64,000 bases of DNA from contig NZ_LWHG01000034.1 of NCBI RefSeq assembly GCF_001625445.1, positions 1-64,000 on the forward strand, in the 5' to 3' direction. Made by a program: the position numbers and the translations under genes. Each line of letters begins with the position of its first letter. Positions within the stretch are counted from its first letter, which is position 1. This stretch comes from Haladaptatus sp. R4. GTDB lineage: Archaea > Halobacteriota > Halobacteria > Halobacteriales > Haladaptataceae. Under the pieces are notes generated by a model. It saw only the letters and a list, made by a program, of their open reading frames with translations, was not told where the DNA came from and searched no databases. Shown piece after piece: positions 1-64,000 of this stretch.

Positions 1-90
1 ACTGCGTTCGAGCGGAAGGTGTCGGAAGACAACGATAGCCGACCGATCGGGCACCGATATCGGATCGACCGACGGTCCGACCGAAACCTC

Positions 91-112
91 TATAAAATTT
101 AGGCGAGCTAAA
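91..112 (+). promoter_or_regulatory. TATA box with adjoining palindrome, candidate metal-regulator operator
   Basis: TATAAAA at 91-97 is followed directly by TTTAGGCGAGCTAAA (98-112), whose 5-bp arms TTTAG and CTAAA are perfect inverted repeats. DtxR-family iron regulators (SirR/Idr in haloarchaea) bind TTAGG-type palindromes, so an iron or manganese operator for the downstream flavoprotein is plausible. The resemblance is partial: the right arm is CTAA rather than CCTAA. Confidence 0.4.
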
Positions 113-237
113 AACATGGTAGGACATCCGACGGAACTCGGAGATCGCTCGGCCAGGACGAAGCAACCGCCGCACCGGGATACCCGTGAAGTCCCGCGGT
201 CGGACGACGGGACGGACAGCACCGCGGGGCCGTTCGG

Positions 238-1125
238 ATGACCGACTACGACGTGGTCATCGTCGGCGGCGGTCCCGGCGGCAGTTCGGCGGGCGTGTTC
301 GCCGCACGGTACGGCCTCGACACCGTCGTCTTCGACCGGGGGAACGCGGCGCTTCGGCGATGCGCGTACTTGGAGAACTACCTCGGGTTCCCCGCCGGTG
401 TCGATATCGACACGTTCTACGAGTTGATGCACGCCCACGTCGAGGAGGCGGGGTGCGAACTGGTCCCGGACATGGTCGAATCCATCACCCAAGGAGAAGA
501 CGATTCGGCGTTCGTCGTGGAAACGCAAGAGGGTCGCAACGTCACGGCGGACCGCGTCCGTGGCCGCGTGGTACGACGGCGAATACCTCCGACCGCTCGG
601 CGCGACGAGATGTTCGAACGCCACGAACACGACGGCGAGGAGCACGAACACTTCGATCCGGAGTACGCCGACGACGACGGCCGGACGCCCATCGACGGAC
701 TCTACGTCGCCGCACCCGCCGGACAGCGGAGCGTTCAAACCATCATCGCCGCCGGTCACGGCGGCAACGGCGCGCGATGTCTGCTGGAGGACCTCCGAAA
801 CGAGGACGGGTTCTCCGGCGGCGTCGCACCCCACTACGACTGGCTCCGCCGGGATTCGGAGTTCTCGGGCGACTGGGGCGACCGCGACCGCTGGCGCGAA
901 TGGTACGAGGACGAAGTCGAGGACGATGCGGATATCGACGAGGAGCGGTTCGAGGAACTACGCGAGCGGTACATCGACAGAGCGTTCGAGACGCGCATCC
1001 CCGACGACGCCGTCGAGGAACGTTCCCGACGCGGGGTGAGTCGCCTCGTCGAGACGTACGGGTCCGAACGCGTGCTGGACGCGTTGGATGACGAGGAAAT
1101 TCGAGAGTATCTGGAAGCGGAGTAG
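238..1125 (+). CDS. FAD-dependent oxidoreductase, thioredoxin-reductase-like
   Basis: The N-terminus has the FAD-binding VVIVGGGPGGSSAG motif (residues 6-19) and later a second conserved stretch GLYVAAPAGQRS, as in pyridine nucleotide-disulfide oxidoreductases. There is no CxxC redox pair in the usual place, so it is not a normal thioredoxin reductase. The C-terminal third is a charged extension. About positions 555-600 the reading frame appears to leave and return: the other frame reads AAWYDGEYLRPLG there, which suits the family better, so two compensating indels are likely. The start ATG at 238 overlaps the end of a 41-codon ORF (116-241) of doubtful meaning. Substrate unknown. Confidence 0.75.
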   Translation: MTDYDVVIVGGGPGGSSAGVFAARYGLDTVVFDRGNAALRRCAYLENYLGFPAGVDIDTFYELMHAHVEEAGCELVPDMVESITQGEDDSAFVVETQEGRNVTADRVRGRVVRRRIPPTARRDEMFERHEHDGEEHEHFDPEYADDDGRTPIDGLYVAAPAGQRSVQTIIAAGHGGNGARCLLEDLRNEDGFSGGVAPHYDWLRRDSEFSGDWGDRDRWREWYEDEVEDDADIDEERFEELRERYIDRAFETRIPDDAVEERSRRGVSRLVETYGSERVLDALDDEEIREYLEAE

Positions 1126-1211
1126 AACGAACCGAACCGTCCCCGACCGACGGTCGGCGGAGTTGGTGATGCCGTTACCGGCGCTCGTAGTCGCCGACGA
1201 CACGCACGTTT

Positions 1212-1241
1212 GTACACAACATTCGTTTTCTACGTACACAA
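1212..1241 (+). promoter_or_regulatory. Direct repeats GTACACAA upstream of doeA
   Basis: GTACACAA occurs at 1212-1219 and 1234-1241, spaced 22 bp (two helical turns). The first copy is part of TACACAACATTCGT (1213-1226), a 14-bp box also found at 7516-7529 and 9647-9660 with only two variable positions. It lies 63-76 nt upstream of the doeA ATG, a sensible place for a regulator of this gene. Confidence 0.5.
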
Positions 1242-1288
1242 AAAAGTTAAACGGCTATTCCACGAACGTTCTGGTGAGAGCCGCTAGC

Positions 1289-2472
1289 ATGCCACGAACA
1301 ATCTTCGACGATACCGAGTACGAAACGCGTTTAGAACGAACGAAAGAGCGGATGCGCGAGGAGGAACTCGACGCGCTCGTCGTGGCCGACCCCGCGAACA
1401 TGAATTACCTCTCCGGGTACGACGGGTGGTCGTTCTACGTCCATCAGGCCGTCGTGGTCACGCTGGAACGCGACGAACCCGTGTGGGTGGGCCGCGGCAT
1501 GGACGCCAACGGCGCGCGTGCGACCACCTGGCTCGACGAGGAGAGCATTCTCCCGTACAGCGACGACTACGTTCACTCCCCGTACGACCTCCACCCGATG
1601 GATCACCTGGGAGAGGTCATCGAGGACCTCGACGCCGAGGACGGCCGCATCGGGTTGGAGATGGACGCCTACTACTTCACCGCGAAATCCTACACCCGCC
1701 TCCAGAAGAACCTCCCCGACGCCACCTTCGAGGACACAACGCTGCTCGTCAACTGGATTCGAATCAAAAAGAGCGAACAGGAACTCGACTACATGCGGGA
1801 GGCGGCACGCATCTCCGAGAACGAAGATGCTCGCCGGACTCGAAACGCAATCGAGGAAGGGGTTCCCGAGTACGAGGCCGCGGCAGAAATCTACGACGGC
1901 CTCATCCGCGGTACCGAGGAGTTCGGCGGCGACTACCCGTCCATCGTCCCTCTGATGCCTTCGGGCGACCACACCGGGACGCCCCACCTCACGTGGACCG
2001 ACCGCGAGTTCGAGGACGGCGACCCCGTCATCATCGAACTCTCGGGCTGTCGGCACCGTTATCACTCGCCGCTGGCCCGGACGACGTTCGTCGGCGACCC
2101 GCCGGACGAGATGCAACGGCGGGCGGACGTAGTGGTAGAGGGACTGGAAGCCGCAATCGACGCCGTCGAACCCGGCGTCACCTGCGAATCCGTCGAGAAG
2201 GTCTGGCGGGACACCATCGCGCAGTACGGCCTCGAAAAGGAGGACCGCATCGCCTACGCGATGGGCCTCGGCTACCCGCCGGACTGGGGCGAACACACCG
2301 CCAGCATGCGGCCGGGCGACGAGACGATTATTGGAAAAAGACATGACCTTCCACATGATCCCCGGCCTCTGGTTCGACGACTTCGGCGTCGAGTTGAGCG
2401 AGACGTTCCGCGTCACGTCGAACGGTGCGGAAGTACTCGCGGACTTCCCGCGTCGGCTCTTCACGACGTAAA
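1289..2472 (+). CDS. doeA: Ectoine hydrolase-like M24 family protein (DoeA/EutD)
   Basis: A creatinase/prolidase-fold (M24) protein of about 394 residues. The stretch MNYLSGYDGWSFYVHQ near residue 35, followed by DANGARAT and LHPMDHL, closely resembles bacterial ectoine hydrolase, which opens the ectoine ring to N-acetyl-2,4-diaminobutyrate. The C-terminal pita-bread domain keeps GGDYPSIVPLMPSG, HLTW and GYPPDWGE. A frameshift near 2332 moves the last 45 residues (from KDMTFHMIPGLWFDD) to another frame; the stop TAA at 2470 is the natural end. I chose ATG 1289 because homology starts there. It ends 6 bp from the convergent dehydrogenase. Family is clear; ectoine specificity is inferred from resemblance and neighbours. 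Confidence 0.85.
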
Positions 2473-2478
2473 AATAAT

Positions 2479-3456
2479 TCAGTCCGAATTCGGTTCCGGG
2501 GCGAGAACCCCGTTTTCGAGCGGTTCGCCGGTTTCGAGGCGGTCCACGTTCTCCGCGACGATGTCCGCGAGACGGTCCCAGTGGAGCGGCGTGTGTCCAC
2601 CCGTGTGCGGCGTGATGAGACAGTTTTCGAGGGTCCACAGCGGGTGGTCCTCGGGGAGCGGTTCCGGATCGGTCACGTCGAGGGCCGCCCCGCGGATCTT
2701 TTCGGAGCGGAGTGCCGAAACGAGCGCGTCGGTATCGACGATTGGGCCGCGGGCGGTGTTGACGAGGACGGTGTCCGGCGACATCGTCGCAAACTCGGAT
2801 TTTCCGATGAGTCCACGCGTCGTCTCGGTGAGCGGGCACGCGACCACGACGTACTCGCTCCGGGAGAGGGCGTCGTGGATGGCGTCCTCGTCGAAGCCGA
2901 CCACTTCGTCCGTCGGGCCGCCCTTCTCCGGCGTGTACCGGACGCCGACGGTTTCGACGTCGAATCCCTGAAGCCGTTGGACGATTTCCTGCCCGATGGA
3001 ACCCAACCCGATGATCGTGACGGTGCTACCGGTGAGTTCCCCGGACTGGAAGTGTCTCCACTCGCCGCGCTCCTTGCGTCGCCACCCCTCGTGGAGACGG
3101 CGAGCGAAGACGAGCATGTTGCCGATGGCCTGCTCGGCGATTCCGGGTGCGTGAATTCCACCGGCGTTCGTCACGGCGACGCCGCGGTCCGCGAGCGCGT
3201 CCATCGGGACGTGATCGGTTCCCGCGAAGGTACAGGCGAACAGTTCGAGTCGGTCGGTGCGGGCGAGCAGGTCCCGCTCGATAGTGATGCCGGTGACGAC
3301 CCGCGCGTCCGCGACGAGTTGGCGTTCCTGCTTCGGCGTCGTGGCGTGCGCGACCGTTCGGTCCGGGAGGCGTTCACGCAACGCTTCGGCGTACGATTCC
3401 ATCGAGAGTCCTTCCGTCCCCTCGCGGAGGACGACGATATCCGGGGTTTCGCTCAT
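2479..3456 (-). CDS. D-2-hydroxyacid dehydrogenase, NAD-dependent
   Basis: Intact, 325 residues, the usual length. The Rossmann motif GLGSIGQ, the catalytic Arg in NTARGP, Glu in DPEPLPEDHPL and His in TPHTGGHT are all present, so it should interconvert a 2-keto acid and a D-2-hydroxyacid. It is convergent with doeA and divergent from the M20 amidohydrolase, sharing a 137-bp promoter region with the latter that contains a GATAATC sequence. Such dehydrogenases are not part of the described bacterial ectoine route; a role with a keto acid produced by the adjacent deaminases is an inference. Confidence 0.85.
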   Translation of the reverse strand: MSETPDIVVLREGTEGLSMESYAEALRERLPDRTVAHATTPKQERQLVADARVVTGITIERDLLARTDRLELFACTFAGTDHVPMDALADRGVAVTNAGGIHAPGIAEQAIGNMLVFARRLHEGWRRKERGEWRHFQSGELTGSTVTIIGLGSIGQEIVQRLQGFDVETVGVRYTPEKGGPTDEVVGFDEDAIHDALSRSEYVVVACPLTETTRGLIGKSEFATMSPDTVLVNTARGPIVDTDALVSALRSEKIRGAALDVTDPEPLPEDHPLWTLENCLITPHTGGHTPLHWDRLADIVAENVDRLETGEPLENGVLAPEPNSD

Positions 3457-3593
3457 GGTAGATCAGTGCGTACCGTATCGGGTGACGCGAATCGATAATC
3501 GAACGATTGTGGGGCCCCATATTAGTCCTTTTGTGTAGTCGCTGTCAACGGAATGCGTTTACAATTAAGTGGGTGGGCGTGCCAGTACCACGC

Positions 3594-4878
3594 ATGGCAG
3601 AGTCAATCCGTGATCGACTTTCGGACGTCCGACGGTCTTTCCACCGGTACCCGGAACCCGCGTGGCGGGAGTTCTACAGCGACGCATCGTCTCGTCGAGG
3701 AGATTCGGGACATCGGCGTCGACGAACTCGCCGTCGGCACCGACGTGTACGACAGCGACGAGCGAATGGCCGTTCCGGACGCCGACGAGGTCGAGGAATG
3801 GCAGGAACGGGCGCTCGAACGCGGTGCCGACCCCGACCTCCTCGAAAAAATCGACGGGGGTAACACGGGCGTCGTCGCCGTTCTCGACCGAGGTTCCGGA
3901 CCCGTCGTCGGACTCCGCGTCGACATCGACGGCCTGTTCATCGAGGAATCGACGGGGGACGACCACGCGCCCGCCGACGCCGGGTTCCGGTCCGAAGGGG
4001 ACGGGACGATGCACGCCTGCGGTCACGACGCACACATGACGTGGGGGCTCGCGACCCTCGAAGCCGTCGCCGAGAGCGACTTCGACGGGAAGTTCGTCGC
4101 CTTCTTCCAACCCGCCGAGGAGGTGTCCGGCGGCGGTCACCCGATGGCCGAAAGCCGGTTCGCCGACGACTTGGACTACCTGTTCGCCGTCCACGTCGGT
4201 CTCGACCATCCCACGGGAGAGGTCGTCGCCGGAATCGAACGGCCGCTGGCAATGTCCCACGTCGACGTGACGTTCGAGGGAACGACCGCCCACGCCGGGA
4301 AAGCGCCCCAAGACGGCGACAACGCGATGCAGGCGCTCGGGACGGCCATCCAGAACGCCTACGCGATTCCGCGCCACGAGGACGGGATGACGCGCGTGAA
4401 CCTCGGACGGGCGGAGGCCGGAACGTCGAGCAACGTCATCGCCGATTTCGCCCACGTGGAGGCGGAAGTTGCGCGGGGCGAGACGACCGAACTCATGGAG
4501 TACATGCAGTCCCGGTTGGATAGGACGCTCGAAACCGCCGCCGAGATGCACGGCTGTGACGTGGACATCGACGTCCGGAGCAAATCCCCCCGTGCGGATA
4601 GCGACCCGGAACTCGCAGAGGTCGTGGCGGACGTTGCACGGAACGTCGAGGGCGTCGAGACCGTGCTCCCGTCCGCGGACTTCGGCGCGAGCGAGGACGC
4701 CACGTTCCTGATGGAGCGCGTGCAGGAGGACGGCGGCCTCGCCACGTACCTCATCGTCGGAACGGACCACCCGACGAGCCATCACACGCCGACGTTCGAC
4801 GTGGACGAACGAAGCCTCCCCATCGGCGTGGACGTGTTGGTCGAATCGATACTCGCCGTCGCGGACGACGGGCCATGA
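3594..4878 (+). CDS. M20 family metal-dependent amidohydrolase
   Basis: M20 peptidase/amidohydrolase (AbgA/hippurate-hydrolase type). Metal-site motifs MHACGHDAHMT and FQPAEEVSGGG and the C-terminal HPTSHHTPTFDVDE are present. The N-terminal MAESIRDRLSDVRRSFHRYP and the rest lie in different frames, joined near 3685, so one indel is likely. Its stop overlaps the next gene's ATG by 4 bp, suggesting translational coupling to the EutB-like enzyme. It sits where bacteria carry DoeB (N-acetyl-diaminobutyrate deacetylase), but DoeB is an aspartoacylase/AstE-fold enzyme; this protein may be a non-orthologous replacement. Another acyl-amino-acid substrate cannot be excluded. Confidence 0.8.
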
Positions 4879-6163
4879 ATTCGGAGCGGACGGGCGACGG
4901 GCCACCGGCAGGCGACGATCCACCGACGGCCGACGACATCGTCACCGTCGCCGACGTGGAGGCGGCCCGGGAACGACTCGACGGGGTGGTCCATCGGACG
5001 CCGCTCGACCGTTCGACGACGTTCGCCGAGCGCAGCCGGGCGGCGTCGGTCGGACTCAAACTGGAAAACATGCAACGGACGGGGTCGTTCAAGAGTCGCG
5101 GCGCGTACAACAGGATGGCGCAACTCCCTCCGGCCGAACGCGAGCGCGGCGTCATCGCATCGAGGTGCGGGCAACCACGCGCAGGGCGTCGCCTTCGCGG
5201 GCGGATGCTCGACATCGACACGTCCATCGTCGTCCCCGAGGTGACGCCGTCATCGAAGATAGAAGCGACGCGCGGGTACGGTGCCGACGTCGTGGTGGAG
5301 GGCGACATCTACGAGCGGTCCTACGAGCACGCGCTCTCGCTCGCCGACGTGGAGGAGTTGACCTTCGTCCACCCGTTCGACGACGAGGCGATAATCGCGG
5401 GACAGGGAACCGTCGGACTCGAACTGCTGGAACAGTACCCGGAACTGGACACCGTCCTCGTCTCCATCGGCGGCGGCGGCCTTATCTCGGGAATCGCGAC
5501 GGTTCTCAAGGCACACGACCCGGACATCCGCGTCGTCGGCGTCCAACCCGAGGGGGCGTTCCACGCCAAGCCAGTCGCTCGAACGCGACGAGATTCACGA
5601 ACTGCCGGACGTGGACACCGTCGCGGAGGGAATCGCCGACACGCGCTTGCTCGAAAGGACCTTCGCCGTCGTCCGCGAGCGCGTGGACGACGTGGTGAGC
5701 GTCACCGACCGCGAGATGAGCGTCGCCGTCACCCTGCTCGCCGAGCGGGCGAAAACCGTGGTCGAAGCCGCGGGCGCAGCGCCGCTCGCGGCGCTGTGCT
5801 CAGGCGCGGTAGACGCGGCGGACGAACACGTCGCAGTCGTCGTCGCCAGGCGGTAACGTGAACCTCGCCGAGCACGCCGAACTCACGCGTACCGGCCGAA
5901 TGGAACTCGGCCGCTACGCGGAAGCGAACCTCTCGGTCGCCGACTGGCCGAGCGGTCTGGAGGCGCTTACGGACACCGTCGATAACCACGGTGCGGAACT
6001 GGAAGAACTGGAGCGAACGCGTCGAACGAACGCGGACGAACCGAACCGGACGCCGGTGAAAATCGGCGTGGCGGGGAGCGGTCCGGAACAACTTTCGTCG
6101 GTGTTGGTGGCGCTGGATCACCGGAACGGAATCGCGGTCGTCAGCGATAGCCTCGACGGATAA
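4875..6163 (+). CDS. Threonine dehydratase-like PLP enzyme (EutB-like) with C-terminal regulatory domain
   Basis: Fold-type II PLP enzyme. The PLP-lysine motif GSFKSRGA, the glycine loop SIGGGGLISG and the family motif SGGNVNL (reconstructed) are visible. The last 90 residues resemble an ACT-like domain. At least four indels are needed to read it as one protein: near 5163 and 5205 (compensating, around the expected SSAGNHAQGVA), near 5575, and near 5848 where one missing C turns AGC-GGC-GGT into an early stop. Bacterial hydroxyectoine clusters carry a threonine dehydratase homologue, EutB, acting on hydroxy-diaminobutyrate. A plain serine/threonine dehydratase is the alternative; a second paralog lies at 29234-30471. 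Confidence 0.75.
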
Positions 6164-6178
6164 AAATTCGACGTTCGT

Positions 6179-7516
6179 TCAGACCGCCGCGATGGCCTCG
6201 TTCAGAATCCCGATGCCGAGTTCGATTTCGCGCTCGGTCGAATCCAGCGGCGGGAGCAGGCGGATGGTTTTCTTCCCACAACCGAGCGTGAGGAGTCCCC
6301 GTTCCAGCGCCGCCTGGACGACGGCGTCGCGTCGCTCCGCCGTGTCGAACTCGACGGCGAGCATCAGACCTTTGCCCCGCACGTCCTCGACGTGTGTCGG
6401 TGCGGCGTCGCGGAGCAACTCCTTGGCCTGCCGCCCGCGTTCGGTCGCGTTGCTGAGCAGGTCGTACTCATCGATGGCCTCCAGCGTGAAGGTCCCCTGC
6501 ATCGACGCGAGCAGGTCGCCGCCGCCGAACGTCGAACCCAGACGGTTCTTCTCGGCCGGGAAGAGGTCCGACCGAGAGATGGTCGCACCGGTTCGAAGCG
6601 CCTTCGCGCTGGCGATGACGTCCGGTTCGATGGGGTAGTGGTCCGAGGCCCACATCTTCCCCGTTCGACCGACGCCGGACTGTATCTCGTCGGCGATCAG
6701 CGGAATGTCGTACGTCGAACAGACGTCACCCACTTCCTCCATGAAATCGACGCTCGGGAATCGATACCCGCCGACGCCCTGAACCGGTTCGATGACCATG
6801 AACGCGACCTCGTCGGGGTTGACGTGGCCGCCTTCGGGTTGGAGGGAATTTCGTAGCTGTGAGCCGTCACCGGTGAAGAATCCGCAGTCACAGGAATCGT
6901 TACCGTCGTGTGCATCACAGAACGGGACGGTTCGAACCCCGGCGATTTCGGGGTAATGTCTCGTGTACACCTCGTTCGAGCGGGTGATGGAGAGGGTACC
7001 GAGCGTTCGCCCGTGGAAACTCCCGTCGAACGTGTAGGCGTACTTCGCGGCCGGGTTGTGGTCGTGGGTGATCTTCATCGCGTTCTCCATGGCCTCGGCC
7101 CCGGAGTTCGAGAGGAAGACGGTGTCCATTCCGTATTGGCCGGAAACGTCCACGAGTTTCTCGATGAGGTGACTGGACGCGGGGAACTCCGCCGTTTTCG
7201 GGTCCGGGCCGTCGCCGAAGTAGATGTCCTGTCCGGCTATCTTCATCGGTTCGACGAGCGAGAACTCCCGTACTCTGTCGAGGATCTTCTCGTTGTTGTA
7301 TCCGAGCGGTGCCGCGCCGATGTGGCAGGTGAAATCGAGCAACACGTTGCCGTCCACGTCGGAGACGAACGGGCCGTGCGACTCGCCCGTGATGTCCCAG
7401 ACGAACTCGTGTGAGAACTCGCTCGGTGCCGCGTGTTCGGTATGAAAATCGATCCACCGCTCCGCGTTCGGACCGGGAAGTGTGGCCGCGTCGGGATATG
7501 CCGTGTCCCTATCCAT
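6179..7516 (-). CDS. Class III aminotransferase, PLP-dependent
   Basis: Intact, about 445 residues. Shows FTCHIGAAPLGYNN, SNSGAEAMENAMK, the SFHGRTLG motif, the aspartate in IADEIQSGVGRTG and the PLP lysine in IASAKAL. A short Cys-rich insert (CDAHDGNDSCDCGF) follows the HGRTLG domain. It is a 4-aminobutyrate/ornithine-type omega-aminotransferase and could serve as the 2,4-diaminobutyrate transaminase (DoeD role) or act in racemase-like chemistry known for related archaeal enzymes. I chose ATG 7516; an upstream TTG at 7522 is possible. Convergent with the EutB-like gene, 15 bp apart. The 14-bp TACACAA box overlaps its start. Confidence 0.85.
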   Translation of the reverse strand: MDRDTAYPDAATLPGPNAERWIDFHTEHAAPSEFSHEFVWDITGESHGPFVSDVDGNVLLDFTCHIGAAPLGYNNEKILDRVREFSLVEPMKIAGQDIYFGDGPDPKTAEFPASSHLIEKLVDVSGQYGMDTVFLSNSGAEAMENAMKITHDHNPAAKYAYTFDGSFHGRTLGTLSITRSNEVYTRHYPEIAGVRTVPFCDAHDGNDSCDCGFFTGDGSQLRNSLQPEGGHVNPDEVAFMVIEPVQGVGGYRFPSVDFMEEVGDVCSTYDIPLIADEIQSGVGRTGKMWASDHYPIEPDVIASAKALRTGATISRSDLFPAEKNRLGSTFGGGDLLASMQGTFTLEAIDEYDLLSNATERGRQAKELLRDAAPTHVEDVRGKGLMLAVEFDTAERRDAVVQAALERGLLTLGCGKKTIRLLPPLDSTEREIELGIGILNEAIAAV

Positions 7517-7529
7517 ACACAATGTTCGT
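7516..7529 (+). promoter_or_regulatory. TACACAANRTTCGT box at aminotransferase start
   Basis: TACACAATGTTCGT overlaps the start codon of the leftward aminotransferase. It matches the boxes at 1213-1226 and 9647-9660 at 12 of 14 positions. Overlap with the start suggests a repressor site if the mRNA is leaderless. Confidence 0.4.
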
Positions 7530-7580
7530 ATATCCCGTTATTAAAACTTGTTATCGTCAAGCGGTGACGGCCGTCACTGA

Positions 7581-9214
7581 TCAGTCGTCGTCCTGACCGG
7601 CCACCCCCGGTGTGTCCGTCGTCTCCTCCTCTTCGTCGCGCGCCGATGAGCTTCGTGCGGTCCTGAAGGAGCACGCCACCGGACTCCTTCTGGAACGTTC
7701 TGATGAGCCCGAGCATGGCGAGCAAACAGATGATGGCGAACGGAGCGCCGGTGATGATGGCGGCGGATTGCAGCGCTTCGACGACCGCCGACGACCATGA
7801 GGATGGACGCGACTGCGCCCTGTGCCACCGCCCAGAAGATGCGGTTGATGGACGAGGGGTGTTCCTTCCCGCCGGTCGTTATCATCGACACCGCCAACGT
7901 CGAGGAGTCGGCGGAGGTGACGAAGAACGTCGTCACCAAAATGAGGAAGGCGACGAGCAGGAGCGGGCCGATGACCGGTATCGCGTTGAACAGGACGAAT
8001 CCCGAGACGGACGCGTCGTACTGGTTGATGGGGCCGAGGATGTGTGCGACACCGGAATTCTGTAGGATGACCGCCGACCCTCCGACGATGATGAACCACG
8101 GAACTGTCGCCATCGACGTGGCACCGATCCCGGCGAACGCGACTTCGCGGACGCTCCGGCCGCGCGAGATGCGGGCGATGAACAGCCCCGCGAACGGCGA
8201 CCACGCGAGTGGCCACAACCAGTAGAAAACGGTCCAGTTGTTCACCCACCGATCCCAACTCGGTGGTTGGGCTGCCTGCGTGTAGAGACTCATCCTAAAG
8301 AAGTCGGTGACGAACCGACCGAACGCTTGCGTTCCGAGGTCGAGGATGCGCAACGTCGGACCGAAGATGAGGGTGGCGACCATCACCAGGAAGAACAGCA
8401 CCATGTTGAAGTTCGAGAGCCACCTGATACCCTTGTTGACGCCGAGAATGAGTGAGGCGGTGAAAATCACGGTCATCCCGGTGATGATGAGGATGGTTCC
8501 GACGTCACCGAGTGCGATACCCCACCGGAAGTCGAGGCCCGTGATGAACTGGCTTCCGACGAATCCCAACGACGTGGCGACGCCGCCGAGCGTCGCGAAC
8601 ACGGCGAGAATGTCGACGAGTTTCCCAATGTACCCGTCGACGTTGTCGGCACCGAGTATCGGCGTCAGTACGGCGGACACCCGGAGTGGGGCGTCATAGT
8701 TGTACACGAAGTAACCGATGGCGAGCCCCATCACGGTGAAACAGGACCACTGGGTGAGACTCCAGTGGAAGATGGCGTACTCCACCGCGATGGGCATCGC
8801 CGCCCCGGATTTCGGTGGCGCGTCGTACAACGGTGGAACTTTCGCGAAGTGGCTCAGCGATTCGGCCGGACCCCAGAAGACGATTCCCGCCGCGAGTCCG
8901 GCGGAGTACATCATCGCGAAGTACGAGAGGTAGCTGTACTCCGGTTCTTCGTCACCCAACCTGAGTTTCCCCCACGGGCCGAAGATGAGGAACGCGAGGA
9001 AGAGCACGAAGGCCAACATCACCAAGAGGAAGAACCAGTTGAAGTACTCTTGAATCCAGTACCGTATCCCTTCGACGAAATCGTATGAGCCGTTCGGATT
9101 CAGAACGAACGCGACGACGAAAACCAGCGTGATAGCGGCACCGAACAAGAAAATCGTCGGTTCGATTTCGTCGAGGAACTCCGAGACGGCCCCCTGCTCG
9201 TCGGATTGGCTCAT
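7581..9214 (-). CDS. BCCT family compatible-solute transporter
   Basis: Multi-helix membrane protein with BCCT signatures: FGPWGKLRLG, MMYSAGLAAGIVFWGPAE, and TSADSSTLAVSMITTGG. The family imports betaine, carnitine, choline or ectoine, mostly by sodium or proton symport. The usual WTxFYWxWW block reads WTVFYWLWPLAW here, with Pro in place of the last Trp of the motif, which is unusual. Two frameshifts near 7785 and 7650 affect the final helix and the acidic tail, which ends in TPGVAGQDDD. Next to the DoeA-like and aminotransferase genes, ectoine uptake is the simplest inference. Confidence 0.85.
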
Positions 9215-9662
9215 CTCACACCACCTCCGTTTCGTACGGACGGCGACGGCAGTTCGGGTCGTTCAACCCGTGTCTTCAGCGGCCGATTCGTCGGTCTGCA
9301 CACGTTCCGGTTGCACGATTTGTATCTCATGAGTAGTGTATGGTGGCATTGCCCGTGGTGTGCTATGACACACTTTTTAGTCATCGTGGAAGGTACCCAT
9401 AAATATTACGGATATTGCTACTAGCGGTTACAAAATACGTTTACAAAATTGCGCGGAGAACGTTAACTGTGTACGACAGTAACAGAACATATCATTGGTA
9501 TGGTGTAACACAGCTGAGTGAAAAATAAATGATGAAAAAACATTCTGATTGGTAATCATTTCGACCCGAATCGCCCCGTAGTCCGGTTCGATTCCCGTGA
9601 TTCGATCGAACGTCGGGGCGCGGTCCGTAACCCTTAATCATGGTCGTACACAAAATTCGTTT
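9215..9662. other. Intergenic region with candidate operators
   Basis: AT-rich gap between divergently transcribed BCCT transporter and the 9663 gene. It contains GTGTATGGTGGCAT (9336-9349 approx.), also found upstream of the aldehyde dehydrogenase near 13668, and an inverted repeat GTGTG-CTATGA-CACAC (9358-9373) followed by a T-run. No convincing small gene was seen. Confidence 0.5.
9647..9660 (+). promoter_or_regulatory. TACACAANRTTCGT box upstream of the DUF gene
   Basis: TACACAAAATTCGT lies 3-16 nt before the ATG at 9663. It is the third copy of the box seen at doeA and at the aminotransferase, and ties this unknown gene to the same regulon. Confidence 0.45.
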
Positions 9663-10316
9663 ATGACCGATGGTTCGGACGAACAGGAGTCACGGGACGG
9701 ACTCGCGTACTCCGCGGACCGGGACCGTGGCATCCTCACGCCGAGCGACAGGGAGTTCCTGATCGGACGGAAGTCCGACTACACGGAACACTCGAAGAAG
9801 CAGAAGCGGAACCGGATCCGCCGCCGCCTTCGCAACGCGATCCTCGATTTCACCATCCTCTTCGAACATCTCGAAGAACGGGACCGCGAAACGGTGTTCA
9901 ACCCCGACGACGACGCGCGGGACGCCTACACGCAGGGAATCACCGACATGCTCGCGTTCCTCCATCTCGGGACGATGGGCTACTACACGCCGTTCAAGGA
10001 CATGCTCGCACAGGGCGTCAATGAGGCCGAACAGGAACTGGCCGGGTCGGACTATCGCATGGTGACGGTGGACTTCAACGTCGAACCGGTGGGGCAAATC
10101 GACGTGGACGAGGTGATCGACAAACTCGAATTCGGCGACTTCGAGGAGATAACCGACGAGGAACTCCGCGCGTTCATCCGCCTCCTCACCGAATCCGAGG
10201 AGTTCTCGGCCACGTCCATGCGCTCGGAGATGAAAGAACAGATGAGCGCGTTCATCGAGAAGGTCAACGCCGCGACAGAGCAGCGCGACCAGCGCGTCGA
10301 AGAACTGAACGACTGA
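9663..10316 (+). CDS. Haloarchaeal conserved protein of unknown function
   Basis: Intact, 217 residues, highly charged, no membrane segment. The N-terminal half (LTPSDREFLIG, then a basic RNRIRRRLRNAILDF helix) resembles the N-terminal half of the protein at 56046-56735 (LTKTQRRRIRN, RRVRERIESGVLDF), so both seem to share a domain. The C-terminal half ends in a probable coiled coil (MKEQMSAFIEKVNAATEQRDQRVEELND). I do not recognise a function. Its position and shared upstream box associate it with the ectoine-type block, perhaps as a regulatory or scaffold protein, which is only an inference. Confidence 0.75.
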   Translation: MTDGSDEQESRDGLAYSADRDRGILTPSDREFLIGRKSDYTEHSKKQKRNRIRRRLRNAILDFTILFEHLEERDRETVFNPDDDARDAYTQGITDMLAFLHLGTMGYYTPFKDMLAQGVNEAEQELAGSDYRMVTVDFNVEPVGQIDVDEVIDKLEFGDFEEITDEELRAFIRLLTESEEFSATSMRSEMKEQMSAFIEKVNAATEQRDQRVEELND

Positions 10317-10326
10317 TTTTACTCGG

Positions 10327-10715
10327 CTATCCGAGATACGCGACAGCGTCCATCTCCACCTCGACGTCGCCCGGAAGCCGTGCGACCTCGACGCAGACCC
10401 GCGCGGCGGCGTGTCGGCGAACCGTGCGCCGTACGCCTCGTTGACCGCGTCGTAGTCGTCGAGGTCCGTCAGGTAGACGGTCACCTTGACCACGTCGGAG
10501 AGGCCGTCGCCGCCCGCCTCCTCGACGACAGCGGCGATGTTGTCCAGCACTCGGTTCGTCTGGGTTCCCACGTCGCCCTCGACGTCGTCACCGGTTTCCG
10601 GATCGACGGGGCCGTAGCCGGAAACGTACAGCGTCTCCCCGGCGCGAACGCCCTGCGAGTACGGGTTGTCGTTGCGCGGTGCATCCTCCGTTACGATTCG
10701 ATCAGTGTCACTCAT
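10327..10715 (-). CDS. RidA family enamine/imine deaminase
   Basis: Rid (YjgF/YER057c) family. Visible are PYSQGVRAGETLYVSGYGPVD, QTNRVLDNIAAVVEEAG and VVKVTVYLTDLDDYDAVNEAYG. A frameshift near 10395 moves the ending (RVCVEVARLPGDVEVEMDAVAYLG, split here by the shift) to another frame; the conserved Arg is in that CVEVARLP segment. RidA hydrolyses reactive enamine/imine intermediates released by PLP dehydratases such as the EutB-like enzyme at 4875, so its presence fits the block. Confidence 0.8.
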
Positions 10716-10767
10716 TGTTTGGGTTCGAAAACGTGTGCATTTTGGTCCGAAAACGTGTCCCGGCGCT

Positions 10768-12150
10768 TCAGGCGACCTGTTGCTGTTCCTCGCTCGCGTG
10801 CTGGACCGCTTGGACGATGACGTCCATCGCGGTTTCGGCCAGTCCCTCGGTGAGGACGAGCGGCGGGAGGAGGCGGAGCACGTTTCCGTGCCGTCCGGCC
10901 TTCCAGACGAGAACGCCGTGTTCGTAGCAGTAGTCCTGAATCGCGTCCACGATGTCGCTGTCCGGGTTTCCGTCCGCGTCCACGAACTCCGTACCGACGA
11001 ACAGCCCTTTGCCACGGACCTCGCCGATGACGTCGGTCTCCGTCGCCGCGTCCTGCAGTCGGCCGCGGATGTACTCGCCGAGGTCGCGTCCGTGCGCCAG
11101 CAGGTCGTGGTCCTGGATGTATTCGATGGCACGCGTCCCGGCGCGCATGGCCACGACGTGCCCGCGGTACGTGCCCGCGTGGTCGCCCGGCCCCCACGTG
11201 TCGAGGTCTTCGTGATAGATGGTCGCCGAGAGCGGGAAGCCGACGCCGCCGAGGGCTTTGGCCGTCGTCATCGCGTCCGGCGTGACGTCGTACCACTCGT
11301 TGGCCCACCACTGGCCGGTGCGGCCGAGACCGCACTGAATCTCGTCGAAGACGAGCACGACGTCGTTGTCGTCCGCAATCTCGCGCAGGCCACGGAGGAA
11401 TCCCTCGGGTGGCGTGATGACGCCGCCCTCGCCTTGGATCGGTTCCACGAAGATTCCCGCCGGATTCGCCAACCCGCCGTACGGGTCTTCGAGGATCGCT
11501 CGAACCTCTTCGAGCGCGTGGTCCACCGCTTCCTGCGGCGTCTTGTCCTGTCCGAACGGATGCGGGTACGGCGCGTGGACGACGTCCGAGAGGAGCGGCG
11601 TGTAATCGCCTTTGAACCCCTTGTTTCCGGTGAGGCTCATCGCGCCGCTGGTCGCGCCGTGGTACGCCCCGCGGAAGGCGATGAGGCCGTCGCCGCCCGT
11701 GTTGTGCTTGGCGAGTTTTATCGCGGCCTCGATGGCGTCGCTGCCGGTCGGTCCGCCGAAGACCACCTTGCTGTTACCCTGAAGCCCCGCCGGGGCGATT
11801 TCGTCGAGTTTCTCGATGAGTTCGAGACGGGCCTCGCTCGGGAAATCGACGGTGTGAACGAGTTTGTCCGTCTGCTCGTGGACCGCTTCGAGCACGTACG
11901 GGTTCGAATGGCCGACGTTCAGCACGCCGATACCGGCGAACATGTCGATGAACGTGTTGCCGTCCGCGTCCCGAACCGTCGCACCCTTGCCCGATTCGAA
12001 CGCGATGGGGATGTCGTTCGGATACGAAACCGCGCTGCTGTCGATCTCGTGCTGTTTGTCCAACAGTTCCCGGGTGTTCGGACCCGGAACGGTTCCGACG
12101 TCCGGTGCGTCCTCGAAATGGAGTTCGTCTATCGGTGGACTCGACGTCAT
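10768..12150 (-). CDS. Class III aminotransferase (diaminobutyrate/GABA type)
   Basis: Intact, about 460 residues. [47 protein letters not shown], the aspartate in [13 protein letters not shown] and the PLP lysine in [10 protein letters not shown] are visible. FGGPTGSDA and TGRTGQWWA-like features resemble diaminobutyrate:2-oxoglutarate aminotransferases (EctB/DoeD group). A TATA-like TTATAAATA at 12172-12180 is about 25 nt upstream of the ATG at 12150, favouring a leaderless start there over an in-frame ATG at 12162. With the aldehyde dehydrogenase next door it could convert diaminobutyrate to aspartate semialdehyde. Confidence 0.85.
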
Positions 12151-12171
12151 ACGCGATACCATGCGAAACAG

Positions 12172-12198
12172 TTATAAATAATTTGTCCACGATTATCA
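12172..12198 (-). promoter_or_regulatory. Promoter of the second aminotransferase
   Basis: TTATAAATA (12172-12180, TATTTATAA on the coding strand) is a good archaeal TATA box centred 25 nt from ATG 12150. Just upstream is CACGATTATCA (12188-12198), an 11-bp string repeated exactly upstream of the second BCCT transporter at 28934-28944. Confidence 0.55.
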
Positions 12199-12265
12199 TA
12201 GAAGCCATAAACAGAAATTGAAATTTTTGCCGTGGTTCATCGACCGAAACGGACCGTCCGCGCGA

Positions 12266-13631
12266 TTATTCGACCCAAATCGTCTTCCGGTTGACGAACT
12301 CCTGAATGCCGATTTCGGAGAGTTCACGCCCGTATCCGGACTCCTTCACCCCGCCGAACGGGACGCGCGGGTCGGACTTCACGAGTTGGTTGACGTACAC
12401 ACAACCGGCATTGATTCGACCGGCGAGGCGGTCGCCGCGGTCCCGGTCCTGCGTCCAGATGCTCGCACCGAGTCCGAACTCCGTGTCGTTCGCCGTTTCG
12501 ATGGCGTCCTCCTCGTCGGCGTCGCGCGATACACGGACGCGACGGGGCCGAACAGTTCCTCGGTGTCGGCGGGAGAGCCTTCCGGGATGTCGGTGAGGAT
12601 GGTGGGTGGATAGAACGCGCCTTCCCTGTCGAGCGGTTCGCCGCCGATTTCCACCGTCGCACCGGCGTCCACGCTCACCTCGACCTGCTCGTGAAGTTCC
12701 TCCATCAGGTCCTCGCGCGCCTGCGGGCCGATGTCGGTGTCCTCGGACCATCGGGTCGCCGACGGTCAGCGCGTCGAACTCGTCCACGAGTCGGTCCACG
12801 AACTCGTCGTAGACGTCGTCGTGAACGATGAACCGCTTGGCCGCGATACAGGACTGGCCGCTGTTCTGGTTGCGCGCCCACGCCCCTGTCTCCGCGGCGT
12901 CGTCCAAATCCGCGTCTTCGAGCACGACGAACGGGTCGCTCCCGCCGAGTTCGAGGCACGGTCTTTTTCAGATGTTCACCGGCCGTCGAGGCGATGGCCC
13001 GACCCGCGGGACCGCTTCCGGTGAGGGTCGCGGCTTTCACCCTGTCGTCGGCCAGCAGGTCCTCGACGGACGAGGAGGGGAGGAGCAGGGATTGGAACAC
13101 GCCCTCGGGGTAGCCCGCGTCGCGGAATATCTCCTCGATGGCCTTCGCGCACCCCGGCACGTTGGAGGCGTGCTTCAGGATACCGACGTTCCCGGCCGTG
13201 AGGTACGGGGCCGCGAACCGGAACACCTGCCAGAACGGGAAGTTCCACGGCATGACCGCCAGCACGACGCCAAGCGGTTCGTAGGACGTTTTGGCCGCGG
13301 ACCCGGCGGGACTCGGGTGGTAGTCGTCCCCGAGGTACGCGTCCGCGTGCTCCGCGTAGTGGTTGCACAGCCATTCGCACTTCTCGATTTCCCCTCTGGC
13401 CTGCGAAATCGGCTTGCCCATCTCCCGAGTCATCAACTCGGCGTACTTCTCCGTGTTCTCGCCGAGGATGTCCGCGACGTTCGAAAGGAGCAACTCGCGT
13501 TCACGGAGCGGACGGGTCCGCCACGATTCGTAGGCGTCCATCGCGGTTTCGAGTCCTTCTTTCGCATCGCCGATATCGTCGTCTTCGTACGTTTCGATCC
13601 GGTCGCCGGTTGCGGGATTGATGACGTTCAT
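12266..13631 (-). CDS. NAD(P)-dependent aldehyde dehydrogenase (succinate-semialdehyde type)
   Basis: About 455 residues when three frameshifts (near 12955, 12745 and 12530) are bridged. The first frame holds [16 protein letters not shown] and [12 protein letters not shown]; the second [20 protein letters not shown] and the catalytic cysteine in [10 protein letters not shown]; the third [12 protein letters not shown] and [11 protein letters not shown]; the end [14 protein letters not shown]. The glutamate motif LELGG lies at the first break. It belongs to the GabD-like group, which includes DoeC (aspartate-semialdehyde dehydrogenase of ectoine catabolism). It is transcribed with, and lies upstream of, the aminotransferase. 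Confidence 0.85.
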
Positions 13632-13655
13632 GGTCTGTGTTCGTTGATGCCGTCA

Positions 13656-13682
13656 ACGATTATCGTGTGTATGGTGGCATAA
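13656..13682. promoter_or_regulatory. Candidate operators upstream of aldehyde dehydrogenase
   Basis: ACGATTATCGT (13656-13666) is a perfect 11-bp palindrome. It runs into GTGTATGGTGGCAT (13669-13682), which also occurs upstream of the first BCCT transporter near 9336. Both lie within 55 nt of the dehydrogenase start at 13631. Confidence 0.45.
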
Positions 13683-13709
13683 AAGTACTGCCGCCGGAAA
13701 CCGGTTCAT

Positions 13710-13780
13710 GGATTCGATCACCCAAAAATCAGTTCATCTGTTCGATCGCCCCAAAAGATCAGTTCGTCGGTTCGATCACC
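13710..13780. repeat. Imperfect tandem repeat, about 29-30 bp, 2.3 copies
   Basis: TTCGATCRCCC followed by CAAAARATCAGTTCRTC recurs at 13713 and 13741, and a third partial TTCGATCACC starts at 13771. It fills the short gap between the aldehyde dehydrogenase promoter and the end of the acyl-CoA ligase. Function unknown; replication slippage is the simplest origin. Confidence 0.6.
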
Positions 13781-13783
13781 CTG

Positions 13784-15402
13784 CTACGTCCCGGGGGTGT
13801 ATCGCAGGTCGGTGTCCGAGAATTCATCGCGCAACACCTTCTTGTCGAACTTTCCGGTGGCCGTCTTGGGAACGTCGCTGATGAAGACGACGTCGTCCGG
13901 AAGCCACCAACTGGGGTGTTCGGCTTCGAGGAACGCTCGCAACTCGTCGGCGGTGAGGTCGGCCCCGTCCCGGACGACGACGCAGGCCAGCGGGCGCTCC
14001 TGCCAGCGCTCGTGCGGCACGGCGATGACGGCCGCTTCGACCACGTCCTCGTGGGCCATCAACTCGTTTTCGAGGTCGATGCTGGAAATCCACTCGCCGC
14101 CGCTCTTGATGACGTCCTTCGTGCGGTCCACGATTTCGATGTAGCCCTCCGAATCGACGTTGGCGATGTCGCCGGTCTTCAACCAGTCTCCCTCGAAATC
14201 CACCTCGTTCGCGTCCGGGCGGTTGTAGTACTCGTCCACGACCGACGGCCCGCGGACGAACAATTCGCCGACCGACTGGCCGTCCCACGGCACCTCCTCG
14301 CCGTCGTCACCGACCACCTTCATCTCCAATCCCGGCGAGAGCAACCCCTGTTTTGCCCGAACTCCGTAGCGTTCCTCGTCGTTCAAATCCGTCATCGTGT
14401 CCTTCGGTCGGGAGACGCTCGCGATGCTCATCGTCTCGGTCATCCCCCACGCGTGCTCGATGGTCACGTCGTACTCCTCCTGATACCGCTGCATGACGCC
14501 CTTGGGTGCGGCGCTCCCGCCGACGACGATTCGGTCGAGGCTGGAGATGTCGGCCTCGTGCGTGTCGAGGTAGTCGAGCACGTCGATCCAAACGGTCGGA
14601 ACGCCAGCCGTGAGCGTCACGCCTTCCGTCTCGATGAGGTTCACGAGGTCCTCCGTCGATGGCTCTGTCCCGGGATACACCGGTTTCGCGCCCGCATCGT
14701 CATCGTGTACGGGAACTCCCACGAGTTGACGTGGAACATCGGCACCACCGGCATCACCACGTCGCCCTCCTCGATGCCGATTGCCGCCGGGGTCAGCACC
14801 ATCATGGCGTGGGCGTAGATCATCTCGTGGCTGTACTCCACGCCCTTCGGTTTCCCTGTGGTTCCCGACGTGTAGCACATTCCCGCCGGTTGGTCGCCCG
14901 AGAGGTCGGGCCACGCGAACTCGGTCGAGTCGTGGTCTTCGAGCAGTTCCTCGTACGAGTGGGCCGGAAGGTCGGTGTCCGGAATCTCGTCGGCCATGAC
15001 GACGACTTCCTCGACGGAATCGAGGGAGTCCCACAGGCGCTCGACGGTTTCGAACGGGTCGCCGGGGTCCACGAGCAACACCTCGTCGGCGGCGTCGTTC
15101 AGGATGTATTCGACGTGGTCGTCCCCGAGCAGGACGTTGACGGTGTGTAGCTGTGCGCCCATGAGCGGAACGGCGTAGTACGCCTCGAAGTGACGGGAGT
15201 GGTTCCACCCGAACGTTCCCACTCGCGTCCCCGATTCGACGCCGAGCGCGTCCAACGCGCTAGCGAGTGCCCGTACTCGCTCGCCGAACTCGCGGTACGT
15301 GTAGCGGCGTGTTCCGTCGCGCGTGCGAGAGACGATTTCCTTCTCGGGAAACAGCTTCGTGGCCCGCCAGAAGAACGGGCGAATGGTCAGATCGAATGTC
15401 AT
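13784..15402 (-). CDS. AMP-dependent acyl-CoA ligase (fatty-acid type)
   Basis: Adenylate-forming (ANL) enzyme of about 540 residues. The P-loop-like YTSGTTGKPKGV, the A5 motif AWGMTET, the A7 GDWLKTGDIA and the A10 lysine motif KTATGKFDK are visible. A frameshift near 14690 joins FPYTMTMRA to the GAKPVYPG segment. The start ATG 15402 gives MTFDLTIRPFFWRA, usual for haloarchaeal medium/long-chain ligases. It should activate a carboxylic acid to its CoA thioester; chain length cannot be read. First of four ligases in the region. Confidence 0.85.
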
Positions 15403-15571
15403 GTGTTGTGAGCGCGAGGGTCGGTCGGTTCGTGATGAATCCGGAGTCGCCGACCGAATCGTCCGTCGAACCCAACGCACGCATCGATCAAAAATTATCG
15501 TGATGGTTTCGGCGGTCGCTCTGATCGTTTCGACGGTCGCCCGCGCGTTGCAACGCGCGGGTGACGAGTTG

Positions 15572-17132
15572 TTACTCCCGACTCTCCAGATGGAACTTCT
15601 GTACCTTTCCGGTCGTCGTGCGCGGCAGTTCGTCCACGAACTCGACCTCGCGCGGGTGTTTGTACGCCGCGAGTCGGTCGAGACAGAACTCCCGAACCGC
15701 TTCCGGCGTCGCGTCCGCATCCGGCGTGGGCACGACGAAGGCTTTGACCGTCTCGTTGCGGCGGTCGTCGGGAATTCCGACGACCGCCGCATCTTCGACG
15801 TCGGGGTGTTCGAAGAGCAATTCCTCGACTTCGCGCGGGTAGACGTTGTAGCCCGCCGTGTTGATCATGTGCTTCTTCCGGTCCACGATGAAGAAGAAGC
15901 CGTCCTCGTCCCAGTACCCGATGTCGCCGGTGTGGAACCACCGCTTTCCGTCCGCTTCGGTGAACGCCGCCGCGTTCGCCTCGGGGCGCTCGTAGTACTC
16001 CTTCATGACGTTCGGGCCGGAGACGACGAGTTCGCCGGTTATCTCGCCGAGGTTCACGCTCCCCTCCTCGACCGGACCGCGTTCGACCGGCGGGCGCTCT
16101 TCGAACTCGTCGTCCACGATTCGCGCCGAAACGCCGTCGAGCGGTTGGCCGATGCTGCCGGGACGCCGATTGCCGACGTGGTTCGCGTGCGTGACGGGAC
16201 TGGTTTCCGTGAGTCCGTACCCTTCGTACAGTGCGACGTCGAACGCCTCCTCGAACGCCCGTCGAACTTCGTTCGGCAACGCGCTCCCGCCGGAGTTCGC
16301 GAACCTGATCGAGGAGAGGTCGTAATCGTCGTCCTCGGGCAAGTTCGCGAGGTCGTTGTACATCGCGGGAACAGCGTGACTCAGCGTCAGCATCTCCGAT
16401 TCGATCAACAAGGCGGTCCGCTCGGCGTCCCACGTCGGTAGCGGATAGTAGCTTCCGCCGTCGAACAGCGTGGCGTTCATCGTCACCGTCATGCCGAAGA
16501 TGTGGAACAGCGGGAGGACGCCGAGATGTTTGTCGTCCGGGCGGATTCCGTCGGGGATGGGGTTCGTCGCCGCGCGCGCGTCCCACGCGAGGTTGTGGTG
16601 CGTGAGCAGGACTCCCTTCGGCGTTCCGGTTGTCCCGGAGGTGTACGGTTGGACGGCCACGTCGTCGTCCGCGCGCTCGACGACCGGGAGCGTCCCGTCG
16701 CCGAGGAACTGTTCGAAGCGGACGACGTCGTTCCCTTCCGCACCCTCTCCGACCGTGACGACCGCTTCGACGTCGGTTTCCTCCCGGACCGCATCGACGT
16801 GTCGAACGAGGTCCGGAAGCGTGCACGACGACTTTCGCGCCGCTGTCGGCGAGGAGGTGGCGGAGTTCGCGGCGCTTGTACTGCGGGTTCATCGGAACGA
16901 CCGCGCCGCCCGCCCGGAGCGTGCCGTGAAATGCGGTGACGAACTGCGGCAAGTTCGGAAGATAGATCGCAACCCGGTCGTCGCTCCCGATTCCGCGCTC
17001 GGCGAGCCCGGCCGCGAACTGCCCCGTTCGCGTCCAGAACGCCTCGTAGGAGGTTTCCCGCCCCTCGAAGACGATTGCCGGTGCGTCCCCGCGTTCGGCC
17101 GCCGCGTCCGCCACGTGCTGAACCAAATTCAT
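15572..17132 (-). CDS. AMP-dependent acyl-CoA ligase
   Basis: ANL-superfamily ligase of about 520 residues. YTSGTTGTPKGV, YEGYGLTETSP, HTGDIGYWDEDGF and the C-terminal RTTTGKVQKF motif are present. A frameshift near 16820 separates the N-terminal MNLVQHVADAAAERG part from the rest. It is closely similar to the ligase at 21412-23001 (shared KKHMINTAGYNVYP and DDRRNETVKAFVVPTP blocks), so the two are recent paralogs. Divergent from the third ligase across a 221-bp promoter region with a long palindrome. Confidence 0.85.
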
Positions 17133-17252
17133 GCGTTGTCCGTGCTACGTAGCGCCATCGCAAAAGCGTTTATCGATGGACGAGATTATCGCAACAAGAG
17201 TTATTCTCGTTATTCATACATAGGATTTTGATTATCATTGTCAAGGAAACGT

Positions 17253-17280
17253 GATTCCGAACGACCCGTCGTTCGGAATC
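17253..17280. promoter_or_regulatory. 28-bp near-perfect palindrome between divergent ligase genes
   Basis: A 13-bp arm GATTCCGAACGAC (17253-17265), a 2-nt centre CC, and the exact reverse complement GTCGTTCGGAATC (17268-17280). It lies between genes starting at 17132 (leftward) and 17354 (rightward), where a terminator is not expected, so a shared operator for a dimeric regulator is the best reading. Nearby GATTATC copies (17184, 17230) add to the pattern. Confidence 0.6.
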
Positions 17281-17353
17281 ATTCGGTCGTATCGAACCCG
17301 CAGTCCCTCGAATCGAGGACAGTATTATCACGAACGATGTGGTTGAATATAGC

Positions 17354-19027
17354 ATGAGTCACGATCAGCGGCTCGATGCGTACCACTTCTACGAGGAGGA
17401 GTGGGACGACTACGACCACCTTCACGACGCCTTCGAGTGGGAAGTTCCCTCCGCGTTCAACATGGCCGAGTACGTCTGCGACAGAATAGGGCGGACGAGC
17501 GGGGCCGCGTCGCCCTCTTCGCCACGGACGGGGACGGGCGGGAGCGAACCTACACGTTTTGGGAACTCAGAAACCTGACGAACAAGCTTGCAAACTACCT
17601 CGCGGACCGCGGCGTCGGTCGCGGTGACCGGGTCGGCGTGAACGCGCCGCAGAAGCCCGAAACGCTCATCACCCACATCGCCGCGTGGAAGTTGGGGGCC
17701 GTCTCGATTCCGTTGAGTACGCTCTTTGGAATCGACGGCCTCTCGTATCGACTCGCCGACTCCGAATCGGTGGCCTGCGTCGTCGACGAATCGAACGTCG
17801 AGACCCTCCGGACCGTGCGCGACGACCTCGATACGCTCGAAACCGTCCTCACGGTCGATGTCGACGAGCCAGAGGACGACGAAACCGATATCTGGGACGC
17901 GATGGAGCGGCACTCGCGGGACCGCGATATCGTCGAAACGGACGCCGAGGACGACGCCATCATCATCTACACGAGCGGAACCACGGGTAATCCCAAAGGG
18001 GTCCTCCACGCCCATCGAATGCTCCTCGGCCACCTCCCGCTGTTCCTGACCTCGTTCTGTAACCTCGCGTCCAAGACGGACGTGGCGTGGACGCCCTCCG
18101 AGTGGGCGTGGGTCGCGTCGCTGTTCGACATCGTCTTCCCCGCGTTGTACTACGGCCGACCAATCGTCGCCTACGAAGGCGGGCCGTTCGACCCCGAAAC
18201 GGCGTTTCGGACCATCGAGCGGTACGGCGTCTCGATCCTCTTCGCGCCGCCGACCGCGCTTCGGATGATGATGAACGTCGATAACCCCGCCGACCGGTAC
18301 GACGTCGATTCGGTGCGCGTCATCCCGAGCGGCGGCGAGTCGCTCGGCCAGAGTATCGTCGATTGGGGAGAGACCACCTTCGACGGAGCGACCGTTCACG
18401 AGGCGTACGGACAGACGGAGGCGAACCTGACCATCGGCGACTGTACCGCCCTCACCGAGTTCCGCGAGGGGAAGATGGGCCTCGCCGGTCCCGGCCACGA
18501 CGTCCGAATCGTGGACCCCGAGACGGCGGAACCGACGGTCGAGGACGGAGACGTGGGGGAAATCGCCGTTCGATACGACGGCGACCCCGTCTGTTTCAAG
18601 GAGTATCTGAACCGTCCCGAGAAAACCGAGCGGAAGGTTCGAAACGGCTGGCTTCTGACCGAGGACCTCGGAACGCGCGACGAGGACGGCTACATTACGT
18701 TCGTCTCGCGCACGGACGACGTCATCATCTCGTTCCTACCGAATCGGCCCGGAGGAGATAGAGGAGAGCCTCGCCGGTCACGAAAGCGTGGCCGATTCGG
18801 CCGTCGTCGGCGTTCCCGACGACGAACGGGGGGAGATACCGAAAGCGTTCGTCGTCCTCGCGAACGGGTACGACCCGGACGACGCGCTCGTTGACGAACT
18901 CCAATCGTACGTGAAAGAACGGCTGGCGAAGTACGAATATCCGCGCGAAATCCAGTTCCTCGACGAACTCCCGAAAACGACGACGGGTAAAATTCGACGG
19001 GCGGACCTCCGCGAAGCGGAGCCCTAA
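17354..19027 (+). CDS. AMP-dependent acyl-CoA synthetase (acetyl/medium-chain type)
   Basis: About 557 residues once two frameshifts near 17510 and 18740 are bridged. The N-terminal YHFYEEEWDDYDHLHDAF is typical of ACSM-like synthetases. YTSGTTGNPKGV, EAYGQTEANL, GWLLTEDLG and the C-terminal KTTTGKIRRADL are visible. The loss of frame at 18740 falls just at the hinge before the C-terminal lid domain. I chose ATG 17354; an in-frame GTG at 17339 is possible. Its stop overlaps the convergent dehydrogenase by 4 bp. Confidence 0.85.
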
Positions 19028-20338
19028 TCCCAGTTGTACAGCGCGTCCACGAAGATACCGTGGACGTCCTCTTCCGTCACCGGACGGGGATTACAGCGGA
19101 GCAGTCGCGCCTGCGTGTCGACGGTCTGTTTCGCCAGCCAATCGACGTCGTCCTCGGTGATTCCGGCCAGTTCGTTGAGTCCGCTCGGCAGGACGTTCAG
19201 GTCGCGCTGAAGCTGAATGTACTCGGCTTTCAACTCGTCCGCGGCATCGCCGGGGGTCATTCCCGTGGTATCGACCCCGAACCGGCGGGCGAGCGCGGCG
19301 AAGCGTTTCGGGTCGCTCGCCGAGTTGTAGTCGATGGTACTCGCGGGGGTCAACACCCCGATGGTTTCGCCGTGGTAGGTGTGATACTTGTTTCCGACCG
19401 GATAGGCCATCGCGTGACAGAGGCTCGCGCCCGCCGTCAACCCCGCGATGGCACCGAAGAGCGCACCCTGTAGCATGTTCGCCCGAGCGTCGAGGTTGTC
19501 GCCGTTGTGAACTGCCTTTCGGACGTTGTTCGACAGGAGGTCGATGGCCTTCTCGGAGAACATCTCGGTGAGCGGCGTCCGTCCGGCGTAGACGGGACGT
19601 TCCGCCGGGTCGGTCGGCCGAAGGAGCGAGTCGAACTCGTGGGTGGTGTATCCCTCCATGGCGTGCCCGAGCGCGTCCATCGCCGTCTTCGCCGTCAACT
19701 CCGGCGGGAGCGTGGTCGTGAGCGTCGGGTCGAGCACCGCGGCGTCGGCGACGAACGTGGTTGCTGGAGATTCCCTCCTTGATCTCCTTTTCCTCCACCG
19801 AGAGGATGGAGACCGGCGAGATTTCCGCCCCGGTTCCCGCAGTCGTCGGCATCAGGACGAGCGGCGGACCGGATTCCGTGAGCGCCTCCCCTTCGCCGGT
19901 CGGGGCGGCAATGTAGTCCAGCGGACCGCCACCGTTGGCGATGACCGCGCGAGTCGTCTTCGCGGTGTCCATGCAACTGCCGCCCCCCAGACCGACGTAG
20001 AAGTCGTAGCCCTCCTCGCCTTTTTCGTCGCGGACGAACTTCAGACAGTCCTCGATATCCGAAACGGACGGTTCGCGGTTCGATTCGTCGTAGACATCGA
20101 CGGCGAGTTCGGCGTCGTCGAGGTGCGTCTCGACGCGGTCCACGTGGCCGATGTCCGCGAGCGTTTCGTCGGTGATGATGAGACCGTGAGCGTCCTCGTC
20201 AATCCCCAAATCGCGCAACTGGAAGGCGAGTTCGTCCGTCGCGTCCCTGCCGAACCGGATCTGTGGCATCTGGATGTGCCAGACGGTTTCCGGCGAGAGT
20301 TCGTGGGACGGCGCGGAGACCGACCGCTCGTAACTCAT
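19024..20338 (-). CDS. Iron-containing alcohol dehydrogenase, hydroxyacid-oxoacid transhydrogenase-like
   Basis: Fe-ADH fold, about 438 residues. GLGGGSCMDTAK (NAD/substrate loop), PTTAGTGAEISP and the metal histidines in DALGHAMEGYTTHEFD and LCHAMAYPVGNKYHTYHG are visible. The block FDSLLRPTDPAERPVYAG is characteristic of the ADHFE1/HOT subgroup, which oxidises 4-hydroxybutyrate with 2-oxoglutarate as acceptor. A frameshift near 19760 joins the two halves. One base separates it from the lactonase-like gene upstream in the same direction, so they should be co-transcribed. Confidence 0.8.
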
Positions 20339-20339
20339 C

Positions 20340-21141
20340 TCAGGACCACCCGCCTTTGATGGTTTCGTACTGGTCCGGGTCGTGGCCGTACACGACTTCG
20401 GCGTCGTGTTTGCGTTCTATCTCCTTGAGTTTCTGGAGGCTGTCGAACCAGTGGCGATGGCTCCAGAGCAGACCGGCACCCAGCGGCGTCCCGTTCTCGT
20501 AGTTTTCGGTCTGGTAGATTTCGTCGCCCGCGAACGCGACGGTCCCGTCGTTTTCGAGGTGGACGACCGTTCCCGTCAACCCCGGCGTGTGACCGGGGAG
20601 GTGGACGAATTCGACGTCCTCGAAGTGGGTCTCCCGGTCCTTGTGTATCACCTGCCAGTTGAGGTCGTGGTCGAAATCGCCGAGGATGTACGCGCCGCTT
20701 CCCTCGTCCGTCTTCGTGCTGTAGTAGGCGAACTTCAACTCCTTCTCGTGGACGAACACCGGCGTGTCCGTCCCGTCGAAGTGATGGAGACCACCCGCAT
20801 GGTCGAGGTGCAGGTGCGTTTGGAACACGTAGTCGATGTCGTCGATGTCGTAACCGCGTCCCCGAGGTCGTCCCGAAGGTCGTGTTCGCGGACGTCGTGG
20901 GGATAGAACGCCTGTTTCAAGCCCTCCGGCCAGTGGCCGTCGAGCGCGTCCTCGTGTTGCCCGTATCCCAGAGGATGGTCCCCTCGGGGTGGTCGATGAC
21001 GAGGTTGAACACCGGGATTTCGATGTAGTCGGTGTCCGGATTTGGCTCGTCGTGGCTTCCGAGCGTGTTCCCCTCGATGAGGTAGTTGAGGTCACATTCC
21101 AATCCCCCGCGGTCGATCACGTCGATGGTAGCTTCGACCAT
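20340..21141 (-). CDS. MBL-fold hydrolase, N-acyl-homoserine-lactonase-like
   Basis: Metallo-beta-lactamase fold with the dinuclear zinc motif THLHLDHAGG, then VEFVHLPGHTPGLTG and VAFAGDEIYQ. Length about 266 residues, normal for the AttM/AiiA lactonase family. Two frameshifts, near 20945 and 20863, flank a segment that reads LKQAFYPHDVREHDLRDD in the third frame. The pairing with a 4-hydroxybutyrate-type dehydrogenase suggests a gamma-lactone substrate (lactone to hydroxyacid to keto acid) rather than quorum quenching; this is an inference. Confidence 0.75.
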
Positions 21142-21320
21142 AGTTAATGATGAACGTCGTTAGGAAAGAGCGTATCTCTCGTTAACGGACATATTACATG
21201 TGCTATCAAACCACACGGATGGAAGTTCGACGGGGCGAGTTCCGGGCGTGTAGCAACCACGTCATGGAACTGGGCGTCGTCGGACGGCGTTTTCAACCCC
21301 ATTTTCCGACCATCGGTAAC

Positions 21321-21344
21321 AACACAGCGTAATTCTTCTGTGTT
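21321..21344. promoter_or_regulatory. Inverted repeat upstream of acyl-CoA ligase
   Basis: AACACAG (21321-21327) and CTGTGTT (21338-21344) form a 7-bp inverted repeat 10 nt apart, within a longer GGTAAC...GGTAAC context, between divergent genes starting at 21141 and 21412. Confidence 0.35.
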
Positions 21345-21411
21345 TGGTAACTGTTATCGGCAATGAGCGTCCGTCCGGTAAAACAATGTACGATACCGTC
21401 GCACAGAGGGT

Positions 21412-23001
21412 ATGGACGTCCCTGTTACCCTGCGATCGGTCGAGGGCGGTAACGTCGCCCGGTTGTTCGAAGCGACCGCCGCCCGCCGCGGCGATGCCGT
21501 CGCCATCGAGATGGACGGTCGTAAGCTATCGTACGAATCGCTGAACGAGCGCGCGGCAGAGTTCGCGGGAGGACTGAGCGAGCGAGGGGTCGACCCCGGC
21601 GACCGCCTCCTGCTCTACCTGCCGAACTGCCCGGAGTACGTCGTCGTCCTCCTCGGCGCGTTTCGTGCTGGTGTCGTCGTTTCTCCCGTCAACCCGCAGT
21701 ACAAGGCCCGAGAGCTCTCCTACCAACTCGAAGACACGGACGCCTCGGTCGCGGTGACGCACCCGGCCCTGCGCGAGGAACTCATCGATGCCTGTGCCGA
21801 AACCGGCCGCGACCCGACCATCGTCACCGTGGGGAGTGGCGACGACGAAACCGAATCCGTTCCGTTCGGCGACGTGACCGGCGAGCAACTCCTCATCGAC
21901 CGCGATTCGGACGAGGTGGCGATGCAACCGTACACCTCCGGGACGACGGGCCGCCCGAAGGGCGTTCACATCACGCACTGCAACCTCCGAGCGCAGGGGT
22001 TCTCGGGGTTCACGTTCACCGAGAATTCCCCCGACGAGCAACGAGCGTTGGCCGTCCTGCCGCTCTATCACATCACCGGGTTCGTCCACTCGACGTGGCA
22101 ATCGCTACTGCGGGGTGGAACCGTCCATCTTCGAAATCCGGGAGAGTGGGACGCCGAGGAGGCGATGAGAACCATCGAGGAGTTCGGTATCACGAGTTTC
22201 GTCGGCGTCTCCGCGATGTTCGTGGACATGGTCAACGACGAGTCCTTCGGCGACCACGACCTGACGAGCCTCGACACGGTAAACGAGGGCGGGGCGAAAC
22301 TACCAGTTGCGGTTCAGGAGCGGTTCGAGGAGACCGCTGGCGTGGAACTGTCGGAGGGGTACGGACTGACCGAGACGACGGCGGCGACCCACACGAGCGT
22401 CGGAACCACGTTCGGCCCGAAACCCGGCACCATCGGGCAACCGCTACGGATCACCGACTGCAAAATCGTCGGACCCGACGGCGAGGAACTCCCGACCGGC
22501 GAGGAAGGGGAACTGCTCGTCCGCGGTCCGCAAGTGATGGCGGGGTACCACGAACGGCCGGACGCGACCGCCGAGGCGTTCACCGACGACGGCTACTTCC
22601 GGACGGGCGACATCGCCCGCCGGGACGCGGAGAACTACTACGAAATCAGGGACCGGAAGAAGCACATGATCAACACGGCGGGCTACAACGTCTATCCCAG
22701 CGAAGTGGAAGAACTCCTCTTCGAGCATCCGGCCGTCGCGGACGCCGCCGTCGTCGGGATACCCGACGACCGGCGCAACGAGACCGTCAAAGCCTTCGTC
22801 GTACCCACGCCGAATACGGATTCGAATCCGGACGCGGAGGTGACCCCCGACGACATCAAGGAGTACTGCCTGTCGAACCTGGCGGCGTACAAACACCCCC
22901 GCGACGTCGAGTTCGTGGACGAACTGCCGCGGACCGCGAGCGGCAAGGTTCAAAAGTTCAAACTCGTGAGCGAGGGCGAGAACGGAAACGGAAACGAGTA
23001 A
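21412..23001 (+). CDS. AMP-dependent acyl-CoA ligase
   Basis: Intact, 529 residues. YTSGTTGRPKGV (A3), EGYGLTETTAATH (A5), GYFRTGDIARRD (A7) and RTASGKVQKF (A10) are complete, so it should be an active carboxylate-CoA ligase. Very similar to the ligase at 15572-17132. It ends in a GENGNGNE tail 9 bp from the convergent hydratase gene. Being uninterrupted, it gives the local standard for how the broken paralogs should read. Confidence 0.9.
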   Translation: MDVPVTLRSVEGGNVARLFEATAARRGDAVAIEMDGRKLSYESLNERAAEFAGGLSERGVDPGDRLLLYLPNCPEYVVVLLGAFRAGVVVSPVNPQYKARELSYQLEDTDASVAVTHPALREELIDACAETGRDPTIVTVGSGDDETESVPFGDVTGEQLLIDRDSDEVAMQPYTSGTTGRPKGVHITHCNLRAQGFSGFTFTENSPDEQRALAVLPLYHITGFVHSTWQSLLRGGTVHLRNPGEWDAEEAMRTIEEFGITSFVGVSAMFVDMVNDESFGDHDLTSLDTVNEGGAKLPVAVQERFEETAGVELSEGYGLTETTAATHTSVGTTFGPKPGTIGQPLRITDCKIVGPDGEELPTGEEGELLVRGPQVMAGYHERPDATAEAFTDDGYFRTGDIARRDAENYYEIRDRKKHMINTAGYNVYPSEVEELLFEHPAVADAAVVGIPDDRRNETVKAFVVPTPNTDSNPDAEVTPDDIKEYCLSNLAAYKHPRDVEFVDELPRTASGKVQKFKLVSEGENGNGNE

Positions 23002-23010
23002 CGTCCGATC

Positions 23011-23804
23011 TCAGCGTCCCTCGAATTCGGGCGTCCGCCCCTCCAAGAACGCGGAAACGCCCTCCTCGTGGTCCCGCGTCTCGAACACGATTCCCTGTGC
23101 CGTCGCCTCGTCCACCATCGCGCGGTCGAGCGATTTGTCCGTTCCCTCCCGGAGCAGGCGTTTCGCGTGGCGGAACGCGACGGTCGGCCCGCCCGCGATT
23201 CGACCGACCAACTCCGCGACGCGCTCGTCGAACTCCTCGTCGGGGTAGACGTGGTTGAACAGACCGAGTTCATCGGCGCGGTCGGCGTCGAGCACTTCGC
23301 CCGTGTAGACGAGTTCCTTGGCGACGTTCTCGCCCACGATTCGCGGGAGCAGGTACGACGTTCCGGCGTCGATGCTGAGACCCACTTGGCGGAACAGGAA
23401 CCCGATGCTCGCCGAGGTGCTCGCCAGTTGGATGTCACAGGCGATGGCGAGGTTCGCGCCCGCCCCGACCGCCGGGCCGTCGATTTTGGCGACCGTCGGG
23501 TACGAACAGGTGACGACCCGGGCCATCGTCTCGCTCGTCGTCCGTTCGAGCGTGGCGACGGCGTCGTCCAACGAACTGTCGCCTTCGAGTTGGGCCTGCA
23601 TCGCCTTGATGTCGCCACCCGCCGAGAACGCACTGCCCTTCCCCTCCAGAATCACACAGCGACGTCGTCACGTTCTTCGAGCGCGACGAATCGGTCCCGG
23701 AGGGCGTCGGATATCTCCCGCGTGAGCGCGTTGCGTTCGTCGGGGCGGTTCAGCGTGAGCGTCGCGACGCCGTTATCGACGGTCAGCGAGACCGGATCGG
23801 TCAT
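23011..23804 (-). CDS. Enoyl-CoA hydratase/isomerase, PaaG-like
   Basis: Crotonase fold, about 264 residues. The oxyanion-hole motif SAFSAGGDIKAM and the GPAVGAGANLAIACDI block are present. In place of the hydratase QPE glutamate there is FRQVGLSIDAGTSYLLPR, which is the pattern of PaaG-type isomerases with a single acidic residue. The first 49 residues (MTDPVSLTVDNGVATLTLNR and on) are in another frame: one missing C near 23658 creates an early TGA. It should act on an unsaturated or ring-modified acyl-CoA. Confidence 0.8.
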
Positions 23805-23946
23805 CGTGAACACCCGACGTGATTCGAATGCATACGACCATCATCTTCGTACTGTGGAATAAAACTTCGGAGGGATACTGAACGATGGTGTATTTATTCC
23901 CGGATTCCCCTTCCAACGATTTCGTATCGGCAAAGACTTACAACGG

Positions 23947-24462
23947 ATGGTCACCGATTCCAAAGACGATGATACGCGTTTCTCGTGGGAAGCGACGGGG
24001 ACGATGGTGGTGGACGACGGCGTGGACGGGAGGGTCGCCATGACCGAGCGGGACCCCTTTCAGTCGTTCGTCGACGACCACGGCTACCTCTCGTGGCTCG
24101 ATCTCCGCGTCGAAACGGTCGAAGCGGGACACCTCGAAATGCGGGTGCCGTTCGACGAAAAACTCCTCAACCCGTTATGACGACGACGTCGTCCACGGCG
24201 GTATCGCGGCGACACTCGGCGAACCGCGAGCGGTTTCGCGCTTCGGACGACGTTGGACGACGCCGAGAGCGCCCGCCTCGTGACGACGGACCTCAACGTC
24301 TCGTACATCCGTCCGGCGGGCGACGACCTCCTCGCGGAAGCGAGGGTCGTCCGCTCCGGGGATTCGATGGGCGTCGTCCGCGTGACCGTGTGGACGCGCG
24401 GACCCGACGGGGAACGGACGGAAACGGCCGTCGGACGAACTTCGTACCGGATCTTTCGGTAA
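23947..24462 (+). CDS. PaaI-like hotdog thioesterase
   Basis: Hotdog-fold thioesterase of about 171 residues. The frame is lost near 24176 and regained near 24215; between them the other frame reads YDDDVVHGGIAATL, the HGG active-site helix of PaaI/4HBT enzymes. Flanks are in the same frame (FDEKLLNP before, TASGFALRTTLDDAES after), so two compensating indels explain the apparent stop at 24178. It should hydrolyse an acyl or aryl CoA thioester. Adjacent to the PaaG-like gene. Confidence 0.75.
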
Positions 24463-24465
24463 TAG

Positions 24466-24977
24466 TCAGCGAGTCTTCGACCGAAGTCGCTCGATGATGC
24501 TGTCGGTCTTGTCCATCTTCTCGATGTCGGTGATCTCGTCGCCGACGGCTATCTCCCCGCCTTCGACTACGTCCGCACAGACCCCACCTCGTCCGGCCTT
24601 GAGCGCGCGGGCGACGCCGTCCTGCTCGTTCAGTTGCTCGACGTGCGCACAGGCGGCCGCGGCCGCGTTCCCTCCAATACCGCGTCACCGATCCGGAATC
24701 GGTGCTTGAGCAGGTCGTGGACATCGATCCCCTCCGTAACGATGTTGCGTCGGTGTTCCCCGGCGGTCAGATCGAGACCGAACTCCCGGTTGATTTCGTC
24801 TATCGCTTCCGACGCGATCAGCGTCACCTGACAGACGTCGTACGGCGAGTAGTAGCCGGTGCCGTTGAAATAACGGTCGTTCAGGAGCCCCCTGTCGGCG
24901 ACAGCCTGTACGTCCGAAACCGACCGCATCGGCTCTGAGCCGTTCTCGGTGACGAAGAGCGCCGTGATGTGAGCCAT
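24466..24977 (-). CDS. MOSC domain protein
   Basis: Short MOSC (molybdenum cofactor sulfurase C-terminal) protein, about 170 residues. VTENGSEPMRSVSDVQAVAD, GYYSPYDVCQVTLIASEAID and HRRNIVTEGIDVHDLL are visible; the conserved cysteine of the C-terminal part (RPCAHVEQLNEQDGVARALK) is in a second frame after an indel near 24650. Such stand-alone MOSC proteins bind or transfer sulfur-Moco in detoxification or assembly. Convergent with the thioesterase with a 3-bp gap. Confidence 0.75.
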
Positions 24978-25153
24978 ACGCGACCTTGGTCATGGACGGG
25001 GATAATGACGACGGACGTGACGGTCGATACCGGTTCAGGCACCGTATACCGACGACGCAAGCACCGACTGGCAGGACGACAGCCACCACATAACAATGAT
25101 CGAACCGGCCATTGGTTGGTATGCAGGTCGCACTGAATCAGGTCTCACGTGCC

Positions 25154-25241
25154 ACACCGTTCGGCCGTTGGTTCGGCCGACGTGTCCGTCTGTCAGTAGT
25201 CATCCGTCGTACGCTCGCACGGTCGGCGCAACGCCGACCGT
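25154..25241. ncRNA. Serial hairpins in a gene-free gap, candidate structured RNA
   Basis: Between 24978 and 25416 no gene is convincing. A helix at 25154-25185 has a perfect 7-bp core (TCGGCCG / CGGCCGA, 6-nt loop) extended by 5 more pairs with two single bulges. A second hairpin at 25219-25241 has a perfect 10-bp stem ACGGTCGGCG / CGCCGACCGT with a CAA loop. The tRNA-like element follows at 25268. Such a density of perfect helices is not expected in an idle spacer. Confidence 0.45.
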
Positions 25242-25267
25242 ACTCGCGTTTTCGATGGAATCCCGGA

Positions 25268-25373
25268 GAACGGGTCGCTCGCTGGTAAGAGCACCATCGT
25301 CGGACGAAGGCTCTCGTCCGACCGATGGCGGCTATCCTCGATAGCCCCGGTGGTTCGAATCCACCCCCGTTCG
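25268..25373 (+). ncRNA. tRNA-like cloverleaf without a normal anticodon loop
   Basis: A 106-nt element folds by eye into a type II cloverleaf: acceptor GAACGGG (25268-25274) with CCCGTTC (25366-25372) and G73; D-arm GCTC-GCTGGTAA-GAGC (25277-25292); variable arm GGCTATC-CTC-GATAGCC (25330-25346); T-arm GGTGG-TTCGAAT-CCACC (25349-25365), with the consensus T-loop. All four stems pair fully. In place of the anticodon arm is a 14-bp hairpin (25294-25328) with one bulged C and loop AGGCTC, with no U33-anticodon arrangement. Position 9 is C and the D-loop lacks A14, so it is not a standard tRNA. A T-rich stretch follows at 25374. Serine-type tRNA descent is a guess from the long arm and G73. Confidence 0.5.
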
Positions 25374-25416
25374 TTCCTTTTCGAGATGTCGGATTCGGAA
25401 GTGACGTCGCCAGCGG

Positions 25417-26565
25417 TCAGGGGCGCTGGCGATAGATGAGGTTGCGTTGGATTCCGTTCGCTCCCTCGTAGATCACCGGAATCCGGACGTCACGATAGAT
25501 CCGCGCGATTTTGCGGTCGGTGAGGACGGAGCGACCGCCGTGCAGTTGCATTCCCGTCTCGGCGCACTCGACGGCCGCCTCGGTCGAAGTCGTCTTGGCG
25601 AGGGCCGCCCAGTAACCCGGGTTCTCTCCGTTTTCTACCTTTTCAGCGGCGCGCCAGTTGAGCGCCCGTGCCCGCTCGAACTCGATGAGCATGTCCGAGA
25701 GGTCGTGCTGGACCGCCTGAAACTCGCTGACGTCCCGTCCGAACGCGTTGCGGTCGTGGACGAACTCCCACGACTCCTCGATGGCCGCCGCCGCCAAGCC
25801 CAAGGCGTGACCGCCGACGATGACCCGCCCGTGGTTGAAGAACTCGGCGAGCATGTAGAATCCCGTCCCTTCGGGGCCGACGAGGTTTTCCTCGGAAATC
25901 CGGCAGTCGTCGAACACGATGTGGCCCTGCTTCGACGCCCGGAAGCCCATCTTCTCGGGGATGTGCTCGGCGTCGTCGCCGTCCGTGTCCGTCGGCACGA
26001 TGAACATCGAGTAGTTCGAGTAGCGGTCGTCCGAATCGCCGGTTTTCGCGTAAACGGTCACCCAGTCGGCTTCGACGGCGTTTCCGATCCAGTACTTCTC
26101 GCCGTTTATCACCCACTCGTCGCCATCTTTCTCGGCGCTCGTCGTCATCCCAGCCAAGTCGCTCCCCGTCTGCGGTTCGGAAACGGCGAGCCCCGTTATC
26201 GCCTCGCATTCGGCCACGGGGCGGAGGTACTCCTCCTTCTGCTCCTCGCTTCCGTACGATTCGACGATCTCACCGCCGAAACTCGCCAGTTGGAGCGTGA
26301 GCGCGATTCCGGCGTCCGCCCGGTAGAATTCCTCGGCGATGGCGAGCATCTGTCGAATATTCAACCCTCGCCCGCCGACTTCGGGGCCGAGGTCTTGGGC
26401 GACCAGTCCCGCCTCCTGTCCGGCTTCGAGGATGTCGAACGGGTAGTCGCCGCTCCGGAAGTACTCCTCGGCGTTGGGTTCGATGTACGCTTCGGCGAAC
26501 TCCCGGGCGTCCGCTTTTATCTCACGGGCGTCCTCGGGAACGATGGACTCGTCCAGCAGTTCCAT
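25417..26565 (-). CDS. Acyl-CoA dehydrogenase
   Basis: Intact, 382 residues, standard length. AVSEPQTGSDLAGMTT (FAD-binding), WVINGEKYWIGNA, QLHGGRSVLTDRKIARIYRD (C-terminal signature) and the catalytic-base region IYEGANGIQRNLI are visible, with Glu in YEG. It oxidises an acyl-CoA to the 2-enoyl-CoA with transfer to ETF. With the ligases, hydratase and thioesterase it completes the front end of an acyl-CoA oxidation set. Confidence 0.9.
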   Translation of the reverse strand: MELLDESIVPEDAREIKADAREFAEAYIEPNAEEYFRSGDYPFDILEAGQEAGLVAQDLGPEVGGRGLNIRQMLAIAEEFYRADAGIALTLQLASFGGEIVESYGSEEQKEEYLRPVAECEAITGLAVSEPQTGSDLAGMTTSAEKDGDEWVINGEKYWIGNAVEADWVTVYAKTGDSDDRYSNYSMFIVPTDTDGDDAEHIPEKMGFRASKQGHIVFDDCRISEENLVGPEGTGFYMLAEFFNHGRVIVGGHALGLAAAAIEESWEFVHDRNAFGRDVSEFQAVQHDLSDMLIEFERARALNWRAAEKVENGENPGYWAALAKTTSTEAAVECAETGMQLHGGRSVLTDRKIARIYRDVRIPVIYEGANGIQRNLIYRQRP

Positions 26566-26786
26566 GGCTCACCTTCGGCTTCGAGTGCCAAAGGTACCGT
26601 TGCCGAGACTCTTTTCCGGCAGGACCGGTCCCCGGTCTAACCTGCTCGAACGGACCGCGGTCCGTGAGACGCTTTCCGAAGTCGATTCCCGTCGTCGCGA
26701 CGGACGTCAGTGATCGGATTTCGGACACCATCAGCTGAGGGGTTCGGAACGAAAAAAGGCCAACTCGTCGGCGATTCGGGTCGGAG

Positions 26787-26912
26787 TTACCGACTACCGG
26801 CGGACGGCGATGGATCGTTCCCGCCGTTCAGAATGCGGTCGACCAGGTCGCCGAGGTCGGGTGCGCTTCGACCGTCCGATTCTTCCGACGGAAATTCTGT
26901 ATCGGATACCAT
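26787..26912 (-). CDS. Small acidic protein, 41 residues
   Basis: An ORF of 41 codons beginning MVSDTEFPSEESDGRSAPDL and containing DLGDLVDRILNGG. A strong Shine-Dalgarno GGAGGT lies 9-14 nt before the ATG, and a TATA-like TATTAAC lies farther upstream. Composition is acidic as for real haloarchaeal proteins. The central amphipathic segment faintly recalls the start of GvpA-type proteins, but it is too short to use. Function unknown. It lies between the acyl-CoA dehydrogenase and the BCCT gene. Confidence 0.5.
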   Translation of the reverse strand: MVSDTEFPSEESDGRSAPDLGDLVDRILNGGNDPSPSAGSR

Positions 26913-26993
26913 GCGATTGTACCTCCGGTTGACGTTCGTTCCTCCGGAAAGTTAATAGTTTGTCCAGCGAGGAAGCCGCCTCCGCCGCCGACC

Positions 26994-27070
26994 GGATGGA
27001 TTGGATGGAATGGATGGAATGGATTGGATGAATGGATGAGGGGATGGAATGGATTGGACGGATTGGATGG
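26994..27070. repeat. GGATT/GGAAT microsatellite
   Basis: A purine-rich tract of GGATG, GGAAT, GGATT pentamer-like units runs for about 77 bp next to the 3' end of the BCCT gene. No coding sense; slippage-prone. Confidence 0.75.
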
Positions 27071-27091
27071 CGGTTGGCCGCGTCAGCGACG

Positions 27092-28809
27092 TCAGTCCCC
27101 CTCGTCACCATCGGCGGGGCGGGCGGAAGTCCCACCGCCGCCGCCACCACCCCCGAGCAGCACGTCGTCGTCCTCCCGTATCGAGGCACCTTCCTGAACG
27201 AGCACGCGTCCTTTGAAACTGCTGAACTCCTTTATCATCCCGTACACGCCGACGAGTCCGACGATGGCGACCGGTCCGCCGGTGATGATGGCGGCCTGCT
27301 GGAGCGCGTTGGTTCCGCCGATGACGATGAGGACGGCGGCGACGAGTCCCTGAAGGACGCCCCAGATGAGGCGGTTGAGTTCCGAGGGGTGCTCCTCCCC
27401 GCCGGTGGTCAGCATGGCGATGCCGAGCGTCGAGGAGTCGGCCGACGTGACGAAGAACGTGATGACCAGCAGGAAGAACAGACCGGATAACAGGGCACCC
27501 GCCGGGAGCGCGCCGAACAACGGATACCCGGCGACGGCCTCGTTGTTGCCGTAGTTCGCGAGGACGCCGAGGATGTTCGCCCGGCCGAGTTGCTGCATCC
27601 GCATCGACATCCCGCCGATGACGAGGAACCACGGGACGGTCGCCAGCGTCGTCGCGACGACGCCGACGAACGTCACTTCGCGGATGGTTCGTCCGTACGA
27701 AATCCGCGCGAGGAAGATACCCGAGAAGGGGGCCCACGAAAACCACCACGCCCAGTAGAAGATGGTCCACGCCCCGACGAACGATGAACCGGTCGCCGCG
27801 CCGGTGAACAGGCTCATCTTGATGAACTGGTTGAGATACCGGCCGACGGACTGCGTCCCAAGATTGAGCACGAACGAGGCCATCCCGTTGTAGATGCCGA
27901 TACAGAAGACCAACACCCCCAGCAGGACGAACACGATGACGTTCAACTGCGACAGGCGTTTGATACCCTTCTCGACGCCGCTGAGGACCGAGAGCGTGAA
28001 CACCGTCGTCACGCCGATGATGACGAGAATGATGCCGAGGTCGCCGAGTTGGACGCCGAAGATATCGATCGGAAGCGCGGACGCCGCCTGCGACGGCGTC
28101 GCGCCGACCCGAACTGGTAGTCCATCCCCATCAGCAACTGCTGGCCGATGAACCCGAGCGACGTGGCGATGCCGCCCATCGTCCCGAACACCGCGATGAG
28201 GTCGACGACGCGCGCGAAGTAGCTGTCGTCTAGATTATCGACGCCGACGATGGGCGCGATGACCGTCGAGAACTTGAACGGCGCACCCTTCTTGTGTGCG
28301 TAGTAGCCGATGGGAACGCCGACGATGAGGTAGGCCGCCCACGCCGAGATTCCCCAGTGGAAGAACGTGTACTGAAGCGACCCCAACATACGCTGTTTCG
28401 CGGGGGCGTCCGCACCGGCGAGGGGCGTCCCGCTCCCGTAGTGGAAGATGGCCTCCGCCGGACCCCAGAAGACGATTCCGGCGGCGATTCCGGCGGAGAA
28501 GAACATCGCAAAATAGGAGAGGAAACTGTGTCTCGGTTCCGCGTCGGGCGGACCGAGTTTGATCTTTCCCCACGGGCCGAAGATGAGGAACGTCGTGAAG
28601 CCGACGAATATCAACATCGCCCAGAGGTAGAACCACGAGAAGTTGGACCACAGCCAGTGGTTGACCCCTTTCATTGCAGTTCCTGCTGCTTCCGGGCCGA
28701 CGATTGCGACGTACAGAAGGAACGCAACCGCGGTCAGAATACCGAACCCGAACACCAGCGGATCGATCTCGTCTACGAACTCGCGTATGTAACCTTGTTG
28801 TTGGCTCAT
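27092..28809 (-). CDS. BCCT family betaine/choline-type transporter
   Basis: Multi-helix BCCT protein. FGPWGKIKLG, FSAGIAAGIVFWGPAEA, the canonical WTIFYWAWWFSWAP block and VTSADSSTLGIAMLTTGG are all present. A frameshift near 28100 joins GMDYQFG to the next segment. The C-terminus is an acidic, glycine-rich tail (a run of eight Gly). It lies at the head of the betaine demethylation genes, so import of glycine betaine is likely; substrate coupling cannot be read from sequence. ATG 28809 chosen where the family homology (MSQQQGYIREFVDEIDP) starts. Confidence 0.88.
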
Positions 28810-29233
28810 GTTGCTCCTACTCCTATCGGAGTGTGCAGGACGCCGTACTGCGTCGTTCGAGCGGTCGGCGACGATATCTTCGGTCCCCGGCAAATCGCGG
28901 TCCCCGCGACGGTGATTTCCGAACCGGTTGTATCACGATTATCAGATCGTGACCCGGGACGATGGACGAACGATGCGGATTCGACGGCGTGCGCGAATCC
29001 GTGCCCCGTCATACCATGACACAATACTACATGCGTTTCTCTTGAGAGTCGATAATAATAGCTCGTGTTTGTATACTGTGGTGTACTTAAGCACAGATGA
29101 AAATTTAACGGCCGTTTCGTTTTACCGTAATCCCGTTCCGGAAGGTTTCATTTAAAACCGTCAGATCCACAAAATCGGTGAGTAGCCGACGCACGGCGAG
29201 TAGCTGGCCACGAATGTCATATATCATACAGAA
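28810..29233. other. Intergenic region with inverted repeat
   Basis: No convincing gene. TCACGAT (28933-28939) and ATCGTGA (28946-28952) form a 7-bp inverted repeat with a 6-nt spacer, about 125 nt upstream of the BCCT start, and include CACGATTATCA shared with the aminotransferase promoter at 12188. A second pair, CTGTG...CACAG with GTGTACTTAAGCAC between, lies near 29078-29098. Confidence 0.45.
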
Positions 29234-30471
29234 TCAGGAGTTGATGTGGACGACCTCGTAGGAGTGGCCGCGTATCGAGCGGATGATGCTCCTCGCCTGT
29301 CCGGTACCGCTCGTTTCGACCTGGAAGACGAGATACGCCTCGCCGACGTCCAGTTCGGGGGCCGACCTATCGTGTCGGACGTTTCGGATGTTCGCCCCGT
29401 GGTCCGCAATGATGCCGGACAGTTCTCGCATCTCGCCGGGCCGGTCGTGAATGCGAACGCGAAGTCGGAGGAGTTGCTCGCGGTTCGTCAAGGCGTGGAC
29501 CAGCACGGTCTGTAACATCGTCATATCGAGGTTTCCGCCGCAGAGCAACGGCATCACCGTCTCCCCTTTCACGTCGAGGTCCTCGCCCATGATGGCGGCA
29601 ACGCTCGCCGCACCGGCACCTTCGACCACCTGCTTCGCCCGTTCGAGCAGGAAGAGGACTGCCCGCGCGATTTCGCTGTCGGTCACCGTGACGATTTCGT
29701 CCACGTGTCGGTCGATGAGCGAGAGCGTCAACTCGGAGATGCCGCCGGTGGCGATACCGTCCGCGATGGTGTCGACGGAGTCGAGGGTCTGCGGTATTCC
29801 CTTGTCCAGACTGCTCGGAACGGTCGCCGCGCCGGTGGCCTGCACGCCGACGATTCGCGTTTCGGGGGACAGTTCGGAAAACGCCGTCGCGATGCCGGAG
29901 ATGAGACCGCCGCCGCCGATGGGGACGACGACGGTGTCCACGTCCGGGAGGTCCTCGTACATCTCGACGCCGAGCGTCCCCTGTCCGGCGATGATCGCCG
30001 GGTCGTCGTACGCGTGGATGAGTTCAGCGGAGCCGTCGGCGACGAGGTCCTCCGCGTGGTTCATCGCCTCGCGGAAGTCCCGGCCGACGAGTTCCACCTC
30101 GCCGCCGTAGCCCCTCGTCGCGTCGATCTTTGTCTGCGGGGCGGTCTTCGGCATCACGATGGTCGAATCGATGCCGAGTTCGGTCGCCGCCAGCGCCACG
30201 CCCTGCGCGTGATTTCCGGCGCTCGCCGCGACGACGCGGTCGACCTCCGTTCCCACCACGTCGCGTTCGATCTTGTTGTCGCCCCGCGCGTCTTGAACGA
30301 TCCGGTCCACTGGAGGTGTTCCATCTTCAGGGATACCTCGCCGCCGGTTCGGTCGTCGAGGGACGTGCTTCGCTCGACGGGCGTTCGTTTCACGACCGAC
30401 GGATCGTCGAGTCGGTCGATGGCCTGTTCGATAGCGGAAAACGGGAGTCGGTCCGACGTGTTGGTAGTCAT
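29234..30471 (-). CDS. ilvA: Threonine/serine ammonia-lyase with ACT domain
   Basis: PLP enzyme of about 412 residues. The N-terminus has the lysine motif GSFKTRGA; after an indel near 30295 come AASAGNHAQGVA, PIGGGGLISGIATA and LLCGGNLDMTML. The last 80 residues (LRLRVRIHDRPGEMRELSGI and after) form an ACT domain, as in catabolic threonine dehydratases. In a betaine-catabolic setting it could deaminate serine made from the glycine end-product, giving pyruvate; this link is inferred from position. Four codon-spaced bases from the dehydrogenase gene upstream region suggest co-transcription. Confidence 0.85.
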
Positions 30472-30504
30472 TCGTGATTCGGGGGTCGTAGTATCGTCGT
30501 TCGG

Positions 30505-33014
30505 TCAGCGCAGTATCTTCTCCCGGTCGGGGTCGAACAGCGGTTCGTCCCGCACCGTCGCGGCGAATCGCTCGCCCTCGTACTCAACCGCGACCGACTG
30601 ACCGGCGTCGGCGTACGCCGTCGGCAGGTAGGCGTAGGCGATTCCGGCGTCGATTGTGTAGCCGTAATCGGCGCGCGTCGTGTACCCCAACACCTCGTCG
30701 CCGTCGACGATGGGGTGGCCCGTGTCCACGACGACACCCGGTTCGTCAAGCGTGACGGGAACGAGTTTTCTGTCGATACCGGCGTCCGCCGCCTCGGCCA
30801 ACGCCTCCTTCCCGACGAACTCCGTCTCCATGTCCACCGCGAACGAGAGGTTCGCCTCGTAGGGGTTGTACTCCGGCGATATGTCGGTCCCCCACAACCT
30901 GAACCCCTTCTCCATGCTCATCGAGTTGAGCGTCGCGTCACCCATCGCGAGGACGCCGTGTTCCTCGCCCGCCTCCCAGACGGTGTCCCACAACTGCGCG
31001 CCGTACTCCTGCGGAGCGTACAGTTCCCATCCGAGTTCGCCGACGAACGAAACCCGGAGCATCGTCACCGGAACGCCCCCGACGGACGTCTCCTGGCAGG
31101 AGAAGAACGGGAAGGCGTCGTGCGAGATGTCGGTTTCGACCACGTCTTCGAGCGTTTTTCGCGCCTTCGGTCCCCAGACGCCGAGACCGCACCGAGCGGA
31201 GGTCCGGTCCACGACCTCGACGGTGCGTCGTCGGGAGCGTGGTCTCGAATCCAACGACCCTGCGTCGTTCCGGAACTGCCGCCGCCGGTCAGAATGAGGA
31301 ACCGGTCCTCACCGAGGCGGGAGACGGTCAGGTCGGCCAAAATGCCGCCGTCCTCGTTGAGCATCGTCGTGTAGCGAACCCGACCGGGAGAAACGTCGAT
31401 GTCGTTCGAGAGCAGTCCCTGCAGGAACTGCTCCGCGCCGGAGCCGCGTACTTCGATGGCCGTGAAGGAGGTGAGGTCGTACAATCCCACCCTGTCGCGC
31501 ACGGCCTGATGTTCTGCCCCGTGGGCCTTCGACCAGTTCTTCCCGAGCCAATCGGGTCTGTCGGGAACGTCGTACTCGGAGAGCAGCGTCTCGTTCTCCT
31601 CGTACCACTGCGGCGACTCCCAGCCGTCGCTGTCGTAGAACTCCGCGCCGAGTTCCCGCTGGCGCGGATAGTACGGACTCCGTCGCAGTCCGCGTCGCGT
31701 CTCCGGCTGATTGCGGGGATGGGTCAGTTGGTAGACCTCGCGGTACTGCTGTGCCGCCCGGTCGTGGACGAACCCGTCGGACCCGTGATGTTCCTGAAAT
31801 CGGTCGATGGACGCGCCGGTCACGTCCTCGCGCTCGCCGTCGAGTCGTGGCGTACCGTTTTCCATCCACTCGGCGACGATGTTCCCGACGCCGCCCGATT
31901 GGGTGACCCAGACGGCGAGCGCCCACCACAACCCGTCGATGTCCTCCGTTTCGCCCAAGATGGGCATTCCGTCGGTGGTGAAACAGAACATCCCGTTCAT
32001 CTGGGTTTCCCAGTCACAGTCCTCGAACGCCGGAATCAGTTCGCTCGCGGCGTCGGCCGCTGTCTGCTCGTGGTCGGGATGCGTGTTCTCGACGAAGTGT
32101 TCGGCCGTGAACTCCCGGAGCGAGGGATATTTCAGGCCGAGGTCGTCCAGTTGCTCTGGGCCGTAGATGTCCTCGGGTTCGACGAGCAGGGGTTCGTGGT
32201 TGTACGATCCGACGCCGTAGGAGTCGCCGTGCTGGCGGAAGTACAGCGAACGGTCCTGGTGGCGGAGGATGGGCTGTTCGATTTCCCGGTCGGCACCGGC
32301 CAGTTCGTCGATGGCGTCCGAGACGAGGTACTGGTGAGCGCACGGTTTGAGTGGAATATCGATATCGACCATCTCGCCGAACAGCGGCCCCCAGATGTTC
32401 GTCGCTAGGAGCACCTCTTCGGCTTCGATACGACCGTGTTCGGTGACGACGGCGTCTATCTCGCCGTCCTCGACGTCGAGGTCGGTGACCTGCGCGTTCC
32501 CGTAGAACTCGGCCCCGCGTTCGCGCGCCAGGTTCGCCATCGTCTCCGAAACGTCGACGGCGTGGGCCTTGCCGTCCGACGGGACGTAGTAACCGCCGTG
32601 GATGGCGTCCGCGTTCACCTGCGGGACGCGCTCCTCGACCGCCGACGGCGACAACAGTTCACCGTCCTCGACGCCGAACGAGCGGCCCCACTCGCGCTTT
32701 CGCTTCAGGAACTCCCATCGATCCTCCGTGTAGGCGACTTCGATGCCGCCGCACGTCCGAAATCCGTCGAGGTCCTCGTACAGGGTCCGCGTGTACTGGG
32801 CCATCTTCGACATCAGCTTGTTACCGGCCGTCTGAAACACCAAGCCCGGTGCGTGGGACGTCGATCCGCCCGTCTCGAACAACGGTCCCTGATCGACGAC
32901 GACGACGTCCTCGCGGCCCAGTTCCGTCAAGTGATACGCCGCGCTACAGCCGACACAACCGGCACCCACGACGAGTGTCCCGACTTCGTCGGGGAGTGTG
33001 CTATTTGCACTCAT
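30505..33014 (-). CDS. FAD-dependent dimethylglycine dehydrogenase-like protein with GcvT domain
   Basis: About 836 residues, typical for the DMGDH/sarcosine dehydrogenase family. N-terminal FAD motif LVVGAGCVGCSAAYHL, a DAO domain to about residue 400, then a folate-binding GcvT domain (KNWSKAHGAEHQAVRDRVGL, RVSFVGELGWELYAP). A frameshift near 31235 breaks the GcvT part. The family oxidatively removes an N-methyl group and passes it to tetrahydrofolate. Between the sarcosine oxidase and the dehydratase, it fits dimethylglycine to sarcosine. The start ATG directly abuts a TTGTCAC half-site. Confidence 0.85.
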
Positions 33015-33025
33015 TTGTCACATGA
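33015..33025. promoter_or_regulatory. TTGTCACATGA half-site at dehydrogenase start
   Basis: TTGTCACATGA is identical over 11 bp to the sequence at 34498-34508 at the Rieske gene. Here it sits immediately before the leftward start codon (reading GTGACAA-ATG). Confidence 0.5.
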
Positions 33026-33195
33026 ACGTCCGTCGGACCGGGTGAAAAGGGTCAATGTGAGATAAGACAGGTATTGAAAATAGGGACCCGATTCGAGGCT
33101 CACGAGCGGGACGCCGTCGTCCGAATCGGTCGACTCGAATCGTCGTTCGAACCGTTCGACTCGAATCTACTCTCGAAACGGGTCGATTCGATCCC

Positions 33196-34337
33196 TCACT
33201 CGAACCGATCCAACTCGAACATCCCGATGGGATGGTCGGTCTCCCCCTCGGCGGCGAGGTCGGCGAGGATTTCGCCGACGACGCTCGAAAACTTGAATCC
33301 GTGGCCGGAGAACCCGGCCGCGACCGCGACCTGTGGATGGTTCGGAAGCGTGTCGAGGATGAAGTGTTCGTCCGGCGAGTTGGTGAACATGCACGTCGCC
33401 AACCGCATGGTCTGGCCCGCGGCTTTCGGGAAGTACTTCTCGGTGAAATCGCGGAGGAGTCGTTCGTCCGCCGGTCCCGGTTCCGTGTTCCAGTCGTCGG
33501 GGTCCACCTGTTCGTCGAAGTGGTGATATTTGCCGAGTTTGAACCCGGGCACGCTGTATATCGGGAGGCCGTAGAACCGCCCTTCCGGGGCGCTGATATT
33601 CCACACCGGGAACGAGTCGGGTTCGAACAGCGACGGGGTTTCGGGTTGGAACCACGCGAGGACCTGCCGTTCGGGGACGGCGAGTCCGTCCAGCGCGTCG
33701 GCGAGTTTGTAGTTCCACGCACCGGCAGCGAGCACGAGGCTATCGGCCTCGTACGACCGGCCGACGTCTCGACTCGCACGCCGCCGTCCGGGGTTTCGGT
33801 CCAGTCGAGGACGCGTTGGCGGGCGCGAATATCCGCTCCTTCCTCCTGTGCGGCCTCGACGTGTCCAATGATCGATTCCTCCGGGACGACGAACCCGCCG
33901 TCGGATTGGTACAGCGCCTTGTAGTCGTCCGGAAGTCGATAGCCGGGAAAGCGGTCGGCCAGTTCCGCGCCGGTGAGGATTTCGTGCGGAATGTCGTGTT
34001 CCTCGCAGGAGCGTAGCGACCCCTCGAAGACGACGTTCCCCTCGGGGGCGGCGTCGATGGAACCGGTTCGGTGGATGACCGGTCGTCCCGTCCGGTCGGC
34101 CAACTCGTCCCACAGTTCGTAGGCACGCTCGATGAGCGGGATGTACGACGGATGTTCGTAGTACGCACGCCGGATTATTCGCGTGATGCCGTGCGAGGAA
34201 CCCTGTGTGTGCGGGATGTCGAACCGTTCCAATCCGAGGACGTCGAGGCCGCGCCGCGCCAGGTGGTACGTCGCGGCGCTCCCCATTCCACCGACGCCGA
34301 TGACGATGACGTCCCGTCGGTTGTTACTGTCACTCAT
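33196..34337 (-). CDS. Monomeric sarcosine oxidase-like FAD enzyme
   Basis: About 380 residues, the usual MSOX length. VIVIGVGGMGSAATYHLARR binds FAD; the covalent flavin cysteine is in TCMFTNSPDEHFILD, and the C-terminal GFSGHGFKFSSVVGE is conserved. A frameshift near 33770 joins the halves. The enzyme oxidises sarcosine to glycine and formaldehyde with oxygen; N-methyltryptophan oxidase is a close relative. It is divergent from the Rieske gene across a 167-bp promoter region. Confidence 0.85.
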
Positions 34338-34457
34338 ACTCGTCCCCGTAGTTTCGAATCGACCGTCTTCACGTTTTCCCCGCGAAAATCGGATGAACCC
34401 GCGTTCGTCCCCGCTCGAACGATCCGTCTCGAAACCGGGGGCACTTGAATGGGGGAG

Positions 34458-34504
34458 CTATCTGTGGTTCATATTTATACCCCCAGATAGTGACAAGTTG
34501 TCAC
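34458..34504 (+). promoter_or_regulatory. Promoter of the Rieske gene with two palindromic operators
   Basis: TTTATA (34474-34479) is centred about 28 nt before ATG 34505, implying a leaderless mRNA. CTATCTGTGG (34458-34467) and CCCCAGATAG (34481-34490) are inverted repeats (9 of 10 paired) flanking the TATA box. GTGACAAGTTGTCAC (34490-34504) is a perfect 7-1-7 palindrome ending at the base before the ATG. A dimer bound here would block initiation. Confidence 0.65.
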
Positions 34505-35644
34505 ATGACACGATGGAACGACGGGACCGACCGGGTCGAAGCGGTCAGTCCCGACATCACCGACGAAACGAACGCCCTCCCCGCGGAGTACTTCACCAGC
34601 CCGGACGTGTTCGAAATGGAGAAGGAAAAGGTGTTCTCGCGCTACTGGGTGTACGCGGGCCACGCCAACTGCATCCCCGAGTCCGGGGAGTTCTTCACCC
34701 GGAACGTCGGCGACAAGGAGATAATCGTCCTCCGGGACGACGAGGGCGACGTTCGGGCGTTCTACAACGTCTGTGCCCATCGAGGGTCGAAAATCGTCGA
34801 CGATACGCCGATGAGCGACCCCGGTCACGTGAATCGGATCCAGTGTCCGTACCACCTCTGGACGTACGACCTGGACGGGGACCTCGCGACGACGCCGAAG
34901 AGCTTCGAGGAGGCGAGCCTCAACCCGGACTTGGAGGACGACGACGTGTCGGAACTCGATGCCGGGAAAAACAGTTTGATGGAGGTTTCGACCGACCGAA
35001 TCGGCCCGCTGGTGTTCGTCAACTTCGACACCGACCCGATACCGCTCTCCGAACAGGCCGGGAAGATGCAAACGGAACTCGAAGCGCTCCCGCTGGACGA
35101 GTACGAACACGCCGCGCGGTTCGTCTCGGAGGTCGAATGCAACTGGAAGACGTTCGGCGGGAACTACTCCGAGTGCGACCACTGCCAGGCCAACCATCAG
35201 GATTGGATCAAGGGAATTCAACTCGACGAGTCGGAGTTGGAGGTGAACGATTACCACTGGGTGCTCCACTATACCCACGAGGAAGACGTCGAGGACGAAC
35301 TCCGAATTCACGACGAGCACGAGGCGAAGTTCTACTACATGTGGCCGAACTTCACGGTGAACATGTACGGCACCGCGGACGGCTACGGGACGTACATCAT
35401 CGACCCCATCGACGAGCAACGGTTCCAACTCGTCGCCGACTACTTCTTCAGGGATGCGGAGATGAGCAACGAGGAACTGGAGTTCGTTCGAACGAGCCGC
35501 CAACTGCAGGAGGAGGATTTCGAGTTGGTCGAGCGTCAGTACCAGGGGCTGAAGTCGGGAGCGCTCGCACAGGCCCAACTCGGACCGAACGAGCACACGC
35601 TCCACAAGTTCCACCGACTGGCCCAAGAGGCCTACAACGCCTGA
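34505..35644 (+). CDS. Rieske non-haem iron oxygenase, glycine-betaine monooxygenase (GbcA)-like
   Basis: Intact, 379 residues. Rieske cluster ligands Cys90-x-His92 (CAHRG) and Cys114-x2-His117 (CPYH) and the mononuclear iron motif SECDHCQANH (His226, His231) are complete. This is the ring-hydroxylating oxygenase alpha-subunit family, of which GbcA/stachydrine demethylase members remove an N-methyl group from quaternary amines. The neighbouring DMGDH-like and sarcosine oxidase genes make glycine betaine the likely substrate. No partner reductase (GbcB type) is in the window. ATG 34505 chosen from the promoter geometry; an in-frame ATG at 34445 lies before the TATA box. Confidence 0.87.
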   Translation: MTRWNDGTDRVEAVSPDITDETNALPAEYFTSPDVFEMEKEKVFSRYWVYAGHANCIPESGEFFTRNVGDKEIIVLRDDEGDVRAFYNVCAHRGSKIVDDTPMSDPGHVNRIQCPYHLWTYDLDGDLATTPKSFEEASLNPDLEDDDVSELDAGKNSLMEVSTDRIGPLVFVNFDTDPIPLSEQAGKMQTELEALPLDEYEHAARFVSEVECNWKTFGGNYSECDHCQANHQDWIKGIQLDESELEVNDYHWVLHYTHEEDVEDELRIHDEHEAKFYYMWPNFTVNMYGTADGYGTYIIDPIDEQRFQLVADYFFRDAEMSNEELEFVRTSRQLQEEDFELVERQYQGLKSGALAQAQLGPNEHTLHKFHRLAQEAYNA

Positions 35645-35651
35645 ACCGACG

Positions 35652-36014
35652 ATGAGCGAACAGGAACCAGCGCCGTTCGTCGCCGGTTGTCCCGACTGCG
35701 GGGAGCGAAAGGAGGCGGGAACGCCCAACGAGGTGATCGAGTTCTACAGACGCCACCGTGCGCTCACGGGGCACGACGTCGAGTGGGAGTACGCCGACTA
35801 CGGGTCGGCCGGAGAACCACCCGACGACGCGGACCTCAAATCCGTGGTCCTCGAACTCGGCGAGCGCTTCGAGGACGGCGTCCCGCTCGGTCTCGTGACG
35901 GCGGCGATGGGCGAGCGGGGTCGAACCGTCGGCGAGACGTTGGACGAACTCCGCGAACTGCGGATGACGGGTCACGTCTGGGAACCGAAGGACGACCACG
36001 TCAGCGCGTTCTAA
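35652..36014 (+). CDS. Small zinc-motif and winged-helix protein, unknown function
   Basis: Intact, 120 residues. The N-terminus has a CPDCG knuckle without a clear second pair; the C-terminal half (LKSVVLELGERFEDGVPLGL and after, ending VWEPKDDHVSAF) resembles the winged-helix fold at MCM C-termini. It follows the Rieske gene by 7 bp and is probably co-transcribed, so it may regulate or assist that enzyme. Not recognised further. Confidence 0.7.
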   Translation: MSEQEPAPFVAGCPDCGERKEAGTPNEVIEFYRRHRALTGHDVEWEYADYGSAGEPPDDADLKSVVLELGERFEDGVPLGLVTAAMGERGRTVGETLDELRELRMTGHVWEPKDDHVSAF

Positions 36015-36100
36015 ACGGGGGGCCGCGGTCGGACGACCGCGTTTTCTGCCGGGAGACGGGGAGGGCTACCGTCTCTTCGAAGACCGGATGGTGGCTATCG

Positions 36101-36202
36101 CGTGCGATTCCGACCGTGGCGTGCGATTCCGACCGTGGTACCGAACGTTTCATTCGGAACGTGGTATCGAACCTTTCATTCCGATTGTGGTACCGAATGT
36201 TT
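36101..36202. repeat. Tandem repeat array upstream of a Bat-type regulator
   Basis: Two exact 19-bp copies of CGTGCGATTCCGACCGTGG (36101-36119, 36120-36138) are followed by two 26-bp units (36139-36164, 36165-36190), each TAYCGAACSTTTCATTC plus a GTGG ending, and a partial third TACCGAATGTTT (36191-36202). All units end in GTGG and share TAYCGAA, so they appear related. The array ends about 50 bp before the regulator's start. Confidence 0.7.
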
Positions 36203-36253
36203 AACACGCATGCCGACGAGGGTCGGATGTCGAGGGAATCACCGGAAATAGCT

Positions 36254-36907
36254 ATGTCGTTCATCTCGCACGTCACGGTTCACCATCCGGACCTCGCGCT
36301 GGCACCCACGATAGCGGCGGTACCGAACGTCGCCATCAAGGTCGTTCCGACGACGGGGACGGACCCGGATACGGGACTGTTCTTCTTCCTCGTCGAAACC
36401 GAGGACGGTGATTTCGGCCCATTCGAGGACGCGCTACGGGACGATTCGACGGTGAAGAAGTCCGAGATGGTGGCGAACCACGGCGACACCCGAATCTACC
36501 GGCTCTGCTACACGCCGGGCACGAAACTGCTCACGCCGAAGACGACCAAGGTCGGCGGCCTGATGCTCGAAGCGAGGTCGGTGCGGCAGGGATGGCTCCT
36601 CCGTCTCCAACTCCCCGACCGAAAGTCGCTGTCACAGCTATGGGATTACTGTCGAGAGGAGGACATCTCGTTCGAATTGGACCGGATGTATCAACAGGAG
36701 GGCCTGACCGCCGACGGGGAATCCCTGACCGATGCACAGCGAACGGCCCTGTTGACGGCGTTCGAGGCGGGCTATTTCGAGGAACCGCGCCAGACCTCAC
36801 ACGAAGCCCTCGCCGAGCAGTTGGGAATCTCGTCGACGGCGGTCGGCGGGCGGATCAGACGCGGAACGTCGCGTCTCATCGAAACGACGCTCGTGCCGGA
36901 CGAATAG
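36254..36907 (+). CDS. Bat-type helix-turn-helix regulator
   Basis: 217 residues. N-terminal beta-rich domain (MSFISHVTVHHPDLALAPT) and C-terminal HTH_10 (LTDAQRTALLTAFEAGYFEE, then LAEQLGISSTAVGGRIRRG) as in haloarchaeal bacterio-opsin-activator-like proteins. These act as transcription regulators, often of their own promoter. ATG 36254 gives the family's usual start; in-frame ATGs at 36197 and 36227 lie in the repeat array side. Its repeat-laden upstream region suggests autoregulation. Confidence 0.8.
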   Translation: MSFISHVTVHHPDLALAPTIAAVPNVAIKVVPTTGTDPDTGLFFFLVETEDGDFGPFEDALRDDSTVKKSEMVANHGDTRIYRLCYTPGTKLLTPKTTKVGGLMLEARSVRQGWLLRLQLPDRKSLSQLWDYCREEDISFELDRMYQQEGLTADGESLTDAQRTALLTAFEAGYFEEPRQTSHEALAEQLGISSTAVGGRIRRGTSRLIETTLVPDE

Positions 36908-37003
36908 ACGGAGCGGTAGCAACGCCAAGACGGAGCGGTGGAAATGCAACGTCCGTGGAAACTGGACGAAGGATTGTGAAGACGGACGCCGAACCGTCGG
37001 CCC

Positions 37004-37813
37004 TCAGGGACGGTCGGCGTCACTGCCGTCGGAGAGAGTCCGGTCCGCCCAGCGCTCGATGTCTTCCGCGATTTCCTTCCAGCCGTCTCCGACCATGAGT
37101 AGGTGGGACCGCCCGACGAACTCGTGGAGGTCCGTGACCGCCCGACTGCGACCGTACTTTCGATTGATCGAACGGGAGAGCGACGGCGGCGACGTGTGGT
37201 CTCGCTCACCGGCGACGAGCAGGAGTGGTGGTCGGTCGTCGTTTCCGTAATCGACGGTGTTCGCCGCGTTGGGCGTGAGACTCGACGTTCCCGCTTGGAA
37301 GAAGATACGGCCGGTTTCCGGCACCGCGTATCGGTCGTAGGCGGCGCGCGCATCGTCGTCCGGCCACGTGTTGACGAACGCGTATTTGAACTGTTCGAAG
37401 GACAATTCCACGGTGCGGTTACGGTTCGCGGGGTTGGAGAGTACCGGCCACGCCGTCCGGAGCGAGGACAGCGGAAGTCGAACCCCCTTCGGCGGGGCGG
37501 TGTCGATGGCCACCCCTGCCGCGCCGAATCCCCGATCCAACAACAGTTGAACGATCAGCGCGCCGAACGAGTGGCCGACCAGGACCGGTTGTTCCGGGAG
37601 GTCTCGAATCACGTCGGCGTAGTGATCTACGATTTCCTGAAGGGTGAGACCGTCTATCGGCGACGGGTCGGCACGAATTTCCTCGACGGGGCGGTCGTGT
37701 CCCGGCCACGCCGGGACGATTACTTCGTGACCACGTTCGGAGAGGTACTCCTCGAAACCCTCCCAACTGCGGGGCGTCAGCCACGCACCGTGAATCAGGA
37801 CGAACGTGGTCAT
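37004..37813 (-). CDS. Alpha/beta hydrolase
   Basis: Intact, 269 residues. FVLIHGAWLTPRSWEGF (oxyanion HG), nucleophile GHSFG, Asp in VAGERDHT and His in FVGRSHLL form the catalytic triad. A generic esterase/hydrolase; substrate unknown. Convergent with the Bat-type regulator. Confidence 0.85.
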   Translation of the reverse strand: MTTFVLIHGAWLTPRSWEGFEEYLSERGHEVIVPAWPGHDRPVEEIRADPSPIDGLTLQEIVDHYADVIRDLPEQPVLVGHSFGALIVQLLLDRGFGAAGVAIDTAPPKGVRLPLSSLRTAWPVLSNPANRNRTVELSFEQFKYAFVNTWPDDDARAAYDRYAVPETGRIFFQAGTSSLTPNAANTVDYGNDDRPPLLLVAGERDHTSPPSLSRSINRKYGRSRAVTDLHEFVGRSHLLMVGDGWKEIAEDIERWADRTLSDGSDADRP

Positions 37814-38142
37814 GGGATTTCACTACCGACCGCCCCACAATCGCCGCCGAGGAGTCGGTTCACCGATACCTGACGGAGGATACCGGATACCGGACGTACG
37901 GTGTTTGCCATGGGGTTCATCGCCCGTTCGTACGCTCGCCAGCGCCGTAACGTCGTCTGTCGTATCGACGGATAGTTGCGGAGGTTGCGGTATTCCAGGG
38001 TACTATCGTCGAGAACAGACGAGGGAGCTACCTGACCAATAGTACGAGTCACCGAGTCAATAGTACTGTGGAACGGCGTGTGAAAAATAGCCGATGCCAC
38101 GACGGCCACATCATTCACAAGCGCGCTGGAACATGGACCGGT
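37814..38142. other. Intergenic region with repeated AATAGTAC motif
   Basis: No gene seen. CAATAGTAC occurs at 38037-38045 and 38058-38066, exactly 21 bp apart, and its inverted core GTACTAT at 38000-38006. These lie 77-143 nt upstream of the aldo/keto reductase ATG and could be an operator set. Confidence 0.4.
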
Positions 38143-38943
38143 ATGGACGAACTACCGCCGATCGGATTGGGAACGTACAAGAACACCGACCCTGAGGAGT
38201 GTGCGGACATCGTGGCGGCCGCACTGGAACTCGGTTATCATCACGTCGATACCGCACGTGCCTACGACAACGAGGAGTACGTCGGCGACGGTATCGAGCA
38301 AGCCGACGTGGACCGCGGGGACGTGTTTCTGGCGACGAAGGTGTGGGACGACATGCTCGCGCACGACGACGTGCTCGCCGGCGCGGCGGCGAGCCTCGAC
38401 GACCTCGGCGTGGACGCGATCGATCTGTTGTACGTCCACTGGCCGCGGGACACCTACGACGCGGAGGGAACGCTCCCCGCGTTCGACGAGTTGCGCGAGG
38501 AGGGGAAAATCGAGCACGTCGGCCTGAGCAACTTCACGCCGGAGCAACTGGACGAGGCGCGTTCGATCCTCGACGCGCCGATAGTCGCCCATCAGGTCGA
38601 GATGCACCCGCTGCTCCAGCAGGAGGAACTGCAGGAGTACGCGCGAGAGGACGACCACTGGCTCGTCGCCTACGCGCCGGTCGCGCGCGGTGAAGTCGCG
38701 GAGGTGGACGAGATTCTGGAGGTCGCCGAGCGACACGACGCGACCCCGTATCAGGTGTCGCTGGCGTGGCTCGCCGCGAAGGAGAACGTCGCCGCCATCC
38801 CGAAGACGTCGAGCAAGGAGCACCTCCGGGACAACCTCGCGGCGCGCGAGTTGGAACTGAGCGAGGAGGACATCGCCACCATCGACGGCATCGAGCACGA
38901 GGAGCGGTTCATCGATCCGGACGACGCGCCGTGGAATCAGTGA
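38143..38943 (+). CDS. Aldo/keto reductase
   Basis: Intact, 266 residues. IGLGTYKNTD, the catalytic Asp/Tyr in DTARAYDNEEYVG, Lys in ATKVW and His in YVHWP make the AKR tetrad; IPKTSSKEHLRDNL binds NADP. It reduces aldehydes or ketones such as methylglyoxal. Its end overlaps the convergent methyltransferase by 7 bp. I used ATG 38143, where homology starts. Confidence 0.88.
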   Translation: MDELPPIGLGTYKNTDPEECADIVAAALELGYHHVDTARAYDNEEYVGDGIEQADVDRGDVFLATKVWDDMLAHDDVLAGAAASLDDLGVDAIDLLYVHWPRDTYDAEGTLPAFDELREEGKIEHVGLSNFTPEQLDEARSILDAPIVAHQVEMHPLLQQEELQEYAREDDHWLVAYAPVARGEVAEVDEILEVAERHDATPYQVSLAWLAAKENVAAIPKTSSKEHLRDNLAARELELSEEDIATIDGIEHEERFIDPDDAPWNQ

Positions 38944-39575
38944 ACGCCGTCCGATAGGTCGTCGGAACTCCGTTCTGCGACGAGGACGCCCACTTGATCG
39001 TGAACGCGTTCGACCGCCGTCACCGCGAATCCGGCATCGGTCAGCGCGTCCACGAGCACGCCGACGGTCGCCGCATCGACCCCGTGCCCGTACAACGGCT
39101 CATCGGGATCGGAATCGCCGAAAAACATCGCATCGCCGAGGACGAAACGGCGAGGGTCGAGGTCGGCGACGGCGTCGATGGCCGCCAGTTTCTCCTCGTC
39201 GGGTAGGTGGTGCAAGGCGAAGTTCGAGACGACGATATCTAGTCTGCCGTCGTACTGCGGGTCGAGAAACTCTCCGTAGCCGAACTCCACGTTCTCGATA
39301 CCGCTGTCGGCCGCCTTCGTGCGAGCCTGTTCCAGCATTCCTTCGCTGATGTCGCGACCGACGACGCGTCCGGCATCCGCGGCGAGCGCGAGCGCGAGCA
39401 GGCCCGTTCCGGTTCCGAGGTCGAGCACCACGTCGTCGGAACGCGGGTCGGCGTGGTCGATGACCAGCGTGGCACACGCCCGGTACTCTTCGCCGACCTG
39501 ACTCTCGTCGTAATCCGCGGCGATTCGAGAGAACCGGTCCGCGAGTTCTTCGAGTCGTTCGTTCACGGTTCCCAT
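38937..39575 (-). CDS. Class I SAM-dependent methyltransferase
   Basis: Intact, 212 residues. VVLDLGTGTGLLALALA (motif I), GRDISEGMLEQA and IVVSNFALHHLPDEEK are present. Substrate unknown. Its start overlaps the end of the upstream flavoprotein by 13 bp, so the two are translated from one mRNA. Confidence 0.85.
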   Translation of the reverse strand: MGTVNERLEELADRFSRIAADYDESQVGEEYRACATLVIDHADPRSDDVVLDLGTGTGLLALALAADAGRVVGRDISEGMLEQARTKAADSGIENVEFGYGEFLDPQYDGRLDIVVSNFALHHLPDEEKLAAIDAVADLDPRRFVLGDAMFFGDSDPDEPLYGHGVDAATVGVLVDALTDAGFAVTAVERVHDQVGVLVAERSSDDLSDGVH

Positions 39576-40508
39576 CCCTCCTCGAACGCTTCGCGTGAGA
39601 GTTCCATGTTGACCGTGGCACCGACCTCCGACCCGTCCGCGACGGCACTCGGGACCGAGAGGCTGGAACCGCTCGCGGCGTCACCCGCGACGAAAAGACC
39701 CTCGACCGACGTCAAACCGGCACCGTGCTGTGACCGCGTCACTTCGACGAGGCCCATTTCGTTCACCGGGAGGCCGAGTTGTTCGGCGAACTCGCCGTGC
39801 TGTTCCATCGGCGGTGGGTAAAAGAGGGCGCGGCGGGACACCTCGCGTCCGTCCGCGAGCGAGACGCTTTCGAGCCCCGCATCACCGCCGAGCGCGGTGA
39901 TCGGATCGTCCACTATTTCGACCCCGCGTTCGACGAACTGTGACCGGGTTTCCGCGTCGAAAACGTCGTTCCCGTCGGTGAACACGACGAGGTCGTCGCT
40001 CAGGTTGTGGATGAGCTTCGCGTATTCGAGCATTTCCGGGGCATGGACCACGACCCCGGAGCGGTTCGTCGCGGACCTCGTACCCGTGACAGTACGGACA
40101 GTGGTACACCCCGTCGGCCCACAGTTCTTCGAATCCGTCGATGTCGGGAAACACGTCGATGACACCGGTCGCGAGAACGAGTTTTCGGCTCGTGTACGTC
40201 TCGCCGTCATCGAGTGTGCTGATGAATTCGTTTTCGTCTTTCTCGACCGCCGTCACCCGCGAATCGTGGAACTCGGCCCCGTATTCGGCTACTTCTTCGC
40301 GACCGAGACGACGGAGTTCCGTCGGCGCGATACCGTCCCGCGTCAGGTACCCGTGAGCTTCGTCCGCCGGACCGTTGCGCGGTTCGTCGTCGTCACAGAC
40401 CAGGACGCTGCGGAGCGAGCGACCTAACTGGAGAGCGGCGCTCAAACCTGCTGGCCCGCCACCGATGACGAGGACGTCGTAATCCGGTTCGCCGCGAGTT
40501 GTTTGCAT
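39563..40508 (-). CDS. Thioredoxin reductase-like flavoprotein with CPYC site
   Basis: About 315 residues, the thioredoxin reductase length. VLVIGGGPAGLSAAL binds FAD, the redox pair is in CPYCHGYEV, and GLFVAGDAASG closes the fold. A frameshift near 40065 lies in the NADPH-binding domain just after CPYCHGYEV. TATA CTTATACC (reverse strand, 40531-40538) lies about 25 nt from the ATG, so the mRNA is probably leaderless. Divergent from the 40750 regulator, with GTGCAA copies near both promoters. Confidence 0.82.
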
Positions 40509-40513
40509 AGTTA

Positions 40514-40722
40514 GTGCAATCAGGATTGGAAGGTATAAGGATTGTGCAAGCGGCGGTCTCAACCGAGCATCATCACCAGAGTCACTCTATTCGCCGAATA
40601 TGGGGATTCTATCCGACAAAGACCACAGCAGACGATCTCTTTTGTTTCGCAGGGATGTCGATACCTGTCGTCTTTCGATCCGAACCGCAACAAATGTTTG
40701 CAGTGAATGTGCAACCTTTATC
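40514..40722. promoter_or_regulatory. Divergent promoter with three GTGCAA sites
   Basis: GTGCAA occurs at 40514-40519, 40544-40549 and 40709-40714. The first two flank the leftward TATA box; the third abuts TTTATC (40717-40722), the likely rightward TATA for the regulator at 40750. This is the arrangement expected for a regulator controlling itself and the flavoprotein. Confidence 0.5.
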
Positions 40723-40749
40723 GGGTAGTAACACCGAACAGAGACAACG

Positions 40750-41148
40750 ATGACGGATGCCATACTGGAACAGAACCGAACCGAGCGGGAGTGCGAGGAT
40801 CTGCTCGAAGGAATGCTCGGATTGAACGAACTCGATAGGGGCGTGTTCAGACTGCTGATCGAGAGTCCCGAACCGCTCACCGTGGACGCGGTGGCGGAGT
40901 TCATCGACCGGGAACGGACGACGGCGTACCGTTCGGTCAAACGCCTTCAGGAAACCGGGCTCGTCGAGAAAGAACAGGAAAACTGCGATTGCGGCGGCTA
41001 CCACCACGTGTATCGAATCACCGACCCGGACGAAATCGCGGACGGATTCCAACGAATGCTCAACGACTGGTATGCCGAGACGGGACAGTTGATTCAGGAG
41101 TTCCGAGAGACGTACGGGGAGAACCGTCCTCCGGAAATCGATCCGTAA
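40750..41148 (+). CDS. HTH regulator with Cys-rich motif (redox or metal sensing)
   Basis: Intact, 132 residues. LLIESPEPLTVDAVAEFIDR and RTTAYRSVKRLQETGLV form a winged helix of TrmB/MarR type; ENCDCGGYHHVYRI after it supplies two Cys and two His suited to a metal or thiol switch. Divergent from a dithiol flavoprotein and methyltransferase, so control of a redox response is likely. Confidence 0.8.
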   Translation: MTDAILEQNRTERECEDLLEGMLGLNELDRGVFRLLIESPEPLTVDAVAEFIDRERTTAYRSVKRLQETGLVEKEQENCDCGGYHHVYRITDPDEIADGFQRMLNDWYAETGQLIQEFRETYGENRPPEIDP

Positions 41149-41599
41149 ATCGTCGTTCCAGTCGCCGTAACGGTAAAAATGGAAACGAGAAAAACCGACC
41201 CGATCTACTGTCTCCTGACTGGTGCGCGCCGGTTACGGAAACAGCCGTGCTCGAAGTCGCGGGTCCGAATCCGTCGAACCGCTCGTTTTCGCGTCCGTCA
41301 CCTCGTGTTGCGGCGAACCGTAGACGGACCGTTCGTCGTCGTCCCGCTGCAGATCGTGTTGTGGATATCCGTACAGATACTGTTTCATTTGTTGACCATC
41401 CGAACTTCTTTCTTCGATAATACCCTCCATTCGTACGACTATAATCCTTTCCACAGAGGCAGATACAACGTGGTTGCAGCGGCAAGTCAACTAAGTAGCG
41501 GGTAGCGGAGCGGACGGCTTCGAGCGCGGCGGTTTCCATGGGTCCGACAGTCACCCACGAACAAGAGCTTTGAAGCACGCGGGTCGATGTCAACCCGAG
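41149..41599. other. Gap with little recognisable content
   Basis: 450 bp between the HTH regulator and the SnoaL-like gene. Apart from one weak leftward ORF (listed separately) I see no gene, repeat or strong hairpin here. Confidence 0.4.
41233..41430 (-). CDS. Possible small hypothetical protein
   Basis: A 65-codon ORF starting MEGIIEERSSDGQQ and ending RLRARLFP, hydrophilic, with a repeated YGxPQH element (YGYPQHD, YGSPQHE). An ATTATAG sequence lies about 15 nt before the ATG. No family recognised; coding status doubtful. Confidence 0.25.
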   Translation of the reverse strand: MEGIIEERSSDGQQMKQYLYGYPQHDLQRDDDERSVYGSPQHEVTDAKTSGSTDSDPRLRARLFP

Positions 41600-41995
41600 A
41601 TGAATGCAGACGACGCGGAGGCGACGGTACGGGAGTACTACGAGGCGCTTCGTGAGGGAGAACCGTTACCGCCGTTTTTCGCGGCGGACGAGTCGCTGGT
41701 CAAGTTCGGAATCTCGGAACGACTCGTCGGGTACGAGGCCGTCGCTGAAGGATTACGCGATCAGACCCGCGAATCGGAGGACTGGACGGTGACGAGCAGC
41801 GACCTGCGTGTGACCGAACGCGACCGCCACGCGTGGTTCAGCGACGACGTTCACATGGCGTGGACCGATATCGACACCGACACCGAAACCGGAACGCGCC
41901 GCGAGTTCGACACGCGCTGGAGCGGCACGCTGGAGGAACGTGACGGGGAATGGCTGTTCGTCGGGATGCACGTGAGCGCCCCGCAACAGCTCTGA
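41600..41995 (+). CDS. SnoaL-like/NTF2-fold protein
   Basis: 131 residues. The helix ATVREYYEALREGE, the pocket segment FFAADESLVKFGISE and the final GEWLFVGMHVSAPQQ strand match the SnoaL_3/DUF4440 pattern of NTF2-fold proteins. Role unknown; such proteins may be small enzymes or binding proteins. Convergent with the MDR dehydrogenase. Confidence 0.75.
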   Translation: MNADDAEATVREYYEALREGEPLPPFFAADESLVKFGISERLVGYEAVAEGLRDQTRESEDWTVTSSDLRVTERDRHAWFSDDVHMAWTDIDTDTETGTRREFDTRWSGTLEERDGEWLFVGMHVSAPQQL

Positions 41996-42018
41996 TACCC
42001 GAAAACTTCGACTCTCAA

Positions 42019-43037
42019 TTATTCGACGGAGATGACGACCTTCCCGCGATGCTCCCCCTGATCCACGTAGCGGTAGCGCCTCGCGGACGTCGTCGAAGTC
42101 GAAGACGCGGTCAATGACGGGGTGCATCTCCTCGACCGCCATCGCGTCGGTCATCCGGTCGAACATCGCGCGGCTTCCGACGCCCATCACGCCCTCGACG
42201 TCGAGCGATTTGTGCATGATCGGGGCGGGATCGACGCGTCCTTGCTGCCCGGCGAGAACGCCAATGAGATGGACGTGGCCGCCGACGGCCGCCGCTTCGA
42301 GCGACTTCCCGAGCGTCCCGGGACCGCCGACTTCGACGACGTGATCCGCGCCGCCGATTCGCTCTCGGACGACTTCTCCCCACTCGGGGGTCGATTCGTA
42401 GTTTATCGTCTCGTTCGCCCCACGTTCGCGGGTCGCTTCGAGTTTTTCAGTCGCTCGACGACGTGACGACCGTGCGCGCGCCGTGCATCGCGGCGAACTG
42501 GAGCGCGAAGGTCGAGACGCCGCCCGTTCCGAGCGCGAGAACCGTTTCCCCGGCGCGGAGATTCCCGTCCTCGACGAGCGCACGCCACGCCGTCAGTCCC
42601 GCACAGGAGAGCGTTGCGCCCTCCTCGTAGGAGAGGTAGTCGGGGAGGACTGCGAGGCTCTCGGCCGGGAACGTCACGTACTCCGCCAGCGCCCCGTCAG
42701 TTGAACCGCCCGTCGTTCGCGCTAGCTTCTCCGGCGTTCCCGTCCCCTCGATCCAATCGGGAGCGAACGGCGTTGCGACGCGGGTTCCCGCCGAAATCCG
42801 TTCGACATCGTCTCCGACTTCCACGACTTCACCGGCCCCGTCGGACAGCGGAATCACCGGAGGCTCCGCTCCGGGATAAACGAGGTCGGCGTTCGCGATG
42901 GCCAAATCGCGGTAGTTCAGCGAGCACGCGTGGATGCGAACCAGCGCCTCGTCGGCGTCGGGACTCGGCTTTGACCGCTCGGCCTGTACTACCCCGTCGT
43001 ACTCGGAATCCGTCCGTTGGACTTCGTAGGCTCGCAT
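42019..43037 (-). CDS. MDR-family zinc-binding alcohol dehydrogenase/quinone oxidoreductase
   Basis: About 339 residues. GroES-like N-domain (VRIHACSLNYRDLAIANADL, PLSDGAGEVVEVGDDV) and Rossmann part (LGTGGVSTFALQFAAMHGA). Catalytic-zinc Cys and His are not evident in the first domain, so the quinone-reductase branch is likely. Frameshifts near 42450 and 42065 break the Rossmann domain and the last 18 residues, where another frame gives the proper ending RYVDQGEHRGKVVISVE. Confidence 0.8.
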
Positions 43038-43144
43038 TTTCGTCGGGAGTTCGACCCCCGAGCGTTTCGTTCCTGCGTTCGCCCACAGTTTGACCGCTTT
43101 TCGCGTCATCCTCGATACGGCGCGTCGGGGCGACGAGAGCCGAT

Positions 43145-43585
43145 TCAGAGTTCGAGAATCTCGACTGGATTGCCGTCCGGGTCGCGGATGAAGAGGATTT
43201 TCGTGCCGCTGCCGGTCGTCTGCGGTTCGCTGATGGCTTCGACATCGTCGGGGAGCGATTCGTACACGGCATCGAGGTCGTCGGTTTCTATCCCGAGGTG
43301 TTTCGCCCCGGTGTCGTACACCGCCGCGCCGCGAACGTCGTTTTCGCCGTCGCCGTCGTCGCCATCGTTGGCTTCGTATTCGATGAGTTCGACGCGGCCG
43401 GTTCCGCCGTCGAGTTGGGCGAAGTGGCCCGTCAGTTCGTCGCCGCCGACGGCCGTCGAAAGTGCGTCGTCGGAGAGGGAGTACCGGTCGATGACGTCGA
43501 ACCCGAGGACGTCGCTGTAAAATTCGACTGCACGATCGAGGTCGGTTACCGAGACACCGTGGTGGTGGAGACTCAACTGGCTCAT
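43145..43585 (-). CDS. Glyoxalase/VOC family protein
   Basis: Intact, 146 residues. LHHHGVSVTDLDRAVEFYSD, VELIEYEAN and FIRDPDGNPVEILEL are the two VOC half-modules with His and Glu metal ligands. Methylmalonyl-CoA epimerase, glyoxalase or dioxygenase functions are all possible. Confidence 0.82.
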   Translation of the reverse strand: MSQLSLHHHGVSVTDLDRAVEFYSDVLGFDVIDRYSLSDDALSTAVGGDELTGHFAQLDGGTGRVELIEYEANDGDDGDGENDVRGAAVYDTGAKHLGIETDDLDAVYESLPDDVEAISEPQTTGSGTKILFIRDPDGNPVEILEL

Positions 43586-44199
43586 GGTTTCATCTCGTTC
43601 TCCCCGAGTAAAACGCTTCGTCTCGCGGCGTCGTCTGTCGGTACCGAGGGCCGAATACGAGGATGATGATCGGTATCGAGACGAGGATGATGACAGGTAT
43701 CGGCACGATGCCGCCTTCGTCTACCTGGTGCCGAGAAATCGTCCGGCGACGGGGCCGGACGATTCGGCACGATGGGTCGGGGAGAGATGATGTGGTAAGC
43801 CACGTGACGTTCAGATAGCCGGTAGCGAGCGTCGCTTGTGGGCGTATCGTGCCGAGGTGTTTGCCTCTGTCCGAATCGACAGTGGGTGGTGGCATCCCGA
43901 CCCGTTTCGATCCACGGATGGTTCGATAAAAGGAATTCTGACCAGTTCATCAAAACACGGCGTAGATTGGGAATGGAACGGGAAATTCGGCATCTGGAAG
44001 CGAGGAGACGGGAGTCACTCTCGTCGGTGTCCTCCATGCGGGCGCGGTTGTGGTCTCTCCAACGAACAACCGACGAATGGGAGCGTCGCTGTCGGGGACG
44101 TCCCGGTTTGGAGCCGCGTTCAACGAACGGCGGACGATAACGATTTCGGCAGGGGTGAAGTAGACAGATTGATATTCGATACGACCGTGAGATAATAAA
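43586..44199. other. Long intergenic gap with a 24-bp duplication
   Basis: No convincing gene in 614 bp. A 24-bp unit starting ACGAGGATGATGA is duplicated head to tail at 43657-43680 and 43681-43704 (three mismatches). On the reverse strand it would encode a repeated hydrophobic IPxIILV peptide, but without a good start context. Confidence 0.45.
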
Positions 44200-45072
44200 G
44201 TGCCAACTGGAGTAACCGTCAGGATCGATCCTCACGTCCACTCGGAGGGATCGTACGATGCGCACGATTCGATCGAACTGCTGCTGGAGCAGGCCAGCGA
44301 CATCGGTCTCGACGCCATCGTCATCACCGACCACGACGTCATCGAGGAGTCACGGCAAGCCGCGGCGCTCGCCGCCGAATACGGCCTGATAGGGATTCCC
44401 GGCGTCGAAATTTCGACGGCGGACGGCCACCTCCTCGCCATCGGCGTCGACGAACGTCCCACGCCGCGCCAATCGCTCGGGGCGACCGTCAAGGACGTCC
44501 ACGAACTCGGCGGCGTCGCCATCGTTCCCCATCCGTTCCAGTGGAGTCGCCACGGTGTTCGGAAACGCGACCTCGTCGCGTGTGACGCCATCGAGGTGTA
44601 CAACTCGTGGCTCTTCACGGGGTACAAGAATCGGCGTGCGGGGGCGTTCGCGGACGAGCACGGCTATCCGGGAATCGCGGCGAGCGACGCACACACCGCG
44701 TCGATGGTCGGACGGGCGTACACCGAACTCACCATCGACGGCGTGTCGAACAAGGCGGAGATCGACTGTGACACCATCGTGGAGGCGTTCCGTTCCGGGA
44801 CGACGGAGATCAACGGACGGCGGACGCCGATTCCGCACAGCGCCAACCACTACACGAAGGGCGCGAGCAAACGGATCGACGCGGCGGTTACGGCGTCGAA
44901 CCTGAACGTGCTCACGCTGCTCACGCAGTCGGCGTACGCGTTCCACCGGGGGAAACGGCGACGAGGGGCACTGCTCTTCGGCGCGGCGACGCTCTCCTCG
45001 CGGAACCACCGCTGGTGGTATCTGATCGAGGGATCGATCACGGCGAACCGCCTCATCGACCGACTGTTCTAA
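44200..45072 (+). CDS. PHP-domain metal-dependent hydrolase
   Basis: 290 residues. RIDPHVHSEGS, ITDHDVIEE, GVEISTADGH, VIPHP-type VPHPFQ and GIAASDAHTASMVGRAYT are the PHP metal motifs. Stand-alone PHP proteins are phosphoesterases (for example YciV/RNase AM type). The start is a GTG at 44200; no upstream ATG in frame is better. Confidence 0.85.
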   Translation: MPTGVTVRIDPHVHSEGSYDAHDSIELLLEQASDIGLDAIVITDHDVIEESRQAAALAAEYGLIGIPGVEISTADGHLLAIGVDERPTPRQSLGATVKDVHELGGVAIVPHPFQWSRHGVRKRDLVACDAIEVYNSWLFTGYKNRRAGAFADEHGYPGIAASDAHTASMVGRAYTELTIDGVSNKAEIDCDTIVEAFRSGTTEINGRRTPIPHSANHYTKGASKRIDAAVTASNLNVLTLLTQSAYAFHRGKRRRGALLFGAATLSSRNHRWWYLIEGSITANRLIDRLF

Positions 45073-45140
45073 GCGATTTTGGGGGCTGAAAGTTGTTTTA
45101 GATACTATCGAGGAGACAGGTGACGTCCATGTTTGAGCAC

Positions 45141-46909
45141 TTAGAGCGAATCGACGCGGTGGACGGCCATCGTACCGCTGATTTCGTTGCCGGTGAGCAC
45201 TAACGGGGCGTCGGTGGGGCTCTCTTCGGCGGAAACGAACGTGACACCCTCCGGACCGAGGTCGCCAGCGGCACCGGCGGGGAGGTCGCCGTCGTCGATC
45301 TGATCCCCGACGTCGACGCTGAAATCGCGGTCGTTCAGGTACTGGACGAACTCGGCGTTCTGTGGGTTCGAGACGTCGTACACCATGATTCCGCCCATCC
45401 GTTCGAGGCCGATGAACGCGTAGGTTCGTCCATCGACGACGCCGACGTCGACGTCGGGTTCGGGACCCTTGTTGTCGCTCCGACTGTCCGGGTCGTTCTC
45501 GTCGTTGTCCGTGTTGAAGTGGTCGGGGTACTGACGCGCGATGATACGGGCGAACTCGCTGCCGCTATCGTACACCAGTTTCCCTTCCTCGTTCCAGATC
45601 GAGAACGACCGACCGCCGAAGACGTATATCTCCTCGAATTTGCCGTCGCCGTCGACGTCGCCGAGTTGGTTCGTCACGTGGAGCGAACCGAGGTTCTCCT
45701 CGGCCTGGAGTTCCTCGACGTCGTCGATTCCTTCGATCCGGTCGAAGTCGAACGCATCCGGGTCGAGTTCGAGGTCTTCGAGCGAGACTTCCTCCGAGAA
45801 GCCGTCGTAATCGCGGGCGTCCCCTTCGTTCGCGGTGACGATGTACGTCTCGCTGTCATCGCCGGAGTTCGTCCGACAGCAGCGGCGTCGGCGGACGCCT
45901 CGCCGACCTCGTACGAGGCGATGCCGTCGGGTTGATACATCCCGTACACCGGCCAGTTGCGGATGTTCATCCCGCCGTCCTCGTTGCTGGCGTCGAGTTC
46001 GTTGCCGGGGAGCATGTGGTCCTTGTAGCCGAGCGGGAGGATGTCCGTGACCGTCGCACTCACGATATCGACGATTGCGAGGGCGTTGTTCTCCTGCAAC
46101 GAGACCCACGCGGTCTTCGAATCGGCGGAGACGGTGATGTATTCGGGTTCGAAGTCCTGCGATGCGCTGGCGTCGGGACCGAAGATTCGAACGCCCCGCT
46201 CCCGAAGTTCGTCCTCCCTCCCGTCGTAGGCCGTGAAACCGGCGGTTTCGACGGCGCAGTTACCGTCCCGTCCGGCGACCGATACGACGCTCACCGAACC
46301 GCGCGGGTCGGTGTCGTACTCGTCGTTCGGTTCGCCTTCGTTCGCGGTGAGCACCCGTTTTCCGTCGGGCGTGAACGTCACCATGTCCGGGTTCGCGCCG
46401 ACGGTCTCCACCGAGTCCAGTTCGAGCGTTCGGCCGTCGTAAAACACGACCTTCCCGGGATTCGTCGCGTCGTCAGCGGCGACCGTGGCGGCCACGAGTC
46501 CGTCGTGAACGTCGACACTCGTGGCATCCCCCGCGTCCGTCCACGCGTCCGAGAGGTCGGCGGTTCCGACTTTTTCGGGGGTCGACGGATCGCCGAGATC
46601 GACGGCGTTGACGGTTGCCTCCTCGGCGCTGACGAAGAACGCGCGTTGTAGGTCCGGGTCGTAGCTGACGATTTCGGCAGCGCCCTCGTCGAACTGGCCA
46701 GTCTCGTATCGGCCGAGGAAGGACAGTTCGATGCGACCGGACGACGGGTTTGAATCCTCCGCGTGCATCGATTCGTCCCCCTCGCTTTGGTCCTGCCGTC
46801 GGTCGGTCGATGACCGGCCCGTCGCCGCGGCGTACCCGGTGAGGAGCGTTGCGCCTGTTATTCCACTCAGCGCGAGAAACTTGCGTCGAGGTACCGTGTC
46901 GTCTGACAT
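45141..46909 (-). CDS. Tat-exported choice-of-anchor I / propeller-like protein
   Basis: About 589 residues. The N-terminus is a twin-arginine signal (RRKFLALSGITGATLL) without a lipobox cysteine. LTANEGEPNDEYDTDPRGSV, then YIVTANEGDARDYDGFSEEV and ERMGGIMVYDVSNPQ are hallmarks of the choice-of-anchor I family, fused in other organisms to alkaline phosphatases. A frameshift near 45875 joins the halves. TATA GATATAATTAG lies about 24 nt before ATG 46909, favouring that start. Probably an extracellular protein of unknown activity. Confidence 0.8.
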
Positions 46910-47023
46910 CAGTTCACCCATTCTAATTATATCACATTAAACTTTCTAAAATTTTATATATTTGATTATATTTATGTTGTGTTCGTTTCAGTGAGATATT
47001 GTATCAATAGCAGCTCTCCGGAG

Positions 47024-47992
47024 CTATTTCCCGTCGGAGTCGCTCGTTTCCGGCGGAACGTCGGCGAGTTGGTCGATGGACTCGACGACGATTTCAGGGT
47101 TGCCATCTTCCTCCGGGTACTGCTTCACCGTCCCCGTGACGAACGCGTAGCTTCGATTGGGGCGCTGTACCGACTCGCCGTCCGATTTGGCGATGTACCG
47201 TTTTTCCATCAGCGAGATGAGTCGCTGGCCGCCCTCCGTTTCCAGCGCGTTCGGGAGGAACAGTTGGAATGGCTGCTCTTTCGAACCGATCTTGACGATG
47301 GCGTGTTTCTCCCCGGCGCGCTCGTAACCGTCGAGTTCGGTGAAGACGGTGAGTTCGTCCCCGACGCTGTTTTCGATCCGGTGGTAGTCCTGTCGGGTAT
47401 CGAGTATCGATTCGTCGTCGGTCGCGCTTCGATACCGACGTACAATCTCCGCGCGCAGCGTCCACCACGAACGAAGCGGTTCGTACTCGCGCATCACCGA
47501 ACCGTTGACTTTCGACTGGTTCCAGACGCCGATGTCGTCGGCTTGGGCGTTCTGCTCCGCGTCACGATACCGCCGGTGGTGGTCGTCGAAGACGGCGTAG
47601 CCGTACTTCGTGAAATACGGGCTGTACCCCTTCCGGATCATGTGTTCCTGATAATCCTCGCCATCGACGTGGACGTAGACGAGCGGCCGACCGTAGTTGC
47701 CCCGGTAGCGACGAAGACATTCGTCGATGGATTCCGTCCCCGGGAACTCGATGGTGATCGAAGACCCCTCCGGAACCAACCCTTTGGCGTGTTCCTTGGC
47801 CTTCTCACCCCACGGCGTCTTCGGCTTTCCGACACCGGCGTGCGTTTCCTCGGTGTCGAGTCCGAGAATGCGGAGGTTCACGAGGTCGGACTCCCCCGTC
47901 GTCGCCTCGTCGAAGTGGACTTTGAAGGTGTCCCCGTCGATGACCGTTGCTACCTCGACTTCGAGCGTCGTCCCGGCGGTATTGGCTGCCAT
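47024..47992 (-). CDS. Thermonuclease-family protein (SNase-like)
   Basis: Intact, 322 residues. TVIDGDTFKVHF, NLRILGLDTEETH and KEHAKGLVPEGSSI are SNase OB-fold signatures including catalytic Asp and Glu; the C-terminal 150 residues, with a second beta-rich domain (YAFVTGTVKQYPEEDGNPE), may be another OB fold. No signal peptide is seen, so it is likely intracellular. Confidence 0.8.
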   Translation of the reverse strand: MAANTAGTTLEVEVATVIDGDTFKVHFDEATTGESDLVNLRILGLDTEETHAGVGKPKTPWGEKAKEHAKGLVPEGSSITIEFPGTESIDECLRRYRGNYGRPLVYVHVDGEDYQEHMIRKGYSPYFTKYGYAVFDDHHRRYRDAEQNAQADDIGVWNQSKVNGSVMREYEPLRSWWTLRAEIVRRYRSATDDESILDTRQDYHRIENSVGDELTVFTELDGYERAGEKHAIVKIGSKEQPFQLFLPNALETEGGQRLISLMEKRYIAKSDGESVQRPNRSYAFVTGTVKQYPEEDGNPEIVVESIDQLADVPPETSDSDGK

Positions 47993-48084
47993 GTTCGAAC
48001 ACGTATACCACCCGAAGGACCATTTATTTTTCCTTTGTTTTAGTGAAATAATTCCCCTCGATTCGTGACTCCGACGAGTCGCCG

Positions 48085-48844
48085 TTACCCGTCTAGGAAC
48101 TCCTCGATGCCGGTGCGCATGAAACTCAGGTCGGCCCCGAGGAGGAAGAATTGGAAGCCACGGTTCGACCGCTCCGTCAGAGTGGTCGGCGTTCGACCCG
48201 CGATGCCCGGGTACACGCCGTTGGCCTCGGCCGCCTCGAACACCCGCTGAACGGCCTCCGTCACGGTGGGATGGTCCTTTTCGCCCGGATATCCGTACGC
48301 GGACGAGAGGTCGTTTTCGCCGATGAACGCGACGTCGATGCCGTCGACGGCGAGGATGTCCTCGACCGATTCGACCGCCGACGGCGACTCGATTTGGACG
48401 ACGACGAGCGTCTCGTCGTTCGCGGTCTCGACGTAGTCGTCGAACCGTTCCCCGTACTCGTTCGCCCGTGTGGTTCCGGCGACGCCCCGCTCCCCGACCG
48501 GCGGGAAGTGGGTGGCACGAACGACCCGTTCCGCGTCCGCGGCGGATTCCACGCCGGGGACGATGACACCCTGCGCCCCGGAATCGAGGGCGTGTTTCGC
48601 CCCGCGAGACGGTCGTTTCGACCGACGAAAGCCGGACGAGTGGCGTCGCGTGGGGTTCGACGGCCCGAATCAACGCCTCGACGCGTTCGGGCGAATGGGG
48701 CGCGTGTTCGGTGTCGACGGCGACCCAATCGACGTCGGTTCGTGCGACGACTTCGGCCGCACGCGTGCTGCGCGAGAGAAGCCACGCGCCGACGACGTCG
48801 TCACCGCCTTCGAGCGTCCGCAGTGTTCGATTCACGGGAGCCAT
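48085..48844 (-). CDS. HpcH/HpaI aldolase/citrate lyase family protein
   Basis: About 253 residues. VDWVAVDTEHAPHSPERVEA, then VVVQIESPSAVESVEDILAV (metal Glu) and VAFIGENDLSSAYGYPGEKD (metal Asp) are class II pyruvate aldolase motifs. A frameshift near 48600 joins the halves. It should make or cleave a 2-keto-3-deoxy acid. Confidence 0.82.
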
Positions 48845-48907
48845 TTCCGAACTGTTGCGAGGCGGAGCACAAAAAGGGACGTATCGAGTCGAGTGGGGCG
48901 ACGGTCC

Positions 48908-48995
48908 GATGATTCGATGGTTCGACGGTCCGATGGTTCGATGGTTCGATGGTTCGATGGTTCGATGGTTCGATGGTTCGATGGTTCGACAGTTC
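48908..48995. repeat. 8-bp minisatellite (GATGGTTC)n
   Basis: Eleven contiguous 8-bp units: seven perfect GATGGTTC from 48932 to 48987, preceded by GATGATTC, GATGGTTC and GACGGTCC and followed by GACAGTTC. Because 8 is not a multiple of 3 it reads the same peptide in all frames. It lies upstream of the 49072 regulator and of the leftward aldolase promoter. Confidence 0.9.
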
Positions 48996-49071
48996 CGCTT
49001 CCGTCCCGCCCGCTGTCGATTCGGACGAGCGACCCCACACTGAGATATACTGTTCGGTGCTAACTATAACC

Positions 49072-49860
49072 ATGGGAACTGCGCTCGACGAGATAGAGTT
49101 TCTCGTACGGTCGGAACACCGCGTCGTGGCACTCGACGCGCTTGCCGAGCGTCCGCGCAGTCGGGACGACCTACGGGCACTGACCGGTGCGTCGTCCTCG
49201 ACTATCGGGCGCACGCTCCACGAGTTCGAAGTTCGCGGCTGGATTCGCCGGGACGGCCGTCAGCATCGGGCGACGTCGGACGGGTTGTTCGTCGCGGGGG
49301 AGGTCACGACCCTGCTCGATCGGATCGAAACGAGACAGCGGTTGCGCGACGTCGCGCGCTGGCTTCCAGCGGAGAAACTCGGCATCTCGATGGAATCGTT
49401 TGCCGACGCCGTCGTCACGGTCGCCGACGACGACGACCCGTACGAACCCGTGCGTCGCTACGACGAGTTGATAGCGGACGCGGGGACGATGCGGGCGTTC
49501 GGAACGGCGACGCTCAAATCCGCCAACGCCGGGACCTTGTATCGGAACGTCCGCGAGGGGATGACCACCGAGATAATCTATCCGCCACCCATCGTTGAAG
49601 CCATACTGGAGTGGTCGCCGACGGCGGCCAAGAAGGGGTTGGAAGGGGGCAACCTCACCATCCTGATGCACGACGCGCTCCCGTGTGGTCTCACCCTCTT
49701 CGACGACCGCGTCGCCCTCACGGGTTACGACCCGGATACCGGCATGTTACGGGCGGTCGTCGATACGAACTCGCCCGAGGCGCGGGAGTGGGCGGAAGCG
49801 CTCTATGAATCCTATCGGGACGAGGCCCGACCGCTCGGTCCCGACCTCCTCGAAGCGTAG
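49072..49860 (+). CDS. HTH regulator with FilR1-like domain
   Basis: Intact, 262 residues. N-terminal winged helix (LRALTGASSSTIGRTLHEFE) and C-terminal DUF1724/FilR1 domain (REGMTTEIIYPPPIVEAILE, LPCGLTLFDDRVALTGYD). This group is known for growth-phase and lysine-responsive control in archaea. ATATAC about 27 nt before the ATG suggests a leaderless mRNA. Confidence 0.82.
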   Translation: MGTALDEIEFLVRSEHRVVALDALAERPRSRDDLRALTGASSSTIGRTLHEFEVRGWIRRDGRQHRATSDGLFVAGEVTTLLDRIETRQRLRDVARWLPAEKLGISMESFADAVVTVADDDDPYEPVRRYDELIADAGTMRAFGTATLKSANAGTLYRNVREGMTTEIIYPPPIVEAILEWSPTAAKKGLEGGNLTILMHDALPCGLTLFDDRVALTGYDPDTGMLRAVVDTNSPEAREWAEALYESYRDEARPLGPDLLEA

Positions 49861-50036
49861 TAACGGACGGCCGCCGTGAGGGCCTCGGATCGAGACCGCG
49901 GCCCGCTACTGGGTTTGGCTCTATCCGTGCAACCACCGACTCGCTTGCAGGCCCTGCAAGCGACCCACCACGTGCGAGAATTTCACTAGATAGCTACATT
50001 TTTGTCCACGGTCTTTTTTCCACACGGGAGGGAATC

Positions 50037-51436
50037 ATGGCGACTGACAGTCAACCGGTAGACAAAGCGGTAATCGAGGAGTTCAAACGGCGTTCCGGCG
50101 GGGACGTGTTTCAACCGGACGACGGGACGGAGTACGACGAAGCGCGCGTGATCTACAACGCGATGATAGACAGGCATCCGCAGTTGATAGCCCGTTGTGA
50201 CACCGTGGACGACGTGATCACGGCCGTGGAGTTCGCCCGCGAAAACGAGATGGAGGTGGCGATTCGGAGCGGCGGTCACAACGGTGCGGGACTGGCGCTG
50301 GTGGACGACGGACTCGTCATCGACCTGTCGAACATGACCGATATCAGCGTCGATGCCGAGGAGCGGACCGTGCGCGTCGAACCGGGCTGTACGTGGAGCG
50401 ACGTCGATAGGGCGACGCACGAGCACGGACTGGCGACGGTGAGCGGCGTCATCTCCACCACCGGCGTCGCCGGGCTTACCCTCGGCGGCGGTCACGGCTA
50501 TCTGACCCGGAAGTACGGGCTGACCATCGACAACCTGCTCGGCGCGGACGTCGTGCTCGCCGACGGGCGACTGGTTCACGCCAGCGAGGACGAGCACTCG
50601 GATCTGTTCTGGGCAATCCGCGGCGGCGGCGGCAACTTCGGCGTCGTCACGGCGTTCGATTCGAACTGCACCCGGTGGACACCGTCGTCGCCGGGCCGAC
50701 CTTCTGGCCCATCGACGAACTCGAAGACACCATGCGCTGGTACCGCGAGTGGCTTCCGAACGCGCCGGAGGACGTGTACGCGTTTTATCTGATCGCGGAA
50801 GTGCCGGGAGAGCCGTTCCCGGAGGAGATACACGGCGAGAAGGTGTGCGGGGTGATGTGGTGTTACCTGGGTGACCCGGACGACATCGACGGCGTGCTAC
50901 GACCCGCACACGACGTCGCCGAACCGCTGTTCGAACACGTCGGTGAGATGCCCTACCCGGCGCTCCAGAGCATGTTCGACGACCTCTACCCGCCGGGCGA
51001 TCAGTGGTACTGGAAGGGCGACTTCGTCCACGACCTGACCGACGAGGCCATCGACGAACACCGACGCTTCGCGGAGGTTCCGACCCCGCAGTCCGGGATG
51101 CACCTGTATCCGGTCAATGGCGCGGCCCACCGCCCCGAACCGGACGAAACGGCGTGGTCGAACCGCGACGCCACGTGGTCGATGGTCATCTTTGGCGTGG
51201 ACGGGGACCCGGCGAAAAAAGACGAGATAACAGACTGGGCACGGGGGTACTGGGAGGCAACCCACCCGCACTCGATGGGTGGTGCGTACGTCAACTTCAT
51301 GATGGAAGAGGGGAAGGATAGGGTCCAGACGACCTACGGAGACAATTACGAACGACTCCAAGAAATCAAAGCGAAGTACGACCCCGAGAACTTCTTCCAC
51401 GTCAACCAGAACATCGAACCGCTCGCGGAGGGGTGA
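50037..51436 (+). CDS. FAD-linked oxidase (BBE/VAO type)
   Basis: About 466 residues. AIRSGGHNGAG with the flavin-linked His, GVISTTGVAGLTLGGGHGYL and DLFWAIRGGGGNFGVVT are PCMH FAD-domain motifs; the C-terminal YDPENFFHVNQNI is the berberine-bridge-like end. A frameshift near 50665 splits the protein at about residue 210. It may oxidise a sugar or alcohol. A GGGAGG purine stretch precedes the ATG. Confidence 0.85.
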
Positions 51437-51644
51437 CGGCGGTCGCTCGACGGGGGGCGACATCGATCCCCTCGACCCACGAGCGCGTTCGTAACACGAT
51501 GATATGAGTACAGTTGAACAGATGAACAACTATTCAACTATCGTCGCTCCTGGAATTCATCCGTAAGCTCTTGATCACGACCCCGGCGTTCATCCGTAGC
51601 CTCTCGAAATTGACCGCACAAAAGGCGAGGTGGTCTACGATCCC

Positions 51645-53151
51645 TCACTCGTTCGACCCGAGCCACCGGGTCAGCGGTTCCGGGTAGTCCTCGCCGAGCG
51701 TGACGCCGTATCGCTCCTGTTCGTCGGGAGACAGAGTCCACGGTTCGTGGGCCTTCTCGCCCGGCACACCGTCGAGTTCCGGGAGCCAGTATTTGACGTA
51801 CGTCGCGTCGGGGTCGTACCGCTCGGCCTGCCACCTCGACGTCGAACGAGCGGTTCCGCGAGCGTTGCCGACGCCCGCGATGTACGCCCAGTTGCCGTAG
51901 TTGCTCGCCGGGTCGTAGTCCACGAGTTTCGTCTCGAAGTAGGCCGCGCCCTTCCGCCAGTCGATTCGGAGGTCGTCGCCAGCACGCTGGCGACGTTCTG
52001 TCGTCCCCGGTTCGACATGTACCCAGTTTCGTTCAACTCGCGCATGTTCGCGTCCACGAACGGGATGCCGGTTTCGCCGCGTTTCCACCGCTCGAACTCC
52101 TCCTCGCTCTCCCCGTCGGTCCCGCTCCGCCAATCGATGTCGGCCCGACGGCGAATCCCGTCACGTTCGAACGGCCGATTTCCGTGCTTTTCGAACTGGA
52201 ACTGGAAGAAATCGCGCCACAGCAGTTCGAACGCGAGCCAGTACGTCGATTCGTTCTCGACACGCTCGCGCTCGTAGCGTTCGACGGCTTCGTACACCGT
52301 CCTGGGCGACAGACAGCCCAGATTGAGCCACGGCGAGAGTTTCGAGGAGTAATCGGATCCCAACAACCCGTTTCGGGTCTCCTTGTACTCCCGCAACCGG
52401 TCGCGCTTCCAGACGTAGCGTTCCAATCGTTCGAGACCCGCGGTTTCGCCGCCTTCGAACCGAAGGACCGCACGCTCGTCCGATGGCGTCGGTTCGACAT
52501 CGAGCGCTTCGAAGGTGGGTATCTCACCGGGAACGAGCGCCCCGGCGGGAGCGGACGCGTCCGCTTCCGCCGCCGTCCCCACCTCCCGGAATCAGCGGAA
52601 GCGTCGACGGCGCTTCGACCGTGGGACGAACCGTCGCGTCCGAATTTTCGACCGTTCGCCGAAACGGAGTGAACGTGTCCTCGATTCGGGCGACCGGGAC
52701 GGGCAAGTCGTCCGGATGATACAGCGTGTGGCCCCGGAACGATTCGATATCGGGATTCGTTTCGGTCCTTTTCAGTCGGGCCGTCACCGTCCGTTCGACG
52801 GCGCGTTCCTCCGGGGTTGGGGCGGCCTGAAAGCTCACGGAGTCGGCGTCGATGGCCGACGCGAGTTCCGGGACGACCGTTTTCGGTCGGTTCGTGACGA
52901 ACGAGCAGTTCGGACCCCAACTCGCGGAGCGACGTTCGGAGGTCGGCGACGCTCTCCCGGAGGAATCGCGTCCGGTGGCCTCCCGTCTTCTCGTACCGAA
53001 ACGAGTTCGTCCCCCCGTACTCCCGCGAACCGAACTCCCGCGGATCGAAACAGTACACACAGCAGAGTCGCTCGGCCTCGGTCGCGGCGGCGAGTGCGTG
53101 ATTGTCCCGAACTCGGAGGTCGGTTCGAAACCAAACGAGCGCGGTTTCCAT
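51645..53151 (-). CDS. CRY-DASH-type DNA photolyase/cryptochrome
   Basis: About 502 residues in four frame segments (breaks near 52880, 52585 and 51990). LVWFRTDLRVRDNHAL starts it; DYSSKLSPWLNLGCLSPRTV and PFVDANMRELNETGYMSNRG are the FAD-binding CRY-DASH blocks; NYGNWAYIAGVGNA matches the end. CRY-DASH proteins repair pyrimidine dimers, mainly in single-stranded DNA, under blue light. Next to the HAD gene by 9 bp. Confidence 0.85.
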
Positions 53152-53160
53152 GCACCCGAT

Positions 53161-53946
53161 TCAGTCCGCGAGCACTTCGTCTATCTCCCTAACTGAGTCG
53201 ATTACGTGGTCAGGCTGAATCTCCGATCCGGCGAGCACGTCCGGTGACGTCACGCCCGAACGGACCAGCACCGTCGTTGCGCCGATTTCCTCGCCGAGAG
53301 CGATGTCCGTGTCCAGTCTGTCGCCGACGACGAGGCAGTCCTCCGCCGAAACGCCGAGATGGGACAACGCGGCCCGCCCCGCGTCTGGCGACGGTTTGCC
53401 GAGGACGTGGTCCGGTTCCCTGCCCGCGACGCCCGCGATGGCGTTGATGATGGCCCCCGAACCCGGGACGAGTCGCTCGTGGACCGGAATCGTCACGTCC
53501 GGGTCGGTGCCGACGAACGGGACGTCGCCTTCGAGCGCCCAGAGCGCGGCGGTGAGGTCGTCGTAGTCGAATTCGCGGTCGATGGAGGCGACGACGAGTT
53601 CGGCGTCGTCAGGGTCCTCACACACCACGAACCCGCGTTCTTCGAGCAGTTCGGAGAGATACCCCTCGCCGACGACGAGGGCGTCGTGTCCCTCGTACTC
53701 GGCTTCGAGGAATTCGGCCGTGACGAGCGCCGACGTGAGCACGTTGGCGTCGTCGATGGCGATGTCGGCGGCGGCAAGCCGTGAGACGTAGTGTTCCGGC
53801 GGTTGCGTCGGATTGTTCGAGAAGAACAGAAGGTTCGTTCCCTGGTTTCGAAGCGTTCGAACGGCCTCGGACGCACCGGGGACGCCGTTGTTTCCCCTGA
53901 CGAGCGTCCCGTCCACGTCGAGAATCGCGCCACGATAGCGGGTCAT
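53161..53946 (-). CDS. HAD-IIA family sugar phosphatase-like hydrolase
   Basis: Intact, 261 residues. DVDGTLVRGN (nucleophile Asp), FFSNNPTQPPEHYV, GKPSPDAGRAAL and VGDRLDTDIALGEEIGATT are the HAD motifs with the IIA cap, as in NagD/PGP phosphatases. Upstream of the photolyase in the same direction and probably co-transcribed. Confidence 0.87.
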   Translation of the reverse strand: MTRYRGAILDVDGTLVRGNNGVPGASEAVRTLRNQGTNLLFFSNNPTQPPEHYVSRLAAADIAIDDANVLTSALVTAEFLEAEYEGHDALVVGEGYLSELLEERGFVVCEDPDDAELVVASIDREFDYDDLTAALWALEGDVPFVGTDPDVTIPVHERLVPGSGAIINAIAGVAGREPDHVLGKPSPDAGRAALSHLGVSAEDCLVVGDRLDTDIALGEEIGATTVLVRSGVTSPDVLAGSEIQPDHVIDSVREIDEVLAD

Positions 53947-54010
53947 TTGGTGGGACAACGGACCGGGGGATGTTGAGTCGTCCGGTGAGATGACGGTCGA
54001 ACGTGACCCG

Positions 54011-54859
54011 TCAACGTAACTCGGCGGTCCGGAACTTGGCGAACCCGGCAAGGAGGAACGCGGCGGACCATGCGAACAACGTGAGAACGTTCCGTCCCGT
54101 CTGTCGGTACATATCGTCCATCTTATCGGGAGGGATCGAGGGAAGTCGTCGGTAGTGATTCCCGACATCCACGTACATCGCGGCGGTCGAACCGCTGTAC
54201 GCCTTCCACGGGGTGAGGTTCCGTATGGCCTCTCGCGTCGTGTCCGAGACTGGCGTTCCGAGAACGTGACCGATCCCGGTGAGGAGCGTTTCGAGGTTCA
54301 CGAACGGGACGAAGTTCCCCCAGAACGGGACCAGAAAAAAGTAGACACCGACGGCCGCTACCATCGCCGTCGTCCGACTAGCGACGAGCGCGGACAGGGC
54401 GAGGTAGATACTCACAAACGAGCAGAGATACAGTGCCGTCGCGGCCGCGAATACCGCGAATCGACCGGGATCCGGCCCCTTCGTGAACGTCGCGGCGGCG
54501 ACGACGAAACCGAGGAGGACGCCACAAACGACGGCGATCAGGACGAGACAAAGCCGCGAGAGCAGCTTCCCCGCGAAGTATTCGGCGCGACCGTTGGGGA
54601 GCCCCATCGTAAACTTGATTCGACCGCTCGCGAGGTCGCCGACGATGCACTGGTACACGAGCGGTGCCACCAGAATCGGCCCGAGGACGATGACAACCTC
54701 CGTCACGTCGAACAGCGTCCGATACGGGTCGTCGTACACCCCTGACTCGGCGACGAAAGTGAGCGAAATGAGCGCGATCAGCACCGCAACGACGCCGACC
54801 ACCAACCGCGACCCGACGGCGTTTCGGAAGTCGTCCCGCGCGACCGTTCCGACGGTCAC
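54011..54859 (-). CDS. ABC transporter permease (ABC-2 type)
   Basis: Intact, 282 residues with about six hydrophobic segments and KFTMGLPNGRAEYFAGKLL, typical of haloarchaeal ABC-2 permeases encoded with a single ATPase. Overlaps the ATPase stop by 4 bp. Confidence 0.85.
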   Translation of the reverse strand: MTVGTVARDDFRNAVGSRLVVGVVAVLIALISLTFVAESGVYDDPYRTLFDVTEVVIVLGPILVAPLVYQCIVGDLASGRIKFTMGLPNGRAEYFAGKLLSRLCLVLIAVVCGVLLGFVVAAATFTKGPDPGRFAVFAAATALYLCSFVSIYLALSALVASRTTAMVAAVGVYFFLVPFWGNFVPFVNLETLLTGIGHVLGTPVSDTTREAIRNLTPWKAYSGSTAAMYVDVGNHYRRLPSIPPDKMDDMYRQTGRNVLTLFAWSAAFLLAGFAKFRTAELR

Positions 54860-55812
54860 AGCCGCTCACCGCCACTGACTGCGGCCTCCGTGCGGGTCGG
54901 GTCGCCCGCTGGTTCGTCGCCGTCGGTAAACGCCTCGAACAGCGATTCCAGCGACGAATCCGCCGTGTCGAAGTTTCGAACCGTCGTTAGCTCGTCCAAC
55001 CGAACCAGCGCCCGGATCTTCGCCTCCGTCCGAGCGCAGACGATGTGGACACTCTCCCCGGAAATCGTCGCGTCCGTCACTCCTTCGACGCAACGGATGT
55101 CTTCGAGATCTGGAACCCTCTCGACCGTCGCTTCGACTGCGCAGGTTCCCAGTCGTTCGCGGAGGTTGCCGATTGAGTCGGTCGCGACGAGCGACCCGTC
55201 GCGCATGATTCCGACTCGGTCACAAACCTGTTCGACGTGATCGAGGATGTGTGAGGAGAAAAATACGGTCGCACCACGCTCGTTCTCTACCCGAATCGCC
55301 TCCCGAAGGAGTTTGATGCCGTTCGGGTCGAGTCCGCCGGACGGTTCGTCCAAAACGAGCAGATCAGGTTCGCCGACGAGCGCGATTCCCAACGCCAACC
55401 GCTGAGTCATGCCTTTGGAGTAGCCGCCAGCGTTCCGCGCCGCTTGTTCGGGAGAGAGGCCGACCCTGCCGAGGATGGTGTCGGGGTCGTCGTCGGCACC
55501 TTTCGTCCGAATCGCGGAATCGATGTGCTGTCGTCCGGTGAGGTTTTCGTACGGTTCGAACCCGTCCGTCAGGAGACCGGTCCGGGAGCGGACCGCTTTC
55601 GCGTCGGTCGTCGGGTCCGCTCCTAGAACACGAACTTCGCCACTGGTCGGGGTCAGAAACCCGAGTAGCACGTCGATAGTCGTCGATTTTCCCGCGCCAT
55701 TTGGCCCGAGAAATCCGAACACGGATCCATCCTCGACCGAGAGGTTGAGGTCGGTGACCGCGTTCACGTCCCCATATCGCTTGCAGAATCCGTTCGTTTC
55801 GATTGTGAACAT
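54856..55812 (-). CDS. ABC transporter ATP-binding protein
   Basis: Intact, 318 residues. Walker A GPNGAGKST (36-44), signature YSKGMTQR, Walker B LLVLDEP and switch SSH are complete. The C-terminal 90 residues are an extra domain. Works with the permease as an exporter; substrate unknown. Confidence 0.88.
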   Translation of the reverse strand: MFTIETNGFCKRYGDVNAVTDLNLSVEDGSVFGFLGPNGAGKSTTIDVLLGFLTPTSGEVRVLGADPTTDAKAVRSRTGLLTDGFEPYENLTGRQHIDSAIRTKGADDDPDTILGRVGLSPEQAARNAGGYSKGMTQRLALGIALVGEPDLLVLDEPSGGLDPNGIKLLREAIRVENERGATVFFSSHILDHVEQVCDRVGIMRDGSLVATDSIGNLRERLGTCAVEATVERVPDLEDIRCVEGVTDATISGESVHIVCARTEAKIRALVRLDELTTVRNFDTADSSLESLFEAFTDGDEPAGDPTRTEAAVSGGERL

Positions 55813-56045
55813 TCGAGTTACAGTCTCCGCAGTTCCGTACTAAATGGGCCACACCGTTCACCGGCGGATTCCAACGGGATATAGCTATACCTTCCTCTGA
55901 AGCGCTCTACCGACCGAATATCGCGTGTTCAGAGAGTCCGAGATTCGTCAGCGGGGGACTGAAAAACCGGGTGTATGACGATATACGACGTTGAGAACGA
56001 CGCAACGAGCGATGGATATAACAGACGTACTGACTATAATCGAAT

Positions 56046-56735
56046 ATGACACGAAAGTCCGCCTCGCTGCTGACGAAGACACAGCGACGCCGGATTCGGA
56101 ACCAGTTCGCGGATCTCGACGAGGAGAAGCGACGCCGAGATCAACGGCGGGTTCGGGAACGAATCGAGTCGGGAGTTCTCGATTTCCAGTTGCTTGCTGA
56201 CTACCCGGACGAACAGCTCTCGATGGCGGTCGATTCGACGGACGACGAAGAACTACAAGACGCACTGGCGGATGCGTATCTCACCGTCGAGCGCCTCCGT
56301 GAACTTCGTGGAATCGACCGGGAAGAGCTGATCTCCACTGCTCGTACCTGTAGCGAGGAGGTTACCGCCGACGGGACGCACACGGACGTCGAATCGCTCC
56401 ACCGACTCGATCTGCGCACCGAAACCGAAACGGAACGCGAGACGGCGGCCGAAGTAAGCGACCGGTTGCAGATGGACCGTTGGGTGAAGCGCGCGAACGC
56501 CGCCATGGGCATTGGTGGCGTTGCTATCGGCATCAGCACCCTGTTTTGGCTCTCGGATCAGCTCCTCGGGACGAAGTTGTGGCGAGGCGGCTTCGATGAG
56601 GTTCAGCAAATTCTCTTTCTCCTCATTTTCGTCGGTGTGGTGGGGTGGTCGCTCATCATGGGATATCACCTGCTGATGAACGTTACGATTCCCTCGTTCC
56701 GGAGTCGGCTACGTGACTCAGGGGAGTCCGTGTGA
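56046..56735 (+). CDS. Haloarchaeal conserved membrane protein, unknown function
   Basis: 229 residues. N-terminal charged domain (LTKTQRRRIRNQF, then RRVRERIESGVLDFQLL) resembling the 9663-10316 protein; two C-terminal membrane helices (MGIGGVAIGISTLFWLSD and ILFLLIFVGVVGWSLIMG). Precedes the potassium channel by 38 bp in the same direction, so a partner or modulator role is conceivable but unproved. Confidence 0.7.
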   Translation: MTRKSASLLTKTQRRRIRNQFADLDEEKRRRDQRRVRERIESGVLDFQLLADYPDEQLSMAVDSTDDEELQDALADAYLTVERLRELRGIDREELISTARTCSEEVTADGTHTDVESLHRLDLRTETETERETAAEVSDRLQMDRWVKRANAAMGIGGVAIGISTLFWLSDQLLGTKLWRGGFDEVQQILFLLIFVGVVGWSLIMGYHLLMNVTIPSFRSRLRDSGESV

Positions 56736-56773
56736 CGGCAGAATAAAGGCACCTGACTGACAGTCTTAGGACA

Positions 56774-58453
56774 ATGGTTTCGCGACCGCGACGCGTTCCG
56801 TTCACCGTGTTCCCCGAAGTGTCACGGCAGCGACGACGGGCGTTTCTCTATCTCGCTTCGTTTGCCGGGGTCATCGTGCTGTACACCGTCGCGTACATGT
56901 GGGGGATGGAGACGTACGAAGGGGTACATCGGACCGCGCTGGAGGCGTTCGGTATCGTCATCGAGACGTTCACGACCACGGGGTTCGGCGTCGATGCTTC
57001 GAAATGGACGACGCCGCAGATGCACCTGCTCATGGTGGCGATGCAGATCTCCGGAGTACTGCTCATCTTCATGGCGCTCCCGGTGTTCGTCGCGCCGTGG
57101 GTACAGGAAGCGCTGCGGGTGAGTCCCCCGACGGTCATCGACGACGTGGATGATCACGTCGTCATCTGTGGGTATTCGCCGCGCGCCGAGACGCTCATCG
57201 ACGAGTTTCAGTCGTGGGACAGGGAGTTCGTCGTCGTCGTCCGCGACCGGGACGAGGCGCTCGACCTGTACGAGGCGAACATCCCGGTCGTCCACGGCGA
57301 CCCGGAGTCAGCCGACACGCTCCGAAACGTCCACGTCGAGGACGCCTACGCCGTCGTCGCCGACGCGACAGACGAACAGAACGCGAGTATCGCGCTCGCC
57401 GTCCGCGAGGTGTCCGAGACGGTCCGGATCATCAGCCTCGTGGAGAACCCGGATTTGGCGAACTACCTCCGCTACGCCGGGGCGGATCAAGTGTTCTCGC
57501 CGCGACACCTGCTCGGCCACAGCCTCGCCGAAAAGGTCACGGCGTCGGTGACGGCGGACCTCGGCGAAACCGTCACCATCGGAGAGGACTTCGAAATCCT
57601 GGAGCTATCGATCCAGGCCGGGTCGGAAATCGCGGGCAGAAAGCTCGCGGAGAGCGGCGTTCGGGAACGAACCGGCGCGAGCATCATCGGTCTGTGGCGA
57701 CGCGGGGAGTTTCAGAGTTCGCCCTCGCCGACGACCGAACTGGACGAGAACACGATTCTGCTCGCCGCCGGGCGGGAACAGCAACTCGAACGGCTGAAGG
57801 AGATGACCATCTCGGACGGCCGCGGTCCCACCCGCGGGTCGATAATCGTCGCCGGATACGGGGAAGTCGGTTCGACGGTCGAGGAGGCGATGGAGGAGAA
57901 ATCGATGCGGACGACCGTCGTGGACAGGGAGGACAAAGACGGCGTGGACGTGCTCGGCGACGTACGGAACGAGGACGTGCTCCTCGAAGCGGGGGTCGAG
58001 TACGCCAACGCGATCATCTTCGCGTTGGCGGACGACACGACGACCATCTTCGCCACGCTCATCGCCCGGGAACTCGCTCCCGGGGTCGAAATCGTCGCCC
58101 GCGCCAACGAGACGGACAACATCGGAAAGTTGTACAGCGCGGGCGCGGACTACGTCTTGGCCCTCGAAACGGTGAGCGGGCGAATGCTCGCCTCGACGAT
58201 ACTCGAAGGCGAGGAGATCATCTCCCCCGACAAACAGATCGAAATCCTGCGGACGACCGCACCACGGATAGCGGGCCAAACCCTCCGGGACGCCGCCGTC
58301 AGAACGCGAACCGGGTGCACCGTCATCGCAGTCGAGCGCGACGGCGAGGTCATCACCGACCTCGGACCGGATTTCGTCGTTCGCGCGGACGACCAACTCA
58401 TCATCGCCGGTACCGACGAGGACACGAACGAGTTCGCCGAAATCGCACAGTAA
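56774..58453 (+). CDS. RCK-type potassium channel with two TrkA modules
   Basis: Intact, 559 residues. One or two membrane helices, pore loop with filter TTTGFG (67-72), then two TrkA-N/TrkA-C units: VVICGYSPRAETLIDE (Rossmann) and IIVAGYGEVGSTVEEA, each followed by a C-domain (GSEIAGRKLAESGVRERTGA, GQTLRDAAVRTRTG). Organised like MthK but with a doubled RCK. The filter differs from the usual TVGYGD and the ion may be potassium or less selective. Confidence 0.85.
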   Translation: MVSRPRRVPFTVFPEVSRQRRRAFLYLASFAGVIVLYTVAYMWGMETYEGVHRTALEAFGIVIETFTTTGFGVDASKWTTPQMHLLMVAMQISGVLLIFMALPVFVAPWVQEALRVSPPTVIDDVDDHVVICGYSPRAETLIDEFQSWDREFVVVVRDRDEALDLYEANIPVVHGDPESADTLRNVHVEDAYAVVADATDEQNASIALAVREVSETVRIISLVENPDLANYLRYAGADQVFSPRHLLGHSLAEKVTASVTADLGETVTIGEDFEILELSIQAGSEIAGRKLAESGVRERTGASIIGLWRRGEFQSSPSPTTELDENTILLAAGREQQLERLKEMTISDGRGPTRGSIIVAGYGEVGSTVEEAMEEKSMRTTVVDREDKDGVDVLGDVRNEDVLLEAGVEYANAIIFALADDTTTIFATLIARELAPGVEIVARANETDNIGKLYSAGADYVLALETVSGRMLASTILEGEEIISPDKQIEILRTTAPRIAGQTLRDAAVRTRTGCTVIAVERDGEVITDLGPDFVVRADDQLIIAGTDEDTNEFAEIAQ

Positions 58454-58482
58454 TTTGGTCGAAATTCGACGGGTACGCCGTC

Positions 58483-59979
58483 TCACACGATGCGCGCGGC
58501 GACCCACCACGTCACGAACGCCTCGATGAACGCCGCGACGATGAAGACGGGGAGCAGTCCGAGCACGACGTAGTAGGCCCTGACGAGTTCGTCGGAGAAC
58601 TCCTCGACCGACGTTCGGCCCCGAACGTACGACCACGAGACGCCGCCGAGATGGAGACCGAGCGCGCCCGCGACCGACAGGCCGGGGATTTCGATGACGC
58701 CGTGCGGAAGGATGAGGGCGAGCGCGAGCGTCGGGTTCGGGAGCAAGCCGACGACCGCGCCGACGACCGCGCCGTTGAACAGGACCGTGACGAGGGTCGG
58801 AACGCCGAATCCGATCCCGGCGAAGGCCGCCGAGATGGCGACCAACCAGTTGTTCGCGGCGATTTTGACGAACACGTCCACCGGAATCGTGCCGAAGACG
58901 TTGGTGGTTAGGTCGGGACGCACGCTCCGGAGCGTGAACGGTTGCGCCGCGAACCACCCGCCGACGCCGCCGAGCGCGAACAACCCGAGCGTGACGAGAA
59001 ACAGGAGTGGTTTCCGTGCGAGAAACGACCTGAGTTCGTGAAGCCCGCGGGCGAACGCGCCGCGAAGCGACCCACGACCCGTCGAAAGCGTCGGTTCTGC
59101 ATCGAGATACACCGCCGTCTTCAACACGCTCAGCGCGGGTAACAAAAAGAAAAGCAGGATGATACCCGAGACGCGACTGACGCCGACGAGTCCGAACCCG
59201 GCCGTCACGAAGGCGAACACGCCGAACAACCCGACGGCGATGATGATGTACGCCGCGGTGCGCGCCACGTTGTGCCGGACGAACCCGCCGCTTCGACGGA
59301 TTCCGGTCCAGATACCGACGTCGTCGATGACGATGGCCTGCGGGACGAACATGAACAGCAGGTAGACCACGAGGGAGACGACGAGAAATACGAGGAAGAG
59401 GACGAGGCCTCCGAGGAGGGTGACCGCGGTCGAATCCGCCTGTGCGAGGACCGAGAGAAACACGAAGGCGAGGAAAGCGACTCCGAAGGCGACGGAGACG
59501 ACGACGAACGCCGCCAGTCTGGCGAGCGAGAGTAGGAGGAACCTCGTCGCGTCCTCGCCTGCTCCGACGACACCGGCCGGGACGGGTCGCTCGTTTCGCA
59601 GGGCGGCCGTCACCGCGTGGACTTGGGCCGCACCGACGACGGCACGAGCGACGAACACGGCGACCAATGCCAGCAACATGGACACGACGAGAATGAGGAT
59701 GACCTCGGGTGTGAGAAGGCCTTGGAGTGCGTCCGCCAATCGATTTGCCCCCTCGGGATTCGTTCCGGCATTCGCCAGGTCCGTGTGTCTGAGCGCGGTG
59801 ACCACGGTGTCGAGACGCCCCGTTCCGGCGAGAAGCAGGTAACACAGCACCAACCCGAGGATCGGAAACGTCTGGGCGATCAAGTTGATGCTCGAACCGG
59901 CGAGAAAGAACGGGAGGACGGTCGCCGGGCGGCCGAAGAGGATCGACCGGGCCGACGAGCTAGCGTCGCGGAGTTTCAT
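58483..59979 (-). CDS. SpoIIM-family membrane protein with DUF7847-like N-terminal region
   Basis: Intact, about 498 residues, many hydrophobic helices. The C-terminal 200 residues (LLPNPTLALALILPHGVIEI, PGLSVAGALGLHLG) match stage II sporulation protein M/Stage-V-like proteins, with the N-terminal part a membrane domain common in haloarchaea. Function in archaea unknown. ATG 59979 lies about 28 nt from a TATTTAA box, so it is preferred over the ATG at 59991. Confidence 0.8.
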   Translation of the reverse strand: MKLRDASSSARSILFGRPATVLPFFLAGSSINLIAQTFPILGLVLCYLLLAGTGRLDTVVTALRHTDLANAGTNPEGANRLADALQGLLTPEVILILVVSMLLALVAVFVARAVVGAAQVHAVTAALRNERPVPAGVVGAGEDATRFLLLSLARLAAFVVVSVAFGVAFLAFVFLSVLAQADSTAVTLLGGLVLFLVFLVVSLVVYLLFMFVPQAIVIDDVGIWTGIRRSGGFVRHNVARTAAYIIIAVGLFGVFAFVTAGFGLVGVSRVSGIILLFFLLPALSVLKTAVYLDAEPTLSTGRGSLRGAFARGLHELRSFLARKPLLFLVTLGLFALGGVGGWFAAQPFTLRSVRPDLTTNVFGTIPVDVFVKIAANNWLVAISAAFAGIGFGVPTLVTVLFNGAVVGAVVGLLPNPTLALALILPHGVIEIPGLSVAGALGLHLGGVSWSYVRGRTSVEEFSDELVRAYYVVLGLLPVFIVAAFIEAFVTWWVAARIV

Positions 59980-60127
59980 ATATCCCCACATCTCATTCGA
60001 ATTAAATATGTTTGGCGGTGGTCGGTCGCCCCGGGCGGAATCCGAACGGACGAACTCCGCCAGTTCGTCCGTTTCCCTGACAGGGTTTCACCGGTCGTAA
60101 CGTCGTTTTTCCGAAAGTAGTCCGACC

Positions 60128-60328
60128 CTACAGCGTTTCGAGCGAGAAGTTGGCGAGGCGGAGCGTCCCGTATTCGATCGATCGGCGACCGAACGCGCGG
60201 CACGGGAGGACGGCACCACCGACGACGACGGTGAGGGCGGCGACGATCACACCGACGGCGCGCGGCCGCCGGATGGGACGTCCACACGGACAAGTTATCC
60301 GATTAGTCAGCTCGGTACTTCGATTCAC
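60128..60328 (-). CDS. Possible small membrane protein
   Basis: 66 codons from a GTG start: NRSTELTNRITCPCGRPIRR then a hydrophobic stretch VGVIVAALTVVVGGAVLP and a polar tail. A TATTATA box lies about 30 nt before the GTG. No family recognised. Confidence 0.35.
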   Translation of the reverse strand: MNRSTELTNRITCPCGRPIRRPRAVGVIVAALTVVVGGAVLPCRAFGRRSIEYGTLRLANFSLETL

Positions 60329-60553
60329 ACCGTCCCTGTCGGGTGGTTATCGGGCGTATAATAAAGAGAGATGAGGTATCATATTGATTTGATGAGCACC
60401 TTTGAAATCAACTGGCGGCGGGCGGGACACGAAGCGAGCCAGGCGGACGGCGAAACGAAGCACGCTGACGAAGAGGAGACGTCCCGTCGGTCCTATTCAC
60501 TCCGTGCCCTGCTTCCCGGTCCGTACGTTCGCTATCCGAAGAAGTGAGGAGGA

Positions 60554-61572
60554 TTACCGCTCGCCGTGCCAGTCGAGCACCGTCGCCGCCCACGTGTAGC
60601 CGGTTCCGGCCGCGAGGAAGCAAACGACGTCCCCCGCCTCCAGTAGGTCGTTTTCGAGTCCCGCATCGAGTGCGAGTATCTGATCCACGCTTTGGACGTG
60701 TCCGAACTCGTCCAGATAGTAGTTTTCCGCGTCGAGCGTCGAACAGAGGTAGTCGTGGAACGACCGCTTCATGTGCGTGAGCGCCACGAAATCCAACTCG
60801 TCCCGCTCGTAGTCCGACCGCGAGAGCGCGGTGTCGGCCACAGAGAGGAAGTTGTCGAGGCTCACCTCCGCCAGTCGCTCCTTCATGCCGTCCGGGTCGG
60901 CACGTCCAAGGTGTGAAGGCCCGCCCGCACCGTCGCCTCGCTCGACAGGTTGCGCGACCCGCCCGCGGGCATGACGACGTCCTCGGAAAAACTGCCGTCC
61001 GTGACGGCGGCGCTCTCACGAACCGTGGCGAGCGGGTCCTCCGGTGACGCTTCGAGCACCATTGCACACGCGCCGCTCCCGAAGTTGAACATAAACGAGG
61101 AGTCCTCGTTCCCGTAGTCCACGAGGTCCTCCTCCCGACTCGCGGAGACGAGCAGGATTCGTTCGACGTGGTCCGCGACGAGCATCGACTTCGCCTGCCG
61201 GATGGCGATAGGCGCGCCAGCACAGAGCGCGTAGCTCTCGCTGGCGAACGCGCCATCGGCACCGATTCGCTCCGCGACGTTCGCGGCGGCGCTCCAGACG
61301 ACGAAGTCCTTGAACTCGCTGCCGTGATACAGCACGGCGTCGAGTTCCGACGCCTCGATTTCGGCGCAATCGAGCGCTTTCACTGCGGCGTTCACGCACA
61401 TGTCCGTCGCGTGGTCGCCGTCGGGCGGACAGACGTGCTTTTCACGCACGCCCATCTTCTCGACGACGACGTCCTCGGGAATGCCGCTCTCGCGGGCGAT
61501 TTCTGCGCCCGTCACGGTGTTCTCGGGGACGTAGAGTCCGTAGCCGGTGAGTCCGACGGTCGTATCCGTCAT
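60554..61572 (-). CDS. KASIII-like (3-oxoacyl-ACP synthase III) thiolase-fold enzyme
   Basis: About 339 residues. VGLTGYGLYVPENTVTGAEI starts the family; the catalytic Cys is in YALCAGAPIAI, the His in ALTHMKRSFHD and the GTGYTW loop near the end. A frameshift near 60890 joins HTLDVP to MKERLAEVSLDNF. The ATG overlaps the LivM stop (ATGA), so it belongs to the liv operon, an odd partner. Archaea lack typical fatty-acid synthesis, so condensation of a branched acyl-CoA or another role is possible. Confidence 0.8.
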
Positions 61573-62793
61573 CGTAAATACCTCCGAACGTGTTCGGGAA
61601 GTGTCTTCGCAACCGGACCGCCGAGGCGGTCACGCAGGGTGCCGAGCAGTCCGTCGGGGACGAAGAGCACGAACAGCACGAACAGCGCGCCGACGTACAG
61701 GTCGGCGTGGCCGTTCAGGAACGTCTCGATGGCTCCCTGGACCGTCAACCCGTTGTAAATCTCGGTTCCCATCGTTCCCGCGCCGAGGTGGGTCCTGAGG
61801 TACGGCAGGAGTCCGCCGCCCTCGCCCGCCTTCGAGAGGAACTCGCGGAACGTCTCGTCGAACAACTGCCCGTACAGCGGTCCGGCGAGCGTTCCGAACC
61901 CGCCGATGATCGATGCCAACAGCGCGTCCCCGGCCACGAGGAAGTTGAACGACCCGTCGGGCGACACGTTTCGCTGGTAACCTGCGAGCAGGCCGCCCGC
62001 GACGGCCGCGAAGAACGCGCTGATGGCGAACGCGCCGAGTTTGTAGCGGAAGGTGTCGTAGCCCACCGCAATCGCGCGCTCCTCGTTCTCGCGGATGGCG
62101 ATCATCACTTTTCCGAACGGCGAGTGGATGATTCGCTGCATGGCGAAGTAGCAGACGAGCACCACCAGACCGACTATGTAGTAGGACACCTCGGTCTGCC
62201 CGAGGTGGACGAATCCCAACGTCACCTCGTCGCCGGTCAACGACCCGATGGCGAGGTTCAGCGCATCGACGCCCGGCACGCCGACGTTGAGACCATTCGC
62301 GCCGCTCAGGAAGATTCCGTCGTGCGGGTTCGACCCGACGTAGTCCCACCCGCTGATGAAGACGTACAACACCTGCGCGAAGCCAAGGGTGATCATGGCG
62401 AAGTAGACGCCCGTCAGTCGGAACGACACCGCCCCGATTGCCAGCGCGAGCGAGACGCCACGAGTCCGCCGACGACCAGCGAATCATGAACGGCGTGTTC
62501 GACGGCAGGAACGGGACCTTGTCGTTCGCGGTGAGGACGACGAAGTACGCGCCGGTGCCGTAGAACGCGGCGTGGCCGAACGACAGGTAGCCGGTGTAGC
62601 CGCTGATGAAGTCGAACGACATGGCGAACAGGCCGAAGTAGAACACCGGAATCATCGTCTCGACCTGCGGGAGGACCGTCGCCGCCTCCGTCCCGAACGG
62701 CGAGTTCACCAACAGCGTGTAGATTCCGGGATAGGCCGCGAGGACGAGGATGACGGCGAAGTGGACGGTGTGGTCGCGGGCATACTCCGCCAC
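61569..62793 (-). CDS. livM: Branched-chain amino-acid ABC permease LivM
   Basis: About 410 residues with multiple membrane helices. FDFISGYTGYLSFGHAAFYG and IRENEERAIAVGYDTFRYKL are the LivM signatures. Two small frameshifts near 62495 and 62460. Start uncertain: GTG 62793 is used, but coding-like sequence (STETGTDGQTVSRETDTSW) extends upstream to an ATT at 62853 without a standard start, so an indel may hide the true ATG. Confidence 0.8.
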
Positions 62794-62848
62794 CCACGAG
62801 GTGTCCGTTTCCCTCGATACCGTTTGTCCGTCGGTCCCGGTTTCGGTG

Positions 62849-63884
62849 CTAATGGCCCCCCACCTCCTCGACGCCGAACAGTCCCTGCGGGCGCAGAACC
62901 AACACGACCACGAGGATGAGGAAGACAGTCATCTCCGGCAGTCCGGCGAAGTCGATGGCGTTGACGAACCACCACGACATCACCGCATCGACCAACCCGA
63001 CAATCAGTGCGGCGACGACGGTCCCCCGGAACGTTCCGACTCACGACGATGACGACGACGAACGCCGGAAGCAACGCTTGTCGAAGCGACCGAACGCTCG
63101 CACCCCATTTCGGATCCCACATCAGCAGGACGCCCGCGATTCCGGCCAATCCGGTGCCGAGCGCGAAGACGACGGTGAACACCCGGCGAACGTCGATGCC
63201 GAGCGCTTCGGTCATCTCCGCGTCCTCGCTGCCCGCTCGGATGACGAGGCCGTAGCGGGTCCGGGTCAGGAAGGCCCAGATTCCGGCGACCGTGAGGACG
63301 CCGAACGCGATTTCGAAGAGGGCGAGGCCGTTCACCGAAATCCCGGCGAAGCCGACCTGCGTGGTCAGGAATCCGGGTTTCGTTGCGAAGGCGTCCTGCC
63401 ACGCAGTCTGCGGTTGCATGCCGTAGAACTGGACGACGATGCGGGCGAGTTCGTCCAACACCAGCGTCAGCCCGAACGTCAACAGAATCTGGTACACCGG
63501 CGGTCTGTCGTACAGTTTGCGAATGAGGCCGACTTCGACGGTCGTCCCCAACCCGGCCAGCAGACCGAAGGTGACGACGACGGCGACGAAGAAGGCGCCC
63601 ATCTGGGTGAGCGAACTGCTCCCCGCCGAAACGAGCACGACCATTATCACCCCCCCGAGGTACGCGCCGAGCATCGTCAGCGACCCGTGGGCGAAGTTCA
63701 ACACGCCCATCAGGCCGAAGATGAGGGTCAGACCGCTCGCAATCATCACGTACAGCGCGGCCTTGGCGAGACCCTGAACGAACACCGACGCGAGGGTCGA
63801 TGGGTCGAGGAAGTCACCCAGTGCGCTGCCGAAGTTGGCAAGCGGGACGAGCGGAACGAGCGGAGCGACTGTTTGGAAAATCAT
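62849..63884 (-). CDS. livH: Branched-chain amino-acid ABC permease LivH
   Basis: About 345 residues. LTLIFGLMGVLNFAHGSLTM and RAGSEDAEMTEALGIDVRRV are the LivH signatures. A frameshift near 63045 moves the end (LILVVVLVLRPQGLFG) to another frame. Overlaps the ATPase stop by 4 bp. Confidence 0.85.
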
Positions 63885-64000
63885 GCGGAGAGATACCTCC
63901 TGAGTCGCTCGTCGTCCATCGAGACGTCGTTCGAGTCACCCGATTCGACGACGCGTCCGTTGTCCAACACGTAAAATCGGTCCGCGAGGTCGAGCGCCAG
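63881..64000 (-). CDS. livF: ABC ATP-binding protein LivF, C-terminal part
   Basis: The last 39 residues (ALDLADRFYVLDNGRVVESG and on, ending RRYLSA) of a branched-chain amino-acid ABC ATPase. The rest lies beyond the right edge. Its TGA overlaps the livH ATG, fitting a livF-livH-livM operon. Confidence 0.75.
   Translation of the reverse strand: MALDLADRFYVLDNGRVVESGDSNDVSMDDERLRRYLSA

Follow-up and report, generated by a model that had tools for sequence, protein, structure and literature searches.

The t-element of Haloferax volcanii is a tRNA-like structure that precedes 5S rRNA (Hoelzle et al. 2008, 2012, cited in PMC4326828), and Haloferax enzymes accept structures of this sort (PMC4326828). 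In this work we analyze a window of 64,000 nucleotides from Haladaptatus sp. R4 (contig NZ_LWHG01000034.1, positions 1 to 64,000), which contains an element resembling t-elements in being haloarchaeal, tRNA-like and non-decoding, with a T-arm and an acceptor. The window element differs from them in being a full cloverleaf with a predicted promoter of its own, whereas the likely 5S t-element of the same genome is a mini T-arm plus acceptor within the rRNA transcript. This mini tRNA-like element, a T-arm with a short acceptor, was found directly upstream of 5S rRNA (G000:C14, about 4070-4139; L311), as in Haloferax t-elements; a covariance model of the shorter relatives of our element (type A, model R2) did not match this 5S locus, where it produced only short chance matches.

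The tRNA-like domain of tmRNA likewise represents the upper half of a tRNA without anticodon; the window element, in contrast, is archaeal, features a real D stem and contains neither a reading frame nor an mRNA-like domain, and an ARAGORN tmRNA scan of the window was negative. Bacterial Y RNA (YrlA) is also a non-coding RNA with a tRNA-like module, which in the window element, however, is 3'-terminal. A Y-RNA model is disfavoured, because the partner protein Ro60/TROVE was found in 6 of 117 genomes, and neither in the window's genome nor in the three other Haladaptatus searched. The few haloarchaea with TROVE (Ro60-like) proteins are G009, G030, G046, G097, G111 and G116.

Class II tRNA-Ser and tRNA-Leu share with the element the overall cloverleaf and the long variable arm, but not its lack of an anticodon loop, nor the bulged T stem found in type A. 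A search of the window gave no match at Rfam gathering thresholds, and relaxed thresholds gave only sub-threshold matches, the best being tRNA-Sec (RF01852), which also has a long variable arm. Matches to its model score 25.8-36.5 bits, where gathering requires 47, and several features set the two apart: acceptor and T arm of 7+5 pairs, rather than the 9+4 or 8+5 that make up the 13-bp acceptor plus T arm of tRNA-Sec, a D stem of 4 bp instead of 6-7 bp, and no UCA anticodon.

Structure of the element

The tRNA-like, non-decoding RNA domain, delimited by folding and by alignment of its relatives, spans 25268-25373 on the + strand, as do all parts of the unit described below. The 5' strand of the acceptor stem, GAACGGG (25268-25274), invariant in 19 copies, forms 7 bp with 25366-25372, within a 3' segment made up of CCCGTTC and the discriminator G (25366-25373); this G is present in 20 of 20 scored copies. 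The acceptor encloses, in order, a D arm with a 4-bp stem, GCTC-GCTGGTAA-GAGC (25277-25292), whose inner pair changes by compensation among relatives; a 14-bp hairpin at the place of the anticodon arm (25294-25328), folded as CCATCGTCGGACGA-AGGCTC-TCGTCCGA(C)CGATGG with one bulged C, and different in length and sequence in nearly every copy; a long variable arm, GGCTATC-CTC-GATAGCC (25330-25346), with a 7-bp stem compensatory to the GGCCAC/GTGGCC of relatives; and a T arm, GGTGG-TTCGAAT-CCACC (25349-25365). Acceptor, D, variable and T stems are all perfectly paired, and every stem, as well as the consensus T-loop TTCGAAT, lies where the original prediction had placed it. The predicted folding energy of 25268-25373 is -58.6 kcal/mol, as compared to -38.2 ± 3.6 for shuffled sequences (z = -5.7): none of 200 shuffles reaches this stability.

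Two hairpins had also been described ahead of the cloverleaf, and both are present, at 25154-25185 and at 25219-25241, the latter with a perfect 10-bp stem and a CAA loop. They fall within the leader of the same predicted transcript (25115-25267), about 150 nt long between promoter box and tRNA-like part in the 26 copies where it could be aligned; its start, around 25115, is placed according to a promoter-like box, GCCACCA + CATAACAATG (25081-25098). The ATAACAA motif of this box, found at 25089 in the window copy, recurs 162-199 bp upstream of the tRNA-like part in 26 of 26 aligned copies with intact ends, and would act as a promoter. The second hairpin is kept in the window copy, has an aligned counterpart in all 26 copies and features 7 pairs with changes on both sides. 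The first hairpin of the window copy is, in contrast, unlike that of relatives, which carry a different one, CGAGCGTC/GACGCTCG, 90% paired. Taken together, the two leader hairpins show changes on both sides in 12 of 18 pairs (26 aligned copies), and the leader covariation score is 0.36, against 0.205 in shuffled alignments; no shuffle out of 500 attains this value, and slid controls do not exceed 0.126. Downstream, a T-rich tail (25374-25381) is a probable terminator or trailer: in 20 copies, the first 8 bases 3' of the element have a mean T content of 49%, versus a background of 24%.

Since promoter box and leader are shared by 26 out of 26 copies, while the flanks beyond this unit are mostly unrelated, we regard the serial hairpins and the cloverleaf as a single repeated RNA gene with a promoter motif. 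An RNA of roughly 106 nt or longer had been anticipated: the 106-nt domain stands, but the precursor, before processing, is probably about 260 nt long.

The gap hosting the gene, flanked by genes for a MOSC-domain protein and an acyl-CoA dehydrogenase, is indeed free of genes on both strands, save for one short ORF (25096-25344). A coding reading was rejected: indels break the frame, element lengths are not constant modulo 3, and the frame of this ORF is lost in relatives. In the same window, the Fe-ADH, MOSC and BCCT transporter genes (19091-20338, 24293-24977 and 27092-28893, respectively) are each split over more than one frame, which suggests that they contain assembly indels or are pseudogenes.

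A dispersed family in Haladaptatus

A DNA search found the element, hereafter type B, in most Haladaptatus genomes, often in several copies, on both chromosomes and megaplasmids. A covariance model built from 19 copies and searched across the order was positive in 8 of 9 Haladaptatus genomes, detecting 3 copies in the genome to which the window belongs and, above a stricter threshold, up to 11 in another. Across 19 aligned relatives 98.4% of paired cells are kept, and compensatory changes affect three stems, those of the D arm, the hairpin and the variable arm; acceptor and T stems are almost constant, and thus provide little covariation evidence. The covariance analysis of homologous sequences was favourable to the predicted fold, and strongly so in the leader. 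In the tRNA-like part, the shortest hairpins at the anticodon place, in 90-nt relatives, have 8 bp and a 5-nt loop, and others extend to long forms. No feature was found at type-B copies in the plasmid gene table, which is a table without RNA genes. Judging from comparative sequence analysis, we take the element to be a true gene for a non-coding RNA, belonging to a dispersed family, and its pairing to be more than chance.

Type A, a shorter relative across Halobacteriales

A second, shorter and chromosomal type has an invariant GGAAGGG/CCCTTCC acceptor, a bulged T-stem, a hypervariable hairpin and a predicted promoter of its own, a TATA-like box near -30. The window's genome also contains a copy, labelled "tRNA-Ser(act)" by ARAGORN, with the GGAAGGG acceptor, a normal D arm, a non-decoding hairpin and a T stem GCG-T-GG/CC-CGC with a bulged U; one family (f8) has a bulged C instead, closer to the loop. 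At its smallest, the hairpin region is a UUCG tetraloop or a 3-nt loop on five pairs, and at its largest it exceeds 50 nt.

A model built from 30 sequences matches, at a cut-off of 57 bits, at least 141 of 293 Halobacteriales genomes, one of which (G121) has a divergent type; 13 candidates per genome were scored, so that these counts are probably lower bounds. Hosts include Haloferax, Haloarcula, Halorussus, Halorientalis, Halobellus, Halogranum and Halalkalicoccus. Inspected ordinary tRNA-Ser genes score about 56-64 bits outside the order and around 53 bits inside it: because these scores touch those of type A, type-A calls rest on sequence inspection as well. Outside Halobacteriales no homologues were found, the five matches of the type-A model (R2) that were inspected being ordinary tRNA-Ser.

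Both types share with tRNA a D-loop GG, a TTCRANN T-loop and a 7-bp acceptor, but have no constant anticodon; hairpins of 8-14 bp were seen in place of a 7-nt anticodon loop on a 5-bp stem. With introns allowed, ARAGORN accepts as tRNAs 49 of the 78 sequences of type A and 18 of the 20 of type B, at the price of dozens of different anticodons and invented introns. As these anticodons are mutually inconsistent, the two types are not a decoding tRNA family. The claim that the element cannot decode and the proposal of a tRNA mimic or tRNA-derived RNA are supported by relatives with an 8-bp stem and a 5-nt loop (90-nt forms), by some haloarchaeal relatives with UUCG or 3-nt loops, and by the inconsistency of the forced anticodons. 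An indel artefact of a normal tRNA is very unlikely, the architecture being common to many independently sequenced genomes.

Genomic neighbourhoods are variable. No gene neighbour is common to most type-B copies; sdhB/sdhA, considered as a type-A partner, lies upstream in roughly 40 loci and is replaced by other genes elsewhere, which we take to reflect position rather than function.

Discussion

Our preferred reading, which we place on the probable side, if not by much, is that the element encodes a non-decoding tRNA mimic, predicted from its sequence to be transcribed, processed like a tRNA and active in trans. Transcription from its own promoter at about 25089 would produce a precursor of about 260 nt, with the two-hairpin leader followed by a tRNA-like domain of class II shape. 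Maturation would very probably be tRNA-like, with RNase P cutting at 25267/25268 and the 3' end formed by tRNase Z trimming or by termination at the T-run; CCA addition is possible. The own promoter, canonical elbow, clean acceptor and T-rich tail all suggest this route. D-loop GG and T-loop TTCGANT, both canonical in these RNAs, are part of the tRNA shape read by RNase P and tRNase Z. The variable hairpin at the anticodon place would prevent decoding, and what is kept is elbow and acceptor half. As conservation concentrates there, action in trans on a tRNA-binding partner appears the most economical proposal: the mimic would most likely occupy or regulate a tRNA-binding enzyme or a ribosome-associated factor. 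A T-stem bulge should weaken binding by elongation factor, and in type A this is in line with a role outside translation. More tentatively, the hypervariable hairpin of the multi-copy Haladaptatus subfamily may give each copy a specificity of its own, as part of a joint reading in which Halobacteria possibly keep an ancient, dedicated, non-decoding tRNA-shaped regulator or adaptor acting in trans, amplified together with a leader in Haladaptatus.

The tRNA-like part could instead be a mere processing signal in cis, similar to t-elements, cut by RNase P and tRNase Z to release the two-hairpin leader as the working small RNA. The leader is structured and covarying, as this would require, but we consider the explanation unlikely: mean column identity among type-B copies is far higher in the tRNA-like part (77%) than in the leader (50%), a bare acceptor plus T-arm would suffice for processing, as at 5S, and type A has the same tRNA-like design almost without a leader, its promoter box being close to the acceptor.

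Serine identity elements include a long variable arm and G73, and the invariant G73 of type B (20 out of 20 scored copies), with its strictly kept long variable arm, might point to an aminoacylated carrier, in other words a tRNA that accepts serine for purposes other than translation. Serine charging would fit type B, not type A: of 77 type-A sequences, 39 have G and 36 have A as discriminator, with differences even among members of Haloferax, and several clades have lost or merged the variable arm. In addition, aminoacyl-tRNA-dependent lipid transferases (PF09924) had no match in 117 Halobacteriales genomes. Such a carrier is hence disfavoured, and looks improbable.

That the element is an integration-site remnant, as had been suggested among other options, or a non-autonomous mobile element derived from a tRNA gene, is very unlikely. 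Copies are, it is true, dispersed on chromosomes and megaplasmids, and some type-A genes are followed by partial repeats of a tRNA 3' half, as is a normal tRNA; the unit, however, recurs at mostly unrelated sites with promoter, leader and stems kept paired by compensatory change, and neither element ends nor shared cargo beyond the gene itself were found. Searches of phage and viral contigs gave no viral match, and in a plasmid search the matches were confined to megaplasmids of Haladaptatus and a single type-A-bearing plasmid of Halorientalis.

Some VapC/PIN nucleases cut tRNAs, and a VapB/PIN toxin pair lies convergent, about 70-75 bp downstream of two type-B copies (L033:20001-20847 and L036:6001-6906), with PIN genes also within a few kb of the type-A copy on the Halorientalis plasmid. 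A decoy or antitoxin RNA for these nucleases is nonetheless an explanation to which we give hardly any weight, as one shared block accounts for the adjacency cases seen, other annotated plasmid copies have no directly adjacent VapB/PIN pair, and VapBC is very common in haloarchaea.

Finally, an intron-containing tRNA, regaining its anticodon by splicing, can practically be dismissed: intron-bearing tRNAs exist in haloarchaea, such as the Met tRNA of the window's genome, but a full tRNA set is already contained in the 45 RF00005 matches of this genome (type-A homologue included), short relatives carry 8-bp arms with 5-nt loops, or else UUCG or 3-nt loops, and forced anticodons vary from copy to copy, all in agreement with the original view that splicing does not yield a normal tRNA.

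About half of the Halobacteriales genomes searched have kept a tRNA fold that lacks an anticodon and combines an invariant acceptor with an unusual, bulged T stem, which points to a use of tRNA structure not so far recognised in archaea. If the more tentative joint reading is true, a dedicated tRNA-shaped RNA acting in trans would correspond in kind, within archaea, to tmRNA or Y RNA. The family, spread across salt-loving archaea, may be previously uncatalogued: literature searches on such RNAs found only t-element papers, and some type-A genes may overlap the survey of Hoelzle et al. 2012. In practical terms, ARAGORN already annotates many of these genes, wrongly, as ordinary tRNAs whose anticodons look odd, and tRNA gene counts can be corrupted as a consequence. 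Type A is present in species of Haloferax closely related to the genetic model H. volcanii, which makes expression, processing, charging and deletion directly testable.

Further relatives and repeats

A third relative, with a GAAAGGG/CCCTTTC acceptor, a paired T stem, a long variable arm and no anticodon, was observed in genera other than Haladaptatus (L298 in G121 and L300 in G195). In Halomarina species and a Halobacteriales MAG (L193, L212, L232), the T-arm and 3' acceptor of type A are found with a rearranged D arm (e.g. GGTAGAAGTCG). The 3'-half tRNA repeats, with a core GGATTCG...CAGACGAGCG...GAGTCTT recurring about every 100 bp (L136:751-2421; type-A loci L110, L122 and L127), lie behind type-A genes and a normal tRNA-Leu, and resemble stacked att-site remnants or a small repeat family.
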